From Ralstonia pickettii DTP0602 (GTDB lineage Bacteria; Pseudomonadota; Gammaproteobacteria; Burkholderiales; Burkholderiaceae): a stretch of DNA of 64,000 nucleotides. Location of the stretch: NCBI GenBank assembly GCA_000471925.1, contig CP006668.1, positions 2,604,001 to 2,668,000 of the forward strand, given 5' to 3'. The position numbers and the translations under genes were made by a program. Shown one piece after another: positions 1-64,000 of this stretch. Under the pieces are notes generated by a model. The model ran no database searches. It had not been told where the DNA came from and was given only the letters and a program-made list of their open reading frames with translations. Position 1 is the first letter of the stretch, and every line of letters starts with the position of its first letter.

Positions 1-45
1 CCCGGAACACCGGGCGGGTCAGTACTGCCACTTCTTTTCCGTCGT

Positions 46-2334
46 TCAGCGCACCGCCGTCTTCATCCGCGCCGGCACCGCATCCGCCGCCATCGGCGTG
101 CGGTTCACCAGCCCCAGCACCACCTGCCAGGCAAACGACACCGCACCGACGATAAACACCACGTCGCCAAACGTACGCACCCAGCGCAGCGTCTGCAGGA
201 TCGGCTGCTGCATGAATTCCTCACTGCGCGCATACCAGGTGCCATGCTCGACGCTGGCCAGGAACTGGATGATGCCGACCGGCAGCAGGCTGGTGCCGAT
301 CATCAGTACCAGGCCTGCATTCAAACCCCAGAAGGCGGTCTTCATCAGAGCGGGGCTCAGCCGGTAGGCCGGCCGCACATAGCGCAGCACCAGCAGCGTG
401 AAGCCCAGTGCCAGGAAGCCATACACCCCGAACAGCGCGGCGTGCGCGTGGACCGGCGTGGTGTTCTGGCCCTGGATGTAGTACAGCGCGATCGGCGGGT
501 TGATCATGAAGCCGAACACCCCGGCGCCCAGCATGTTCCAGAACGCGACCGCGACAAAGCACATCAGCGGCCACTTCAGGTCTGCCATCCACGGCGCGCG
601 CTGCTTCAGGCTCCAGTTCTCCCAGGCCTCATGGCCGAGCACGATCAGTGGCACCACTTCCAGCGCGCTGAAGGCGGCGCCCACTGCCATCACCGGCGTG
701 GTGGTGCCGGCAAAGTAGAGGTGGTGGAACGTACCGGGGATGCCGCCCAGCATGAACAGCGAGGCCGATGCCAGGCTGGCCGCGGTCGCCATCGGACGCG
801 ACACCAGCCCCAGCGTGGAGAAGATGAAGGCCAGCGCCGTAGTGGCAAAGACCTCGAAGAAGCCCTCTACCCACAGGTGCACCACCCACCAGCGCCAGTA
901 CTCCATCACCGTCAGGCTGGTGCGCTCGCCGTAGGCCAGGCCCGCGCCGTAGAACAGGCCGATCGCCACCACCGACGAGGTCAGCAGCGCCAGCAGGTTG
1001 CGGTCGGTGCCGCGCGCACGCAGCGCCGGCAGGATGCCGCGCATCATCAGCACCAGCCAGATCAGGATGCCGGCGAACTTGCCGATCTGCCACAGGCGGC
1101 CCAGGTCGACATACTCATAGCCCTGGTGGCCCAGCCAGAAGTTCAGGTGCGCGGGCAGCTTCTGCGCGATCGCCAGGTAGTTGCCGGTGAATGAGCCCAC
1201 CACCACGACCACCAGTGCCCAGAACAGGACGTCCACGCCCAGGCGCTGGTACTTCGGGTCCTTGCCGCCGTTGATCAGCGGCGCGAGGAACAGGCCCGCG
1301 GCCAGGAAGCCGGTGGCGATCCAGAACAGCGCGCTCTGGATATGCCAGGTGCGCACCAGTGCGTACGGGAACCACTGCGATACATCGATGCCGTAGAACT
1401 TCTGGCCTTCGACGGTGTAGTGCGCGGTAAAGCCGCCCAGCAACACCTGAAACACGAACAGCGCGACCACCAGGAACAGGTACTTGCCGAGTGCGCGCTG
1501 CGACGGCGTCAGTGCCACGGACAGCAGCGGATCGCGCGCCGGCGCCTGCGGCGGCGCTTCTTCCTTGCCACGCAGGAAGGCCCACGCCCACACGAGGAAG
1601 CCGACACCAGCCAGCAGCACCACCACGCTGATCACCGACCACACCACGTTCTCGCTGGTGGGCTGGTTGCCGATCAGCGGCTCGTGCGGCCAGTTGTTGG
1701 TGTAGGTGGCCTCATGCCCCGGGCGCGCAGTCGATGCCGCCCACGCCGTCCAGAAGAAGAACTGCGTCAGTTGCTCGCGCCGTTCGGCGCTGGGCAGCGT
1801 GTTCTCCTTCATCGCATAGTGCTCGCGCGTGGTGTGCAGCGCCGGCGCGTCGGAGAAGAGCTTGTCGTAGTAAGCCGCGGTGTTGGCGATGGCCTGCGCG
1901 CGGCGCTTGGACACGGTCAGCACGTTGGTGTCCGGATCGGTGGCATTGCCGCGGTATTCGGTGCGCAGCTGTTCGCGCAGCGCGCCTTGTTCGGGCGGAG
2001 TGAGCTTGGCGAAAGGACGGCCGTAGGCGTCCTGCGCGGCCAGGTCCAGCCACGCGGTCAGCTCGCGGTGCAGCCAGTCGGCGGTCCAGTCCGGCGCCTG
2101 GTAGGCGCCATGGCCCCAGATCGAGCCGAGCTGCATGCCGCCCACGGACTGCCATGCGGTCTGGCCGTCGAGGATATCGTCGCCGGTAAAGAGCGTGCGC
2201 CCGTCGGCCACGACAACCTTGGCCGGAATTGGCGGGGCCTGCCGGTACACCTCGACACCGTAGTAGCCGAGCAGGGAGAACGTGACCGCCAGCACGGCGA
2301 TCAACAGGAACCAGAGTCTGCGGTAAGAGCCCAT
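46..2334 (-). CDS. norB: Quinol-dependent nitric oxide reductase (qNOR)
   Basis: Single-subunit inner-membrane NO reductase that reduces 2 NO to N2O with electrons from quinol. The 762-residue product has an N-terminal membrane anchor, a periplasmic domain to about residue 240, then about 13 membrane segments of the haem-copper oxidase fold. Metal-ligand motifs include RTWHIQ, VVHLWVEGFFEVF, HHLYFAG and VHAHAALFG. The 762-residue length is typical of qNorB, which fuses the NorC-like domain to the catalytic part. I placed the start at MGSYRRLW (2334); an open extension upstream has no family features and would overlap norA. It lies 38 bp after norA and is probably cotranscribed from the sigma-54 promoter at about 3130. 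A short CCCGG/CCGGG hairpin at 1-14 may be its terminator, but the window edge hides what follows. Confidence 0.95.
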   Translation of the reverse strand: MGSYRRLWFLLIAVLAVTFSLLGYYGVEVYRQAPPIPAKVVVADGRTLFTGDDILDGQTAWQSVGGMQLGSIWGHGAYQAPDWTADWLHRELTAWLDLAAQDAYGRPFAKLTPPEQGALREQLRTEYRGNATDPDTNVLTVSKRRAQAIANTAAYYDKLFSDAPALHTTREHYAMKENTLPSAERREQLTQFFFWTAWAASTARPGHEATYTNNWPHEPLIGNQPTSENVVWSVISVVVLLAGVGFLVWAWAFLRGKEEAPPQAPARDPLLSVALTPSQRALGKYLFLVVALFVFQVLLGGFTAHYTVEGQKFYGIDVSQWFPYALVRTWHIQSALFWIATGFLAAGLFLAPLINGGKDPKYQRLGVDVLFWALVVVVVGSFTGNYLAIAQKLPAHLNFWLGHQGYEYVDLGRLWQIGKFAGILIWLVLMMRGILPALRARGTDRNLLALLTSSVVAIGLFYGAGLAYGERTSLTVMEYWRWWVVHLWVEGFFEVFATTALAFIFSTLGLVSRPMATAASLASASLFMLGGIPGTFHHLYFAGTTTPVMAVGAAFSALEVVPLIVLGHEAWENWSLKQRAPWMADLKWPLMCFVAVAFWNMLGAGVFGFMINPPIALYYIQGQNTTPVHAHAALFGVYGFLALGFTLLVLRYVRPAYRLSPALMKTAFWGLNAGLVLMIGTSLLPVGIIQFLASVEHGTWYARSEEFMQQPILQTLRWVRTFGDVVFIVGAVSFAWQVVLGLVNRTPMAADAVPARMKTAVR

Positions 2335-2372
2335 GATGCTAAGTCGTTGGTTGTGGTTGCGTGCGGGCCGGC

Positions 2373-3083
2373 TCAGGCGTGCGTCGAGCAGGAGCAGGCC
2401 GGGGCCTCGGTGGCCGCGGCGGGCGCTACGGCAATCTCGAACAGCACGTTGTTTTCCAGGTGGATGTGTTCCATCAGGTCTTCGCGCAGCGTGCGCAGCC
2501 CGAGGTAGAGCGCGCGCCACGTATTGCAGGCCGCGCGCGGCAGCGTGATGTCGTTGGTCAGTGCCGCCAGCCGCTGCAGCGCCTGGCCGTGGTCGTCATG
2601 CTCCAGCCGCATCACGGCGATGGGGCGGCCCGCGGCGGCATGCATGCCGCGCGACAGCATCGGGAACAGCACCTGCTCTTCCTTCTGCATATGGGTTTCC
2701 AGCTCGCCGAGCATCCCGGTCAGGTGATCCGCCAGGCCGAGCGGACAATCGGGCCGGTCGCCATGGACCTGCTCGACGCGTCGCGCCAGGCGGATCAGCT
2801 CGGGCAGTTGCTCGCGGTGGCGCGCGTGGAAGCGCGTGAGGATATGCCCGATCAGCGCGGCGGGCGCCGCGGCACTCCAGTCGTGGGCCGCGGGCTCGCC
2901 TTCGTCCTGCAGCACGCGCAGCTGGGCTTCGATGGCGGCGGCGTTGAGACCCTTTTCCTGCGCCGCATCGCGCAGCGTCTGCTTGCCTCCGCAGCAGAAG
3001 TCCAGCGCGTAGTCATGGAAGATCCGCGTGGCACCCGGAATGCGACGGGCGAGCTGGCCGAGGGATTGGTCCTGCAAAGTCAT
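2373..3083 (-). CDS. norA: NO-binding di-iron protein NorA (RIC/YtfE/ScdA family)
   Basis: 236-residue hemerythrin-like protein of the YtfE/DnrN/ScdA family (repair of iron centres). In R. eutropha the orthologous NorA is a cytoplasmic di-iron protein that binds NO. The N-terminal ScdA_N segment shows the family signature DFCCGGKQTL (about residues 25-35). The hemerythrin core shows repeated His and Glu ligands (HILTRFHARHREQLPEL, THMQKEEQVLFPML, RLEHDDHG, HIHLENNVLFE). The start at 3083 is supported by a GGAG ribosome site 7 nt upstream. It is the first gene of norAB, transcribed away from norR. Confidence 0.93.
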   Translation of the reverse strand: MTLQDQSLGQLARRIPGATRIFHDYALDFCCGGKQTLRDAAQEKGLNAAAIEAQLRVLQDEGEPAAHDWSAAAPAALIGHILTRFHARHREQLPELIRLARRVEQVHGDRPDCPLGLADHLTGMLGELETHMQKEEQVLFPMLSRGMHAAAGRPIAVMRLEHDDHGQALQRLAALTNDITLPRAACNTWRALYLGLRTLREDLMEHIHLENNVLFEIAVAPAAATEAPACSCSTHA

Positions 3084-3124
3084 GATGTTTCTCCGGTGGG
3101 GAAAGTTACGCCTGCATGACTTAC

Positions 3125-3139
3125 GCGAGGAGCGTGCCT
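3125..3139 (-). promoter_or_regulatory. Sigma-54 promoter of norAB
   Basis: On the minus strand AGGCACGCTCCTCGC gives the invariant GG-N10-GC spacing of -24/-12 promoters, with a full GGCACG -24 element. Transcription would begin near 3112, about 30 nt before norA. The adjacent sigma-54 activator gene norR and the upstream operator array support the call. Confidence 0.85.
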
Positions 3140-3178
3140 GAAAAAAACCCATCCGGATCAATGACTTGAAACACGGAA

Positions 3179-3235
3179 GGTCATAAATACCCTATACTTC
3201 GCGCGGTACTTATGACCCGACGGGTATTTTTCACC
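3179..3235. promoter_or_regulatory. Three NorR enhancer sites (GGT-N7-ACC)
   Basis: Three exact GGT-N7-ACC motifs lie at 3179-3191, 3205-3217 and 3223-3235. This is the core reported for NorR upstream activating sequences in R. eutropha, which also carry three copies. They are 40-110 bp upstream of the norAB sigma-54 promoter. The third abuts the norR start codon and the first overlaps a possible sigma-70 -10 (TATACT, 3193-3198) for norR, so NorR may also control its own gene. Confidence 0.85.
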
Positions 3236-4804
3236 ATGCTACCGAGCGCGATGTATCCCGACCTGCTGGCCGACCTCGTCACCGACCTGCCGCAAGCGGT
3301 TCGCCTGCAACGCCTGGTCAGCGTCCTGCGTACACATTTCCGTTGCGGCGCGGTGGCGCTGCTGCGGCTCGAGGAAGACCATCTGCGCCCCGTTGCCGTC
3401 GACGGCCTGGTGCGCGATGCGCTGGGCCGGCGCTTTGCCGTGGGCCTGCATCCGCGCCTGGCGGCGATCCTGGCGCGGCGCGGCGTGACCTGCTTCCACC
3501 ACGACAGCATGCTGCCCGACCCGTATGACGGCCTGATCGACGAACACGTGGGCGAGCCGCTACCGGTGCACGACTGCATGGGCACCAGCCTGGAAGTGGA
3601 CGGCCAGCCGTGGGGCGCGCTGACGCTGGATGCGCTGACGGTCGGCACCTTCGATACCGCCGCGCAGGCCGAGCTGCAGCGGCTGACGGTGATCGTCGAA
3701 GCAGCGATCCGCACCACGCGTCTTGAGGCCGAGATCCGCGCGCTGCAACTCGCGCGCGGCACCCAGGCCACCGATGAGGGCGTCGCCGGCAATGGCGAAA
3801 TCGCCGGCGAGATCGTCGGCCAGAGCGAAGCCATCGCCAACCTGCTGCATGAGCTGGAAGTGGTGGCCGATACCGAGCTGCCGGTGCTGCTGCTGGGCGA
3901 GACCGGCGTCGGCAAGGAACTGTTCGCACACCGCCTGCACCGGCAGTCGCGCCGGCGCGCGCAGCCGCTGGTGCATGTCAACTGCGCGGCACTGCCCGAG
4001 TCCCTGGCCGAAAGCGAGCTCTTCGGCCACGCCCGTGGCGCCTTCTCCGGCGCCACCGGCGAACGCCCCGGCCGCTTCGAGGCCGCCGACGGCGGCACCC
4101 TGTTCCTCGATGAAGTGGGCGAACTGCCGCTGGCAATCCAGGCCAAGCTGCTGCGCACGCTGCAGAATGGCGAAATCCAGCGCCTGGGCTCCGACCGCCC
4201 GCGCCGCGTCAACGTGCGCGTGATCGCAGCCACCAACCGCAACCTGCGCGAACACGTGCGCGACGGCTCCTTCCGTGCCGACCTCTATCACCGCCTGTCG
4301 GTCTACCCGATCCCCATCCCGCCGCTGCGCGAGCGCGGCAACGACGTGCTGCTGCTGGCCGGGCGCTTCCTGGAGCTGAACCGCGCGCGGCTCGGCCTGC
4401 GCAGCCTGCGGCTCTCAGCCGCCGCGCAGGATGCGCTGCGGCGCTACCGCTGGCCCGGCAACGTGCGCGAGCTGGAACACGTGATCAGCCGCGCCGCGCT
4501 GCGCGCCGTCAGCCGCGGCGCGGACCGCAATGACATCGTGACGCTGGAGGCGGAGTTGCTGGACCTCGACGGGCTGGAATCGCCTGCGTCGGCGCACCAG
4601 CCCGGTGCGGGCATGACGCGCGCCTTTGCTGCACCGGCATTGGAGGCGGGCACGACGCTGCGCGACGCGGTGGAGCAAACCCAGCGAGCCTGTATCGAGC
4701 AGGCGCTGCAGTTCCATCATGGGAACTGGGCGCAGGCGGCGCGGCAATTGGGAGTGGATGCCAGCAATCTGCATAAGCTGGCGAAGCGGTTGCGGTGCAA
4801 GTGA
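3236..4804 (+). CDS. norR: NO-responsive sigma-54 activator NorR
   Basis: Bacterial enhancer-binding protein that senses NO through a non-haem iron in its N-terminal GAF domain and activates norAB. Domains: GAF (about 1-170), AAA+ ATPase (about 195-430) with Walker A GETGVGKE near residue 220 and Walker [12 protein letters not shown], and a Fis-type helix-turn-helix at the C-terminus (NWAQAARQLGVDASNLHKL). The sigma-54-contacting loop is GAFSGA (residues 268-273) instead of the usual GAFTGA. I chose ATG 3236 (522 aa) because an upstream ATG at 3212 lies inside the operator array; ATG 3251 is an alternative. It is divergent from norAB. Confidence 0.93.
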   Translation: MLPSAMYPDLLADLVTDLPQAVRLQRLVSVLRTHFRCGAVALLRLEEDHLRPVAVDGLVRDALGRRFAVGLHPRLAAILARRGVTCFHHDSMLPDPYDGLIDEHVGEPLPVHDCMGTSLEVDGQPWGALTLDALTVGTFDTAAQAELQRLTVIVEAAIRTTRLEAEIRALQLARGTQATDEGVAGNGEIAGEIVGQSEAIANLLHELEVVADTELPVLLLGETGVGKELFAHRLHRQSRRRAQPLVHVNCAALPESLAESELFGHARGAFSGATGERPGRFEAADGGTLFLDEVGELPLAIQAKLLRTLQNGEIQRLGSDRPRRVNVRVIAATNRNLREHVRDGSFRADLYHRLSVYPIPIPPLRERGNDVLLLAGRFLELNRARLGLRSLRLSAAAQDALRRYRWPGNVRELEHVISRAALRAVSRGADRNDIVTLEAELLDLDGLESPASAHQPGAGMTRAFAAPALEAGTTLRDAVEQTQRACIEQALQFHHGNWAQAARQLGVDASNLHKLAKRLRCK

Positions 4805-5053
4805 AGGCACGGATCATGCGTGCCTGCGCCATTTGTGTGTCACCAGCATGTCGTCGCGCGGATTTCCGTCCGGCGCGTCACCTGAATGCCGCTGGCACCC
4901 ATCCGTCATGGCGACGGGTCGGCTTACCGCTTAAGCTAGTCAGCATGCCGTCCGTGTGGGCGGCGCGCAGGTGTGCCGCCGCCATGGCCACCGCCATCGG
5001 ACGACTCCGCCCTGCCCCCTGCCGGCATTGCGAACCCACCGGAGAGTTCCGTG

Positions 5054-5494
5054 ATGATGACCGCAACCCAAGTCTTCTGGCCCCAGCCCTTCTGGCCCTT
5101 CCCGACCTATTTTGCCGGCATGCACCAGTATGAGTCCATGCAGTCCGACCTGGCTGACAACCTGCGCCGGATGGCCGAGCTGAACCTCGAGTTCGCCCGT
5201 TCCATGTTCGACGAGCTGCGGCTCGATGCCCTGGGCGTGATCATCTTGCAGGACCCGGAGGAGTTGTACGCGCGCGAGATCGCCAGCGAGCTGCCTCTGC
5301 TCGGCGGACCGCTGCGCTACGTCTCGGCCATGATGGAACTGATGGCGCGGGCGCAGCAGAAATGGATCGATGGCTGGGGCCACCTGCTGATGCGGGGACA
5401 ATTTGCTGACTGGACGGTCGGTCGGGATGGCGTGACCGATGTGCCGTCCTGGTCGATCCGCGAGACGCCGCGACCGCAGCCCTCCGGGGAGTAA
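5054..5494 (+). CDS. Phasin-like small protein of unknown role
   Basis: 146 residues, started at ATG 5054 with a GGAGAG ribosome site 7 nt upstream. The N-terminus is aromatic and proline-rich (FWPQPFWPFPTYF). The rest is helical and amphipathic, with a stretch (LADNLRRMAELNLEFARSMF) that recalls phasins of the PHA-granule surface. No catalytic motif or membrane segment is visible. The phasin resemblance is my inference from composition and helix pattern; an unrelated hypothetical protein is equally possible. It stands alone between norR and the diguanylate cyclase. Confidence 0.6.
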   Translation: MMTATQVFWPQPFWPFPTYFAGMHQYESMQSDLADNLRRMAELNLEFARSMFDELRLDALGVIILQDPEELYAREIASELPLLGGPLRYVSAMMELMARAQQKWIDGWGHLLMRGQFADWTVGRDGVTDVPSWSIRETPRPQPSGE

Positions 5495-5938
5495 GCCGGC
5501 CCGGGCCAGTCACGCCGTCACGACAATCTTCCCGCAAGGCCGCAGCGCCCCTGACGCGAGCCCGTCCAGGATATAGGCCTTGTCAGTGCCGTATCCGGCA
5601 CTGAAGCTCGACCTGGCCTTCAGCGACCGCTTCTCCGATCCGGTCGAGGATGGCCACACCCCCTCTACCGGCGGTCGGGGCAGCGGCGCCCATCGCTGTT
5701 CCCCCGTCCCGACCACCCGCCGCTGACGCTCATCCCGTCCAACCGGCTACGGCTGGACGACAACCGGCCCGCGCAGCCCGGTATCATTCATGCCGATGAG
5801 AACGCGAACCCAATATGCCAGCGCCCGAGCCAGGCGCCGAACCGGCACGGCACGCCACCATGCGGGCCCCAACGTCCCCACCGGGATGCCCCGCGGCGCC
5901 AGCGCATAGGCCCATCGCTCCAGGACGCGCCCGTCTCC
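5495..5938. other. Non-coding gap with a gene remnant
   Basis: About 440 bp between the phasin-like gene and the diguanylate cyclase. The only recognisable content is the oxidoreductase tail fragment at 5510-5600 on the minus strand. I see no clear promoter or terminator in the rest. Confidence 0.5.
5510..5600 (-). pseudogene. Remnant of a zinc-type/quinone oxidoreductase C-terminus
   Basis: The minus-strand reading ends DGLASGALRPCGKIVVTA then stop. MDR-family quinone oxidoreductases typically carry LASGxLRP, then about 20 residues including the AHRYLES motif, then GKIVVT at the very end. Here the two signatures are fused with the intervening part missing, and no dehydrogenase body is readable upstream. 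This looks like a deletion-scarred gene tail. The family match is from memory, not a search. Confidence 0.4.
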
Positions 5939-7513
5939 ATGCCTTCCTACCCCCTGGTTCTCCTGCTCACCATTGCTGTCATCTGCAGCATTGGCATGGT
6001 CGTTGCCACCTGGACGCGGCGCGACGATCCCACCATCCAGGCCTTCCTGGTGCTGGCCGGCGGCGTGGTGATCTGGAGCGGCGGCCGCCTGCTGGAAATC
6101 AGCTCGACCGACCTGCCCGGCCGGATCCTGTGGTCCAAGGCGCAGTACCTGGGCATCGTGGCCGTGCCGATCGGCTGGCTGGTGGCGATGGTGCACCTGA
6201 GCCGCCCGCGCTACGTGGTGCCGTGGTCCAGGCTGTGGCTGCCGGTGCTGGCCGCGGTGGTGACGGTGGTGCTGGTGTTCACCAACGAACGCCACCACCT
6301 GATCTGGCAGCGCATCACGCTGATGCCGCCCGGGGTCGCGCCCGGCGCCGTGTTCGAGCATGGCCCGGGCTATGTGGTGGTGGCGGCGTGGTCGTATGCG
6401 CTGCTCGGGCTGAGCCTGTATTTCCTGGTCACGGCGGAAGTGCCCAACGACGCGCTGTCGCGCCGGGGCCGCGCCATCCTGGCCGCCGGCCTGGCGTTGC
6501 CGCTGCTTACGCATGTCGCTTACCTGAAGCGCTGGACCGGCCCGCTCGGCGGCGACCTGACGCCGGCGACGTTTTCGCTGATGGCGGTGCTGGTGTGGTT
6601 CTGCGCGCTGCGCACCCACCTCGACGATATTGGCCACTATGCGCGGCTGCGCGTGTTCGGTGCGCTGCGCGAAGGCTGCGTGATCGTCGACAGCCGGGGC
6701 GCGGTGGTCGAATTCAACCCGGCCGCCGCGCAGTTGTGGCCCGCGCTGCACCGCGGCAGCGCCGTGCCGGCCGGCTGGCAAGGCGCGCTGGAGCGCTCGC
6801 TTGCCGCCGCGGATAACAGCGCCGCCCAGCCCTTCGTGCCGCCGGGCGCGCCCTTCGAACTGACGGTGGAAAGCGTCGCCAGGCTGGACGGCAGGCAGAT
6901 CGGCAGCCTGGTGTTCATGCGCGATATCAGCCGGTTCCAGTCGCGCGAACTGGCCCTGACCGCGCGGCTCGGGCAGACCGAGGAACAGTTGTCGCAGGTG
7001 CAGGCCGACCTCGATATCGACGCGCTCACCGGCATCCCCAACCGGCGCTACTTCCAGCGCGAGTCGCTCGCGGCGGTGACGCGCGCGTTCGATCGCAACC
7101 AGGCGCTGGGCTTGCTGATTCTCGACGTGGACCTGTTCAAGCAGTACAACGATCTGCACGGCCATGTGGCCGGCGACGACTGCCTGCGCCAGATCGCCAC
7201 GGCCCTGACCCGGACGCTGGCGCGCCCGCAGTTCTGCGCCCGGCTCGGCGGCGAGGAATTCGCGGCGCTGCTGCCCGACGCCTCGGGCGAGGAAACCCGG
7301 GCCGTCGCGCGCCGCATGGTGGAGGCCGTGCGCGACCTCGGCATCGCGCACAACGGCACGCCGGTCCAGCCCGTGGTGACCATCAGCGTCGGCGCGGTGT
7401 GCACGGTGCCCGAAGCGCCGCGCCTGGAGCCGCTGCTGCACCGTGCCGACAGCGCGATGTATCGCGCCAAGCGCGCGGGCCGCAACCGCTTCCTGCTGGA
7501 CGGGGACGCGTAG
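5939..7513 (+). CDS. Membrane diguanylate cyclase (7TM-PAS-GGDEF)
   Basis: 524-residue protein predicted to make cyclic-di-GMP from two GTP. The N-terminus has about seven membrane helices (residues 1-220, histidine-kinase-type 7TM region), followed by a PAS-like domain (about 225-335), a short coiled coil and a GGDEF domain (about 355-520). The active-site signature is GGEEF at 437-441 and the domain opens with the usual DALTGIPNRRYF. No RxxD inhibitory site is found five residues before GGEEF (the sequence reads RPQFCARL), so product inhibition may be lost. Its position beside NO and anaerobic genes suggests a respiratory or redox input, but that is inference. Confidence 0.9.
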   Translation: MPSYPLVLLLTIAVICSIGMVVATWTRRDDPTIQAFLVLAGGVVIWSGGRLLEISSTDLPGRILWSKAQYLGIVAVPIGWLVAMVHLSRPRYVVPWSRLWLPVLAAVVTVVLVFTNERHHLIWQRITLMPPGVAPGAVFEHGPGYVVVAAWSYALLGLSLYFLVTAEVPNDALSRRGRAILAAGLALPLLTHVAYLKRWTGPLGGDLTPATFSLMAVLVWFCALRTHLDDIGHYARLRVFGALREGCVIVDSRGAVVEFNPAAAQLWPALHRGSAVPAGWQGALERSLAAADNSAAQPFVPPGAPFELTVESVARLDGRQIGSLVFMRDISRFQSRELALTARLGQTEEQLSQVQADLDIDALTGIPNRRYFQRESLAAVTRAFDRNQALGLLILDVDLFKQYNDLHGHVAGDDCLRQIATALTRTLARPQFCARLGGEEFAALLPDASGEETRAVARRMVEAVRDLGIAHNGTPVQPVVTISVGAVCTVPEAPRLEPLLHRADSAMYRAKRAGRNRFLLDGDA

Positions 7514-7520
7514 CGCGCCG

Positions 7521-7975
7521 CTACGCGCCGCCTGCCGCCAGCGCCCCCTGCAATGCCACCAGGCGCGCCGCCGCCCGGCTGACCCACGCCGGCCGCGGCG
7601 CGGCATCGAGCCAGTACTTGACCTCCAGCCCCAGCGCCGTATCGCCGCTGATCACCAGCTTGCGCTGGAAAAACAGCGTATCGGTATCCGCCTCGCCGCC
7701 CAGCAGCCGCAGGTAGTCCACCGCGCAGGCGCGCAGCGTCAGCGCGGGCGCCGGTCCTTCGGCCGCGGCCGTATGGAAGCGCCCGCCTTCGCAACGGAAC
7801 GGCACCTCCAGGCCAAGGTCCTGCACCGTCAGCAGGAAGGCATGCCCGTCCAGCGCCGCGGGCGGCTCCAGCCAGCCGGCACGGCGCGCCAGTTCCAGCG
7901 CCGCCACCAGCGGCAGCGCGCGCGCCCGCGCGGGCATGCGCCGATGCACGCCGGCCATCACCTTGTGCAATGCGT

Positions 7976-7979
<4 letters not shown>
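7521..7979 (-). CDS. ubiT: Ubiquinone biosynthesis accessory factor UbiT (SCP2 domain)
   Basis: 152-residue SCP2-type lipid-binding protein. In E. coli UbiT is required with UbiU and UbiV for ubiquinone synthesis without oxygen, probably by presenting the hydrophobic intermediate. The SCP2-like core spans about residues 35-125 (FLLTVQDLGLEVPFRCEGG, FFQRKLVISGDTALGLEVKY). The start codon overlaps the ubiV stop by 4 nt (ATGA), so translation is probably coupled. It is the last gene of the ubiUVT operon and converges with the diguanylate cyclase 7 bp away. Confidence 0.88.
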
Positions 7980-8961
<982 letters not shown>

Positions 8962-8962
<1 letters not shown>

Positions 8963-10008
8963 CACCGCCACGGCCGGTCGTAGGCGCCCTGCGTCACCTG
9001 GTCGCCCTCGGCATGGCGGCCGAGCGTGCTCTGCCATTCCTGGCGCGGCGCAAAGCGTGCCGGGTCGGCACAGGCGGCGTCGATGGCCGCGCGCAGCACG
9101 CCGACCACGTCGCCCACATAGCGCGGGCTGCGCTGGCGGCCTTCGATCTTGATCGCGGCAATGCCCATGTCGATCAGCGACGGCAGCAGCGACAGCGCGT
9201 TGAGGCTGGTCGGCTCTTCCAGCACGTAGCCGCGCTCGCTCTCGACGTCGAAGCGCCCCTTGCACAGCGTCGGATAGCCGGCGGGCTCGCCTGGCGCGTA
9301 GCTGTCGATCAGGATGCCCGACAGCCGCGCGTGCATGGTGCCGTCCTGCTCAGTCCAGCGCACCGCGTGCGCGGGCGAGCAGACACCCTTGTTGTTGGGC
9401 GAATCCCCGGTGGCGTAGGACGACAGCAGGCAGCGCCCCTCCGCCATCACGCACAGGCTGCCAAAGCCGAACACCTCCAGCTCCACGCTGGTCTGGCGCG
9501 CCAGCTTGCCGATCTGCGCCAGCGACAGCACCCGCGGCAGCACCACGCGGCGGATATTGAAGCGCTCGCGCATCAGCTCGATGGCATCGGCGTGCGTGGC
9601 CGAGCCCTGCACCGACAGGTGCAGGCGCAGCCCGGGATGGCGCTCGCAGGCATAACCCATCAGGCCGGCGTCGGCCATGATGACCGCGTCGGCGCCAAGG
9701 TCCGCGGCCGCGTCCACGGCGCGGTGCCACTGCGGCACTGCGCCCATCTGCGCAAAGGTGTTGATGGCGAACAGCACTTCGGCGCCGCGCGCATGGGCTT
9801 CGGCAACGCCGGTGCGGATGTCGGCCTCGGTGAAGTTCAGGCCGCCGAAATTGCGTGCGTTGGTGGCGTCGCGCAGGCCCAGGTAGACCGCGTCGGCGCC
9901 GTGCTGCAGCGCCATGCGCAGCGCAGCGAGCGAACCGGCGGGCGCGACCAGCTGGGGCCGGCGCGGCGCGGTTGCGCCGTCGGGCAAGGCTGGGGAAGCA
10001 GGTGTCAT
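8962..10008 (-). CDS. ubiU: O2-independent ubiquinone hydroxylase subunit UbiU (U32 family)
   Basis: 348-residue U32-family protein, partner of UbiV. Family signatures are LVAPAGSLAALRMALQHGAD near the N-terminus and the cysteine-bearing segment FGSLCVMAEGRCLLSSY...GVCSPA (about residues 185-215) that ligates the 4Fe-4S cluster. A further segment KIEGRQRSPRYV is typical of the U32 C-terminal part. The start at 10008 has only a weak ribosome site. First gene of ubiUVT. An FNR-type box lies about 80 bp upstream, consistent with anaerobic induction. Confidence 0.92.
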
Positions 10009-10080
10009 GGGTGATGGCGCCGACGATGGCGCAGGAGGCAGGACAGCGGCCGATGCTAGCCAAGCGTTCGCGACAGGGGC

Positions 10081-10094
10081 TTGATCGCGCGCAA
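10081..10094. promoter_or_regulatory. Candidate FNR/ANR-type box upstream of ubiU
   Basis: TTGATCGCGCGCAA matches the FNR consensus TTGAT-N4-ATCAA at 8 of 10 conserved positions. It is centred about 80 bp before the ubiU start and about 208 bp before the divergent monooxygenase gene. A Crp/Fnr regulator with an FNR-like recognition helix is encoded 2 kb away. Confidence 0.5.
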
Positions 10095-10295
10095 ACCGGC
10101 ACCAACGCGCGGCACCAACGCGCACACGGCGCACGCGGACCTATGCCGGTCGGCGTAGGCCGATGGCAGGGCACGCCCGTGCGCTTGACCTGCGGCAAAC
10201 GCGGACCCCTGGCGCTGTGCCACGCTTCCGCAATCACCCCCATCGCGCCAGGCCGCATGCCGGCCCCGCGCGCACCACCTTTCCGGAGAGCGTTA

Positions 10296-11471
10296 ATGAA
10301 TGAACACTGGCTCAAGCTGGCCGGCCGCCGCCTGTTGCCCATCGTGCAGGGCGGCATGGGCATCGGCATCTCCGCGCACCGGCTGGCCGGCACGGTCGCG
10401 CGCGAGAACGGCGTTGGCACCATTGCCAGCATCGACCTGCGCCACCACCATCCCGACCTGGTCGAACGCACCAGCGGCCCGCGCTGCACCCGCGACAAGG
10501 CCAACATCGAGGCCGCCAACCTGGAGGCCCTCGACCGCGAGATCCGCGCCGCGCGCAGGCTGTCCGAAGGCCGTGGCCTGATCGCGGTCAACGTGATGAA
10601 GGCGGTGGGCTCGCATGCCGCACTGGTGCGCCAGTCGTGCGAAAGCGGCGCCGATGCCATCGTCATGGGCGCCGGCCTGCCGCTGGACCTGCCCGAGCTG
10701 ACCGCCGGCCACCCCAAGGTGGCGCTGATCCCGATCCTGTCAGAGTCGCGCGGCATCGGCCTGGTGCTGCGCCGCTGGATGAAAAAGGGCCGCCTGCCCG
10801 ATGCCATCGTGATCGAACACCCGGCGCATGCCGGCGGCCACCTCGGTGCGGCCACCATCCAGGACCTGTCCGAGCCGCGCTTCTCCTTCTCGCGCGTGCT
10901 GGCCGAGTGCCGCGAGTTGTTCCAAACGCTCGGGCTGGCGTGGGACAGCATTCCGCTGATCCTGGCCGGCGGCATCGACAGCCACGCCAAGGTGCGCCAC
11001 TGGCTGAACGAGGGCGCAGCCGCGGTCCAGCTTGGCACCGCCTTTGCCGTCACCGAGGAATGCGATGCGCATCCGGCCTTCAAGCAGGTGCTGGCCACTG
11101 CGCGGCCGGAGACGCTGCGCGAGTTCACCAGCGTGGCCGGCCTGCCTGCGCGCGCGGTGCTGACGCCGTGGCTGGCGCGCTACCTGTCGAGCGAGGCACG
11201 GCTGCAGCGCCGCGCCAAGGTGCGCGAATGCCTGGAGGGCTTCGACTGCCTGCAGACCTGCGGGCTGCGCGACGGCATCGCCCGCATCGGCCAGTTCTGC
11301 ATCGACCTCAAGCTGGCGCAGGCGGTGCGCGGCGATGTGGAGCGGGGGTTGTTCTTCCGCGGCCGCGGTGCGCTACCGTTCGGGGAGGCGATCCGGCCGG
11401 TGGCCGAGCTGATGCACTACCTGCTGACCGGGGAAAAGCCCGCAGCGCTGGCGCCGGCCGCGCAGGCTTGA
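10296..11471 (+). CDS. Nitronate monooxygenase-family flavoprotein (NPD type)
   Basis: 391-residue FMN TIM-barrel protein related to nitronate monooxygenases and 2-nitropropane dioxygenases. Visible signatures are PIVQGGMGIGIS at the N-terminus, the catalytic-region EHPAHAGGHLG (about 170-180), PLILAGGID and GAAAVQLGTAF for phosphate/FMN binding. A C-terminal cysteine-rich stretch (CLEGFDCLQTC) is not typical of the classic enzymes and marks a subfamily whose substrate I cannot name. The start at 10296 has GGAGAG 7 nt upstream. It is divergent from ubiUVT and may share its regulatory region. Confidence 0.85.
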   Translation: MNEHWLKLAGRRLLPIVQGGMGIGISAHRLAGTVARENGVGTIASIDLRHHHPDLVERTSGPRCTRDKANIEAANLEALDREIRAARRLSEGRGLIAVNVMKAVGSHAALVRQSCESGADAIVMGAGLPLDLPELTAGHPKVALIPILSESRGIGLVLRRWMKKGRLPDAIVIEHPAHAGGHLGAATIQDLSEPRFSFSRVLAECRELFQTLGLAWDSIPLILAGGIDSHAKVRHWLNEGAAAVQLGTAFAVTEECDAHPAFKQVLATARPETLREFTSVAGLPARAVLTPWLARYLSSEARLQRRAKVRECLEGFDCLQTCGLRDGIARIGQFCIDLKLAQAVRGDVERGLFFRGRGALPFGEAIRPVAELMHYLLTGEKPAALAPAAQA

Positions 11472-11567
11472 CGCGCGCAACCCGGCGCGCAACCCGGCGC
11501 GCAATCCCGCGTGCCCCGCCTTGCGGCGCGGCACGCTTCATCTGTTCTTCCTCGTCTTTTTTTGCGC

Positions 11568-12260
11568 TCAGGCCGCGGCCAGTTCCGGCCCACCCGCCTG
11601 CCGCGCCAGCCCCTCCGGATCGAGCAGGTAGATCTTGCCGCGCTCGATGCGGACCAGCCGCTCCGCGCAGAAGCGATGCATCACGCGCGACAGCGTTTCC
11701 GGCGTGATGCCGAGCTTGGAGGCGATCACGCGTTGCGTGCACGCCAGCCAGGTGCGGCGCGTGGCAAAGGCCTGCTCGCGCAGGAAACCCGCCACGCGCT
11801 GCAGCGCGCTCTGCAGGCTGACGGCTTCGATATCGCGCATCAGTCCGTGCAGCCGCCCGGACAGGTTGCGCAGCAGCTGTGCGGCAAGCAGCGGCTCCTG
11901 CATCAGCGCGTGCCACAGCGCCGCCTTGCCGATATGCAGCACCACGGTGCGCGCCTGCGCCTGGCAGGCCATGCGGCGTGGCACCCCGAGAAACAACAGG
12001 TCTTCGCCGAACACCGAGCCGGGACCGAAGACTTCGATGGCGCGCTCGCCGGTCGGCTCTTCGCCGGAGGGCGACAGCAGGGCCAGCTTGACCAGCCCCT
12101 CCATCACGATAAACAGGCCTTCGCACGGCTCGCCGCAGCGGAATAGGTATTCGCCCTTGCGCAGGCAGCGCAGTGTGGCGGCGGCGCGCAGCTGCGCCAG
12201 TACCGCTTCATCGACGCCGCGGAACAGCGGCAACGCGTCCAGGCTTACGGCTTCAATCAT
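11568..12260 (-). CDS. Crp/Fnr-family transcriptional regulator
   Basis: 230-residue regulator with a cyclic-nucleotide-type sensory domain (about 10-125), dimerisation helix and winged helix. The recognition helix ITPETLSRVMHRF carries the E--SR residues that FNR uses to read TTGAT. The N-terminal four-cysteine pattern of FNR is absent, so oxygen sensing by a 4Fe-4S cluster is unlikely; DNR-like haem/NO sensing is possible. The start at 12260 has a strong GGAGGT site and overlaps the end of the NnrS-like gene by 8 nt (ATGATTGA), so the two are coupled. Confidence 0.9.
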   Translation of the reverse strand: MIEAVSLDALPLFRGVDEAVLAQLRAAATLRCLRKGEYLFRCGEPCEGLFIVMEGLVKLALLSPSGEEPTGERAIEVFGPGSVFGEDLLFLGVPRRMACQAQARTVVLHIGKAALWHALMQEPLLAAQLLRNLSGRLHGLMRDIEAVSLQSALQRVAGFLREQAFATRRTWLACTQRVIASKLGITPETLSRVMHRFCAERLVRIERGKIYLLDPEGLARQAGGPELAAA

Positions 12261-13599
12261 GGTGATGACCTCCTTCGGCACCCACGCCCACATGGCGCGG
12301 CGGCAGGCCGCCGCGCTTGCGCATCTGGCGCATGCAGCGCAACGCGCCCAGCAGCTGCCAGCCCAGCCACGCATTGGCGGCCGCCAGCAACACGCCGCCG
12401 GCACGCGCCAGCCACGCCGGCGCCAGCGGCACCGCCAGCAGCAACAGGTAAGCCGCCAGCAACAGCCAGGCCTGGCGCTGTTGCCGCGCCGGCGCAATGA
12501 TGGCCTGCATGGCCGGCACGCGCGCGCGCGGCGGCAGCAGCCGGCGCAGGTGCAGCCAGGCCAGGAACGGCACGATCTTGCCGAGCATGGCCGTGACCGG
12601 GAGCACGCCCGCGCCGACCAGCGCCATGGTGCCGGCCCACCATGCCAGCGGCAGGTCCACGCCGGGCATGGCGACGGCGACTCCCGCCAGCAGGGCCGCA
12701 CCCAGCATGCTCGCGCAGGCCACCGGCCACAGCAGCCAGAGCGGATCATGGCGCCGCCGCGCGCGCAGCGTGCCGGCCAGCCCGCAGGCGGCCAGCGCGG
12801 CGACAAAGGCCAGCCACAGCAGCAGCACGCCGTGCGCCAACGCAGGCACTTCTGTCCATAACAGCGCCGCGGCACTGAACGCCGCCAGCGGCAGCCAGTG
12901 TCCCAGCGGCAGCCAGCGCTCCAGCGCGGCGGGCAGGCGCCGCGTCTGCCAGAACATCGGCACGACGGTGGTGGCCACGCCCGTCACCAGCGCCGCCAGC
13001 CAGCCACCCAGCGCCCAGGCCATATGCAGGTCCAGCACCTGTGCCACCGGCACGCGCCACCAGCCGCCGAGCGTGCCGGCCAGCGCCATGCCGCACAGCA
13101 CCGCGAGCGCCAGCGGCGCGCCGATGCCGGCAAGCGTACGGGTGGTGGCATCGACCGCGACCACGCGCCGCCCCGCGGCCAGCAACAGCACGCCGGCCAG
13201 CAGCGGCACCGCGGCGGCAATCGCCGCCGCGCGCAAGGCCATGGGCTCGCCGCCCAGCAGGCCAACTGCCAGCGCCGCGGCCATGCCCGCGCCCGCAGCC
13301 GCCACGAACGGCGCCAGCGCGCCCGTGCCCGGCACGGACACGCCGGCCACCACCGGCATCATCTGGAACAGCGCGCCCACCATCACCGGCAGCAGCATGC
13401 CCAGCGCCAGCATGTGCACGGCCACCAGCGCCAGCGGCGCGAACCGGTCCGGCAGGCCGTCGGCCGGCCCCGCCGCGAGCAGCACGCCGGCCGCCGCGCC
13501 CAGCCACGGCGCCGGCATCAGGCAGCCGAACACCACCGCCGGGCGCGGCGCGCGTTCGTAGTCCAGGTTGGCGGCTTTCATGCGGCGCGTGTCGTGCAT
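12253..13599 (-). CDS. NnrS-like multi-spanning membrane protein
   Basis: About 448 residues with roughly 12 hydrophobic helices. Conserved intramembrane motifs include VHMLALGMLLPVMVGALFQM and DLHMAWALGGW, with histidines placed as in NnrS. NnrS is a haem- and copper-containing membrane protein linked to NO stress and denitrification. Position between a hemerythrin and a Crp/Fnr gene fits that role. Starts at 13599 and 13581 are both possible and neither has a strong ribosome site. NnrS family membership is probable but based on motif memory. Confidence 0.8.
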   Translation of the reverse strand: MHDTRRMKAANLDYERAPRPAVVFGCLMPAPWLGAAAGVLLAAGPADGLPDRFAPLALVAVHMLALGMLLPVMVGALFQMMPVVAGVSVPGTGALAPFVAAAGAGMAAALAVGLLGGEPMALRAAAIAAAVPLLAGVLLLAAGRRVVAVDATTRTLAGIGAPLALAVLCGMALAGTLGGWWRVPVAQVLDLHMAWALGGWLAALVTGVATTVVPMFWQTRRLPAALERWLPLGHWLPLAAFSAAALLWTEVPALAHGVLLLWLAFVAALAACGLAGTLRARRRHDPLWLLWPVACASMLGAALLAGVAVAMPGVDLPLAWWAGTMALVGAGVLPVTAMLGKIVPFLAWLHLRRLLPPRARVPAMQAIIAPARQQRQAWLLLAAYLLLLAVPLAPAWLARAGGVLLAAANAWLGWQLLGALRCMRQMRKRGGLPPRHVGVGAEGGHHHD

Positions 13600-13619
13600 T
13601 GACGATGCATCGGCCAGCC

Positions 13620-14045
13620 CTACGCGAGGCCGGCGAGCACGGCGTCCAGGTCGGGCAGCAGCGCGCGGCACATCGGAAACAGCACGTTCTCTTCCTTGAC
13701 GTTGTGCTGCTGCAGCAGCACCACCAGCGTGTCGAGGTCGGCCGCCAGCGCATTGCCGTCATGCAGGGCCAGCCATTCACGCGCGTTGTCCAGCAGCGCG
13801 CGCACCGCGTCGTGCTCGCGGCGCATCACGGCGGTGGGCCCGCCGGCCATGCCGGTGGCCTGCTCGAAGGCTGGGAACAGGCGCGCTTCCTCGGCGTTGA
13901 AATTGCCCTCCAGCGCGGCTTCCAGCAGCGCGAACGCGCCGGCGGCCCTGGCCCAGTTTCCTTCGCGCGCGGCGGCTTCGAGCCGTGCCAGCGCGTCATC
14001 GCAGTCGCGGTGCTGGCGCACCAGCAAGTCGGTTCCCGTGGACAT
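13620..14045 (-). CDS. Hemerythrin-domain protein
   Basis: 141-residue single-domain hemerythrin, a four-helix bundle that holds a di-iron site and can bind O2 or NO. Ligand segments are RQHRDCD, NFNAEEARLFPAFE, RREHDAVRALL and QQHNVKEENVLFP. In the second segment the usual His before the EExxLFP motif is Asn, so one iron ligand may be missing or shifted. The start at 14045 has GGGAGA upstream. It is the first gene of a leftward set with the NnrS-like and Crp/Fnr genes, 20 bp apart. Confidence 0.88.
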   Translation of the reverse strand: MSTGTDLLVRQHRDCDDALARLEAAAREGNWARAAGAFALLEAALEGNFNAEEARLFPAFEQATGMAGGPTAVMRREHDAVRALLDNAREWLALHDGNALAADLDTLVVLLQQHNVKEENVLFPMCRALLPDLDAVLAGLA

Positions 14046-14105
14046 GGTTTGCGGTCTCCCGGATCGGTATTGACCGGATGCTAGAGCGCGCCTTGCCCGC
14101 GGGAT

Positions 14106-14119
14106 TTGATCCCGGATAA
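14106..14119. promoter_or_regulatory. Weak FNR-type box before the hemerythrin gene
   Basis: TTGATCCCGGATAA has one perfect TTGAT half-site and a poor second half. It is centred about 67 bp upstream of the hemerythrin start, a plausible activator distance. Confidence 0.3.
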
Positions 14120-14284
14120 GTCCGCCGGTGAAAGCGCGTGCCATGCGGGGAGGCGCGACGAAATATCACCCCATGACATATCTGGTGTGGTGTCAGCTCC
14201 ACTGTCCTGGCTGCGATCGCCCCGCCAGGCTCCTGGCCCGATGCGTCGCTGCCCGCACATCCGAGCACCAAAACCCGGGTTTAG

Positions 14285-14298
14285 TTGATCTGGCGCAG
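14285..14298. promoter_or_regulatory. Weak FNR-type box before narX
   Basis: TTGATCTGGCGCAG shares 11 of 14 bases with the box before ubiU. It is centred about 106 bp upstream of narX. The second half-site is degenerate. Confidence 0.3.
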
Positions 14299-14362
14299 GA
14301 AGCCGCCCTGGCCAGCCGCCGACAATGGCTGACGAAATGCGCGCGCCCGAGCGCCGTAGCCT

Positions 14363-14384
14363 CCAGGTAGCCCCCAGGTAGCCC
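14363..14384. repeat. Two 11-bp tandem copies before narX
   Basis: CCAGGTAGCCC is directly duplicated and ends 13 bp before the narX start codon. It covers the place where a ribosome site would be expected and might affect narX translation. Confidence 0.7.
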
Positions 14385-14397
14385 CCGATACCGAACC

Positions 14398-16392
14398 ATG
14401 CCCCAAACCGACCCCCCTGCCGCTTCCGGCCTGCCGGCGCTGCGCCACCGCCTGTCCACGCGCATCATCTCTCTGTCGCTGGCGGTGCTGCTGGTCGTGC
14501 TGGGCATGATCTCCGGCACGCTGTGGCTGTCCTGGAAGCTAGAAGGCGCCGGCGCCGCCATCAACGACGCCGGCAGCCTGCGCATGCGCGCCAACCGCGT
14601 GGCGATCGAGCTGTCGCTGGCGCAGGAGCGGCGGTCCGACGCGCTCGCGATGCAGGTGCATGCGCTGGACACCACGCTGGCCCAGTTGAAGAAGGGAAAC
14701 CCGGCGCGGCCGCTGTTCTTGCCCGACGAGCCCGCCATCCACGCGCAGATGGCGCGCGTCACGCAGGACTGGCAGCAGCTGCTGCGGCCGCTGGCGCTGC
14801 CGGATGGGGGCCACGCTGCCGCGCCGGACCAGTACATCGCCGCGCTGCCCGGCTTTGTCGCGCAGGCTGACCGCCTGGTCGGCATGATCGAACACGACAG
14901 CGCGCGCAAGACCGACCTGCTGCGGCTGTCGCAGGCAGCGCTGGCCGCGATGGCGTGCGTGGGCACGGTGGCGGTGATCTACCTGCTCTACCTGTGGATC
15001 ATCCTGCCGGTGCTGCGCCTGCAGGACGGCCTGCAGCGCATGGCCGCGCGCGAGTTCTCGCTGCGCCTGCCGGTGGAAAGCCGGGACGAGTTCGGCACGC
15101 TCAACGAGGGCTTCAACCGCATGGCGGGCGAGCTGCAGGGCCTGTACCAGGACCTGGAGGCGCGCGTGGCGCAAAAGACCGCGGAGCTGGAGCGCCAGAA
15201 CCGCGACCTGGAAGCCCTGTACGACATGGCCGCCTTCCTGAACCAGGCCAGCGACGCCGAAGCCATGGCGCGCGGCTTCCTGGAACGTGTGATGCGCCAG
15301 TTTGACGCCGAGGGCGGCAGCGTGCGCGTGCTCGACAGCCGCCACGGCAGGATGCACCTGCTGGCGGCCACCGGGCTACCGGCGTCGCTGGCCGATGCCG
15401 ATGCCTGCGCCACTGCCGACGCCTGCCATTGCGGCGACGCCACGCGCGCGGCGGTGGTGGCCATCGCCGACCTGCGCACGGCGCCGCGCGGCGGCATCGC
15501 CGCCGGGGACGCAACGCCCTGCGCGCGCAGCGGCTTCCAGGCGCTGGCCGCGTTCCGCATCGAAAGCCAGCGCGGCGCCACCGGCGTGTTCGCGCTTCAT
15601 TTCCGCGCGCCGCGCACGCTGCCGCCGTCGGACCGCCAGCTGCTGGAAACGCTCGGCCAGCATCTTGGCACCGCGCTGGAGCACCTGCGGCTGTCGGCCA
15701 CCGCGCGCCAGCTCGCGGTGGTGGAAGAGCGCAACCTGGTCGCGCAAGGCCTGCACGACAGCATCGCGCAGGGCCTGAACTACCTGAACCTGCAGGTGCA
15801 GCTGCTCGACGCCGCAGTCACGCGCGACGACCTGGCCGAGACCCGCGAGATCGTGCCGATGCTGCGCCACGGCGTGGAAGAGAGTTACCAGGACGTGCGC
15901 GAGCTGCTGAACAACTTCCGCTCGCGCCTGGGCACCGGCGAACTGCGCCCGGCGGTGGAGGAAACCGTGGGGAGGTTCCGCCGCCAGTGCCGCACGGAGG
16001 CCGCGCTCAGCATCGACGACGATGGCGCGGGCCGCCCGCTCTCGCCCGAGCAGCAGCTGCAGGTGCTGTTCATCCTGCAGGAGGCGCTCTCGAATGTGCG
16101 CAAGCACGCCATGGCCGCGCACGTGACGGTAGCGCTGCGCCACGGGCGTGAGTTCCGCCTGGTGGTGCAGGACGACGGCGAAGGCTTCGATCCCGACGAG
16201 CTGGCCACGCGCGCCGATGCGCATATCGGCCTGAACATCATGCGCGAGCGCGCCGCGCGCCTGGGCGCGCAGCTGCACGTGCAGGCCGGCCCGGGGCGCG
16301 GCGTGCGCATCGAACTCGTCCTGCCCGCCACGGCGCAAGCCGCCGCCCGCCCCGACACCAAGACTACCCAGACCACCGGAATCCAGCCATGA
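14398..16392 (+). CDS. narX: Nitrate/nitrite sensor histidine kinase NarX
   Basis: 664-residue inner-membrane kinase. Order: transmembrane helix 1 (about 23-45), periplasmic sensor with the nitrate-binding P-box AINDAGSLRMRANRVAIEL (54-72), transmembrane helix 2 (about 180-205), HAMP, a GAF-like cysteine-bearing linker (about 270-420), and a HisKA_3 core with phospho-His 453 in GLHDSIAQGLNYLNLQ. An HPK7-type ATPase domain follows (DDGEGFDPDEL, HIGLNIMRERAARLGA). It phosphorylates NarL, whose gene overlaps by 4 nt (ATGA). No nitrate reductase genes lie in this window. Confidence 0.93.
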   Translation: MPQTDPPAASGLPALRHRLSTRIISLSLAVLLVVLGMISGTLWLSWKLEGAGAAINDAGSLRMRANRVAIELSLAQERRSDALAMQVHALDTTLAQLKKGNPARPLFLPDEPAIHAQMARVTQDWQQLLRPLALPDGGHAAAPDQYIAALPGFVAQADRLVGMIEHDSARKTDLLRLSQAALAAMACVGTVAVIYLLYLWIILPVLRLQDGLQRMAAREFSLRLPVESRDEFGTLNEGFNRMAGELQGLYQDLEARVAQKTAELERQNRDLEALYDMAAFLNQASDAEAMARGFLERVMRQFDAEGGSVRVLDSRHGRMHLLAATGLPASLADADACATADACHCGDATRAAVVAIADLRTAPRGGIAAGDATPCARSGFQALAAFRIESQRGATGVFALHFRAPRTLPPSDRQLLETLGQHLGTALEHLRLSATARQLAVVEERNLVAQGLHDSIAQGLNYLNLQVQLLDAAVTRDDLAETREIVPMLRHGVEESYQDVRELLNNFRSRLGTGELRPAVEETVGRFRRQCRTEAALSIDDDGAGRPLSPEQQLQVLFILQEALSNVRKHAMAAHVTVALRHGREFRLVVQDDGEGFDPDELATRADAHIGLNIMRERAARLGAQLHVQAGPGRGVRIELVLPATAQAAARPDTKTTQTTGIQP

Positions 16393-17045
16393 CCATCCGC
16401 ATCCTGCTGATCGACGACCACACGCTGTTCCGCTCCGGCATCCGCGCGCTGCTGCAGCGGCAGACCGATTTCGAGATCGTCGACGAAGCCGCCGACGGCG
16501 TGGAAGGCATCAAGCGCGCCAAGCAGCACCGCCCCGACGTGATCCTGCTGGACCTGAACATGCCGGGCCTGTCGGGACTGGAGGCGCTGCAGCTGCTGGT
16601 GGAAGACCTGCCGCAAACCGCGGTGATCGTGCTGACCGTGTCCGAGGAAGCCGAGGAACTGGCCGCGGCGCTGCGCAGCGGCGCACGCGGCTACCTGATC
16701 AAGAACATCGAGACTGAAGCGCTGATCGCAGGCATCCGCCGCGCCGCCGCCGGCGAACCGGTGATCTCCGACAGCATGACCGCCAAGCTGGTGGCGCAGT
16801 TCCGCGCGCCGGCACCGCTGGCCGTGCCGCGCCAGGACGAAGCCCCGCGCCTGACCGCGCGCGAGCGCGAGATCGTGCAGGGCCTGGCGCGGGGCGAAAG
16901 CAACAAGGAGATCGCGCGCGATCTCGGCGTGGCAGAAAGCACGGTGAAGATCCACGTGCAAAACATCCTGAAGAAGCTGAACCTGGCCAGCCGCGTGCAG
17001 GTGGCGGTCTATGCGGTCGAGCACAGGCTCACCGAAGCCGGCTGA
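16389..17045 (+). CDS. narL: Response regulator NarL
   Basis: 218-residue NarL/FixJ-type regulator. The receiver has the acidic pair D9-D10, phospho-acceptor D55 (ILLDLNMPG), T83 and K105. The C-terminal LuxR-type helix-turn-helix reads LTAREREIVQGLARGESNKE and VAESTVKIHVQNILKKL. It is translationally coupled to narX. Expected to control nitrate respiration and denitrification genes in response to nitrate or nitrite. Confidence 0.93.
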   Translation: MTIRILLIDDHTLFRSGIRALLQRQTDFEIVDEAADGVEGIKRAKQHRPDVILLDLNMPGLSGLEALQLLVEDLPQTAVIVLTVSEEAEELAAALRSGARGYLIKNIETEALIAGIRRAAAGEPVISDSMTAKLVAQFRAPAPLAVPRQDEAPRLTAREREIVQGLARGESNKEIARDLGVAESTVKIHVQNILKKLNLASRVQVAVYAVEHRLTEAG

Positions 17046-17305
17046 GGCGCTTTGCGCACTGCGCTGCCGTTGCGCCACCATGGGCGGTACCAGCGAGCGC
17101 CACAGCCGTTGTGCGGCGCGCCACGCGCCAGCCGTGCGCTCCCGGCGTCGTCCGATTCCTACACCGATTTCAGCCCTTGTCCGGAGGGACGTACGCGTGC
17201 CTTGTTCTACGCTGGATTCTGAGTAGTGGCCTTTTGTGCAAACCCCTGCGGGTCACTTCGGAACGGAAGCCGCGGCTTCCCCGATCCACGAACAAGGAGC
17301 ACGCC

Positions 17306-17464
17306 ATGGGTATCGGCACCATCCTTCTGATCATTCTTATCCTGCTGCTGGTCGGCGCGCTGCCGGCATGGCCGTACAGTTCCGGCTGGGGCTACTGGCC
17401 AAGCGGCGGCCTGGGCCTGATCGTCCTGATCGTGGTGCTGCTCGTGGTGCTCGGCAGGATATAG
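17306..17464 (+). CDS. Small hydrophobic protein, DUF3309-like
   Basis: 52 residues with two membrane-spanning hydrophobic stretches around a WPYSSGWGYWPSGG loop. AAGGAG lies 7 nt before ATG 17306. The pattern matches the DUF3309 family of tiny membrane proteins, which are common near stress genes. Function is unknown. Confidence 0.75.
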   Translation: MGIGTILLIILILLLVGALPAWPYSSGWGYWPSGGLGLIVLIVVLLVVLGRI

Positions 17465-17642
17465 CGTCCTGGCTAGCCAGCGGGCGATGCACGCCGGCAC
17501 ACACCCGCGCGCACGGCGGCAGCGCAGCGGCGCCTGCTTGCAGGCTCCGCCTGAGCGGCCTATAACGAAGCGCGGGCGTGTGCCGGTGCATCGCCTGGTT
17601 CCTCTCCACCGGTTCTTTTCCACCCTTCGCAAGGAGACTGAC

Positions 17643-17831
17643 ATGCCAGCAAAATCCAAGGCGCAACAGCAGGCCGCGGGAGCGGCGCTCTCCGCAAAGC
17701 GCGGCGAAAAGAAGGCCGGATCGCTCAAAGGGCCTTCACGCTCGATGGTCAAGTCGATGAGCGAGAAGGAACTCGACAAGATGGCATCGACCAAGACCAA
17801 GGGCATGCCGAAGCACAAGTCGGAAAGCTGA
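17643..17831 (+). CDS. Small basic protein, DUF3008-like
   Basis: 62-residue Lys/Ala/Ser-rich protein with no hydrophobic core (SMSEKELDKMASTKTKGMP is the conserved-looking part). AAGGAG precedes the start. It resembles the DUF3008 family. Function is unknown; composition suggests a disordered or nucleic-acid-associated protein. A strong hairpin follows the gene. Confidence 0.75.
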   Translation: MPAKSKAQQQAAGAALSAKRGEKKAGSLKGPSRSMVKSMSEKELDKMASTKTKGMPKHKSES

Positions 17832-17864
17832 TCCGCGCGGGCCCGTTGCCTGGGCCAGCGAGAC

Positions 17865-17892
17865 AGGGGCAGGCCATCGCGCCTGCCCCTTT
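17865..17892 (+). terminator. Intrinsic terminator after the DUF3008-like gene
   Basis: Perfect 10-bp stem AGGGGCAGGC / GCCTGCCCCT around CATCGC, then a short T run. It also lies at the end of the convergent ParB-like gene. Confidence 0.65.
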
Positions 17893-17931
17893 GCATTGGT
17901 GGTGTGCCGCTCCGCGCAGGTTATTTTTCGC

Positions 17932-18618
17932 TTATCCCTTCGGGCTGTCCGCGCGCCCCGCCTTTCCGTTGCCCGCATCCTTCCCCTTGGCGGCGGCTGC
18001 GCCATTGCGGCGTTTGCCCGCAGCCGCACCGCAGTAGCCCGGCAAGCGCCGGGCCTTGGCGCTGCGCGCCAGCCGGATCGACTCGGCCAGCGCCAGGCCG
18101 AAGCCGGCAATGCTGTGCATGTCCTGTTCCACCCGCTCGCGCAGGAAGCCGGCCCAGCAGAAGTCCCCATAGGCATTGCCCGGCTTGCGGTAGGCCCCTG
18201 CCTCGCGTGTAAACGCGGCGAGGCTGCGATAGGGGTCGTCACGCATGCCCATCACGGTTGGCGGCAGGGCTTTCGGGCCCAGCAGCTTGCCGTGCTCGTC
18301 ATAGGGGTGGACATGACCGAGCCGGCGCATGCGCTTCCAGAACGCCGACGCGCTCATGTGACTGAGATCGTGCAGGATCTGCACCGGCGCCCACTCATAG
18401 CCCAGCTCCACCCAGGCGCGCGCCCAGTGGTGGTGATCGACGATATAGAGGTCGCCGCCCGGCCCGGCGATGGTCTTCAGGCGATGGCGGCGCAGGAAGC
18501 GCCGCAGCGCGTCCAGGTCCTCGGGATCGGCGTGGCGCCGGGTCACTTCGATCTTGTGGTTGACGTGGACGTAGCCCAGCGTCAGCTGCGTCGGGCGCAG
18601 GCGCGCCAGTTCAGCCAT
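17932..18618 (-). CDS. ParB-like nuclease-domain protein, paralog 1
   Basis: 228-residue protein of the ParB-like family found outside partition loci. Shared features with the second copy at 21738 include VDHHHWARAW, HPYDEHG, MRDDPYRSL and a C-terminal LPGYCG. The core VDHHHW replaces the GERR-type box of true ParB and could be a nuclease or nucleotide site. The C-terminus adds a Lys/Ala/Gly-rich tail. The start at 18618 follows the upstream gene by 88 bp. No partner parA is present, so chromosome partitioning is unlikely. Confidence 0.8.
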   Translation of the reverse strand: MAELARLRPTQLTLGYVHVNHKIEVTRRHADPEDLDALRRFLRRHRLKTIAGPGGDLYIVDHHHWARAWVELGYEWAPVQILHDLSHMSASAFWKRMRRLGHVHPYDEHGKLLGPKALPPTVMGMRDDPYRSLAAFTREAGAYRKPGNAYGDFCWAGFLRERVEQDMHSIAGFGLALAESIRLARSAKARRLPGYCGAAAGKRRNGAAAAKGKDAGNGKAGRADSPKG

Positions 18619-18706
18619 GGCCTTGCCGCGCAGCCGGCGTGGCGCGGCGGCGCGCTCCGTGCCGCTGCGTCTGGCCTCGCCGTCGTCTGCCGCGCCCGCG
18701 CGGCGC

Positions 18707-19138
18707 TCAGTCGTGCTCGACACGCTTGCGTTCGACGTAGTGCTCCAGCTCGCTGCCGGGGTCCTCGTTGCCGGTGCTTTGCTCGGCAACCGCTTCCCGG
18801 GCGATCGGGCGTGGCCAGAACTCGCCCTCGCCGTCCTGCACCGGCTCACCGTGCGTGGCAGGGTCGAAATCGGTCCACTGGCCGCATTCCCAACTGCCCT
18901 GGGCACGCTCCACGTCGCTGGCGCCGGCTTCGCGCAGCACGTCGACCACGACCGAATCCAGGCCGTTGGTGACGCACGCGGCCAGCATCACGCCACCCGG
19001 CGGCGCGGCGCCGGCGGCGCCCTGTCGCATCGACATGATCGATACGTCCCACACGGAGAACCCGCGTGTGAACAACGTGCGCGCCGCGTCTTCCGCACTG
19101 GCGAGCGATTCAAAACGTCCGGCTACGATCGGTGACAT
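18707..19138 (-). CDS. Glycine-zipper-family protein lacking the membrane segment
   Basis: 143 residues. The N-terminus (MSPIVAGRFESLASAEDAA) and the C-terminal segment (VDVLREAGASDVERAQGSW, QWTDFDP) match those of the protein at 27480-28070, but the glycine-rich membrane section between them is absent here. AGGGAG precedes the start. Probably a soluble paralog of unknown function, upstream of the ParB-like gene. Confidence 0.75.
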   Translation of the reverse strand: MSPIVAGRFESLASAEDAARTLFTRGFSVWDVSIMSMRQGAAGAAPPGGVMLAACVTNGLDSVVVDVLREAGASDVERAQGSWECGQWTDFDPATHGEPVQDGEGEFWPRPIAREAVAEQSTGNEDPGSELEHYVERKRVEHD

Positions 19139-19329
19139 GATGGCTCCCTGATTGATATCGGCAATGGCCGTGACTGCTCAATTCGCATTGCAAGAGCCAC
19201 GCCCGCGCGTGATGCAGCAACCCTGGCAACGCTTGCGGCATGTTGCGGAGCATGGCGCACGCCGCCCGTGCAATATTTGCAAAACGCGGCCCCGAACTAC
19301 ATGCGCGGCGCCGCGGCGCGCGGCCGGGA

Positions 19330-20205
<876 letters not shown>

Positions 20206-20561
20206 GGTTCTCTCCTGACTGCGGGGGCCGCTTGTTGCGCGCATCGGACCAGCCGGGGAGACGCGCAAGAGCCTTTGCACGTGCTGCGCAAGTTCCATGC
20301 CGCGAACGGCAAGCCGCGGCCGTTCTGCCCGGCGGCGCGCACGCGCCAGCGCCGCCGCAGCGTGCCTGCGGCGGCGCCCGTAACCGTTACATCGCCCGGC
20401 AATCCTTACAGCGCGCCGCCGCTGCGTGCGGCCCACGGGCAGCGCCGCAGCGGGGCACGGTTTTTGCGGCCTTTTCAGGCATGAACGTTCAGGCCCGCTT
20501 GCCGCACCGCCGCACCTGCAAGGCGGCGGCCCGCACGGGCCGCCACAGCCAGGAGGCACAT
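20206..20561. other. Divergent intergenic region of two stress genes
   Basis: 356 bp between the SDR and the large BON-domain gene. It carries a 13-mer (20387-20399) that recurs with one change before ligD, and little else that I recognise. Confidence 0.5.
20387..20399. promoter_or_regulatory. Shared intergenic motif TTACATCGCCCGG
   Basis: Identical at 12 of 13 bases to TTACAACGCCCGG at 36243-36255. Both copies lie in divergent regions between an SDR gene and a stress or repair gene. A possible common regulator site; no known consensus is claimed. Confidence 0.35.
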
Positions 20562-21728
20562 ATGTTCAACTTCCGTAATGACCGCGGCGGCCGCAGCCGC
20601 GGCAGCCACGAAGCGCAGCGCCGCGAAGGCGGCCAGCCGGAACGCCGGCGCGACGAGCGCCTGGGCAGCGGCTCGGAAGACTGGGGCCAGGAATGGGGCG
20701 AGGACTGGCGCGGCGAAGACAACGGCCAGGGCAGCGCTGGGCGCGGCAGCCAGGCGCCGCAACGCGGCGGCGCGTGGTACCAGCAGGACACGCCGGCGGG
20801 CCAGCGCCGCGGCAGTTGGGGCGAACAGGGCTACGGCGCCGCGGATACCGGCGGCACCGGGCATCCGTACAGCAGCGGCTATGGCGGCTATCGCCCGAAC
20901 CCGCAGGACAGCGGCTATCGCAGCCAGGAGCGCGAATCCGGCTATGGCTACCGCGACGAGGACCGCTTCGGTCCGCGCGGCCGCAGCAGCGAACTGGGCC
21001 CGCGCGATGAAGGCTACGGACGCGCCCGCCAGGGCGCCGGCGAAGGCCGCGGCTGGCGCGGTGAGGACGAGCGGCGCGAACGCAGCGAATGGGGCGAACG
21101 CGGCGGCCGCGCGATGCACTGGCGTGAAGGCATGGAGCGCGATCGCGAGGAGCGCGCCGGCCAGCCCAGCTATGGCGGCGGCTACTTTGGCGACGCCGGC
21201 CGCGGCGGCCAGTCGTACAGCGGCGGCCAGCGCGTATATCCGGACGATCCCGGCTACCACCGTCGCACGCCCTATGCCGAGCAGGCCGGACAGGGCAGCC
21301 GCCACGCCGGGCGCCGCGCGGTAGGCCCCAAGGGCTACCACCGCCCGGACGAGCGCGTGCGCGAAGACGTCTGCGAACGCCTGGCAATGAACCCGTATAT
21401 CGATGTCGGCGAGGTCACGGTGGAGGTCGCCAACGGCGTGGTAACGCTGGACGGCACGGTGCGCGAGCGCCGCGAGAAGTACGTGATCGAGGAGATCGCC
21501 GATGCGGTGTTTGGCGTCACCGAAGTGGATAACCGCCTGCGCGTGCAGCGCCAGTCGGGCAGCGCGTGGGCAGCGGGATCCGAAGTCGGCGGCGATGAGA
21601 CCTTGGGCGGCCGCAGCGGCAGCCTGGGCACATCGGGCACCGGCGGCACCGGTGGCAGCACGAGCGGCACCGCCTCGGGCACCAGTCCCGCCGGCACCTC
21701 ACCGGACCGCACGCTGAACAAGAGCTGA
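20562..21728 (+). CDS. BON-domain protein with long disordered Gly/Arg/Ser-rich region
   Basis: 388 residues. Positions 1-255 are low-complexity and rich in Gly, Arg, Glu, Ser and Tyr (repeats such as GYGYRDEDRFG and SYGGGYFG), predicted disordered. A single BON domain follows at about 265-330 (RVREDVCERLAMNPYIDVG, VTLDGTVRERREKY), then a Gly/Ser/Thr-rich tail. There is no signal peptide, so it is probably cytoplasmic. BON domains bind phospholipid or associate with envelope stress. AGGAGG precedes the start. It is followed 9 bp later by the second ParB-like gene. Confidence 0.85.
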   Translation: MFNFRNDRGGRSRGSHEAQRREGGQPERRRDERLGSGSEDWGQEWGEDWRGEDNGQGSAGRGSQAPQRGGAWYQQDTPAGQRRGSWGEQGYGAADTGGTGHPYSSGYGGYRPNPQDSGYRSQERESGYGYRDEDRFGPRGRSSELGPRDEGYGRARQGAGEGRGWRGEDERRERSEWGERGGRAMHWREGMERDREERAGQPSYGGGYFGDAGRGGQSYSGGQRVYPDDPGYHRRTPYAEQAGQGSRHAGRRAVGPKGYHRPDERVREDVCERLAMNPYIDVGEVTVEVANGVVTLDGTVRERREKYVIEEIADAVFGVTEVDNRLRVQRQSGSAWAAGSEVGGDETLGGRSGSLGTSGTGGTGGSTSGTASGTSPAGTSPDRTLNKS

Positions 21729-21737
21729 CCGCCAACC

Positions 21738-22415
21738 ATGACGACGGGCGCGGCCCTGCCGCGCCCCGCCCCTGCCCCTATGCCTCGCTCTCCACGCAAA
21801 CTCAGGCCCGACAGCAAGTTGATGGTGCCGCTGGACATCCTGCATCCCACCCAGATCACGGTCGGCGCCTACCACGTCGCGCAGAAGGTCCACACCACCC
21901 GGCGCGTGCCGCCGGAGCATCGCGCCGCGTTCCTGGACCGGCACCGGGTACATCTGGTGATCGGCCCGGAGCAGGCGCTGTACGTGGTCGATCACCACCA
22001 CTGGGTGCGCGCCTGGCACGACCTGGGCCTGACCCATGTGCCCGGCCTCGTGCGCACTGACCTCAGCGACATGGATGCGCGCGCATTCTGGCGCCACATG
22101 GTGGCCAACCACATGGTCCACCCGTATGACGAGCACGGCCGGCGCCGCCCTCTGACGGAGCTGCCGGACGCGATCCACGACATGCGCGACGATCCCTACC
22201 GCAGCCTGGAGGCATTCGTGCAACTGGCCGGCGGCTACCGCAAGGTAAAAACGGCCTACCCGGATTTCCGCTGGGCGGACTACTTCCGGCGCAACGTGCC
22301 GGGGCCGTTCGACACGCAGCACCACTTCGCCATTGCCCTCGCGCGCGCGTTCCAACTGGCGCATACGGCGGGTGCGCGCGAACTGCCCGGCTATATCGGC
22401 CCGCTGCCCTGCTGA
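21738..22415 (+). CDS. ParB-like nuclease-domain protein, paralog 2
   Basis: 225 residues, closely parallel to the protein at 17932-18618: VDHHHWVRAWHDLG, HPYDEHG, MRDDPYRSL and LPGYIG are shared in the same order. It lacks the Lys/Ala tail of paralog 1. Start at 21738; an internal ATG at 21780 (MPRSPRK) is an alternative. Probably transcribed with the upstream BON gene. Ends 19 bp from the convergent topoisomerase gene. Confidence 0.8.
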   Translation: MTTGAALPRPAPAPMPRSPRKLRPDSKLMVPLDILHPTQITVGAYHVAQKVHTTRRVPPEHRAAFLDRHRVHLVIGPEQALYVVDHHHWVRAWHDLGLTHVPGLVRTDLSDMDARAFWRHMVANHMVHPYDEHGRRRPLTELPDAIHDMRDDPYRSLEAFVQLAGGYRKVKTAYPDFRWADYFRRNVPGPFDTQHHFAIALARAFQLAHTAGARELPGYIGPLPC

Positions 22416-22434
22416 ACCCGCTCGCCGCGCGCGC

Positions 22435-23499
22435 TCACTTGCCGGCCCCGGAGGTTGTCTTCGCCAGCAGTTGCAGCAGCCGCGCCTCGTCCGCGCGCAG
22501 CCGCGTCGCCGACGGCGCCTTGCCGCGTGCCTGCAGCGCGCCGGCAAGGTAGGCGTCGATCACCTCCGGATGCACATAGCACTTGCGGCACACCGCCATG
22601 GTGTTGCGCAGCTGGTGCGCCACCTGGCGGATCGCATCCGCGACGGCCTTCTTGCGCGCGCTCTCGCTGTCCGCTTCGGGCAGCTTGCGCAGGATCGCGA
22701 GCGCATGCACGCTGCCGGCCCAGGTACGGAAATCCTTCGCCGTAAAGTCGCCGCCGGTGACTTCCTGCAGGTAGGCGTTGACGTCGGCCGAGCCGATCTC
22801 GCGGATCTCGCCGTCGCTGTCGCGGTACTTGAACAGGCGCTGCCCCGGCAGGTCGGCACAGTTGCGCACGATGCGCGCGAGGCGCGGGTCGTTGACCGAG
22901 ACGTCATGCGTGATGCCGCTCTTGCCGTTGAACTGGAAGCGCAGCCGGCTGCCGCGCACGGTCACATGGCGGCGGCGCAGCGTGGTCAGGCCGTAGGTGC
23001 GGTTCTGCCGAGCGTAGCGCGGCGAGCCCACACGCACCAGCGTGGCGTCCAGCAGCACCACCACCGCGGCGACCACCTTCTCGCGCGGCATGCCGTTGCG
23101 GCCGAGGTCGCGCGTGGCGCGCGCCCGCAGCCGCGGCAGCGCGGTGCCAAAGGCCAGCAGCCGGCCGTATTTGTCGGTATCGCGCAGCACCGCCCATTCG
23201 GCGTGGTAGACGTACTGCTTGCGCCCGCGCGCATCGCGCCCGGTGGCCTGCAGGTGCCCGCGCGGGTCCGCGCAGATCCACACCGATTCATAGGCCGGCG
23301 GGATCGCCATCGCGGCGATGCGCGCCAGCGTGCCGGCATCGCGCACGCGCTCGCCGTCGGGACCGATATAGCGGAAGCCGCTGCCGTGGCGGCGGCGCGT
23401 GATGCCCGGTCCGCTGTCGTCGACATAGCGCAGGCCCGCGTCGCGCAGCACGGCCTCGAGCGTGACGGCGGCCTCTGTGGTCGCCAGCGCGCTATCCAT
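22435..23499 (-). CDS. Type IB DNA topoisomerase (poxvirus/bacterial type)
   Basis: 354 residues. It relaxes supercoils by a transient 3'-phosphotyrosyl link. Bacterial TopIB of this size corresponds to the poxvirus-like minimal enzyme. The catalytic tyrosine is Y308 (CRKCYVHPEVIDAYL). Other active-site residues sit in FNGKSGITHDV and TAKDFRTWAGS (R258). The N-terminal domain has RRRHGSGFRYIGPDG. Such genes are accessory and often sit in stress or repair clusters, as here. Confidence 0.92.
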   Translation of the reverse strand: MDSALATTEAAVTLEAVLRDAGLRYVDDSGPGITRRRHGSGFRYIGPDGERVRDAGTLARIAAMAIPPAYESVWICADPRGHLQATGRDARGRKQYVYHAEWAVLRDTDKYGRLLAFGTALPRLRARATRDLGRNGMPREKVVAAVVVLLDATLVRVGSPRYARQNRTYGLTTLRRRHVTVRGSRLRFQFNGKSGITHDVSVNDPRLARIVRNCADLPGQRLFKYRDSDGEIREIGSADVNAYLQEVTGGDFTAKDFRTWAGSVHALAILRKLPEADSESARKKAVADAIRQVAHQLRNTMAVCRKCYVHPEVIDAYLAGALQARGKAPSATRLRADEARLLQLLAKTTSGAGK

Positions 23500-23526
23500 G
23501 GCCGTCGCAAGGCTGGCGCGGGCACG

Positions 23527-24411
23527 CTATTCCGCGCGGGCCGGCGGGGCGCTCGCGCCTGATGGCGACGTGCCGGTGCCCGACATGGCGCCCGCCATGC
23601 CCAGCTCCTCCTCGTGCTCCGGGGGCGCGGGCCGCGGCCTGGGTGGCACCGCGCGCTCCGCGCTGACCGGGCCGGCGCGCGCGACGGTGATCATCTCGCG
23701 CAGCCAGTTGACCAGCAGGCTGGTGTAGGCGCGCTGGCTTTCCTCGTCGGTCAGGCCGTGGTCGGCGCCCTTGATCATGCGGTAGGTCATCGAATTGGCA
23801 TGCAGGCAGGCGTCGACATAGCTCATCACCGCGGCGTGCGGCACCACCTGGTCGCTCTCGGATTCGATCACCAGCACGTCGCCGGCGAAGGCGCAGCAGG
23901 CGCGCAGCGCGCGGTTGCTTTCCGGGGGCACCACGCTGCGCCGATAGCTGACCAGGTCCTGTTCGCGATGCAGCTGGCGCTTGGGCAGTTCCCAGCCGGA
24001 ATCCATGTACAGCGCCGGCGCGCGGAAGCTCATCCAGCGCACCGGGCGCAAGGTGGTCAGCAGTGCGGCGAGGTAGCCGCCGTAGCTGCTGCCCACCACC
24101 GCGATCGCGTTGCGGTCCACTTCGGTCTGGCGCACCAGCAAATCGTAGGCCGCCACCACATCGGCGAGGTTGCGCATGCGGGTGACGGTTTCGTACTCCG
24201 CGCGCGTACCGGCATGGCCGGTCAGGTCGAACGTCAGGCAGACACAGCCCAGCCCCGCCACCTTGCGCGCGCGCGCCAGGTACTGCTGCTGGCTGCCGCC
24301 CCAGCCATGGACGAACAGCACCCCGGGCAGCTTGGTTTCAGGACTGATCAGGGTGCCGGCAATGGTGCCGCCCTCGGTCTGTATCTGCAGGAGTTCTTCA
24401 TGCGTTGCCAT
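23527..24411 (-). CDS. Alpha/beta hydrolase (dienelactone hydrolase-like)
   Basis: About 294 residues. Oxyanion region FVHGWGG, nucleophile elbow GSSYGG (Ser), acid in ESESDQVVPH and catalytic His in KGADHGLTDEE are all present. The C-terminus has a Pro/Ala-rich tail of about 45 residues. ATG 24411 overlaps the end of the upstream DUF3182-like gene by 14 nt, so the two are coupled. Substrate unknown. Confidence 0.87.
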   Translation of the reverse strand: MATHEELLQIQTEGGTIAGTLISPETKLPGVLFVHGWGGSQQQYLARARKVAGLGCVCLTFDLTGHAGTRAEYETVTRMRNLADVVAAYDLLVRQTEVDRNAIAVVGSSYGGYLAALLTTLRPVRWMSFRAPALYMDSGWELPKRQLHREQDLVSYRRSVVPPESNRALRACCAFAGDVLVIESESDQVVPHAAVMSYVDACLHANSMTYRMIKGADHGLTDEESQRAYTSLLVNWLREMITVARAGPVSAERAVPPRPRPAPPEHEEELGMAGAMSGTGTSPSGASAPPARAE

Positions 24412-25585
24412 CGGATTCACGCTCCAGTCGTGCGTATTTGGTCAGAGGACCGACATGGCGGTCCTCTCCCTGGAAATAGATCTCGGCATCGTCGGGCACC
24501 TGCACGCCGTTGCCGTACACCTCGCGGGTCGAGGCCACCACGCGCGTGCGCCTCGGATCCTCGCGCAGCGCCGCCAGCGCAGCCAGTTCGGCGCCGGTCG
24601 CGCCGCCCACGCGCCAGGACTGCTCCAGCACGCCGCCCAGCACGCACTCGCGGTCGGCACTTCCGGCCGCGGGCCCGAAGGCCACGTCATAGTTGCAGCG
24701 CGACAGCACCATGCCGCCATAGCAGGCCAGCGCGGCGTCGTGGTACACCATCGCCGCGCGTACCGCGGCCTGCGTGCGCGCATCGAATGGTTGCTCCAGC
24801 AGCGCGTCAAAGCCGCCGCGCACCACCGTCAGCGTCGAGCCGCCGTACACCTGCTGGCCGCGGTTGTTGGCCGTCAGCCTCTGCGTGCCGCAGTAGGCGG
24901 CACGCAGGCCGGCCAGCTCCACCTGCCCAACGCTGTAGGTCTGGGGCGCGTCCAGGTCGCGCTCCAGCACCAGGCCGAGGGTTTCGACGATATCGGCCTG
25001 CATCGCGTCCAGCGCCTCGTCCAGCGCGCGCTCGCTGTCGACCACGCGCTGGCCCAGCCCACCGATGCCGCAGGGCTCCTTGAGCCGCACCGGTCCCAGC
25101 GCCAGCAGGCGCTTGCCGGCCACGCGCGCGTCGGCCACGGTGAACGCGGTAAAGCCCGGCAGGGTCGCGCCCACCACGCGCTGCACGAAGCCCTCGCACC
25201 AGCCCTGCGGTGCCGCCGCGCCCGGTTCCACCAGGCCGTGCGTGATCGCCTTGGTGGCCACGAACGCGTACGGCACCACGCCGCCAAAGAGGTCGCTCTC
25301 GCCCTGCACGCCGAGGCTGGCGGCCAGGTCGGCGCCCACCAGCGTCTGCGCGGGCACCAGGTAGGGCGCGGTTTGCCCCGCGCCCGGCGCGGCGTAGGCA
25401 CCGGCGAAGGCATAGCCCGCGATATCGGCCACCTTGCGGGCTATATTGGCAAGGGTCGTGCCATGGTGGCTGTCGGCATCGCCCAGCGGCTCGCAGCCGT
25501 AGACCATGACGCTGCGGCCCGGCGGCGAGGCCGTGGCGGCCCTGCCCGCGCGTTTGCGCTTCGTTGCCTGGTTGGGATCGGACAC
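24398..25585 (-). CDS. DUF3182-like protein
   Basis: 395 residues of unknown function. Segments such as GDADSHHGTTLANIARKVAD, GPVRLKEPCGIGGLGQRVVD and NNRGQQVYGGSTLTVVRGGF suggest an ATP-grasp-like phosphate-binding layout, but I cannot assign a reaction. It resembles DUF3182 by memory. It forms an overlapping pair with the alpha/beta hydrolase gene and lies downstream of the iron-permease-like gene. Confidence 0.7.
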   Translation of the reverse strand: MSDPNQATKRKRAGRAATASPPGRSVMVYGCEPLGDADSHHGTTLANIARKVADIAGYAFAGAYAAPGAGQTAPYLVPAQTLVGADLAASLGVQGESDLFGGVVPYAFVATKAITHGLVEPGAAAPQGWCEGFVQRVVGATLPGFTAFTVADARVAGKRLLALGPVRLKEPCGIGGLGQRVVDSERALDEALDAMQADIVETLGLVLERDLDAPQTYSVGQVELAGLRAAYCGTQRLTANNRGQQVYGGSTLTVVRGGFDALLEQPFDARTQAAVRAAMVYHDAALACYGGMVLSRCNYDVAFGPAAGSADRECVLGGVLEQSWRVGGATGAELAALAALREDPRRTRVVASTREVYGNGVQVPDDAEIYFQGEDRHVGPLTKYARLERESDGNA

Positions 25586-25659
25586 GGCTGGCTCCTTGCT
25601 GGGTTGTGCGCGACGGCACGGGGGGAGGCGACGGCATGGCGGGGCCCGGCGCGGCCCGG

Positions 25660-26232
25660 CTAGGGGCTGACCGCGGCGGTAGAACCGGTATCCGCCCGCA
25701 CTGGCTCATCCTGTGCAGGCCCGCGGCGCGACGCGCGCGCCTGCAGCTTGGCCGCGTGGTTCTCGCGCGCCTCGTCCAGCGAATGGCTGCACTTGATACC
25801 GTCCTCCTTGTCGGCCAGCTCGGCCAGGTGGCGATAGAAATTGACCAGCTGGCGCAGTTCCTCTTCGTCCAGGTCTTCGATCGACACCAGCATGTTGCTG
25901 GCTTCGCGATGCGAGGCCAGCAGTTCGTTGAGCTTCAGGTGAACCGCGACCGCGTCCTTGTTCTGGCTCTGCTGGATCAGGAACACCATCAGGAAGGTGA
26001 CGATGGTGGTGCCGGTATTGATAACGAGCTGCCAGGTCTCGGAATAGCCGAAAATCGGCCCGGTAATGCCCCAGGCCACCACCACGCCAACGGCCAGCAC
26101 GAACGCGGTGGGCGAGCCCGCCTGGCGCGTGGCGGCACCGGCGAAGCGGTCGAACACATGCAGCATGCGGGCATGTTTGCCGGAATTGGGCTGATGGCCA
26201 ATGCCCGGCAGGATTGGACTGGTCTTGCTCAT
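25660..26232 (-). CDS. Low-affinity iron permease-family membrane protein
   Basis: 190 residues with two clear membrane helices (about 42-62 and 70-92), FVLAVGVVVAWGITGPIFGY and TIVTFLMVFLIQQSQNKDAV, followed by a cytoplasmic helical tail with acidic residues. This is the layout of the bacterial family named after yeast Fet4; iron transport by the bacterial members is not established. GGGAGCG precedes the start at 26232. Confidence 0.82.
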   Translation of the reverse strand: MSKTSPILPGIGHQPNSGKHARMLHVFDRFAGAATRQAGSPTAFVLAVGVVVAWGITGPIFGYSETWQLVINTGTTIVTFLMVFLIQQSQNKDAVAVHLKLNELLASHREASNMLVSIEDLDEEELRQLVNFYRHLAELADKEDGIKCSHSLDEARENHAAKLQARASRRGPAQDEPVRADTGSTAAVSP

Positions 26233-26544
26233 CGTTGCGCTCCCGACATTGAACCGCCACGCGGCGGCATGCTGATTTCATTGTATGGAGCGCGGTGCCA
26301 AAGTGCAGCGGGCGCAGTCCTACAACGCGCGCTGCACTTGTACCGCCGTTGGCGTTGTCCGGGCTGCGGCGCGACTTTCCTTTCTACATCGGGTGATAAA
26401 TCTTGCCGACGCCACCGGTGTGCGGAGTGGAAACGCTCGCATGCGCGACGGCGCGTTGGCGGGAATGCTTCTTGCGCCGGTCACAGGCTACGCAGCGAAG
26501 GCGGGGTACGCCTTCAGATGTTCGATTCCAGCAAAGGAGCAATG
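26233..26544. other. Divergent region between iron-permease-like and BON genes
   Basis: 312 bp without a gene. It contains a perfect 10-bp inverted repeat (26301-26339). No strong -35/-10 pair is evident. Confidence 0.5.
26301..26339. repeat. 10-bp inverted repeat in the divergent region
   Basis: AAGTGCAGCG (26301-26310) and CGCTGCACTT (26330-26339) are exact complements separated by 19 nt. It could be a paired operator or an RNA hairpin near the 5' end of a transcript. There is no T run. Confidence 0.6.
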
Positions 26545-26877
26545 ATGAACCGCAACGCCTCCTCAGCCGCCGATGACGAAGCCCTGCGCGTGGCCATACG
26601 CGCCGAGATTGCCGCGGCCTTCGCTGGCCGCTTTCCTGAAGGCGTCACGCTCGACGTGGTGGATCGCCGCGTGACCGTGCGCGGCTGCGTGGACGACGTC
26701 GGGGTCGCGCAGCGCATCGAGAAGGCCGCAGCGGTCAGCGCGGGCGTGCTCGGGGTACATAACGAACTGTCGCTGCGCCGCCAGCCCGCGCCCGAGCCAA
26801 AGGGGCAGCCGCAGCACAGCGGCATGAACGCGGATCCCGCGCGCAAACCGTCGGGGCAGGTCCACCATAAGGTGTGA
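26545..26877 (+). CDS. Small BON-domain protein
   Basis: 110 residues with one BON domain (LDVVDRRVTVRGCVDDVGVA, GVLGVHNELSLRRQ) and no signal peptide. The AAAGGAG site fits the second of two adjacent ATGs (26545) better than the first (26542). Second BON protein of the window; cytoplasmic stress role inferred. Confidence 0.82.
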   Translation: MNRNASSAADDEALRVAIRAEIAAAFAGRFPEGVTLDVVDRRVTVRGCVDDVGVAQRIEKAAAVSAGVLGVHNELSLRRQPAPEPKGQPQHSGMNADPARKPSGQVHHKV

Positions 26878-26889
26878 AAAAAAAGAAAA

Positions 26890-26922
26890 GGCCCGGCGCC
26901 GGATCCATGCCGGCGCCGGGCC
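26890..26922 (-). terminator. Strong intrinsic terminator, leftward, after the PRC-barrel gene
   Basis: Perfect 13-bp stem GGCCCGGCGCCGG / CCGGCGCCGGGCC with a 7-nt loop. On the minus strand it is followed by TTTTCTTTTTTTT, so it ends leftward transcription from the PRC-barrel gene. The hairpin also separates that gene from the convergent BON gene. Confidence 0.9.
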
Positions 26923-26944
26923 TCCCCCCGGATGACCGCATAAG

Positions 26945-27412
26945 CTACTTGCGGTCTTCCCATGGATCGTAGCGATCCGCTTCCCAATACGGCGAAATCC
27001 CGTAGTACTGGTGGATGCTGGTGGCCCACTGCGAGTCGGCCATGCTCGGCCAGTGGTCCTTGTCGAACCCCGGCGCGGCCTTGAGCCGGTCCTTCTCGAC
27101 GCCGAGCACGAAACACTTGCGCCGCGTGTCCAGCGTCAGCGCCGACCACGGCAGGGCGAACAGCTTCTCGCCGATGCCGAGGAAGCCGCCCATGGCCATC
27201 ACTGCGTAGGCCACGCGTCCGCCCAGCACGTCGATCATGATGTGGTCGATGGTGCCGATATCGTCGCCCGCGGGGTCAACCACCTTGTTGCCCTCGAGCG
27301 TATCGGCGGCCATCACGAACGGGCCGGGACCCGGGGAATTGCGGTCGATGCCGCCGACGATCGATGCGCCGCGCGGCTGTTCGCCCGGGGATTCAGGTTG
27401 GACTGGATTCAT
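26945..27412 (-). CDS. PRC-barrel domain protein
   Basis: 155 residues. The PRC-barrel fold spans about 32-110 (AADTLEGNKVVDPAGDDIG, GGRVAYAVMAMGGFLGIGEK, LPWSALTLD). The C-terminus (WATSIHQYYGISPYWE) is a typical tail of this stress-associated subfamily. ATG 27412 is 6 nt after GGAGG. Cytoplasmic; function unknown. Confidence 0.87.
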   Translation of the reverse strand: MNPVQPESPGEQPRGASIVGGIDRNSPGPGPFVMAADTLEGNKVVDPAGDDIGTIDHIMIDVLGGRVAYAVMAMGGFLGIGEKLFALPWSALTLDTRRKCFVLGVEKDRLKAAPGFDKDHWPSMADSQWATSIHQYYGISPYWEADRYDPWEDRK

Positions 27413-27479
27413 GGACACCTCCGTTTATGCCTTGGGATGGAAGGACGCCGGCGCTGGCATCGCCCGCGCCCGCACTGCG

Positions 27480-28070
27480 CTAGCTGTATTCGCGCGTTCT
27501 CGGGTTTTCCGCCGGCACCGGCGGCACGGTCGGATCGAAGTCTGCCCAGCGGCCGTCGACCCAGCGGCCATCGGCGCGCTCCACGTCCTTGGCGCCGCCC
27601 TGGCGCAGCAGGTCCGCCACCGCGGCCGGGTTCCCGCGGGCCACATGCGCGGCCAGCACCACGCCGGCGTTGCGCACCGCCGGCTGCCCGGTCAGCGGGT
27701 CGCGCCGCACGTTGCGCGCGAGCGCCAGCGCGCCGGCCAGCGACCCCAGGTAGGCACCGAGGCCAACGGCAAACACCATCACCAGGATCGACAGCGGCGG
27801 CGCGGCCGACACCGCGGAAATCAGCGCTGCGCCCAGTGCCGCGCCCACCGCGGCGCCGATCAGCACGCCGGCGATGGCACCGATGCCCGACTTGCGCGCG
27901 CCTGCATCGGCGGCGTGGTCGCCGCCCAGCGGATAGGCCGCGTGTTGTCCCGGCGGGTTGACGTAGAACAGGTTGAGGTCCTTGTCCGCAAACCCGTGCG
28001 CCTTCAACCGGCTGGCTATGGTTTCTGCGGCGGAAAAGCTGTCGAAGCGACCTGCAATGATGGCGGACAT
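27480..28070 (-). CDS. Glycine-zipper membrane protein (stress family)
   Basis: 196 residues. A soluble N-terminus (MSAIIAGRFDSFSAAETIAS) precedes two glycine-rich membrane segments (GIGAIAGVLIGAAVGAALGA and the next at about 110-135). The C-terminal domain (VADLLRQGGAKDVERADGRW, RWADFDP) is shared with the protein at 18707-19138. AAGGAGCC precedes ATG 28070. Probably inner-membrane. Confidence 0.8.
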   Translation of the reverse strand: MSAIIAGRFDSFSAAETIASRLKAHGFADKDLNLFYVNPPGQHAAYPLGGDHAADAGARKSGIGAIAGVLIGAAVGAALGAALISAVSAAPPLSILVMVFAVGLGAYLGSLAGALALARNVRRDPLTGQPAVRNAGVVLAAHVARGNPAAVADLLRQGGAKDVERADGRWVDGRWADFDPTVPPVPAENPRTREYS

Positions 28071-28170
28071 GCTGGCTCCTTTTCGTTCATCCGATGGGTT
28101 CGGGCCGCAGCGCAGCGCCGGTGGCGCCGCGCTGCCGCGCATGGACTAAAGGTGGCTGACGTGCTCGCTC

Positions 28171-29040
<870 letters not shown>

Positions 29041-29062
29041 TCATCGCGCCGCGCGCGACCGC

Positions 29063-29923
29063 TCACCCTCCGCGCACATGCCGCGGGAACCGGACCGCGA
29101 TGCAGACGCTGATCTTGTCGCTGTCGCAGCCATCGCTTTCCGCGCTCAGCACGGCGCCATGCAGTTCCACCATGCGGCGGGTCAGCAGCAGTGCGGTACT
29201 TTGCCGCGCCGGTGGGGCGCCATCCGCCGCCGGGGGCCGGCGGCCAAAGAAGTCGGTCAGTGCGGCCAGCCGGCTGGCGCTGCGCTGCTGGTCCAGCGGC
29301 GGGCTTTCGGTGATGCGCAGCCTGACGTGGTCGGGCTCGCCGGCAATTTGTACGGCGATCGTGCCGCCGGCCGGGGCGCGCCAGATGCAGTGCACCAGCA
29401 GGTGCCGCAGCAGCGGCGCCAGGCGCGCCGCGTCGGCGTCGATGACGTAGGCGGAATCACCGGCGCCGTCGGTGGTCACCGGCGACAGCAGCACCCCGCG
29501 CGCCTCCGCCGCCGCGCGGCGATCGGCAATGGCCTGGGCCACGGCTTCGAGCAGGTCGACCTGCTGCCAGCGCGGCACCGCCTCGTCGGCGAGCAGCCGC
29601 ACCCCTTCTTCCATTTCCTCGATCAGCGCGAGCTGTTGCTGCATGCCGGCGCGAATGCCGTCCAGCGCGCGCTGCGCCGGCGCGGGTGCAGTATCGAAGG
29701 CGCGGTCCAGCACGTAGGCCCAGCTCTGGATGGCATTGAGGGAAGAACGCAAGTCGTGCGCCGACTGCTCGATCAGCGCGCTCACTTCCTGCACGCTTTG
29801 CACGGCCAGCCCGTCCAGCGAGGCGGTGGCATCGCTGCGCGCTCCTGCATGGCCAGCGCCATGCAGGGGAGGACGGTCAGAGACGTCCGGCGTGCCGGAT
29901 TGCGGCGGTTGCTCAAGCATCAT
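29063..29923 (-). CDS. Sensor histidine kinase-like protein, partly degenerate
   Basis: About 287 residues, with no membrane segment. An H-box is present (SAHDLRSSLNAIQSWAYVLD), but the ATPase half lacks recognisable N, G1 and G2 boxes; only VEAVAQ-type and C-terminal FGRRPP / TRRMVELHGAVLSAESDG remnants resemble HATPase. It may be an inactive or phosphatase-only partner of the NtrC-type regulator encoded 111 bp upstream on the same strand. Confidence 0.72.
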   Translation of the reverse strand: MMLEQPPQSGTPDVSDRPPLHGAGHAGARSDATASLDGLAVQSVQEVSALIEQSAHDLRSSLNAIQSWAYVLDRAFDTAPAPAQRALDGIRAGMQQQLALIEEMEEGVRLLADEAVPRWQQVDLLEAVAQAIADRRAAAEARGVLLSPVTTDGAGDSAYVIDADAARLAPLLRHLLVHCIWRAPAGGTIAVQIAGEPDHVRLRITESPPLDQQRSASRLAALTDFFGRRPPAADGAPPARQSTALLLTRRMVELHGAVLSAESDGCDSDKISVCIAVRFPRHVRGG

Positions 29924-30034
29924 CGTGTCGGCCTGGTTGGCTACTTTGGCTGAAGCAAGAAGCGTGCGGCACGGGGGCACCGTAGGCCACCACGGGACGC
30001 GAACCGCCGCAACCGCTTGCCGGCACGCACGCCG

Positions 30035-31435
30035 TCACCCGGTGGCGGACGAACCGTTGTCGTTGCGCGAGGCGCGCAACCACTCCGGCAATTCGCCACG
30101 GGCGGCATAATCTTCCAGCCGGTTGTACAAAGTCTTCAGGCTGATGCCCAGGATCTCGGCCGCGTGCTTCTTCACGCCGGCGCACTGCTCCAGCGTGGCG
30201 AAGATCAGCTGCCGGTCAGCGTCGGCCAGCGACATGCCCACCGGCACCGACACCACCGCCGCGCCCGGCGCCTGCGTGGCCGCCACCTGCAGCGGCACCT
30301 GCACTTCGGTGATCAGGTCGTCGTCGGCCATGATGAAGGCCCGCTGCACGAAGTTGCGCAGTTCGCGCACATTGCCCGGCCAGGCGTGCAGGCGCAGGCT
30401 CTCCAGCACATTCGGCGCGAAGCGGCGTTGCGTGCCCTGTTCGGCATTGAGCTGGTCCAGCATCAGGTTGGCGATCTGGAGCACGTCGTCGCCGCGCGCG
30501 CGCAGCGGCGGCAGCTCAACTGGGAACACGTTCAGGCGGTGGAACAGGTCGGCGCGCAGCTTGCCGTCCGCCACCGCTTCTTCCGGGTTGCGGTTGGTGG
30601 CGGCCAGCACGCGCACGTCGGAGTGGCATTCACGGTTTGTGCCCACGCGCATGAAGGTGCCGGTTTCCAGCACGCGCAGCAGCTTGACCTGCAACTCGGC
30701 CGGCATCTCGGTGATTTCATCGAGGAACAGCGTGCCGCCGTCGGCGCGCTCGAAATAGCCCTTGTGCTGGCGGTCCGCGCCGGTAAAGCTGCCACGCTCG
30801 TGGCCGAACATCTCGCTTTCGATCAGCGTGGGCGAGATCGCGCCGCAGTTGACCGCCAGGAACGGCTGGCGCCGGCGCGACGAAAGCTCGTGCACGGTCT
30901 GCGCGGCCAGCTCCTTGCCGGTACCGCTTTCGCCGATCAGCAGCACGGTGGCCTCGGTGGGCGCCACGCGCGCGAGTTGGTCATAGACTACCTGCATCAC
31001 TTCGGAGCTGCCCATCAGCCGGCCGAAGCGGCCATAGCGGCGCAGTTCGCCGCGCAGCGAATGGATCTCGGCGCGCAGCTCGCCGGTGGTGGCAAGGCGC
31101 TTGAGCACGGTCTGCAACCGCGCCACGTTGATGGGCTTGACGAGGTAGTCGGTGGCGCCGGCGCGCAGCGCCTCCACGGCGCTTTCCACGCTGGCGTAGC
31201 CGGTGGTGAGGATCACCTCGACGCCGGACGCGCCGACCTCGTCGAACAGTTCCATGCCGTTGCCGTCGGGCAGGCGCAGGTCCGCGACGATCGCGTCGGG
31301 CATGCGCCAGCCGATCTGCAGCCGGGCTTCACGCAAGGTGCCTGCGGTGGCGGAACTGAAGCCTTCCATGGCCACGATCTCGGCCAGCGCGGCGCAGGCG
31401 TTTTCATCGTCATCGACAATCAGGATGTGGGGCAT
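30035..31435 (-). CDS. NtrC/AtoC-type sigma-54 response regulator
   Basis: 466 residues. Receiver domain ([12 protein letters not shown], phospho-Asp in [12 protein letters not shown], Lys in DYLVKPINV), AAA+ domain with GESGTGKE and [13 protein letters not shown], and a Fis-type helix-turn-helix ending [15 protein letters not shown]. The sigma-54 loop is GSFTGA (residues 215-220). Probably paired with the kinase-like gene downstream. Divergent from a receiver-less activator that has the same recognition helix. Confidence 0.92.
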
Positions 31436-31813
31436 ACGATCCGTCAGTGAGACCTAATAGAGTCCTGAGCGCAACCCTGCGCGCGCCTGGCTCTCCGTGC
31501 ATTGCGGCGGTAGCTTTTGGGCTGGCTCCGGCCGGGGGCAACGGGAACGATCCGCCGGCACGCTCCATGCGAGGCGTGGCTCGGCGGCAGGTACAGGCGA
31601 CGACACTGGCACTGCACCGGGGGTTCTGCACTGCGTATTGCAAGTCTAAGCGCGGGCAGGCACGGTCGTTGCCGGTGTCCGTCTGACACGGCTGTCGGAA
31701 CTTTCCGCGCCTGTTCACGCACGTCTGGCAAGCCCCCGTGGCAAAGGCTAGCATAGGAAGTTCCCACCTTCCCATGACTTGACTCGCCCCGCTGCGAGGC
31801 CTCCGAGGCGCCA
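31436..31813. other. Divergent region between two sigma-54 activator genes
   Basis: 378 bp without a gene. I searched it for GG-N10-GC sigma-54 promoters by eye on both strands and found none convincing. Nothing else is recognised. Confidence 0.5.
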
Positions 31814-32866
31814 GTGACCGTGACAGTGACTGCCAGCACACCGCGGCGCAGCAACGCCGCCTCCCATTCCAGCCACCCGGGCAGCGCGTCCGGGGGAGAG
31901 CCCGCGCCGCGCCGGGCGGTGCCGTCGCAGGTGACGCTGCTGTGGGAGAGCACCGCGCCCGCGATGCGGCGCTTGCTGGCGCAGATCGAGCGCGTTGCGC
32001 CCACCGACGTCACCATGCTCGCCGTAGGGGAAAGCGGCTCTGGCAAGGAAGTGGTGGCGCGGGCCGTGCACGAGCGTAGCGCGCGCCGCAAGGGTCCCTT
32101 TATCGCCGTCAATTGCGGCGCGATCCAGCCCACGATCATCGAATCCGAACTGTTCGGACATGAAAAAGGCGGCTTCACCGGTGCGATCGAGCAGAAGGCC
32201 GGCTACTTCGAGCAGGCCCAGGGCGGCACGCTGTTTCTCGATGAAGTCACCGAGATGCCCCTGGAGATGCAAATCAAGCTGCTGCGGGTGCTGGAGGGGC
32301 GCACCTTCCACCGCGTCGGCGGCGACACGATGATCGTCACCGATGTGCGCATCCTGGCGGCCACCAACCGCGATCCGGTCGAGGCCGTGCGCTCAGGCCA
32401 CCTGCGCGAGGACCTGCTGTACCGGCTGGCCGTGTTCCCCTTGCATATTCCGCCGCTGCGCGAGCGCCTGGACGATATCGTGCCGCTGGCGCGCCATTTC
32501 CTGGCTGAGTACAACGCCATGGAGCACACCGACAAGGCGTTCTCGGCCGCGTCGCTGGACCGGCTGGTGCGCTACGACTGGCCTGGCAATGTGCGCGAGC
32601 TGAAGAACGCGGTCTACCGCGCCTTTATCCTGGCCGACAAGGTGGTGGAAATCGGCAACCCCAACCTGGCCACGCAGCCACCGCGCCCGACCACCGTCGA
32701 CGGAGTGGTCAACGTGCGCGTGGGCACCACGCTGGCCGACACCCAGCGCGAGATCATCATGGCCACGCTGGCGCGCTTTGACGGCGACAAGCGCCAGGCC
32801 GCGCGCGCGCTCGGCATCAGCCTGAAGACGCTATACAACCGGCTGGACGCTTACCGCTCGCTCTAG
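31814..32866 (+). CDS. Receiver-less sigma-54 activator
   Basis: About 350 residues starting at GTG 31814 (no earlier ATG fits). A short Ser/Pro-rich N-terminus of about 40 residues replaces any sensory domain. The AAA+ domain has GESGSGKE and [13 protein letters not shown], and the loop reads GGFTGA (119-124). The Fis-type C-terminus ends [18 protein letters not shown]. Without a receiver its activity may be constitutive or set by a partner. Its stop codon overlaps that of the convergent kinase gene within the palindrome CTAG. Confidence 0.9.
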
Positions 32867-34863
32867 GACTGGTCCGGCGGCTGGCCCTTGCCCGCTGGCT
32901 GCGCCAGCGCGTGCGACAAGGCATCGAGCGCCAGTGGCTTGGTCAGGTGCGCATGAAAGCCCGCCAGCTGGCTGCGTCGCTGCTCCTCGGCGGTGCCGCG
33001 CCCGGTCAGCGCCAGGAACTGCACGCCGCGGTCCGCGCCCGCCTGGCGCATCGCCTGCAGGACCTCATAGCCCGACATGTCGGGCATCTCCAGGTCGAGC
33101 AGCACGCAGTCGGGGCGGAATTCGCCAGCCACGGCCAGCGCCTGCTGGCCGCCGTGGGCCGCGCGCGCCTCGTGGCCGAGCAGGGACAGCAACTCAGCCA
33201 TGCTGTCGGCCGAATCCGCGTTGTCGTCCACCACCAGCACGCGCCTGCGCGGCACCGTTCCCGGCGGCCGCGCGTCCGCCTCGCGCGCGCGGCCGGTGAC
33301 GCGGGGCAGGATCACGGTAAAGGTGCTGCCCTTGCCGGCGCCGGCGCTGTCGGCCTGGATCGCGCCGCCATGCGCTTCCACTACCGCCTTGGCCAATGCC
33401 AGCCCGATGCCCAGCCCGCTGCGGCTGCCGGCCTCGGCCTCCTGCGAGAACAGGTTGAAGATGCGGTCCATCGCCGCGAGCGGCAGGCCCCGCCCGGTGT
33501 CGGACACGGCCGTGACCACGCGCGCCGGCTCCACGCTCACGCGCACGCTGACGGTGCCGCCGCACGGCGTGTACTTGGTGGCGTTGCTGAGCAGGTTGAG
33601 CAGCACCTGCCCCAGCCGCGCCGCGTCGGCGCGCACATAGGGCGAGGTAGCCGGCAGTTCCACGACCAGTTGCTGGCCGGCGGCGTCCAGCATGGGCCGG
33701 ATCGCGTCGAGGCTGGCGGTCACGACATCGTTGTACGAGGTCGGCGTCAACTCCATCTTCATCTTGCCCGCGGTCACGCGGCCGACGTCGAGCAGGTCGT
33801 TGACCAGCCGCTCGAGCTGGTGCAGCTGCCGGTCGATGATCTCGGCGCAGTGACGGATGCGGGTATCGGCGGTGGGCGTCAGCGCAATCACCTCCACCGC
33901 GTTGCGCACCGGCGCGAGCGGGTTGCGCAGTTCATGCGCGAGGATGGCCAGGAACGACTGCAGCCGGCGGTTGCCGGTCTCGAGCACCTCCAGCCGCAGC
34001 GCGTCGCTGAGGTCGCGCGCGGTCCACAGCAGGCCGTTGGGACAGCCGCCGGCGTCGCGCACCAGCACGATGCGCGCCTGGCAGCGCACGATGGTGCCGT
34101 CCTTGCGCGCCACGCGCTCGTCGCCCGCCCACTGCCCGCAGGCGCGGGCGGCATCCAGTGCCACCCGGTGGCGCCCCGCGGCAGCGTCCTGGCGGGTGTA
34201 GAGCAGCGCCAGCGGCTGGCCCACGGCGTCGGCTTCGGCATAGCCGGAGAGTGCCTGCGCACCGACATTCCAGCTGCGGATGGTGCCGTCGAGGTCCAGT
34301 TCGCAGATCGCGGTGCCGGGCAGGCTATCGGCCAGCAGGCGCAGGCGCGACTCGGCCAGCGCGGCGTGTTCGGTGGCAGCCTGCTGCACGGTGATGTCGC
34401 GGCAGGACACCACGAAACCGCTGGACGCGGCCGTGGCTGCATCCCCGTTCGGCGACGGCATGCCCGGCATCTCCGCGCCGATCGCCAGCATCATGCAGTC
34501 CGCCTGCAACAGGCTGCCGTCGCGGCGCACGCGCCAGCCCTGGTCGCGTGCACTGCCGGTTTGCGCGGCCATGCACTGCAATTGCTGCGGCAGGCCGGCG
34601 GCAATGTCATCGGGGCGGTGCAGGCAGGAAAAGTGGCGGCCGAGGATCTCGTCGGCGCTGTAGCCGAACACCTTGCGCGCGACCTCGGGCCATAGCGCGA
34701 TGCGGCCGTCCGCATCGGTCTCGAACACGGCGCAGTCTTGCACGGCATCGAGCAGGCGCCCGTATTGGATGGCCTGCTGCTGCGTGGGATGGCCCGCCAT
34801 GGCGCCCCCTGGTTCGCCAACGGGTGACGCGCGGACACCTTTTGCCGTTTGCGGCTCGGCCAT
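32863..34863 (-). CDS. Hybrid histidine kinase (PAS-PAS-HisKA-HATPase-REC)
   Basis: 666 residues, soluble. Two PAS domains (about 35-165 and 185-310), H-box [20 protein letters not shown]-box [14 protein letters not shown]-boxes SDTGRGL and [16 protein letters not shown], and a C-terminal receiver ([13 protein letters not shown], phospho-Asp in [11 protein letters not shown]). The start at 34863 has AAGGTG upstream. The cognate output is unknown; the neighbouring sigma-54 regulators are candidates. Confidence 0.92.
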
Positions 34864-35099
34864 GAGCGCACCTTCTGCATAGGTGGAGATGGAAATCGGC
34901 AAGTCCCGGCCGGAACCGCGCGGCGCAGGGCCAAATGCCCGCCATTTGGCGGGCATCCGTGTCAATGATAGGCGCTCGCGGCCCATGCGCCACCCGTTCT
35001 GGCTTCACCAGGCCTCGCCGCACCCTTTCGGGGGAGCACAGGCATCAAAGGGGCGAAAGCCCCGCGTGGAACGGCTCCGCACGCGGGGCAGCATGGCAC

Positions 35100-36107
35100 C
35101 TAGCGCGAACGCCGCAACTGGACCATTGCGGCCAGCGCGGCCGAGGCGCCGACCACCAGCGCGGTCGTCAGCATCGGGTACCGCGCCGTGGTGGTGTACG
35201 GGCACGAGTGCAGCGCACCTTGCGTGCCGCCGCGCTCCTGCAGCCCGCTGCCGCTCCCGTAGAGCGCATTGTCCTCGAGCGGCCCGGCCGGGTGGCGGGT
35301 CTGCTGGGCCCGGCCGATAAAGCGGCGCATAAAGCGGTCGAAGGTATGCGGCGCGTGGTAGGCCGCCGCCGAGAAGGCCTTGGCGGCGGCGCCGACGAAC
35401 AGGTCGCGGCGCGGGTTCTCGGCCGCGAACAGGATCGCGTCGGCGGCCAGCGCCGGGTCATACAGCGGCGGCGGCAGACGCGGCTCGACATCGAGGAAAT
35501 TCTTGGCATGCCGCGCGAGCGGCGTTTCCAGCCCGGCCGGCTTGATCAGCGTCACGCTGACGGGCGCCTGCTCCTGTTCCAGCTCCACTCGCAGCGAATC
35601 GGTAAAGCCCTTGATCGCATGCTGCGAGGCCGCGTAGGCGCTTTGCAGCGGCAACGGGCCATCCGATGCCTCGCTGCCCATGTTGATGATGGCGCCGCCG
35701 CACTCGCGCAGGTGCGCCGCCGCGGCCAGCGAGCCGTGCACGGTGCCCCAGTAGTTGGTGTCGAACAGCCGGCGCTGGTCTTCCAGCGGCACATCGCAGT
35801 GGCGCCCGAAGATGGTCACGCCGGCGTTGTTGACCCAGGTATCGAAGCCGCCGAAACGCTCGATGGCCGTCTGCGCCACCCGCGCGACATCTTCATGCTT
35901 GCCCACGTCGGCCGCCACGGTAATGACTTCGGCGCCATGCTCGCGCAGTTCTTCCGCCAGCTGGTGCAGCGAATCCTCGCTGCGCGCCACCAGCACCAGG
36001 CGCGCGCCCTGCTGCGCTGCCTTGCGCGCGGTGACCAGGCCCACGCCGCTGCTGGCGCCGGTCAGCACAATGACCTGTGAGCCGATCTTTTTCAGGGTTG
36101 GTTTCAT
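35100..36107 (-). CDS. SDR-family oxidoreductase with C-terminal membrane helix
   Basis: 335 residues. The Rossmann motif TGASSGVG and NNAGVTIFG are intact, and Ser and Tyr are in GSEASDGPLPLQSAYAASQ. However, the residue four after the Tyr is Gln where classical SDRs have the catalytic Lys (YAASQ, not YAASK). A hydrophobic helix near the C-terminus (MLTTALVVGASAALAAMVQL) suggests membrane anchoring. GAGGAGG precedes ATG 36107. Confidence 0.87.
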   Translation of the reverse strand: MKPTLKKIGSQVIVLTGASSGVGLVTARKAAQQGARLVLVARSEDSLHQLAEELREHGAEVITVAADVGKHEDVARVAQTAIERFGGFDTWVNNAGVTIFGRHCDVPLEDQRRLFDTNYWGTVHGSLAAAAHLRECGGAIINMGSEASDGPLPLQSAYAASQHAIKGFTDSLRVELEQEQAPVSVTLIKPAGLETPLARHAKNFLDVEPRLPPPLYDPALAADAILFAAENPRRDLFVGAAAKAFSAAAYHAPHTFDRFMRRFIGRAQQTRHPAGPLEDNALYGSGSGLQERGGTQGALHSCPYTTTARYPMLTTALVVGASAALAAMVQLRRSR

Positions 36108-36242
36108 CTGCCGCTTCCTCCTCGGATGGCCCCGGCACGGCGCCGGGCATGCCTCTAGCTAGTCGCAAGGAGTATTCCCGTCCGGTGCGCCAAGGCGCAC
36201 CGGTACGGGCGCGGATAACGTCGCGAGACGGGTGCCGCAGAA

Positions 36243-36255
36243 TTACAACGCCCGG
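36243..36255. promoter_or_regulatory. Shared intergenic motif TTACAACGCCCGG
   Basis: Second copy of the 13-mer at 20387-20399, here 113 bp before ligD and 136 bp before the divergent SDR gene. One base differs. Confidence 0.35.
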
Positions 36256-36367
36256 TAAGAACCACATACCGCGTCCCCAGCCCACGGCGCCTGTAGGACG
36301 GGCGCCGATTTCGGCAAGGCCATGTGCTGCCTAAGCTGGATGCATTCCCCTGCAACCGGCGACAGCC

Positions 36368-39238
36368 ATGGCCAAGACGACGCGGCAGGATCCAGGTGAA
36401 GGCCGCACCCCGGCAAAGCGCACCGGCAAGCGCGCGGGTACTGCCGCCGCCAAGGCGCCGCGTGCGGCTGCGCGCAAGGCGGCAGCGAAGTCCCCAACCA
36501 GGACCCCGACCAAGTCCGCTACCAAGTCCGCTACCAAGGCAGCGGCCCCCGCGCGCAAGCGCACCGCCGGCACGGCGCCCGCCGCGCTCGACAAATACCG
36601 TCGCATGCGCGACTTCGGCGCCACGCCCGAGCCCGGCGCCGCCGCGGCGCGCGCCCGGCCCGCGCCACGCAAGCGCGCCGGCGAGCTGTCTTTCGTGATC
36701 CAGAAGCATGCCGCGCGGCGACTGCACTATGACTTCCGCCTGGAACTGGGCGGCACGCTGAAGAGCTGGGCGGTGCCCAAGGGCCCCAGCCTGGACCCCG
36801 CCGACAAGCGCATGGCCGTCCATGTCGAAGACCATCCGATGGAGTACGCCGGCTTCGAGGGCGTGATCCCCGCCGGCCACTATGGCGCCGGCACGGTGAT
36901 CGTCTGGGACCGCGGCAGCTGGGTGCCGGTGGGCGACGCCGAAGCCGGGTATCGCGCCGGCAAGCTGAAGTTCGAGCTGCGCGGCGAGAAGCTGCATGGG
37001 CACTGGACGCTGGTGCGCATGCACGGCAGCCGGCAGAAGGCGCAGGGCGAACAGGACGCCTGGCTGCTGATCAAGGAACGCGACGAAGCCGCGGTGCCGG
37101 CGTCGGAGTTCGATGTGGTCGAGGCCATGCCTGACAGCGTGCTGGGTGGCACCGAACGCAAGGCCCCGGCAAAGCGCTCCCCCACCACGGGAAAGGCAAA
37201 GCGCGCGCAGAACCCTGACGACGCGGAGGCCGCACCGGCAGGCACCTCAGTGAAGGCCCTGAAGCCCCCGCACGGGGCCGCGCGCGCGGCACTGCCCCTG
37301 GCGCTGGCGCCGCAGCTGGCCACGCTGGTGGAAAACCCCCCGTCCGCTTCCCAGGCCTGGCGCTACGAGATCAAGTTCGACGGCTACCGGCTGCTGGCGC
37401 GCATCGACGGCAAGGACGTGCGCCTGTTCACGCGCCAGGGCCATGACTGGACCGCCAGGTTGCGCGCGCTGGCGCGCGACGTCGGCGCGCTGGGACTGCC
37501 CGACGGCTGGCTCGACGGCGAAATCGTGGTGATCGGCAAGCATGGCGAGACCGACTTCCAGGCGCTGCAGAACGCCTTCGACACATCGCGGGTGGAGGCG
37601 ATCCAGTACTTCGCGTTCGACCTGCCGTACTTTGCCGGCCATGACCTGCGCAAGGTGCCGCTGGTGGCGCGGCGCGCGCTGCTGCGGCGGATCTTCGAGC
37701 ACAACACCTCGGCGCGGCTGCGGTTCAGCGAGGACTTTGAAGCGAGCCCCGAAGAGATGCTCGATGCCGCCTGCCGCATGAAGCTGGAAGGCGTGATCGG
37801 CAAGCGCGCGGATTCCAGATATGTGAGCGCGCGCAGCAACACGTGGATCAAGCTCAAATGCACGCTGCGCCAGGAATTCGTGGTGGCGGGCTTCACCGAC
37901 CCCAAGGGCAGCCGCGAAGGCATCGGCTCGTTGCTGCTCGGCGTACATGACAGCGGCGGGCGGCTGCGCTACGCCGGCAACGTCGGCACCGGCTTCGACA
38001 CGCGCATGCTCGGCGTGTTGCGCAAGCAGCTGGACGCGCTGCGCGCCGATGACCCGCCGTTCGACACGGTACCCGCCGGCGTCAAGGGCCACTGGGTGCG
38101 GCCGAACCTGGTGGCCGAGGTGTCGTTCGGCAGCTGGACGCGCGAAGGCCGCGTGCGCCATGCCGTCTTCCATGGGCTGCGCAGCGACAAACCCGCGAGC
38201 GCGGTGTCGGTGGAACGCCCGGCCGAGGCTGCCGCGAAGGGCAAGGCCGCGGCAAAGACCGTAAAGGAGACTGCCAGGGCCGACAGCACGAAGACAGGAA
38301 CCGGAGCAAAAGCGAAATCAGGCGCGGCGGCAAAGCGCCCCACCGCCGCCGGCGGCAAGGTTGCCATCAGCAATGCCGGGCGCGTGATCGACACCGCCTC
38401 GGGCCTGACCAAAGGCGACCTGGTGCGCTACTACGAGCGCGCCGCTGCACTGATGCTGCCGCACCTGCGCGGGCGCCCGATCGCGATGGTGCGCGCGCCC
38501 TCGGGCGTGGGCGGCGAGCAGTTCTTCCAGCGGCATGGCGACACGCTGCGCGTGGACGGCATCAACGTGCTCGATCCCGGGCTGTGGCCGGGGCATCCAG
38601 CGCTGCTGGAAATCGTCTCGGAACAGGCGCTGGTCGCGGCCGCGCAGCTCAACGTGGTGGAGTTCCATACCTGGAACGCCAGCAAGCGCAGCATCGACCG
38701 GCCCAACCGCATCATCTTCGACCTGGACCCGGGCGAAGGCGTGGCATGGTCGCATATGCAGGAGGCCGCCGCGCTGATGAAGGCGCTGCTCGACGAGCTG
38801 GGCCTGGCCAGCTTCCTGAAGACCAGCGGCGGCAAGGGCCTGCATGTGGTGGTGCCGGTCACGCCGCGCGCGGGCTGGGACGAGGTCAAGGGCTTTGCCC
38901 ATGACGTGGTGCGCCACGTCGCCGCGACCATCCCGCAGCGCTTCGTTGCCAAGAGCGGCGCGCGCAACCGCGTGGGCAAGATTTTCATCGATTACCTGCG
39001 CAATGGTGTCGGCGCCACCACGGCAGCGGCGTTTTCCGCACGCGCGCGGCCAGGGCTGGGCGTGTCGATTCCGGTGTCGTGGGAAGAACTCGACGCGCTG
39101 GAAGGCTCGGCGCAATGGACCGTCGCCAACGTCGAGCCAAGGCTGGAAGCGCTGGAAGCGGACGACCCCTGGGCGGACTACGCTGGCACGCGGCAGGCCA
39201 TCACGCGGGCCGCGGCAAGGCTCGGCCACGTGCGCTAG
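36368..39238 (+). CDS. ligD: Multifunctional NHEJ DNA ligase LigD (PE-LIG-POL)
   Basis: 956 residues. It repairs double-strand breaks with Ku. Order: Lys/Ala/Thr-rich N-terminal tail (1-75), 3'-phosphoesterase domain (about 95-225, FVIQKHAARRLHYDFRLELG), ATP-dependent ligase with adenylated Lys 336 in YEIKFDGYR (about 310-600), a Lys/Ala-rich linker (about 620-665), then the primase-like polymerase with catalytic DLDPGEG (about 670-950). The order matches Pseudomonas LigD. The basic tail and linker resemble histone H1. Ku is 3 kb downstream, separated by a kinase gene. Confidence 0.96.
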   Translation: MAKTTRQDPGEGRTPAKRTGKRAGTAAAKAPRAAARKAAAKSPTRTPTKSATKSATKAAAPARKRTAGTAPAALDKYRRMRDFGATPEPGAAAARARPAPRKRAGELSFVIQKHAARRLHYDFRLELGGTLKSWAVPKGPSLDPADKRMAVHVEDHPMEYAGFEGVIPAGHYGAGTVIVWDRGSWVPVGDAEAGYRAGKLKFELRGEKLHGHWTLVRMHGSRQKAQGEQDAWLLIKERDEAAVPASEFDVVEAMPDSVLGGTERKAPAKRSPTTGKAKRAQNPDDAEAAPAGTSVKALKPPHGAARAALPLALAPQLATLVENPPSASQAWRYEIKFDGYRLLARIDGKDVRLFTRQGHDWTARLRALARDVGALGLPDGWLDGEIVVIGKHGETDFQALQNAFDTSRVEAIQYFAFDLPYFAGHDLRKVPLVARRALLRRIFEHNTSARLRFSEDFEASPEEMLDAACRMKLEGVIGKRADSRYVSARSNTWIKLKCTLRQEFVVAGFTDPKGSREGIGSLLLGVHDSGGRLRYAGNVGTGFDTRMLGVLRKQLDALRADDPPFDTVPAGVKGHWVRPNLVAEVSFGSWTREGRVRHAVFHGLRSDKPASAVSVERPAEAAAKGKAAAKTVKETARADSTKTGTGAKAKSGAAAKRPTAAGGKVAISNAGRVIDTASGLTKGDLVRYYERAAALMLPHLRGRPIAMVRAPSGVGGEQFFQRHGDTLRVDGINVLDPGLWPGHPALLEIVSEQALVAAAQLNVVEFHTWNASKRSIDRPNRIIFDLDPGEGVAWSHMQEAAALMKALLDELGLASFLKTSGGKGLHVVVPVTPRAGWDEVKGFAHDVVRHVAATIPQRFVAKSGARNRVGKIFIDYLRNGVGATTAAAFSARARPGLGVSIPVSWEELDALEGSAQWTVANVEPRLEALEADDPWADYAGTRQAITRAAARLGHVR

Positions 39239-39409
39239 CGACACTGGCGCGGGCCGCGGCGCCCGGCGCAACTGGCGGCGCCAACATCGAGCGGCACATT
39301 TCTTGCCACGTTCCCTCCGTGATCACGCCCCATGAGCACGCCCGCGACGGGCACGTCGCGGCACTGCCTGCAGTGCCCGACGACTCAGCAAACACAGGAG
39401 GACACCGCG

Positions 39410-39814
39410 ATGCGCCGACTTGCTATTCCCCGGAAGATACGCGCCGCCGGCGCACCTGATACCGCCGCGCCGCGTGGCTGCCGCGCGCTGCACCGGCTGC
39501 TGGTGTCCTGCGCGATGCTGTCGTTCGCGGCCGGCCCGCTGCATGCACGCCTGCCCGCCCCCACGCCGGAGCAGCAGCAGGCAGCCGAGGCCAAGAAGGC
39601 CAAGGAGGCAGAAGCTGCCAAGCTCCAGGCCGATGCGCTGGGGCGCGTCCAGGACCAGCTGGCTGCGCGTTTCGGCAAGGGCAGCAGCGCGGGGGCCACG
39701 ACCGAACCCGGCAAAGTCCCGCAGAAGGCCGCCGAGGCGCCGGGCACGGCTGGCCCGCATGGCGGCACCTCGCCCAGCGCGGAAGCCCACAGTGGCGAAG
39801 CCGCGCGCAAGTGA
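39410..39814 (+). CDS. Small exported protein of unknown function
   Basis: 134 residues. A signal peptide is likely (basic start, LHRLLVSCAMLSFAAGPLHA, cleavage near residue 47). The mature part opens with a charged helix (TPEQQQAAEAKKAKEAEAAK) and ends disordered. AGGAGG precedes ATG 39410. Similar Ala/Lys/Glu-rich periplasmic proteins are common in this bacterial group, but no function is known to me. Confidence 0.75.
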   Translation: MRRLAIPRKIRAAGAPDTAAPRGCRALHRLLVSCAMLSFAAGPLHARLPAPTPEQQQAAEAKKAKEAEAAKLQADALGRVQDQLAARFGKGSSAGATTEPGKVPQKAAEAPGTAGPHGGTSPSAEAHSGEAARK

Positions 39815-40135
39815 GCGAGGCAGGCACCGGCCAGCTTCGTGGCAATGATGACGGCAAAGCGGCCAACGCGCCGCCTGCCCGGCACGCCTCTTGCCACTGC
39901 CACGCATGACGGCCTCAGTGAAGACCGCGACCATGCCGACGCCAAGGGGGAACGATGATGGATCACTTCTGTACGCATGTAATTACGACAACCAGCAGGC
40001 GCACCAGTGGGGCAACAATTGCAAACGGCCAGAGCCGGCCGGCGCAGTTTTACACATCGACCTGGTGCGGCGCGGCCATGCCGGCGCCCCCGCTGGCTTC
40101 TCGACCGGCGCGCCGGCGCACGGTTGCGTGACGCC
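39815..40135. other. Gene-free stretch before the hybrid kinase
   Basis: 321 bp with a local AT-rich patch (GTAATTACGACAACC near 39981) that may be promoter DNA. Nothing else is recognised. Confidence 0.4.
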
Positions 40136-42124
40136 ATGACTCCGCACACCCCCAACCCCGCGCCCCTTATCCTCAACGTCGACGACCGCGAGGGGCCGCG
40201 CTACGTCAAGAGCCGCATCCTGCACCGCGGCGGCGAGTTCTCCGTGATCGAAGCCGCCACCGGCCATTCCGCGCTATCACTGGTCCGCCAGCATGCGCCG
40301 GCGCTGGTGTTACTGTCCGCACGCCTGCCCGATATCAGCGGGCTGGACGTGTGCCGGCTGCTCAAGGAGGACCCGCACACCGCACGCACGCTGGTGCTGC
40401 TGACCTCGTCCGGGTTGGCGCAGTCGCGCCAGCGGGTCGAGGCGCTGAACTGCGGCGCCGACGGCTACCTGGTCGAACCCGCCGAGCCCGAGGAAGTGCA
40501 GTCGAGCATCCAGGCCTTGCTGCGGTTGCGCGGCGCCGAGGATGCCTACCACCGCACCTCGCAGGCGCTGCACGAGAATGAAGACATGTTCCGCCAGCTG
40601 GCCGAATCGATGGCGGACGTGGTCTGGATCCTGGACCCGGTGCAAAAGCGCCTGCTCTTTGTCAGCCGCTCGTTCGCGGCGCTGTGGGGCCATTCCGCCG
40701 AGCAGCTGATGGAAGATCCGCGCCGCTGCCTCGACCGCCTGGTGCCCGCCGACCGTGCGCGCGTGGAAGCCGCGTTCGAACGCATGCTGCGCGATGGGCG
40801 CATGGATATCGAGTTCCAGCTGACACGCCCGGGCGGCGAACTGCGCGAAATCCGCGCGCGCGCTTTCCCCGTGCGCGGCGCCAGCAAGGACGCTGAAACC
40901 GCAGGCGCCGAAGACAGCCCGCCGCTGCGCATCGCCGGCACCTGCCAGGACGTGACGCTGCACAACCGCGCCGAGCGCGCGCTGCGCGACGAGGAACGGC
41001 GCAAGGACCGCTTCCTGGCGATGCTCGCGCATGAACTGCGCAACCCGCTGGCACCGCTACGCAGCGCCGCGGACCTGCTGCAGCAGCTGTCGCCATCGCG
41101 CGAGGACATGTTCCGCGCGCGCGACGTCATCGGCCGCCAGCTGCACCACCTGACGCGGCTGGTGGACGAACTGCTCGATATCTCGCGCTTCAACCAGGGC
41201 CGCATCACGCTGCGCCAGGACCTGGTGGAGCTGCGCACCGCGCTCAATACGGCGGTGGAAGCGGTGCGTCCGGTGCTGGACGCCTACCGCCATACGCTGC
41301 GCCTGTCGCTGCCCGAGCAGCCACTGCCGGTGCGCGGCGACCTGGTGCGGCTTACGCAGATCTTCAGCAACCTGCTGCACAACGCCGCGGCCTACACGCC
41401 CGCGGGCGGACAGATCACAGTGGATGCCACGCTCGACGACGCGGGCCACGTGATCGTCAACGTGCGCGACAACGGCACCGGCCTGTCCGAGGCGCTGCAG
41501 CGGCAGCTGTTCGATCCGCTGGCGCCGCCTGAAGACGGCGCGCCCCCCGAGCCTGCGCACGGCGCCTTCCCCCATGAAGGGCCCGGCATCGGGCTGACGC
41601 TGGTGCAGAAGCTGGTGCGCCTGCATGGCGGCGTGATTCGCGCCCACAGCCCCGGCGCCGGACAGGGCAGCACCTTCACGGTGACGCTGCCGGTGGAGCC
41701 CTGGCAGAAGTGGCATCCCGGCACCGGCAAGGCCGCGCCGCGCAGCGGCGTGCCGCGCCGGATCATGGTGGTCGACGACAACGTCGATGCGCTCGAGGCC
41801 ATGACCATGACGCTGCAGACCCTCGGCCATACCGTGGTGACCGCCCCCGATGGCCCCAGCGCACTGGCGCGCGCGCCCGCTGTACGGCCGGAGGTGGTGC
41901 TGCTCGATCTGGGCATGCCCGCCATGGACGGCTTCGAGACCGCGCGCCGCCTGCGCGCGCTGCCCGAGATGCGCGGTGCCACGCTGGTCGCGCTGACCGG
42001 CTTCGGGCAGCCCGAAGACCGCCGCCGCGCGCTGGAAGCGGGCTTCGACCAGCACCTGGTCAAGCCGGCCGACCTGGAGGCGCTCACGCGACTGCTGGAT
42101 GCACTTGGCAGCGAACGCGCGTAG
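40136..42124 (+). CDS. Hybrid histidine kinase with dead N-terminal receiver (REC-PAS-HisKA-HATPase-REC)
   Basis: 662 residues. The N-terminal receiver keeps VDD (ILNVDDREG) but has Ser at the phospho-acceptor position (LVLLSARLPDISG) and Glu for the conserved Lys (YLVEPAEPEE). PAS follows (about 150-270), then H-box [21 protein letters not shown]-box IFSNLLHNAAAYTP and G-boxes DNGTGL and GIGLTLVQKLV. The C-terminal receiver is intact (IMVVDDNVDALE, LLDLGMPAMDG, HLVKPADL). It lies between ligD and ku on the same strand, which suggests a link to DNA-damage or stress signalling. Confidence 0.92.
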   Translation: MTPHTPNPAPLILNVDDREGPRYVKSRILHRGGEFSVIEAATGHSALSLVRQHAPALVLLSARLPDISGLDVCRLLKEDPHTARTLVLLTSSGLAQSRQRVEALNCGADGYLVEPAEPEEVQSSIQALLRLRGAEDAYHRTSQALHENEDMFRQLAESMADVVWILDPVQKRLLFVSRSFAALWGHSAEQLMEDPRRCLDRLVPADRARVEAAFERMLRDGRMDIEFQLTRPGGELREIRARAFPVRGASKDAETAGAEDSPPLRIAGTCQDVTLHNRAERALRDEERRKDRFLAMLAHELRNPLAPLRSAADLLQQLSPSREDMFRARDVIGRQLHHLTRLVDELLDISRFNQGRITLRQDLVELRTALNTAVEAVRPVLDAYRHTLRLSLPEQPLPVRGDLVRLTQIFSNLLHNAAAYTPAGGQITVDATLDDAGHVIVNVRDNGTGLSEALQRQLFDPLAPPEDGAPPEPAHGAFPHEGPGIGLTLVQKLVRLHGGVIRAHSPGAGQGSTFTVTLPVEPWQKWHPGTGKAAPRSGVPRRIMVVDDNVDALEAMTMTLQTLGHTVVTAPDGPSALARAPAVRPEVVLLDLGMPAMDGFETARRLRALPEMRGATLVALTGFGQPEDRRRALEAGFDQHLVKPADLEALTRLLDALGSERA

Positions 42125-42161
42125 CGGCCGCAACCGAACCAACCCGCAACAAGGAGCCTCC

Positions 42162-42332
42162 GTGCATACCACGCCTGAACCCGACATCCCGACGCGCAAG
42201 CCTGAAAGCCCGCCGCCGGAGCACCCCCCGGGCATCCCCGAACCCGAACCCGTGGCCGACCCGCCGCCCGGGGATACGCCGCCTCCGCCGCCGCAACGTG
42301 CAAGCAGTGCCAGCGCGCCCCCGCGCGCTTAG
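42162..42332 (+). CDS. Small proline-rich protein
   Basis: 56 residues if started at GTG 42162, which follows AAGGAG by 6 nt. About a third of residues are proline, with Glu and Pro repeats (PESPPPEHPPGIPEPEPVAD). No fold is expected. It lies between the hybrid kinase and ku with 17 bp to ku, so it may be cotranscribed. Confidence 0.55.
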   Translation: MHTTPEPDIPTRKPESPPPEHPPGIPEPEPVADPPPGDTPPPPPQRASSASAPPRA

Positions 42333-42349
42333 CGCAAAGGAGCCGTCAA

Positions 42350-43411
42350 GTGTCCCGCATCATCTGGAAAGGCGCCATCACCTTTGGCCTCGTCAACATT
42401 CCTGTCGTGCTGCGGCCCGCGTCGCGCAACCAGACGCTCGACCTGGACCTGCTGGACGTGCGCGACATGGCGCCGGTGGGATACCAGCGCATCAACAAGA
42501 GCACCGGCAAGCCGGTCGACAAGGAACATATCGTCAAGGGCTACCAGTACGCCAAGGACGAGTACGTGCTGCTCAACGACGAGGATTTCCGCCAGGCCAA
42601 TGTCGAGGCCACGCAGACGGTGGATATCGTCAGCTTTGTCGACGCGGAAAGCATTCCGCCCTATTACTTCGACACGCCGTACTACCTTGAGCCCGACAAG
42701 CGCGGCGAGCGCGGCTACGCACTGCTGCTCGCGACCATGCGCCGCACCGGCCGCGCCGCGCTGGCGCTGGTGGTGTTGCGCGCGCGGCAGCACCTGGCCG
42801 CGCTGCTGGTGCATGACGATGCGCTGGTGCTCAACACCATGCGCTTCGCCGACGAAGTGCTGCCGATATCCGAACTACACTTGCCCAAGGCGGCAAAGGG
42901 CAAGGCCACCGGCGCGCACGCGCGCGAGGTCGAGATGGCGACCAAGCTGGTCGAGGACATGAGCCAGGACTGGGAACCCGAGCAGTACCGCGACACCTAC
43001 CGCGACGACCTGATGGCGCGCATCGAGGAAAAGATCGAATCCGGCAACACCCACCAGCTGACGCAGCCTGCCGAAGAGGAAGAGACGCCGCGCCAGGGAG
43101 CCAAGGTCATCGACATGGTGGCACTGCTGCGCAAGAGCCTGGATCACCGCGGCAAGGCGGAGGAAGAGCCGGCGCGCGGCAAGGAACGGGCAAAGGCCGA
43201 AGCCGAGGACGCCGAAGAGGAGACCGGGAGCGAAGGCCGCACGCGCCGCAAGGCGCCCGCGCGCCATGCGGCGGCGAAGAAACAGACGACGGCCAAACGG
43301 GCTGCGGCGCCGGCAAAGCGTGCCGGCACGGCCACCAAGCATGCGCCGGCGAAACGCGCGCCGGCGGCGCGCAAGAGTACCGGCACCGCGCGGAGGAAGC
43401 AGGCGGCGTAG
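42350..43411 (+). CDS. ku: NHEJ DNA end-binding protein Ku
   Basis: 353 residues. The bacterial Ku core (about 1-260) begins IIWKGAITFGLVNIPVVL and includes DVRDMAPVGYQRINKSTGKP; it forms a homodimeric ring on DNA ends and recruits LigD. The C-terminal 90 residues are Lys/Ala/Arg-rich, like histone H1, and much longer than in minimal Ku proteins. GTG start at 42350 with AAAGGAG upstream. A hairpin repeat follows the gene at 43499. Confidence 0.96.
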   Translation: MSRIIWKGAITFGLVNIPVVLRPASRNQTLDLDLLDVRDMAPVGYQRINKSTGKPVDKEHIVKGYQYAKDEYVLLNDEDFRQANVEATQTVDIVSFVDAESIPPYYFDTPYYLEPDKRGERGYALLLATMRRTGRAALALVVLRARQHLAALLVHDDALVLNTMRFADEVLPISELHLPKAAKGKATGAHAREVEMATKLVEDMSQDWEPEQYRDTYRDDLMARIEEKIESGNTHQLTQPAEEEETPRQGAKVIDMVALLRKSLDHRGKAEEEPARGKERAKAEAEDAEEETGSEGRTRRKAPARHAAAKKQTTAKRAAAPAKRAGTATKHAPAKRAPAARKSTGTARRKQAA

Positions 43412-43498
43412 TGCCAACGAACTCCGAACTCCGACGCGGAAGAGGAGATCGGTTTTGAGTGCGCCAAAGCCGCCCGAGCGTGCCTAAGCAAGGTGTTC

Positions 43499-43533
43499 TC
43501 CCTCTCCCCTCATGGTCCTCATGGGGAGAGGGA
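43499..43533. repeat. Intergenic hairpin repeat after ku
   Basis: 11-bp perfect stem TCCCTCTCCCC / GGGGAGAGGGA around a 13-nt loop, then ACCGGGGTGAGGGG. Very similar elements occur many times between genes in proteobacterial genomes. It may also end ku transcription, but there is no T run. Confidence 0.65.
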
Positions 43534-43626
43534 CCGGGGTGAGGGGTGGTCTAGCTAAGAACCACACCAAGCGGGGCCTTCGGTTTTATCCAGCTCGACG
43601 CGCGCTTTGACGCGCCCCCTGCCCCC

Positions 43627-44070
43627 TCACCGCACCGACACCTTCAAGTTGTCATTCACCGACGACACACCCTCCACACCGCGGATCGCGTCCAGCGCCA
43701 TGTCGTGCTGCTGCTTGCTGGGCACCGTGCCGGTCACATCGACCTTGCCGTTGGTCGTCTTCACATGGATGCCGGTGGACTTCAGGTCCTTGGTCGCCAG
43801 CAGCTTGGTCTTGATCTTGGTAGTGATGGCACCGTCCTCGACCGCCTGCTTGGCCTTGTCGGCGCCCTCGTCCGGAGCGGCGCTGCGATCGGGATCGGCG
43901 CGTCCGGGCATGCCCGGCGCGGAGTTGACGGGCGCCGCGGGCGCATTGTCCGCCGCAACGAAGATCAGGCCGCTCTTGTCGAGTGCCAGCGCGCTGCCGG
44001 CAGCCGCCGCCAGCGCTGCGGACACGCATGCCATCCGCAAGGTGCGCGCGGAGGTTCGGGGAATTCGCAT
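43627..44070 (-). CDS. Periplasmic BON-domain protein
   Basis: 147 residues. The signal peptide is about 1-29 (LRMACVSAALAAAAGSALAL). One BON domain lies at about 75-147 (AITTKIKTKLLATKDLKS, KVDVTGTVPSKQQHDMALD). It resembles single-BON relatives of OsmY, a periplasmic stress protein. AGGAGAAA precedes ATG 44070. Third BON protein here and the only exported one. Confidence 0.88.
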   Translation of the reverse strand: MRIPRTSARTLRMACVSAALAAAAGSALALDKSGLIFVAADNAPAAPVNSAPGMPGRADPDRSAAPDEGADKAKQAVEDGAITTKIKTKLLATKDLKSTGIHVKTTNGKVDVTGTVPSKQQHDMALDAIRGVEGVSSVNDNLKVSVR

Positions 44071-44379
44071 GGCTTTCTCCTGTACGGGTTCCCAGTGCGT
44101 TCGCCGCAACGCATGACTCGCACGCCGCACGAACCACTGGTAAGGCATTTTTGTGCAAGCTCCGTACCCGCGTGACCTTAGGCCGCCACGCATGCTTTAC
44201 GACGCTCCGCGTGTGTAAATCGGGCCACCTGTTGTAAAAGCGGGCTACCTGCCGCAGTGCCTTATCCGATCCATGCGGCCTGCCATGGTTCGGAACGCGC
44301 GGCGCGGCGGCGCTGTCGTGCTTGGCATGGTGATTGCGAGACAGCTATGCGGCAGTTCGCCGCGCCAAGGAGACTAGCA
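44071..44379. other. Divergent region between BON and Gln-rich genes
   Basis: 309 bp. It holds a direct repeat (44215-44251) upstream of the Gln-rich gene. No further signal is recognised. Confidence 0.5.
44215..44251. repeat. Imperfect direct repeat upstream of the Gln-rich gene
   Basis: GTAAATCGGGCCACCTG (44215-44231) and GTAAAAGCGGGCTACCTG (44234-44251) are direct copies with two changes and one extra base. The 19-20 bp period, about two helical turns, is typical of tandem regulator sites. Confidence 0.5.
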
Positions 44380-44646
44380 ATGGGACAGCAGCAACAGCCG
44401 GGTCAATCGCAGTCGGGCCAGAAGCAACAGGAACAGTCGCAGACGGGCCAACGCGGCGGCCAACAGCAGCCAGATAAACAACAAGGCGGCGGTCAGATGG
44501 GTAACCAGGATCGCAAGCAGGATCAACAGCAACAGCAGGATCGCGGCAGCTCGCAACCGGGCCAGCAAGGCGATCAACGCAGCGGTCAGCAAAGCGGCCA
44601 GCAGGGTGGCCAGCAAAGCGGTCAGGGCGGACAACGCCAGCCGTAA
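44380..44646 (+). CDS. Gln/Gly-rich low-complexity protein
   Basis: 88 residues, over a third glutamine, with repeats such as SGQQGGQQSGQGGQ. AAGGAG lies 6 nt before ATG 44380. Predicted fully disordered and hydrophilic. No function can be assigned; composition recalls desiccation- or stress-related hydrophilins. A strong terminator follows at 44750. Confidence 0.7.
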   Translation: MGQQQQPGQSQSGQKQQEQSQTGQRGGQQQPDKQQGGGQMGNQDRKQDQQQQQDRGSSQPGQQGDQRSGQQSGQQGGQQSGQGGQRQP

Positions 44647-44749
44647 GCCGGTCAACCAGCCCCAGTAGCTGACGACAACAGGCAGCTATCCGGGTATGTG
44701 CGGCAGCAACATGCGGTGTTGCCGCAGGGGCATACGCCGGAAATTGACA

Positions 44750-44785
44750 GGCCGGAACTCCCGCGAGGGAACTCCGGCCCTTTTT
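44750..44785 (+). terminator. Intrinsic terminator after the Gln-rich gene
   Basis: GGCCGGA / TCCGGCC stem with an inner TCCC / GGGA stem and GCGA loop, followed by TTTTT at 44781-44785. Confidence 0.8.
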
Positions 44786-44873
44786 GTGCAGCCGCCTCTG
44801 CGGCACGGCCTGCGCACGCCGGCCGCATCCCGTGTATGCTGGCCGTGACATCCTCCTTGCAGCGCCACCGCTC

Positions 44874-45830
44874 TTGTCCAGCTTTACCGACCCCGCCACC
44901 GGTCGCCCTCCGCAGCGCCCGCGCGGCCCGCTAGACCATCTCTCCGCAAAGCTGCGCGGGCGTGCCGGCGCGCACGTGCGCGCGCTCACGCGCAGCAACT
45001 CCGGCCTGAGCCTCGACTATGACAACCCGCCCGGCGACCCCGGCCTGTTCGGCCCGGACGCGGTCTGCTGGCGCGTGCATGCGGACTTCCCTTCGATGCT
45101 CGCCGGCGGCGTCAGCGCGCTGCTGCTGCAGACGCTGCATCCGCTGGCGCTGGCCGGCGTGTGGGACCACTCGAGCTTTCGCACCGACATGCAGGGGCGC
45201 CTGGGGCGCACTGCGCAATTCATCGCCGGCACCACCTACGGCAGCCGTGCCGATGCCATGGCGTTGATCCAGCGCGTGCGGCGCATCCATGCCGGCGTGG
45301 TGGGCGTGGCGCCGGACGGGCGGCACTATGCGGCCTCCGACCCGGCGCTGCTGACATGGGTGCACGTGGCCGAGGTGTCGAGCTTTATGGCGGGCTACCT
45401 GCGCTATGTCGGACCGCTCGGCGAGGCCGAGCAGGACCGCTACTACGACGAGGTCGCGCGCATCGCGCAGATGCTGGGCGCCACCGATGTGCCGCGCTCG
45501 TGCGCCGCCGTGCAGGCCTACCTGGAAGCGATGCGGCCGCAGCTGCAGGCCAGCGAGCGCACCCGCGAGGTGGTGCGGCTGGTGCGCAAGATGCCGGTCG
45601 CCAACCCGCTGCTGCAGCCGGCGGTGCGCATCATGGCCGATGCGGGCATCGCCCTGCTGCCGCCGTGGGCGCGGCACGAACTCGACCTGGACGGGCCGTC
45701 GATACGGCGCCCCGCCGCGCTGGCCGGCATGCGCGTGCTGGCGCCCGCGCTGCGCTGGGTGCTAGGGGCCGGCCTGGCGGCACGCGCGCGGCGGCGCGTG
45801 GCCCGCGGCGAAGGGGCCCCTGCCGGCTGA
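44874..45830 (+). CDS. MpaB-family oxygenase (DUF2236)
   Basis: About 318 residues of the DUF2236 family, which includes latex-clearing protein and fungal MpaB. Members are haem-containing oxygenase-like proteins of mostly unknown substrate. Signature stretches are PGLFGPDAVCWRVHAD, LLQTLHPLALAGVWDHS and WVHVAEVSSFMAGYLRY, with His and Arg residues suited to haem binding. No ATG fits: TTG 44874 (MSSFTDP) is the start I prefer, with GTG 44832 as alternative. Earlier codons fall in the terminator at 44750. Confidence 0.82.
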   Translation: MSSFTDPATGRPPQRPRGPLDHLSAKLRGRAGAHVRALTRSNSGLSLDYDNPPGDPGLFGPDAVCWRVHADFPSMLAGGVSALLLQTLHPLALAGVWDHSSFRTDMQGRLGRTAQFIAGTTYGSRADAMALIQRVRRIHAGVVGVAPDGRHYAASDPALLTWVHVAEVSSFMAGYLRYVGPLGEAEQDRYYDEVARIAQMLGATDVPRSCAAVQAYLEAMRPQLQASERTREVVRLVRKMPVANPLLQPAVRIMADAGIALLPPWARHELDLDGPSIRRPAALAGMRVLAPALRWVLGAGLAARARRRVARGEGAPAG

Positions 45831-45849
45831 GCGCGCGACTGCCGCTACG

Positions 45850-47430
45850 CTATTCCGCGGCAGCCGCCGCGCTGGCGGTGCTGCCAGGGCTGCCCCGCAG
45901 CACCGTCTCCGGCAGCCGCGCCACCAGGAAGGGCGCCAGCAGCGATACCCCCGCACTCATCAGGAACAGCAGCCGGAAGGCATGCTCGGCGGCCTGCCGC
46001 ACCGCGGCGGCATCGCCATCGGCCTGGCCGCCCGCCATCACGCGGTGGAACATCTGCATCAGCACGTCTTCGCCGCCGCCCAGGTCCGTGACCGCCATGC
46101 CGCCGTGACGCAGCAGTGCGATCAGCACCGTGGTCAGCACCGCCACGCCGACCGCGCCGCCCAGCATGCGCGAGAACGCCGTCAGCGCGGTGGCCACGCC
46201 CACATGCTGCAGCGGCACCGCGTTCTGCGTCGCCACCAGGCCGCTGGGCAGCTGCAGGCCGATCGCGAAGCCCAGCGCCACCATCACCAGCGCGCTCAGC
46301 CACGCCGAGCGCGGGTCAACGAAGGCGAGCGCCACGATCGCCAGCGGTGCCACCAGCGAGCCCGCCATCTGCAGCGGCTTGTAGCGCCCGCTCCACGACA
46401 TCAGCCGCCCGGACGCGAACGCGCCGAACGGGATCGCCAGCGTCAGCGGCACCAGCCGCAGCGCCGCGGCATCGGCCTGCGCACCGCCCACCACCTGGAA
46501 GCGCAGCGGCAGCAGCACCGACATCGCGATCAGCTGGAAGAAGCACAGGAACAGCGTGATGCAGCAGATCGCCACGGTCGGCACGCGCAGCATGGCCAGC
46601 GGGATTACCGGGTCGGCCGCGCGGCGCTCCTGCCAGATGAAGAGCACCAGCGCGGCGAGCCCGGCGACCAGCATCGCCAGCGTGTCTGGCCGCCACGGCG
46701 ACTGCCCCTGCCCGAGCCGCGTCAGGAACACCAGCACGCCGCTCAGGCCCGCGCCAAACAACAGCGCGCCAATATAGTCGATGCGGTGCCGGCGCCCGCC
46801 CGCGGGCAGGTGGCGCAGCGCGCGGCGCACGGTCACGAGCGCGAGGAACGCCAGCGGCAGGTTGATCCAGAAGATCCAGCGCCATGACAGGAAGTGCGCG
46901 AGATAGCCGCCGATCACCGGCCCCGCCATGCTGGCCACGGCCCACACGCCGCTGACATAGCCCTGGTAGCGCCCGCGCTCGCGCAGCGGCACCACGTCGG
47001 CAATGGTCGCCTGCGATACGGACAGCAGGCCGCCGCCGCCCAGGCCCTGCAGGATGCGCGCGAGGATCAGCTGCGGCATGGTCTGCGCCAGCGCGCACGC
47101 AACCGAGGCCAGCAGGAACAGCACGATGGCAAAGGACAGTACCGAGCGCCGGCCCAGCACGTCGGAGAGCTTGCCGTAGATCGGCGTGGTCACCGTGGAC
47201 GCCACCAGGTAGGCGGAGATCACCCACGCCATGTTGTCAAAACCGTTGAGCTGCAGCGCGATATCGGGCAGCACCACCGCGACGATGGACTGCTCCAGCG
47301 CGCCCAGCAGGATCGCCAGCATCAGGCCGAAGATCACCTGCATGACCGGGACCGGCGCAGGCGAGGCGGTAGCGGGAGCGGAAGTGCTGGCGGCCGCAGG
47401 CTGCGGCGGCTGGGGGGAGACGGCGGTCAT
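45850..47430 (-). CDS. MFS efflux transporter, DHA2 (EmrB/QacA) family
   Basis: 526 residues with 14 predicted membrane helices. DHA2 motifs include LEQSIVAVVLPDIALQLNG in helix 1, GKLSDVLGRRSVL (motif A) and GGGLLSVSQATIADVVP. It should export hydrophobic drugs or toxic compounds by proton antiport. ATG 47430 has AGGTG upstream. A 19-bp palindrome about 100 bp upstream may be its operator, but no dedicated regulator gene is adjacent. Confidence 0.92.
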   Translation of the reverse strand: MTAVSPQPPQPAAASTSAPATASPAPVPVMQVIFGLMLAILLGALEQSIVAVVLPDIALQLNGFDNMAWVISAYLVASTVTTPIYGKLSDVLGRRSVLSFAIVLFLLASVACALAQTMPQLILARILQGLGGGGLLSVSQATIADVVPLRERGRYQGYVSGVWAVASMAGPVIGGYLAHFLSWRWIFWINLPLAFLALVTVRRALRHLPAGGRRHRIDYIGALLFGAGLSGVLVFLTRLGQGQSPWRPDTLAMLVAGLAALVLFIWQERRAADPVIPLAMLRVPTVAICCITLFLCFFQLIAMSVLLPLRFQVVGGAQADAAALRLVPLTLAIPFGAFASGRLMSWSGRYKPLQMAGSLVAPLAIVALAFVDPRSAWLSALVMVALGFAIGLQLPSGLVATQNAVPLQHVGVATALTAFSRMLGGAVGVAVLTTVLIALLRHGGMAVTDLGGGEDVLMQMFHRVMAGGQADGDAAAVRQAAEHAFRLLFLMSAGVSLLAPFLVARLPETVLRGSPGSTASAAAAAE

Positions 47431-47532
47431 GGGCACCTGCGAACGGCGGGATCGCGGCCGGGTGCAACGGTACCTGGGGGTACGGGGGCGCTGCGCGGTG
47501 GCCGGGCCTGCTCTTGTTGCGGAGTCAAGGAG

Positions 47533-47551
47533 AGCGCCTATTGTAGGCGCT
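47533..47551. promoter_or_regulatory. 19-bp palindrome upstream of the MFS gene
   Basis: AGCGCCTA-TTG-TAGGCGCT is a perfect palindrome. Its minus-strand centre reads TACAAT, a good -10 match for the MFS gene, so it could be an operator over the promoter. It may instead be a hairpin ending the upstream chemoreceptor transcript; no T run supports that. Confidence 0.45.
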
Positions 47552-47600
47552 TCGTGCAGCCGTTGCTGGCTGGGGTGCCGGCGCCGATGCCGCTACCCGG

Positions 47601-49664
47601 TCAGAAGGTTTCCCAGTCGCCCGCGTCGGCCATGGCGGGCAGTGCCGCGCGCCGGCGCGGCGCCGCTTGCAGCACCGGCTCCTGGCGGCGGTGGGTGACG
47701 GGCGGGCGCTGGCGGGTCGGTGTGGTCGGCGCCCGCGCCGGCAGCACGGATTTTTGCGGCTTGCGTTCGACCGGCGGACGGCTCGCGGCGGGGACGGCCG
47801 GCGGGCGCCCAGCGGACGGCCTGGGTTGCGGTGCGGGCGGTCTGGATTGAGGAGCGGCCGGAGCAGGCCGGCGTGCGGGCGCGGCGGCGGTCGGTGCCCG
47901 GGCGGCGGGCTGCGCCCGTACCGGCGCGGGCCGCGCGGCGCGCGGGGCAACCGGTGCCGGCTCGGCCGGCATCGCCGGGACCGCGGCCCTGGGCGGAGCG
48001 GTGCGCGGGTTCGCGCGCGGGGTGGGACGCAGCGGGGCACGCGGGGCAGCCGCGGGAACGGCTGCAGCCATCGCGGCAGCCGTCTCGTGCGGCGCCTGCG
48101 GCGCCTCGGCCTCCACCTCGAAACGCCCGACCTCGGCCACCAGCCCGTCGGCCTGGTGCAGCAGGCTGTGCGCGGCCGCGGCGGCCTGCTCCACCAGCGC
48201 GGCGTTCTGCTGGGTCACGCCTTCCATCTGCGTCACCGCCAGGCTGACCTGTTCGATGCCGGCGGTCTGCTCGGTGCTGGCCGCCGAGATCTCGCCAATG
48301 ATATGCGTCACGCGCCCGACGGCGCCGACGATGTCGTCCATGGTGCGGCCGGCCTCCTCGGCCTGGCGCGCGCCTTCCCGCACCTGGCGCACCGAGCCGC
48401 CAATCAGCTCGGCGATCTCCTTGGCCGCCGCCGAAGAACGCTGCGCCAGGCTGCGCACCTCGGTCGCCACCACGGCAAAGCCGCGCCCCTGCTCCCCCGC
48501 GCGCGCGGCTTCCACCGCCGCGTTGAGCGCCAGGATATTGGTCTGGAAGGCGATGCTCTCGATCACGCCGGTGATTTCCGCCACCTGCGACGAAGACTTC
48601 GAGATGCTGTCCATGGTCTGCACCACCTCGCGCACGGCGCGGCCGCCTTCGGAGGCGACCTCCGACGCGTTGACCGCCAGCTGGCTGGCCTGGCGCGCAT
48701 TGTCGGCATTCTGGCGCACGGTCGAGGTCAGCTGCTCCATCGACGCCGCGGTCTGCTGCAGCGACGCGGCCTGCTGCCCGGTACGCTGCGACAGGTCGGC
48801 ATTGCCGCGCGAGATCTCGCGCGTGGCGCCCTCGATCGAGCCTGAGGCGCGCTGGATCCCCTGCACCAGCCCCGACAGGTGGCCGAATGCACGCTCCAGC
48901 GCGGCCAGCATGCGCCCGGTCTCGTCGCGGCTGTGCACCGCGACGCGGTAGCGCAGGTTGCCGGTGGCGAGCGCCTCGGCCGCCTTCAGTGCCTGCCGTA
49001 CGGGCCGCGTGACCGAACGGGTGATGGCGATGCCCAGCACCACGGCCAGCGCCGCCGCGGCCGCCGCCATGCCCAACAGCAGGTTGCGGGTCCAGGCGTA
49101 GCTGGCGCCGGATTCCTTCACCGCCTCGACCGCGCTGGCACGGCCCATCGCCGCGATGCGGTCGAGCTGTTCGAAATATGGCCCCTGCGCGGCCGGCAGC
49201 GTCACCACCAGCGCGGCGCGCGCGCCGGCGAACTCGCCGGCGCCGAGCTGGCGCAACACCATGTCGAGCTGGCCGTCGTAGGCCTGGCGCGCCGCGTCCA
49301 GGTCGGCAAAGAGCTTCTGCAGGTCCGGCCGGCCGGAAGCCGCCGTCACCTTGCCCATCTCGGCCAGCGTTTCCTGCATCGACTTGCGCAGCGCCTGGAT
49401 GCGCTCGGCATTCTGCGCAGCCATCGCCGGGTCCTCGGTCAGCGTGGCGTCGCGCACCATGATGCCGACCTCTTGCGCGTGTTCCTTGACCCGGTTCAGG
49501 TCCAGCACCTTCAGCAGGCGGCCCTCGACGGTCATGCGCATCGCGTCGTTCATGCCGCCCAGGGCAGCCACGCCCGCTACGGCGATGCCCACCAGCAGCA
49601 CCACCACCAGGAAAAAGGCCAGGGACAGGCGAACCCCTATGCCTAGGTTTCGGAACCATGCCAT
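47601..49664 (-). CDS. Methyl-accepting chemotaxis protein with tethered pentapeptide
   Basis: 687 residues. TM1 (about 10-35), a periplasmic helical sensor (about 36-190), TM2 (about 193-213), HAMP, then the signalling domain whose hairpin tip reads [20 protein letters not shown]. After about residue 520 comes a Pro/Ala/Arg-rich tail of about 160 residues that ends DWETF. This resembles NWETF/NWESF, the CheR-docking pentapeptide of enteric receptors. ATG 49664 has GGGAG upstream, and a sigma-28 promoter match lies about 80 bp before it. Confidence 0.93.
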
Positions 49665-49742
49665 CACAACGCTCCCTTCTGAACTGGATATGTTTTGTTC
49701 GTATGAGCGCGGTCCTGCCAGCCAGGCGGCAGCGCTGGCGGT

Positions 49743-49770
49743 CTATCGGCGTTCAGCGAACACTTCTTGA
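49743..49770 (-). promoter_or_regulatory. Sigma-28 promoter candidate for the chemoreceptor
   Basis: On the minus strand TCAA (49767-49770), 16 nt, then GCCGATAG (49743-49750). The -10 matches the FliA consensus GCCGATAA at 7 of 8; spacing is one base over the optimum of 15. A start near 49737 gives a 5' leader of about 73 nt. Confidence 0.6.
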
Positions 49771-49854
49771 AGGGAAATGAGAATTGATGGCAAAAACCCC
49801 CGCTATTCGGAGGATTGCGCAAAGCCGCGGCGGCTTTTAATCTCGGCGGGCATT

Positions 49855-49866
49855 CCGACCGGTCGG
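49855..49866. repeat. 12-bp palindrome with a third half-site
   Basis: CCGACCGGTCGG is a perfect palindrome, and CCGACCG recurs 7 bp further right (49874-49880). A possible operator in the chemoreceptor/Hfq-like intergenic region. Confidence 0.45.
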
Positions 49867-50270
49867 TTAATTCCGACCGTAGCGCCACAGAGCGCGGCCC
49901 AAACGACGTGGGTCAAAAAAAGAAGCCCACGCGCGGGGTGCTCGTAGGCTTTCCAGGACTGCTTGAGCCAACCGGCTCTGGTGATGAATATAAACGCGCT
50001 TACATGAGGTGTAAATCCCGTTTCTTTCAGGGGATTCCCTTATGACACTAAGCGTCTGCTTGCGCACTTTTAGTATTTTGCACCCCTTCGCCACACCGGG
50101 ATACTTTTAGCAGGAGTTGGCGAATTTCCCGCGAGCCCTTGGCACGACAGCGGTCGCCCCCTCGCCCACCGCAAGGATTGTGCGATGGCAAGTCTGTTAC
50201 AATACCACGTACGAGATAGCAAGGTTTTTTGTAGAGCAGGGCCTCTAGTTGCAGAACGACGCTCTGCCCG

Positions 50271-50306
50271 TCAAGGTTTGTAAAACTTTGTTACTCTCAA
50301 CCTTGA
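50271..50306. repeat. 8-bp inverted repeat upstream of the Hfq-like gene
   Basis: TCAAGGTT (50271-50278) and AACCTTGA (50299-50306) are exact complements with 20 nt between. The spacer is AT-rich. It may be a regulator site or a leader-RNA hairpin. Confidence 0.5.
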
Positions 50307-50528
50307 AGTATTCCCCTTCTCTTCTGGCAGCGCCAACCGCCGGCACCTGCGTGACGCCCCGGGGTCCGAGCGCCGGGCCCGTCGACACCGTGGCCCCGAC
50401 GGCCAGCCCCACCGCCGGTACCGAGAGCGGATGTTTCTCCTGCCGCCCTGGCCGTGCCGCTCCCCATGCCGCCGGCCAACGGACCGTTATCAGCCGCCAG
50501 AACCCTTGTGGGCTCTTCCGGAGTCGTC

Positions 50529-50870
50529 GTGAAGAAGAAGGAAAGCGGGCCCAAGCGAACCCGCCGCAAACAAACGCAGTTCCAGCAACTCGCGGCACAT
50601 TCCAACAGCCGCGCCCCGGTGGTCGTGCACCTGTCCAACGGCACGCGGCTGCAGGGCATCGTCCTGGCCACGGACGACTACATGCTGCTGCTCGGCCGGC
50701 AACTGGACGACAACCAACCCACCCTGGTCTACAAGCAAGCCATTGCGCTGATCACCCCGGCCGCCGCTCCCGGCACCCCGGGCATGGCCGACGTGCCCGA
50801 ACTGCCCGCGCCGGTGACCCGGCCGGACTTCGTGCCTATCTATATACCGCGCACCCGCAAGCGACGCTGA
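50529..50870 (+). CDS. Divergent Hfq-like RNA-binding protein
   Basis: 113 residues from GTG 50529 (GGAG 5 nt upstream); upstream ATG 50466 is possible. A basic N-terminus (KKKESGPKRTRRKQTQF) precedes a single Sm-like fold at about 17-77. Sm1 shows VVVHLSNGTRLQGIV, parallel to Hfq IYLVNGIKLQG. Sm2 shows VYKQAIALITP, parallel to Hfq VYKHAISTVVP, so the conserved YKH is YKQ. A Pro-rich stretch and basic end (YIPRTRKRR) follow. It lies upstream of fliC, and a role in flagellar RNA control is only a guess. Confidence 0.75.
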   Translation: MKKKESGPKRTRRKQTQFQQLAAHSNSRAPVVVHLSNGTRLQGIVLATDDYMLLLGRQLDDNQPTLVYKQAIALITPAAAPGTPGMADVPELPAPVTRPDFVPIYIPRTRKRR

Positions 50871-50979
50871 AGCTGGCGCCGCCGGCGCGCATGCCACGCC
50901 CTTCCAGCCGTCCCACGCCAAGGGGCGGGATGCCTTCGTTCGCCCGTCGACACCCATCGAACTATCGCAGAGATCACTC

Positions 50980-51006
50980 TAAACCTTTGCCGAGCTCGGT
51001 CGATAA
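50980..51006 (+). promoter_or_regulatory. Sigma-28 (FliA) promoter of fliC
   Basis: TAAA (50980-50983), 15 nt, GTCGATAA (50999-51006). This is the exact spacing of the FliA consensus with one -10 mismatch. A start near 51013 gives a leader of about 90 nt. Confidence 0.85.
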
Positions 51007-51102
51007 CCCAAGCAACGGAGGCACTCTACGCCCTGCAAAGCAGGCAGCCAACGTTACGGCACTAGCCGGAATGCCCAAAACTTTGCATATAGGAGTCGTA
51101 CC

Positions 51103-52341
51103 ATGGCGCAAGTCATTAACACCAACTCGTTGTCTCTGATGACTCAGAACAACCTGAATGCTTCGCAATCGTCGCTGAACACGGCAATCCAGCGCCTGTC
51201 GTCGGGCCTGCGCATCAACAGCGCCAAGGACGACGCCGCCGGCCAGGCCATTGCGAACCGCTTCACCGCCAACATCCGCGGCCTGACGCAAGCCCAGCGC
51301 AACGCCAACGACGGTATCTCGCTGGCTCAGACGACCGAAGGCGCGCTGACCGAAGTCAACAACAACCTGCAACGTATCCGTGAACTGAGCGTGCAGGCTG
51401 CCAACGGTTCGAACTCGGCTTCGGACCTGAAGTCGATCCAGGACGAAATCAAGCAACGCCTGTCGGAAATCGACCGTACCTCGGCCCAGACCGACTTCAA
51501 CGGCGTTAAGGTGCTGTCGTCCGCCGCCAAGCCGCTGACCGTCCAGGTTGGCGCCAACGATTCGGAAACGATCACCATCGACCTGGAAGAAATCAGCTCC
51601 TCGACGCTGAACCTGACCAGCTTTAACGTCAATGGCCCGAAGGCCAAGGGTGCCAACACCTTCAACGGCGCCGCCGTAGCGACCACGGCTGCGCACGCGG
51701 CTGCCGGCGACTTCCAGAAGGTGTTCGGTTCGAGCACCGCGCTGACCACTTCATCCGTTTCCGAAGCTACAGGCGGCACCCTGGCCACCAAGCTGGGTAT
51801 CGCCGGCGGCAGCGTGAACTTTACGAACAGGGCCATCGTTGATGGCAATGACAACTGGTTCGCGGAAGTCCGAATCAGCGCCGGTAGCGCTGCTGAATCC
51901 ACGGCTCTCAAGGCCAGCGGCTTCGACATTGCCACCGGCACGGAGCAGGTTTTCTACATCGGCATCGACGCTGCCAACCCGACGTCGACCGGGGCATCGG
52001 GCACGACCGCCAATTACAGCATCGACACCTCGAAGCTCGACGTGTCGTCCCTGCAGCGCGGTGCGACCAGCAACCCGCTGGCCTCGATCGACGCCGCCCT
52101 GCAAAAGGTGGACGACCTGCGCAGCTCGCTGGGTGCCGTGCAGAACCGCTTTGACTCCGTGATCGCCAACCTGGGCACCACCGTGACCAACCTGTCGGCT
52201 TCGCGTTCGCGCATCCAGGACGCTGACTACGCAACGGAAGTGTCGAACATGACCCGCGCGCAGATCCTGCAACAGGCTGGTACCTCGGTGCTGGCGCAAG
52301 CCAACCAGACCACGCAGAGCGTGCTGTCGCTGCTGCGTTAA
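51103..52341 (+). CDS. fliC: Flagellin
   Basis: 412-residue filament subunit, exported by the flagellar type III system. The conserved D0/D1 ends are present: MAQVINTNSLSLMTQNNLN and RINSAKDDAAGQAIANRFTA at the N-terminus, and MTRAQILQQAGTSVLAQANQ at the C-terminus. The central part (about 185-315) is Ser/Thr/Ala-rich and variable. AGGAG precedes ATG 51103. Surface Ser/Thr residues are possible glycosylation sites, given the glycan operon 5 kb downstream. Confidence 0.97.
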   Translation: MAQVINTNSLSLMTQNNLNASQSSLNTAIQRLSSGLRINSAKDDAAGQAIANRFTANIRGLTQAQRNANDGISLAQTTEGALTEVNNNLQRIRELSVQAANGSNSASDLKSIQDEIKQRLSEIDRTSAQTDFNGVKVLSSAAKPLTVQVGANDSETITIDLEEISSSTLNLTSFNVNGPKAKGANTFNGAAVATTAAHAAAGDFQKVFGSSTALTTSSVSEATGGTLATKLGIAGGSVNFTNRAIVDGNDNWFAEVRISAGSAAESTALKASGFDIATGTEQVFYIGIDAANPTSTGASGTTANYSIDTSKLDVSSLQRGATSNPLASIDAALQKVDDLRSSLGAVQNRFDSVIANLGTTVTNLSASRSRIQDADYATEVSNMTRAQILQQAGTSVLAQANQTTQSVLSLLR

Positions 52342-52361
52342 TCGCAACGGCAACGGGCATG

Positions 52362-52391
52362 AAAGGCTGGGCCGCAAGGCCCGGCCTTTTT
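52362..52391 (+). terminator. Intrinsic terminator after fliC
   Basis: AAAGGCTGGGCC / GGCCCGGCCTTT with a GCAA tetraloop (one G-U pair) followed by a T run to 52391. It would separate high fliC expression from flaG and the genes after it. Confidence 0.9.
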
Positions 52392-52477
52392 GCCCGCGGA
52401 GCGTTTCGCAGGCAGACCGCTGCCTGCAAAGCGTTTCAAACCGAATGTGAACCACGCCAACCCGGACGGAGCAGACC

Positions 52478-52858
52478 ATGGCGCCTTCCCCGACAGTGAA
52501 CCCGAGCGCAATGCGCCTGCCATCCGATGTGCTGGCGGGCGCGGTCGCTTCCGTGGCCCCGGTGCGTAGCGCCGGCCAGGCCGTTCGCCGGGATGACGCC
52601 GCCGCTCCGGCTACGCTAGCCGCGGACGCCGCCGACACCGTGGAGGCGGGCGCCGCCATCGGCGAACTGGTCGATGCGCTCAAGACTACGTCGATCGCCC
52701 TGCGCTTCGAGATCGACGACACTACGCACCGCGTCATCACCAAGGTGATCGACAGGGAAACCGGCGAACTGATCCGGCAGATGCCCACCGAAGAGGTGCT
52801 GCGCGTCGCCCGCGCCATCGACAAGCTGCAGGGGCTGTTCGTCAGCCAGGCGGCCTGA
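52478..52858 (+). CDS. flaG: Flagellar protein FlaG
   Basis: 126 residues. The C-terminal half is the FlaG domain (LRFEIDDTTHRVITKVIDRE, IRQMPTEEVLRVARAIDKLQ), which is linked to filament length control. The N-terminal 50 residues are Ala-rich and variable. ATG 52478 follows GGAG. Confidence 0.92.
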   Translation: MAPSPTVNPSAMRLPSDVLAGAVASVAPVRSAGQAVRRDDAAAPATLAADAADTVEAGAAIGELVDALKTTSIALRFEIDDTTHRVITKVIDRETGELIRQMPTEEVLRVARAIDKLQGLFVSQAA

Positions 52859-52926
52859 GCCACCCTGGGCCGCAAGCCGGCGCAGCGCACCCGAACAACA
52901 GTTGAAGAAGAAGAGGCACGACAAGC

Positions 52927-54333
52927 ATGGCAACGATCTCCTCCCTCGGCATCGGTTCCAACCTGGACCTGAACACGCTGCTGCAGAACCTGCAGACGGC
53001 TGAGCAGGCGCCGCTCACCGCGATCACCAACCAGGCCAAGAGCTACCAGACCAAGCTGTCGGCCTACAGCCAGGTGCAGAGCGTGCTGTCCGCCTACCAG
53101 GCTGCGGCCAAGAAGCTGTCCGACGCCGCCACCTTCGGCGCGGTCAAGGCCGCCGTGGGCTCGGCCGACGTGATGTCCGTGACGACTGCCGCCAACGCGG
53201 TGCCCGGTAACTACAGTATCACCGTCAACACGCTCGCCACTGCGCAGTCACTGGTCAGCGGCAACGTTGCCGACCAGAAGGCCGCGATCGGCGGCGGCGA
53301 GATCGTGTTCGATTTCGGCGAGGCCCTTGCCACCGGCGGCGCGGCAACCAGCACCAAGAAGGTCACGATCCCGGCCGGGTCCTCGCTCGAAGGCATGCGC
53401 GACGCCATCAACAAGGCCGGCATCGGCGTGACCGCCAGCATCGTCAACGACGGCAGCGCCAGCCCCTACCGCCTGGTGCTGACCTCCGACAAGACCGGCA
53501 CGCAGGCCACCATGCGCGTGTCGTCGACCGATGCGGCACTGAACAACGTGATCGCCTTCGACCCGGCCGCAGCGGCCGGCGTCAACAAGATGGAGCAGAA
53601 GGTGCCGCCGGCCAACGCGACGCTGAAGATCAACGGCATCGACGTGGTCAGCCAGAGCAACACGGTAGTGGACGCGGCCCAGGGCGTGACCATGAACCTG
53701 GCCAAGACCGGCACCACGTCGCTGGTGGTCACGCGCGACAACGAGGCGATCAAGGCCGCCATCCAGGGCTTTGTCACCGCGTACAACAATATCCAGAGCA
53801 CGGCCAAGTCGCTGACCGCCTTCGATACCGACGCAGGCACCTCCGCGGCGCTGACCGGCGACACCACGCTGCGTGCGATCCAGTCGCGCCTGCGCTCGAT
53901 GCTGGGCGGCGCCATGGACGACGGCAATGGCGGCAAGGTCACCCTGATCGACATCGGTGTCACGTTCGAAAAGGACGGCACCATGAAGCTGGACGACACC
54001 AAGCTGACCAAGGCGCTGAATACCAACCTGGGCGGCGTCACGAACATGTTCTCCAGCACCGCGAATGCCGGCGGCCTGGGCAAGCAGGCGAGCGACTATA
54101 TCGATGGCCTGAGCAAGACCGACGGCGCGCTCAAGGCGGCCCAGGACGGCATCACCAAGACGCTGAAGGGCCTGGAGGACAACTATAACCGCGTGGAGGA
54201 TCGCGTCAACGCCACCGTGGAACGCTACAAGGCCCAGTTCACACAGCTGGACTTGCTGGTCGCGCAGATGAACCGCACCAGCAGCTACCTGACGCAGCAG
54301 TTCTCCGCGCTGAACAACACCACGACGAAGTAA
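52927..54333 (+). CDS. fliD: Flagellar hook-associated protein 2 (filament cap)
   Basis: 468 residues. N-terminal FliD_N (ISSLGIGSNLDLNTLLQNLQ) and C-terminal FliD_C with terminal coiled coil (LLVAQMNRTSSYLTQQFSAL). It caps the growing filament and folds exported flagellin. It lies 68 bp after flaG with a GAAGAAGAGG site. Confidence 0.95.
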   Translation: MATISSLGIGSNLDLNTLLQNLQTAEQAPLTAITNQAKSYQTKLSAYSQVQSVLSAYQAAAKKLSDAATFGAVKAAVGSADVMSVTTAANAVPGNYSITVNTLATAQSLVSGNVADQKAAIGGGEIVFDFGEALATGGAATSTKKVTIPAGSSLEGMRDAINKAGIGVTASIVNDGSASPYRLVLTSDKTGTQATMRVSSTDAALNNVIAFDPAAAAGVNKMEQKVPPANATLKINGIDVVSQSNTVVDAAQGVTMNLAKTGTTSLVVTRDNEAIKAAIQGFVTAYNNIQSTAKSLTAFDTDAGTSAALTGDTTLRAIQSRLRSMLGGAMDDGNGGKVTLIDIGVTFEKDGTMKLDDTKLTKALNTNLGGVTNMFSSTANAGGLGKQASDYIDGLSKTDGALKAAQDGITKTLKGLEDNYNRVEDRVNATVERYKAQFTQLDLLVAQMNRTSSYLTQQFSALNNTTTK

Positions 54334-54372
54334 GCGCCCAGCGCAAACACCGCAAGCCAGAGGAAGCCAGCC

Positions 54373-54798
54373 ATGTTCGCCCGCCAAGCCGCAAACGCCT
54401 ACGCCCAGGTGGGCGTCCAGACCGGTGCCATGAGCGCCAGCCCGCACAAGCTGATCGCCATGCTGTACGACGGCGCCCGCGCTGCCATCGCGCGGGCGAA
54501 GTTCCACCTGGAGGGCGGCGACGTGCCGGCGCGCGGCAACGCCATCTCGAAGGCGATCGACATCATCGACAACGGGCTGCGCGCGGTGCTGGACCACGAG
54601 GCCGGCGGCGAGATCTCTGCCAATCTCGAATCCCTCTATGAATACATGGTGCGCCGGCTGATGCTGGCCAACCTGCGCAGCGACGCGGCCCTGCTGGCCG
54701 AGGTCGATGCCCTGCTCGAAAGCCTGGCCTCGGCCTGGGCGCAGATCGATGACACGGCCCAGGGCTCCGACCGGCAGCCCGCCTTACAGGACAACTGA
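54373..54798 (+). CDS. fliS: Flagellar export chaperone FliS
   Basis: 141 residues, helical. The N-terminal motif ANAYAQVGVQTGAMSASPHK and LIAMLYDGA are diagnostic. It binds the flagellin C-terminus in the cytoplasm before export. It ends 1 nt before fliT. Confidence 0.95.
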   Translation: MFARQAANAYAQVGVQTGAMSASPHKLIAMLYDGARAAIARAKFHLEGGDVPARGNAISKAIDIIDNGLRAVLDHEAGGEISANLESLYEYMVRRLMLANLRSDAALLAEVDALLESLASAWAQIDDTAQGSDRQPALQDN

Positions 54799-54799
54799 A

Positions 54800-55141
54800 A
54801 TGGCTTCCCTCCCTGAGTTTTCCCCGATCGTCACCTGCTACGAGGAAATCCTCGCGCTGTCTGCACGCATGCTGGAGGCTGCCCAGGCCGCCGACTGGGA
54901 CCAGGTCACGGAACTCCAGCGCTGCTACCTGGCGCGGGTGGACCGCCTGCGCCAGCTGGACCACGACGCGCCGTTCTCCGACTCGGAGCGCATGCGCCGG
55001 TACCAGCTGCTGGACCGCATCCTGACCTACGATGCCCGCATCCGCGACCTGGCCGTACCGCAGCTGAAGAAGCTTGGCGACATGCTGACCAGCTCGCGCC
55101 GCCAGTTCGAATTGTCCGCCGCTTACGGCGCTACAGCCTGA
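54800..55141 (+). CDS. fliT: Flagellar protein FliT
   Basis: 113-residue helical protein (ILALSARMLEAAQAADWDQV, LDRILTYDARIRDLAVP). FliT is the export chaperone of FliD and in enterics also an FlhDC antagonist. Identification rests on size, helical pattern and position directly after fliS. Confidence 0.85.
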   Translation: MASLPEFSPIVTCYEEILALSARMLEAAQAADWDQVTELQRCYLARVDRLRQLDHDAPFSDSERMRRYQLLDRILTYDARIRDLAVPQLKKLGDMLTSSRRQFELSAAYGATA

Positions 55142-55233
55142 CGATCGCCTGACGACAACGTCAGGCCGACCGCGGCGGGCCACCGGGTCCGTCGCGCGCG
55201 TCTTCCACCCCGCCTGCATTTCCTCCGACCCGT

Positions 55234-56547
55234 ATGACCGGCATCCATCTGCCTCCAGGCCTGGCACCCGGTCAGGCCCCGGACCCGCAACAGCTGCGCA
55301 CGGCGCTGGTGATCGACAAACTCGCCGCGCTCCAGCCCGTGCCCGAGGCCACGGAGTCGAATGTCCAGAACTCCACCGGCCAGGCGATCCGCCACAGCCA
55401 GCAGGCCGCCGGGCCGAACGGCGTACCGGGCCAGGCCGGGCTGCTGCCGGGCACCTCGACGCGGGAATCGCTGAGCGCGGCCGCGCGCGCCATCCTGGCG
55501 GTGATGGACGGCATCGAGGCCCAGCCGGTCCGCCCTGCGGCGCCATTGCTGGGCAGCGCGCCCACGCCGGCCTCCGCGCAAGCGGCGGCCGCGGCGCTGG
55601 CCAATGCGGTGGGCCAGAGCGGGCTCTTCTATGAATCGCACCTGGCGGAGTGGGTCGCCGGCGCGCGCGCATTGCCCGGCATCCGGCAGGAGCCGCAGGC
55701 AAGCGTGCCACGGCCAGCCGCATCGGCTGCGGTGGCCCAGCCACAAGCGCCGGCCGGCAACGCGCCGCCCTCCGCGCTGCTGACCTACAACGGCACCGCG
55801 CCCGGCGCCGAACCGCCCAGGCCTTCGGCACCGCCCCTGATCCCTGCCTCGCAGGTGCTGGCCGAAGCGCTGGCGTCGCCGCGCGATCCGCGCGTGGCGC
55901 ACAGCCATGCGCCCGCCGAACAGGGCGTGCGCCAGGGCGCCGGCTCCACCGCGCCATACAGTCGCGAGGCCGCGGCCGACGCCGCGCCGCCGCGCCCGTC
56001 CGTGGCATCGATGGCAACGCGGGCCTACCAGGCCACCGCCGATGCCGCGCGTGCCCCGGTGCCCGACGCGCTCGCGGCGCATGCGTCGCGCGCCGCCGAT
56101 CCGGGCGATGCCGCTGCCGCCGATGCCGCCAGGCAGTCCGCGCCTGCCGGCCCCGCCATCCATCCCGCCACCGAGGGCGTGGTGCGCCAGCAGCTGGAAC
56201 TGCTGGCCACGCAGCAGTTCCGCTTTGCCGGCGAGGCCTGGCCCGGCGTGCCGATGGCATGGGAGGTTCGCCGCGCCGACTCCGACGCCGGCGGCGCCGC
56301 GCCGGACGATGCCAGCCGGCCGTGGTCGAGCCGCCTGCGGCTGCAACTGCCCAACCTGGGCACGGTCGAGGTGCTGCTGACGCTCGGCCCGTCCGGCCTC
56401 GAAGCGCGCGTGGCCACCGCCGAAACCGATATTGCCGCGCGCTTTATCGCCGCACGTCCGCTGCTGCGCAGCCGGCTGGAAGCGCAAGGCATCCCGTTGC
56501 AGCGCCTGAACGTGCAGACGCAGGACGACGCCGGAGCCAACCCATGA
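55234..56547 (+). CDS. fliK: Flagellar hook-length control protein FliK (C-terminal domain type)
   Basis: 437 residues. Most is Ala/Pro-rich and low in order. The C-terminal 100 residues hold the Flg_hook-type globular domain (RLRLQLPNLGTVEVLLTLG, LEARVATAETDIAARFIAAR, LRSRLEAQGIPLQRLNVQ) that contacts FlhB. The tail AGANP ends 1 nt into an ATGA overlap with the next gene. FliK of this kind often sits beside an flhB-like gene, as here. Confidence 0.85.
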   Translation: MTGIHLPPGLAPGQAPDPQQLRTALVIDKLAALQPVPEATESNVQNSTGQAIRHSQQAAGPNGVPGQAGLLPGTSTRESLSAAARAILAVMDGIEAQPVRPAAPLLGSAPTPASAQAAAAALANAVGQSGLFYESHLAEWVAGARALPGIRQEPQASVPRPAASAAVAQPQAPAGNAPPSALLTYNGTAPGAEPPRPSAPPLIPASQVLAEALASPRDPRVAHSHAPAEQGVRQGAGSTAPYSREAAADAAPPRPSVASMATRAYQATADAARAPVPDALAAHASRAADPGDAAAADAARQSAPAGPAIHPATEGVVRQQLELLATQQFRFAGEAWPGVPMAWEVRRADSDAGGAAPDDASRPWSSRLRLQLPNLGTVEVLLTLGPSGLEARVATAETDIAARFIAARPLLRSRLEAQGIPLQRLNVQTQDDAGANP

Positions 56548-56831
56548 GTGAATCCAGCCAGGACCGCGGCGCGGCCATCGCGCTTACCTACCGGCACAGC
56601 GACAAGGCGCCGCGCGTCGTCGCCAAGGGCTATGGCGTGACCGCCGAGGCCATCATCGCCCGCGCCAGAGAGGCGGGCGTCTATATCCATGATTCACCCA
56701 CGCTGGTCAACCTGCTGATGCAGGTCGACCTGGACAGCAATGTCCCGCCGCAGCTCTATGTGGCGGTGGCCGAGCTGCTGGCGTGGCTGTACGAACTGGA
56801 AAGCGTCACGGCCGACGCGCCGGCGCCATAA
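56544..56831 (+). CDS. FlhB C-terminal-domain-like export protein
   Basis: 95 residues resembling the cytoplasmic domain of FlhB/YscU: ALTYRHSDKAPRVVAKGYGV, EAGVYIHDSPTLVNLLMQVD, and VAVAELLAWLYELE. The NPTH autocleavage motif of FlhB is absent because the protein starts just after that position. Such stand-alone versions are known beside fliK in several proteobacteria. It is coupled to fliK by a 4-nt overlap. Confidence 0.85.
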   Translation: MSESSQDRGAAIALTYRHSDKAPRVVAKGYGVTAEAIIARAREAGVYIHDSPTLVNLLMQVDLDSNVPPQLYVAVAELLAWLYELESVTADAPAP

Positions 56832-57016
56832 GTCGCGCGGCCGCACGCGGCGGATGCTGCCCGCCGCCCGCCGCACCCTCCTTCCAGCCCCGAGAAATAG
56901 GCGCGATTTGGGCCTGTTTTTCCGCCGGTGATGCGAGGAACCGTTTGTTACATTCCCCTAGCCTTGCCCCGTCATGCGCGGCAATGGCCCATACCTCGTC
57001 ACCGGAGACCGCCGCA

Positions 57017-59269
57017 ATGCCTCGCCATATCCCCGCCGCCGCCCCGCCGCAACGCCTGCTCGACAAGGCGCGCGCAGAATTCCAGGCCGGCGATTTTGCG
57101 GGGGCGATGCGCACCCTTGCGCAGGCGGAGAGCACGGGCATACGCTCCGGCGACCTGCATTTCATCAAGGCGGCGTCGCTGCTGAACCTGGGCCGCATCG
57201 AAGAAGCCCAGCCCGCGGCGGAGCTGGCCGCGCAGCTATACCCGCGGCATGCCCGCGTGCTGGCCCTGCTGGGCCTGATCGAAGTCCAGCGCGCCCAGTA
57301 CAAGCGCGCCGCCAAGGTGTTGAAAATGAGCCTGGATATCGATCCCAAGGGCGACGGCGTGTGGCAGGAGTACGCGTCGGTGCTGTACCGGCTGGCCGAC
57401 TACGAAGGCTCGCGCCAGGCCGGCGCCCGCGCGCTGCAACTGACGCCCGAGGATCCCGCCGCGCTGGGCAACTACGCTTCCGCGATGCGTGAGACGGGCG
57501 AATCGGTGGAGGCCATCCCCTACTTCCGCAAGGCCTGCGCGATCGCACCGGCTCATCGCCACAACCGCACCAACCTGCTGTTCGCATGTCTGTACGACCA
57601 TCGCATCGACGCCGCCCGGATCAAGGCGGAAACGCAGGCCTGGGCCGAAGCACTGGCCAGCCAGTCGCCCGCCGCGGGTGCTCCCTGGCAGGCGCGCCCG
57701 GGCCGGGTGCGCCTGGGCATCTTCTCCAATGACCTGCGCCTGCATGCCTGCGCCTACTTCCTGATCCCGCTGATTGCCAACCTGGACCGCAGCCGCTTCG
57801 AACTGGTGCTGGTGTCGCTGAATCCTTCGCAGGACCGCGTCACCGAGAAGATCCGCCAGTATGCCGACGAGTTCCTCGACGTCTCGCGCCTGGGCGAAGC
57901 CGAGGTCGTGGCGCAGGTGCGCAGCGCCGGGCTCGACGCGCTGATCGACCTCGGCGGCTACGCCGGCGCTTCGCCGCTGACCTATATGGTCCACGAACTG
58001 GCGCCGGTGCAGCTGACCTGGCTTGGCTATCCAGGCACCACCGGCATGAAGCAGATCGGGTATCGCGTCACCGACAGCATCGGCGACCCCGACGGCTGCG
58101 ACGACAACTACACCGAAACGCTGCTGCGCGCGCCGGTGTTCTGCGCCTACCATCCGCTGGTCAGCAACCCGCTGGCCATCTACGAGCCGCGCTACCGCGT
58201 CAATGAGACGCCGGCACTGGCCAACGGCTACATCACCTTTGGCTCCTGCAACGGCATGGCAAAGCTGACGAAACCCACGCTGGACCTCTGGAGCGCGGTG
58301 CTGGCCAACTGCCCCGGCAGCCGCCTGCTGATCGAGGCCAGCGGCCTGGACCAGCCCAGCCTGCGCGAACGCATGGAGCAACGCCTGCGCGCCCACGGCA
58401 TCGACACCTCACGGGTAGAACTGGTAGCGCGCTCCAGCGCAAACCAGTACCTGACCTATCACCGCATCGACATCGCCCTGGACACCACGCCGGTCACCGG
58501 CGGCACTACCACCTGCGACTCGCTGTGGATGGGCGTGCCCGTCGTCTCGCTGGCGGGCGGCATGTTCCACCAGCGCGTGTCGGCGCCATTCCTGCACGCC
58601 ACCGGCCTGGACGAACTGATCTGCGACACCCCGCAACGCTATGTCGAAGTGGCCTGCGCACTGGCCGACGACGTCGAGCAGCTCAATGCACTGCGCCTGT
58701 CGCTGCGCCAGCGCGCCGAACAGAGCGCGATGTGCGATGCCGCCGGCTTCGCGGCGTGGCTGGAAGAACGCCTGGGCGAACTGGTCGCCCCGGCCAAGCC
58801 GGTGCCGCCGCGCGAATTGTCGCCGGCGCAGGGCGTGTATTTCGGCGGCACCTGGCACGGCTACAACGATATCGTGCTGTCGGTGGCGGCCCACCTGCAT
58901 CAGCGTGAATACACGCCGCTGCGCAACCTGCTGGAAAACCTGACCTCGAGCTGGTACCGGCACTGGATGGTCGCCTACGCGCTGGCCATCACCGAATATG
59001 AAAGCGGCGACAAGGCCTATGCCATCGAGCTGCTGGTCGAGGGTATCGGCATGCGCCCCTATGCGCTGCCCCTCTATCGCCTGCTGGCACACTGGCTCGA
59101 TGAGGGCAAACTGGACAAGTCCTCGCTGGCGCAACTGCTGCACGAGCAGTTCGGCCTGATGCTGGAAACGCTGGAAGCGTCGCCGGTGCCATCGGTGTTC
59201 GAGATCCTGGGGATCGAAGTGAAAACGCAGGCCGCGGCGGCACCGGAAGCCGCCGAGGTACCAGTATGA
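57017..59269 (+). CDS. TPR / O-GlcNAc-transferase-like glycosyltransferase
   Basis: 750 residues. TPR repeats occupy about 10-200. A catalytic GT41-type region (about 220-590) shows [40 protein letters not shown] and [21 protein letters not shown] further C-terminal part (about 600-750) is not recognised. Relatives of the SPINDLY type glycosylate proteins on Ser/Thr, and such genes next to fliC often glycosylate flagellin. ATG 57017 follows GGAG by 10 nt. It overlaps rfbF by 4 nt, tying it to sugar synthesis. Confidence 0.88.
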
Positions 59270-60036
59270 AGGCAGTCATCCTCGCCGGCGGCCTCGGCAC
59301 CCGCATCTCGGAAGAGTCGCACCTGCGCCCCAAGCCCATGATCGAGATCGGCGGCAAGCCGATCCTCTGGCACATCATGAAGATGTACTCGGCGCATGGC
59401 GTCAACGAGTTCGTGGTCTGCCTGGGCTACAAGGGCTACGTCATCAAGGAGTACTTCGCCAACTACTTCCTGCACATGTCGGACGTCACCTTCGACATGC
59501 GCGAGAACGGCATGACCGTGCACCAGCGCAAGGCAGAGCCGTGGCGCGTGACGCTGGTCGACACCGGCGAGGACTCCCTGACCGGCGGGCGCCTGCGCCG
59601 CGTGCGCTCCTACCTGACTCCCGGCGAGCCGTTCTGCTTCACCTATGGCGACGGCGTCTCGGACATCGACATCTCCGCCGAGATCGCGTTCCACCGCGCG
59701 CACGGCAAGCGTGCCACCGTAGCCGCGGTACAGCCGCCCGGCCGCTACGGCGCGCTCGAGCGCGACAACGACAAGGTGGTGGGCTTCACCGAGAAGCCGC
59801 GCGGCGACGGCGCCTGGATCAACGGCGGCTTCTTCGTGCTGCATCCCGACGTGATCGACCTGGTCGAGGACGACCACACCAGCTGGGAAGAAGCCCCGAT
59901 GCGCAAGCTCGCGGCCAGCGGGCAGATGGTGGCGTTCGAGCACCGCGGCTTCTGGCAGCCGATGGATACGCTGCGCGAGAAGAACCTGCTGGAAGACCTG
60001 TGGCAATCCGGCGCCGCGCCGTGGAAGACATGGTGA
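59266..60036 (+). CDS. rfbF: Glucose-1-phosphate cytidylyltransferase
   Basis: 256 residues. It makes CDP-glucose from CTP and glucose-1-phosphate. The nucleotidyltransferase start [35 protein letters not shown] and the RfbF-specific [13 protein letters not shown] and [14 protein letters not shown] are all present. ATGA overlap with the glycosyltransferase gene upstream. Confidence 0.94.
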
Positions 60037-61115
60037 TCGACCCGCGTTCCGGGCTCCCGGGGAGTTTTGGCTGCTATCGCGGTCTGAGCGTCTTCGTGAC
60101 CGGCCACACCGGCTTCAAGGGCGCATGGCTCGCGTTGCTGCTGGCGCGCCTGGGGGCAAAGGTCAGCGGTTACGCGCTGGCGCCAGCGACCAACCCCAGC
60201 CTGTTCGCGCTGGCCGGCGTGGGCGACACCATGGTCGCGCACACCGTCGGCGATATCCGCGACACCGTGTCGCTGCGCGCCGCGATGCGCGCGGCCCGGC
60301 CCGAACTGGTGCTGCACCTGGCGGCGCAGCCGCTGGTGCGGGCCAGCTATCGGGATCCGCTTGCGACCTGGTCCACCAACGTGGTCGGCACCGCCAACGT
60401 GCTCGACGCCGTGCGCGATTGCGATACCGTGCGCGCGGCGGTGGTCGTCACCACCGACAAGTGCTACGAGAACAAGGAATGGCCGTGGGGCTACCGCGAG
60501 ACCGATGCGCTCGGCGGTCATGATCCCTACAGCGCCAGCAAGGCCGCGGCCGAGTTGGTGGCGGCCAGCTACCGCCAGTCCTTCCTTGCCGGGCGCGGCG
60601 TGCTTCTGGCCACCGCGCGCGCCGGCAACGTGATCGGCGGCGGCGACTGGTCCGCCGACCGGCTGATCCCCGACGCCGCACGCGCCGCGGTCGCCGGCGC
60701 CACCCTGCAGATCCGGCATCCGGACGCCACGCGCCCCTGGCAACACGTGCTGGAGGCGCTCTACGGCTACCTGTTGCTGTCATCGCGGCTGGTGGCGGGC
60801 GAGCAGGACTTTGCCACCGCCTTCAATTTCGGGCCAGACAGTGCGGACAATGTCTCGGTGGGCACGGTGCTGTCCGGCCTGCAGCAGCACTGGCCGGAAC
60901 TGCATTGGATGCCCCAGCCGCAAGTCAATGGCCCGCACGAAGCGGGCCTGCTGCTGCTGGACTGCGCCCGCGCGCGCCAGATGCTGGCGTGGCGCCCGCG
61001 CTGGCGCCTGGAACAGGCGCTGGCCGAAACCGCCGACTGGTATCGCCGCGTGCTGCGCGAGCCCGGCCAGGCCCGCGCCATCACCGAACAACAGATCGAG
61101 GCGTTCTGCGCCTGA
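60030..61115 (+). CDS. rfbG: CDP-glucose 4,6-dehydratase
   Basis: 361 residues, extended SDR. NAD motif [12 protein letters not shown] (GxxGxxG), substrate region [15 protein letters not shown], catalytic [12 protein letters not shown] and YSASKAAAE. It converts CDP-glucose to CDP-4-keto-6-deoxyglucose. Starts inside the rfbF stop (ATGGTGA overlap). Confidence 0.94.
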
Positions 61116-61138
61116 CCCGCACCGCAACCTGACGCCGC

Positions 61139-62389
61139 ATGAACCCCGACCTCGCGATCCAACCGGCCTGCCGCGCCTGCGGCGCGCCGCTCGAACAGAC
61201 TGTGGTGGATCTCGGCCTGTCGCCGATCTCCAATGCCTTTATCCGCCCCGAGCATGCCGCTCAGGGCGAGACCTTCTATCCGCTGCACGCCATGGTCTGC
61301 GGCCAGTGCTGGCTGGTGCAGCTGCGCGACGCCACGCCGGCGGCGGCGCACTTCCATGACGACTACGTCTACTTCTCGTCGTATTCGACGTCCTGGCTGG
61401 CGCATGCGCGGCGCTATGTCAGCGCGATGCGCGAGCGCTTTGCGCTGGGCCCGCACAGCCGCGTGATGGAGATCGCCAGTAACGACGGCTACCTGCTGCA
61501 GTACTTCGTGCAGGCCGGCGTGCCGTGCCTGGGAATCGAGCCAACGGCGAATACCGCAGCAGCGGCGCGCGACAAGGGCGTGCAGACGCGCGAAGTGTTC
61601 TTCGGCGCCGACAGCGCGCGCGCACTCGCCGCCGACGGCTGGCAGGTTGACCTGCTGCTGGGCAACAATGTGCTGGCGCATGTGCCGGACATCAACGACT
61701 TCGTCGCCGGCATGCCGGTGGTGCTCAAGCCCGAAGGGGTGGTCACGCTGGAATTCCCGCACCTGCTGCGGCTGCTGGACGAGAACCAGTTCGATACGCT
61801 GTATCACGAGCACTATTCCTACCTGTCGCTGACCGCGCTGATGCCGGTGCTGGCACACGCCGGCCTGCGCGCTTTCGACATCGAACACCTGAGCACGCAC
61901 GGCGGCAGCCTGCGCCTGTACGCCTGCCAGATCGGCGCGAGCCACGCAGTCACGGCCGCGGTGCAGGCCTGTCTCGACGAAGAGAAGGCTACCGGGCTGG
62001 CTTCGACAGCCCGCTATGCAGCCTTTGCCGAACGCGTGCGCCAGGCCAAGCGCGACCTGCTGGGTTTCCTGATCGATGCCAGGCGCGCCGGCAAGCGCGT
62101 TGCCGCGTATGGTGCAGCCGCCAAGGGCAACACCCTGCTGAACTACTGCGGCGCGGGGGCCGACCTGGTCGATTTCGTGGTGGACCGCAACCCGGCCAAG
62201 CAGGGCAAGCTGCTGCCGGGCACGCGCATCCCGGTGCTGGCGCCCGAGGCCATTGACGAGCGCCGGCCCGACTACCTGCTGATCCTGCCTTGGAATATCC
62301 GCGACGAGATCATGCAGCAGATGGCCGGGATCCGTAGCTGGGGCGGCCGGTTCGTCACCGCCATTCCGCAGACGGTGGTCCATCCATGA
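61139..62389 (+). CDS. Sugar C-methyltransferase (TylC3/NovU type)
   Basis: 416 residues. N-terminal zinc-finger-like CRACG...CGQC (residues 11-14 and 57-60), a SAM-binding domain with MEIASNDGYLLQYF, and a C-terminal Methyltransf_14-type domain (RVAAYGAAAKGNTLLNYCG). This layout belongs to enzymes that C-methylate NDP-4-keto-6-deoxysugars, often at C3. With RfbF and RfbG upstream, the substrate is predicted to be a CDP-4-keto-6-deoxyhexose. It overlaps the epimerase gene by 4 nt. Confidence 0.88.
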   Translation: MNPDLAIQPACRACGAPLEQTVVDLGLSPISNAFIRPEHAAQGETFYPLHAMVCGQCWLVQLRDATPAAAHFHDDYVYFSSYSTSWLAHARRYVSAMRERFALGPHSRVMEIASNDGYLLQYFVQAGVPCLGIEPTANTAAAARDKGVQTREVFFGADSARALAADGWQVDLLLGNNVLAHVPDINDFVAGMPVVLKPEGVVTLEFPHLLRLLDENQFDTLYHEHYSYLSLTALMPVLAHAGLRAFDIEHLSTHGGSLRLYACQIGASHAVTAAVQACLDEEKATGLASTARYAAFAERVRQAKRDLLGFLIDARRAGKRVAAYGAAAKGNTLLNYCGAGADLVDFVVDRNPAKQGKLLPGTRIPVLAPEAIDERRPDYLLILPWNIRDEIMQQMAGIRSWGGRFVTAIPQTVVHP

Positions 62390-62940
62390 TCTTCACGCCG
62401 ACCCGCATCGACGGCGCCTGGCTGGTCGACCCCGAGCCGCTGCACGACGAGCGCGGCTTCTTTGCCCGCACCGTCTGCACCGACGCATTCGCCCGGCACG
62501 GCTTGGACGCGTGCTTCGTGCAGCAGAGCGTCTCGCGCAACACGCGCGCGGGGATCCTGCGCGGCATGCATTTCCAGGCCGGCGCCGCCGCCGAGGACAA
62601 GCTGGTGCGCGTGACCACCGGCGCCATCCATGACGTGATCGTCGACCTGCGCCGCGATTCGCCGAGCTACCTGCAATGGCAGGCTTTCGAGCTGTCGGCG
62701 CAGTCGCAGCGCGCCGTCTATATCCCCAAAGGCGTGGCCCACGGCTTCCAGACGCTGACCGCGCTGTCGGAGGTGTATTACCAGATGACGGTGCCCTTCG
62801 ATCCGCACAGCAGCCGCGGCCTGCGCTGGAACGACCCCGATATCGGCCTTGCCTGGCCGGACTGCGAGCACCGGCTGATCTCGCCCAAGGATCTCGCGCT
62901 GCCGACGCTGGCCGAGTTGGACGAGCAGGCGCAGCGTTGA
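62386..62940 (+). CDS. RmlC-like NDP-sugar 3,5-epimerase, Tyr replaced
   Basis: 184-residue cupin. The catalytic base is in LRGMHFQAG (RmlC: RGLHYQ), with PKGVAHGFQTL and the C-terminal LRWNDPDIGLAWP. At the place of the catalytic Tyr in the usual YxxP motif this protein has Phe (MTVPFDPHSSRG). It may therefore be a 3-epimerase only, or act differently. Coupled to the C-methyltransferase gene by ATGA. Confidence 0.88.
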   Translation: MIFTPTRIDGAWLVDPEPLHDERGFFARTVCTDAFARHGLDACFVQQSVSRNTRAGILRGMHFQAGAAAEDKLVRVTTGAIHDVIVDLRRDSPSYLQWQAFELSAQSQRAVYIPKGVAHGFQTLTALSEVYYQMTVPFDPHSSRGLRWNDPDIGLAWPDCEHRLISPKDLALPTLAELDEQAQR

Positions 62941-62975
62941 TTCCACCTTCTACCGAACCTATCCGCCGAGACACC

Positions 62976-64000
62976 ATGAGCACCGAAGCATTCCAGAAGT
63001 TGTCCGCCGCGCTGCAGGCAGTCGCCAGCAACGCCACCGCCCGCGACAAGGTCATCGCGCTGTGCAAGGCCATCGAGCAGGACTTCGGCGGCTATGCCGG
63101 CAGCGTGCGCGATGACATCACCGGCCCGATCGTGGACGCGCTGCACACCGAGGCCACGCGCCTGCGCAAGACGCTGGCCGACGGCACCGTGTTCGAGTTC
63201 CTGTACCGCACCAAGATCGCCCGCGACTTCCTGATGAGCACGCCGGAACAGCCGGACCACGTGTGGGAGCCGCAGACCACCAAGCTGCTGCTGGCACTGT
63301 CCGCGCAGGGCGGCCACGCGGTAGTGGGCGGCGCCTACTTCGGCGACCAGGTGGTGCTGATGGCGCGCCGGCTGGCGCAGGCCGGCGGCACCTGCCATGC
63401 GTTCGAGCCGAATCCCGACCAGCTGAGCATGCTGCGACGCAATGCCGAGCTGAACGCGGTCGGCAATATCCGGAGCTGGCGCCTGGGGCTGTGGTCCGAC
63501 AGCACCTCGCAGCTGCGGCTGGTGGGCCACGACTCGTTCGCGCATGCCGAACGCGCCGAGGCGGGGGCAGAAGTTGACGAAAACTCGTCCAGCTTCGCCA
63601 CCATCACCGTCGACGACTACTGCGCGCAGCAAGGCATCGACAAGCTCAGCCTGATCATGCTGGATATCGAAGGCGCCGAGCTCAACGTGTTCCGCGGCGC
63701 CACGAGGCAGCTGGCGCGCCCGGCCGGCGAGGCGCCCAACCTGGTATTCGAGGTGCATCGCCACTACGTCGACTGGAGCCAGGGGCTGCAGAATGCCGAA
63801 ATCGTGCGCGAACTGGCGCGCTACGGTTACCACGTGTATGCGGTGCGCGACTTCAATTCGAATGTCGACATGCAGGGCCGGCCGATCGAGCTGGTGCCGG
63901 TCGACAACATCTACCTCGATGGCCCGCCGCATGGTTTCAACATGGTGGCGGTCAAGGACCCCGCCATCCTGCGCTCGGCGGATTTCGCGCTGTGCCCCGG
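62976..64000 (+). CDS. FkbM-family methyltransferase (partial, runs off the window)
   Basis: At least 341 residues, open at the window end. After a helical N-terminus of about 95 residues come VGGAYFGDQVVLMARRLAQ, HAFEPNPDQLSMLRRNAELN and LIMLDIEGAELNVFRGA, the SAM-binding and FkbM motifs. FkbM enzymes often O-methylate sugars, so it may finish the glycan made by the upstream genes. ATG 62976 is 35 bp after the epimerase gene. Confidence 0.85.
   Translation, partial: MSTEAFQKLSAALQAVASNATARDKVIALCKAIEQDFGGYAGSVRDDITGPIVDALHTEATRLRKTLADGTVFEFLYRTKIARDFLMSTPEQPDHVWEPQTTKLLLALSAQGGHAVVGGAYFGDQVVLMARRLAQAGGTCHAFEPNPDQLSMLRRNAELNAVGNIRSWRLGLWSDSTSQLRLVGHDSFAHAERAEAGAEVDENSSSFATITVDDYCAQQGIDKLSLIMLDIEGAELNVFRGATRQLARPAGEAPNLVFEVHRHYVDWSQGLQNAEIVRELARYGYHVYAVRDFNSNVDMQGRPIELVPVDNIYLDGPPHGFNMVAVKDPAILRSADFALCP

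Follow-up and report, generated by a model that had tools for sequence, protein, structure and literature searches.

CDP-vinelose is a cytidine nucleotide sugar of the L series, which is 6-deoxy, carries 3-C-methyl and 2-O-methyl groups, and is acylated as a methoxyacetyl ester. Okuda and colleagues reportedly obtained CDP-vinelose and its methoxyacetyl ester from Azotobacter vinelandii in the 1960s, and to our knowledge it has been an orphan nucleotide sugar, with no use known, ever since. The RfbF and RfbG families make CDP-4-keto-6-deoxy-D-glucose by established chemistry, and the 3-C-methyltransferases MtmC, TcaB9 and KijD1 work on dTDP-sugars for antibiotics. Known GT41 glycosyltransferases use UDP-GlcNAc or GDP-fucose as donor, the latter being the 6-deoxy-L-hexose donor of SPINDLY; we know of no GT41 enzyme with a CDP-sugar donor. 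The Listeria O-GlcNAc transferase, presumably GmaR, glycosylates flagellin. The excerpted text of PMC7591256, which cites by title a Listeria O-GlcNAc transferase governing motility, describes FlmG of Caulobacter crescentus as a cytoplasmic, soluble flagellin O-glycosyltransferase with an N-terminal flagellin-binding domain and a C-terminal transferase domain, which uses pseudaminic acid and whose sugar pathway is needed for flagellation. The first-pass annotation of the present locus regarded attachment of a branched CDP-derived sugar to flagellin by an OGT-like enzyme as novel; the action of such an enzyme on flagellin is in itself already exemplified by FlmG (PMC7591256). Our searches of the open-licence literature found nothing on vinelose or on a cytidine or branched-chain sugar of Azotobacter, and no link between flagellin and a 3-C-methyl sugar or CDP-glucose in Azotobacter or Cupriavidus appeared in open-licence titles and abstracts. 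With FlmG, modular flagellin glycosyltransferases are already known; what our proposal adds is a donor of the CDP-sugar class, a branched sugar on flagellin, and a role for CDP-vinelose.

In the window (the whole 64,000-nucleotide stretch analysed, from the genome of a Cupriavidus soil bacterium) and just beyond it, eight packed glycan genes follow the fliCDST/fliK block and precede fliE and fliF, and these genes probably constitute a flagellin glycosylation island with a CDP-vinelose-type donor, set between fliK/flhB′ and fliE. The late flagellar genes that the first-pass annotation had recognised upstream are backed by Pfam, namely fliC, the proposed acceptor (51103..52341, + strand; Flagellin_N 145 bits, Flagellin_C 100 bits), and flaG, fliD, fliS, fliT, fliK, and a gene resembling the FlhB C-terminus (52478..56831, + strand). 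A sigma28-like site with three mismatches lies before fliC (50980-51006); the pattern has two matches in the window versus 0.07 expected, the second being inside fliC on the − strand. A scan of the window for sigma28-like sites, with loose matches allowed, found none upstream of the first glycan gene, and scans for sigma70 promoters and terminators gave chance-level matches only. The cassette comprises, in order, a TPR-GT41 transferase (hereafter OGT), RfbF, RfbG, a C-methyltransferase, an RmlC-like epimerase, an FkbM-family methyltransferase, an SDR reductase, and a hexapeptide-like acyltransferase. The first five, which made up the operon as first annotated, are all present on the + strand with strong family matches, and their junctions are, in turn, a 4-nt overlap, a 7-nt overlap, a 23-nt gap, and a 4-nt overlap. 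That list was incomplete, as the operon extends 1.5 kb beyond the window, taking in the end of the FkbM gene, the SDR gene, and the acyltransferase gene; beyond the acyltransferase lie fliE on the opposite strand (sequence read by eye), then fliF and fliG (Pfam).

RfbF (59266..60036, + strand) matches the glucose-1-phosphate cytidylyltransferase model TIGR02623 with 466 bits (cut-off 300), and RfbG (60030..61115, + strand) matches the CDP-glucose 4,6-dehydratase model TIGR02622 with 478 bits (cut-off 278). RfbG carries TDK at residues 142-144 and a Yx3K motif at residues 167-171 (YSASK), in line with the dehydratase signature [ST]DK ... Yx3K given in Table 1 of the excerpted PMC8987622. It is the sole close CDP-glucose 4,6-dehydratase match in the genome, the runner-up having 29% identity and 39 bits. 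The C-methyltransferase (61139..62389, + strand) contains Methyltransf_13 and Methyltransf_14 domains and is the only match in the genome to PF08484 (Methyltransf_14, 221 bits). Its closest solved structure is 4rv9 (286 bits), which we take to be the D-mycarose 3-C-methyltransferase MtmC, and it carries Y76, H181, Y222, E224 and H225, presumably the five catalytic residues of TcaB9 in identical numbering. The RmlC-like epimerase (62386..62940, + strand; TIGR01221 174 bits, cut-off 156) has His62, Tyr132 and Asp169 in place; since C-3 would be quaternary after methylation, this enzyme could act at C-5 only. The FkbM-family protein, a proposed sugar O-methyltransferase (62976..64058, + strand, ending 58 bases past the window), matches PF05050 with 61.5 bits and TIGR01444 with 69 bits. 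On the extended sequence L003, where position equals window position minus 54000, the SDR reductase (L003:10071-10880) matches PF01370 with 68 bits and contains Yx3K, and the putative acyltransferase (L003:10871-11524) has a weak Hexapep match of 16.9 bits, below cut-off. The cassette thus holds the enzyme classes for CDP-4-keto-6-deoxyglucose formation, C-methylation, epimerisation, and 4-reduction, and, for vinelose tailoring, one FkbM methyltransferase and this sub-cut-off acyltransferase. None of its eight genes encodes a DegT-fold 3-dehydrase of the RfbH type, and a 3,6-dideoxyhexose product was rejected accordingly.

In the proposed pathway, RfbF and RfbG would make CDP-4-keto-6-deoxy-D-glucose, the C-methyltransferase would add a methyl group to C-3, the RmlC-like enzyme would invert C-5 to give the L series, the SDR would reduce C-4, the FkbM enzyme would methylate one hydroxyl, possibly at C-2, and the last enzyme would acylate another, possibly at C-4, yielding a CDP-vinelose-type donor; the order of reactions and the positions are inferred. 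The calculated residue mass on flagellin would be 174.09 for a vinelose-type sugar, 216.10 for its acetylated form, and 246.11 for the methoxyacetylated form predicted for A. vinelandii. The first-pass annotation had pointed to a virenose-type product; the presence of a 4-ketoreductase, an O-methyltransferase, and a probable acyltransferase in the operon favours a vinelose-type sugar instead. A different C-methylated 6-deoxy sugar on flagellin, for example a virenose-type sugar or one without the O-methyl or acyl group, has somewhat less than an even chance of being the product. Specifically, the tailoring genes differ within the genus, with one variant of the locus (L142) having a DegT aminotransferase and a GNAT gene in place of the SDR and FkbM genes and another (L148) having WbqC, methyltransferase, ATP-grasp, phosphoesterase and PhyH genes; the acyltransferase match is weak, and sequence cannot give the positions of O-methylation and acylation. 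Against this, the cassette has a candidate for every vinelose-type enzyme class with no surplus, and the classes of the Azotobacter cassette described below correspond.

The OGT gene (57017..59269, + strand; alternative start 56984) encodes a TPR region and the GT-B fold of GT41, with a Glyco_transf_41 match of 128 bits (cut-off 25 bits). SPINDLY is the nearest in fold, and the fold matches include a GDP-fucose complex. Residues H243, K416, T498 and D501, which lie inside the SPINDLY-aligned stretch, are unchanged across 46 sequences, and we take them to be the counterparts of H498, K842 and the TTxxD motif in the human enzyme, which have catalytic or phosphate-binding roles. From gene partnership alone, we infer that OGT accepts a CDP-sugar donor. 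A seeming OGT-RfbF fusion (P0167) was set aside as a sequencing artefact because its low-complexity middle looks frameshifted. We propose that the cytoplasmic enzyme would use the CDP-sugar directly to O-glycosylate Ser/Thr residues of flagellin ahead of its export.

Among 60 Cupriavidus genomes, OGT orthologues (at least 44% identity) occur in 28, every one of which has rfbG and carries the pair at the flagellar locus; a dedicated transferase and a nucleotide-sugar pathway thus occur together in 28/28 (OGT versus rfbG, Fisher p 3.6e-13 over the 60 genomes, species not being independent). Four of the 60 genomes have rfbG without OGT, in none of which was rfbG seen beside flagellar genes, and in three Cupriavidus genomes distantly related GT41 genes (31-34%) occur in the absence of rfbG. 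The C-methyltransferase is present in 27/60 genomes, with flagellar genes within 10 kb in 25/27, our own genome counted. Of the 33 genomes that lack the C-methyltransferase, 20 were inspected, and 18 of these have nothing in the fliK-fliE slot. The slots of L174 and L175 lack the C-methyltransferase, and that of L174 holds a DegT-family gene. Since this one slot is found either empty or with one of several fillings, it lends itself as a natural experiment on how bacteria swap the sugar coat of their flagella. A comparison by eye of flagellin Ser/Thr content revealed no clear difference between carriers and non-carriers, and the idea of Ser/Thr enrichment in carriers was dropped.

Beyond the genus, 5/40 order-level C-methyltransferase loci have flagellin within 10 kb, rising to 7/40 once two were widened; eight of the 40 are on contigs shorter than 13 kb, and both widened views then showed linkage. 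Flagellar linkage was unseen in the other 33/40, which we count against the flagellin reading, together with the lack of a sigma28-like site before OGT, the similar Ser/Thr content of flagellin in carriers and non-carriers, the weak acyltransferase match, and the distant GT41 genes that occur without rfbG. These relatives, together with the use of several CDP-sugars as lipopolysaccharide precursors (excerpted text of PMC8987622), favour the explanation that the CDP-sugar is destined for lipopolysaccharide or another polysaccharide and that the position in the flagellar operon is incidental. We consider this very improbable, given the flagellar neighbours of nearly all Cupriavidus carriers, the two distinct cassette types occupying one slot, the absence of a flippase, a polymerase, and a lipid-linked transferase from the eight genes, and the identity of the sole glycosyltransferase, a TPR-GT41 protein whose orthologues in the 60 genomes always accompany rfbG. 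The first-pass proposal of a CDP-(C-methyl)-6-deoxyhexose for flagellin is supported in part: a pathway to a CDP-(3-C-methyl)-6-deoxyhexose appears to be reserved for the flagellum, and the OGT-like enzyme is the predicted transferase; the pathway is longer than that annotation stated.

One locus from another family (L187) has an identical eight-gene order, with six genes at 55-59% identity, RfbF at 73%, and OGT at 35-39%. In an Azotobacter genome (G004), an equivalent cassette lies between fliC and flaG and adjoins a TPR-GT41 protein. The NifH of this genome is 100% identical to the A. vinelandii NifH sequence, on which basis we take it to be A. vinelandii. The Azotobacter and Cupriavidus C-methyltransferases are 55% identical, and of four Azotobacter genomes two lack the gene, a further point against the proposal. 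A GT2 domain is present in both Azotobacter OGTs, and carriers L143, L144, L145 and L147 have tandem OGT pairs, so two transfers are possible. OGT might then add GlcNAc to flagellin with the CDP-sugar placed on top, or the acceptor might be not FliC but FliD or some other component of the flagellum. We regard this as unlikely, as our own cassette has a single transferase and OGT orthologues follow rfbG through the slot variants.

The Azotobacter cassette has further genes, compatible with the methoxyacetyl ester, and with its own tailoring genes a like scheme would give CDP-vinelose a function in A. vinelandii. Because the O-methyltransferase families differ and the C-methyltransferases are only 55% identical, the two end sugars may differ. 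The wider proposal, which we hold to be evenly balanced, is that Azotobacter O-glycosylates its flagellin with CDP-vinelose as donor, and Cupriavidus with a sister form of it, that GT41 enzymes use cytidine-activated 6-deoxy sugars, and that the fliK-fliE slot is an exchange site at which OGT-RfbF-RfbG stay constant and tailoring genes are swapped. If true, CDP-vinelose would have a function in the cell and a set of genes to make it, the donor range of the OGT family would widen to cytidine diphosphate sugars, and the cassette would be a compact enzyme source for branched deoxysugars on protein.

Compared with known systems, the island shares with FlmG, whose N-terminal part we take to be a TPR domain, the pairing of a modular flagellin glycosyltransferase with a sugar pathway, a likeness drawn by description; FlmG uses pseudaminic acid, whereas the island is predicted to use a C-methyl-branched CDP-6-deoxy sugar. 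Unlike SPINDLY and the bacterial and human OGTs, the OGT here has an extra C-terminal helical part (residues 616-730). The C-methyltransferase has its family and catalytic residues in common with MtmC, TcaB9 and KijD1, but its predicted substrate is CDP-4-keto-6-deoxyglucose rather than a dTDP-sugar. The CDP-3,6-dideoxyhexose pathways of O-antigens also use RfbF and RfbG, but deoxygenate C-3 where the island, with no RfbH-type gene, would C-methylate. The Azotobacter cassette has an O-methyltransferase of a different family, an acyltransferase not recognisably related, and PhyH and TylF-type genes that our own Cupriavidus cassette lacks. For CDP-vinelose itself, each structural feature has one candidate enzyme class in the Cupriavidus cassette, as judged from sequence.

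The window (G000:C2:2604001-2668000, in an 8.13-Mb genome of three contigs) ends inside a cassette of eight genes on the same strand as the flagellar genes preceding it, identified by Pfam as fliC, flaG, fliD, fliS, fliT, fliK and a gene resembling the C-terminal part of FlhB. The cassette, entirely on the strand of the fliC block, comprises genes for a TPR-GT41 transferase (OGT, 57017-59269; closest named protein P0121 of Cupriavidus necator, 92%), RfbF (59266-60036), RfbG (60030-61115), a C-methyltransferase (61139-62389; closest named protein from Cupriavidus taiwanensis, 83%), an RmlC-like protein (62386-62940), an FkbM methyltransferase (62976-64058) and, in locus L003, which extends past the window end and whose positions become window positions on adding 54000, an SDR (L003:10071-10880) and a hexapeptide-like acyltransferase with a weak family match (L003:10871-11524). 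They are joined by overlaps of 4, 7, 4 and 10 nt and gaps of 23, 35 and 12 nt. The first-pass annotation had described a five-gene operon; all five genes are there, and the description was incomplete, only five of the eight being visible because the window ends within the FkbM gene. Downstream lie fliE, recognised by eye from the sequence and on the opposite strand, then fliF and fliG. A scan of the window found no flagellar-type promoter ahead of OGT. A second flagellin gene (G000:C2:273060-273455, L002) lies on the same contig, 2.4 Mb from the island.

Among 60 Cupriavidus genomes, the C-methyltransferase is present in 27, RfbG in 32 and an OGT orthologue (at least 44% identity) in 28. RfbG occurs in all 28 OGT-bearing genomes (Fisher p 3.6e-13, which is no clean probability since the species are related), and in all 28 the pair sits within the flagellar locus, as judged by gene context for 27 and, in G010, by fliG lying 6.5 kb away. 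The genomes with RfbG and no OGT (G014, G028, G032 and G042) are the four in which no flagellar linkage was seen: G014 shows no flagellar match within about 30 kb, the G032 contig is only 9.2 kb, and in G028 and G042 RfbG and fliG are on separate contigs and the slot between fliK/flhB' and fliE/fliF is empty (L169, L166). Flagellar genes lie within 10 kb in 24 of the 26 C-methyltransferase carriers other than our genome, the exceptions being G032 and G014. The slot was read in 20 of the 33 C-methyltransferase-negative genomes; in 18, fliK precedes fliF with no cassette gene detected, while L174 and L175 hold OGT-RfbF-RfbG and other genes. Distant GT41 proteins (31-34%) occur in three further genomes. 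Two of their genes (G017:C1:280291-281700 and G039:C1:1281042-1282313; 33-34% to OGT) are located some 5 kb away from fliG, in genomes that lack an RfbG match, a hint that flagellin may be glycosylated there from a different donor. The G039 fliG match (G039:C1:1287274-1288272) has one TGA inside and may be a gene with a shorter C-terminus or a broken one.

The content of the slot varies, as in a putative exchange site. The type A cassette, as in our genome, runs in the direction of the flagellar operon, and type B (L148-L151, L153, L155) fills that slot too, on the opposite strand, in the order OGT-RfbF-RfbG-RmlC-C-methyltransferase, followed in L148 by WbqC, methyltransferase, ATP-grasp, phosphoesterase and PhyH genes. 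SDR and FkbM give way in L142 to a DegT aminotransferase and a GNAT protein, so an acylamino sugar is predicted; by context, SDR and FkbM matches are likewise absent from L147. L174 has RmlC, DegT and SDR and lacks the C-methyltransferase, and in L146/L222 the cassette is split on both sides of fliC. In a tree of 69 C-methyltransferases, types A and B form separate well-supported clades, and the flagellar-linked label requires 8 changes, 7 of them forced by well-supported branches, the number being approximate, with short-contig rows scored as unlinked. The constancy of OGT-RfbF-RfbG beside variable tailoring genes is the strongest sign that OGT itself would use CDP-6-deoxy sugars.

The steps from RfbF through the C-methyltransferase are predicted with good family support. 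RfbF and RfbG exceed curated cut-offs by wide margins, and RfbG carries the TDK/Yx3K residues that one account (PMC8987622) lists for CDP-glucose 4,6-dehydratases. The C-methyltransferase matches the solved structures 4rv9, a D-mycarose 3-C-methyltransferase (286 bits), 5t64, a sugar 3-C-methyltransferase (263 bits), and TcaB9 (245 bits). We take 4rv9 to be MtmC and 5t64 to be KijD1. It has Y76, H181, Y222, E224 and H225 in the same numbering as TcaB9, presumably the TcaB9 catalytic set. The RmlC-like protein retains the functional residues His62, Tyr132 and Asp169; once C-3 is quaternary, it could act at C-5 only. The order of the later steps and their positions on the sugar are what we infer. 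The SDR has GxxGxxG and Yx3K and no close relative among solved structures (best 34 bits), where FkbM has no match. The last gene scores below cut-off against both EpsC (48 bits; cut-off 150) and Hexapep (16.9 bits; cut-off 27). Its relatives (40-63% identity) lie near flagellar genes without the type A set in L207, L210, L150, L153 and L155, so this gene may be a feature of the flagellar slot and not of a single sugar pathway.

Vinelose is a 6-deoxy-3-C-methyl-2-O-methyl-L-sugar that also exists as a methoxyacetyl ester, and work of the 1960s reportedly obtained CDP-vinelose from Azotobacter vinelandii; a search of open-licence papers found no mention of vinelose. Four Azotobacter genomes were reached with NifH as bait; the C-methyltransferase occurs in two of them, G002 and G004 (54-55% identity), and is missing from the other two. 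The NifH of G004 is 100% identical to what we take to be the A. vinelandii sequence, and those of the remaining three are 96-97% identical to it. In G004, fliC is followed by a TPR-GT41-GT2 protein and, on the other strand, by RfbF, RfbG, RmlC-like and C-methyltransferase genes, a hexapeptide acyltransferase, an SDR (42% to that of our cassette), a rhamnosyl-O-methyltransferase-type gene (RMNT_CmcI, 312 bits), a PhyH dioxygenase and a TylF-type methyltransferase; beyond lie a UDP-glucose dehydrogenase-like gene and flaG, with fliD not recognised close by. Exactly the methoxyacetyl ester would result if an acetyl group were transferred, hydroxylated by the dioxygenase and O-methylated. The arrangement is the same in G002 (flaG, UDP-glucose dehydrogenase-like gene, RfbF, RfbG, RmlC-like, C-methyltransferase, OGT-GT2, fliC) save for a different tail. 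Immediately upstream of fliC, G004 carries a HigB-like toxin-antitoxin gene (L096:1316-1636, Pfam 69 bits).

Across the order, the C-methyltransferase has matches in 50 of 399 genomes, 3 of them Cupriavidus. Among 40 loci read from the 47 non-Cupriavidus matches, 8 of them on contigs shorter than 13 kb, flagellin lies within 10 kb in five (L176, L200, L205, L207 and L210); in both loci that were widened (G267, G413), flagellin genes are farther out. Relatives being mostly unlinked, the C-methyltransferase is not generally a flagellar gene; its link to flagellar genes is strong within Cupriavidus and recurs outside that genus. The complete eight-gene order is found again in L187, a locus from another family (RfbG, C-methyltransferase, RmlC, FkbM, SDR and acyltransferase 55-59%, RfbF 73%, OGT 35-39%), with no flagellar gene on its 12.8-kb contig. 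On the Sinorhizobium meliloti 1021 megaplasmid (NC_003078.1; H10, H64), a C-methyltransferase relative (55%) and an SDR relative (40%) are separated by about 9-10 kb, perhaps serving a surface polysaccharide.

The most likely reading is that the island supplies a vinelose-type CDP-sugar for attachment to flagellin. Counting against this are the weak acyltransferase match, the absence of a flagellar-type promoter ahead of OGT, the lack of a flagellin composition signal in carriers and the fact that, beyond Cupriavidus, most relatives are unlinked. FlmG is already described as a modular cytoplasmic transferase that O-glycosylates flagellin (PMC7591256), so the kind of system is known; what would be new is the class of donor, the branched sugar and a role for CDP-vinelose.
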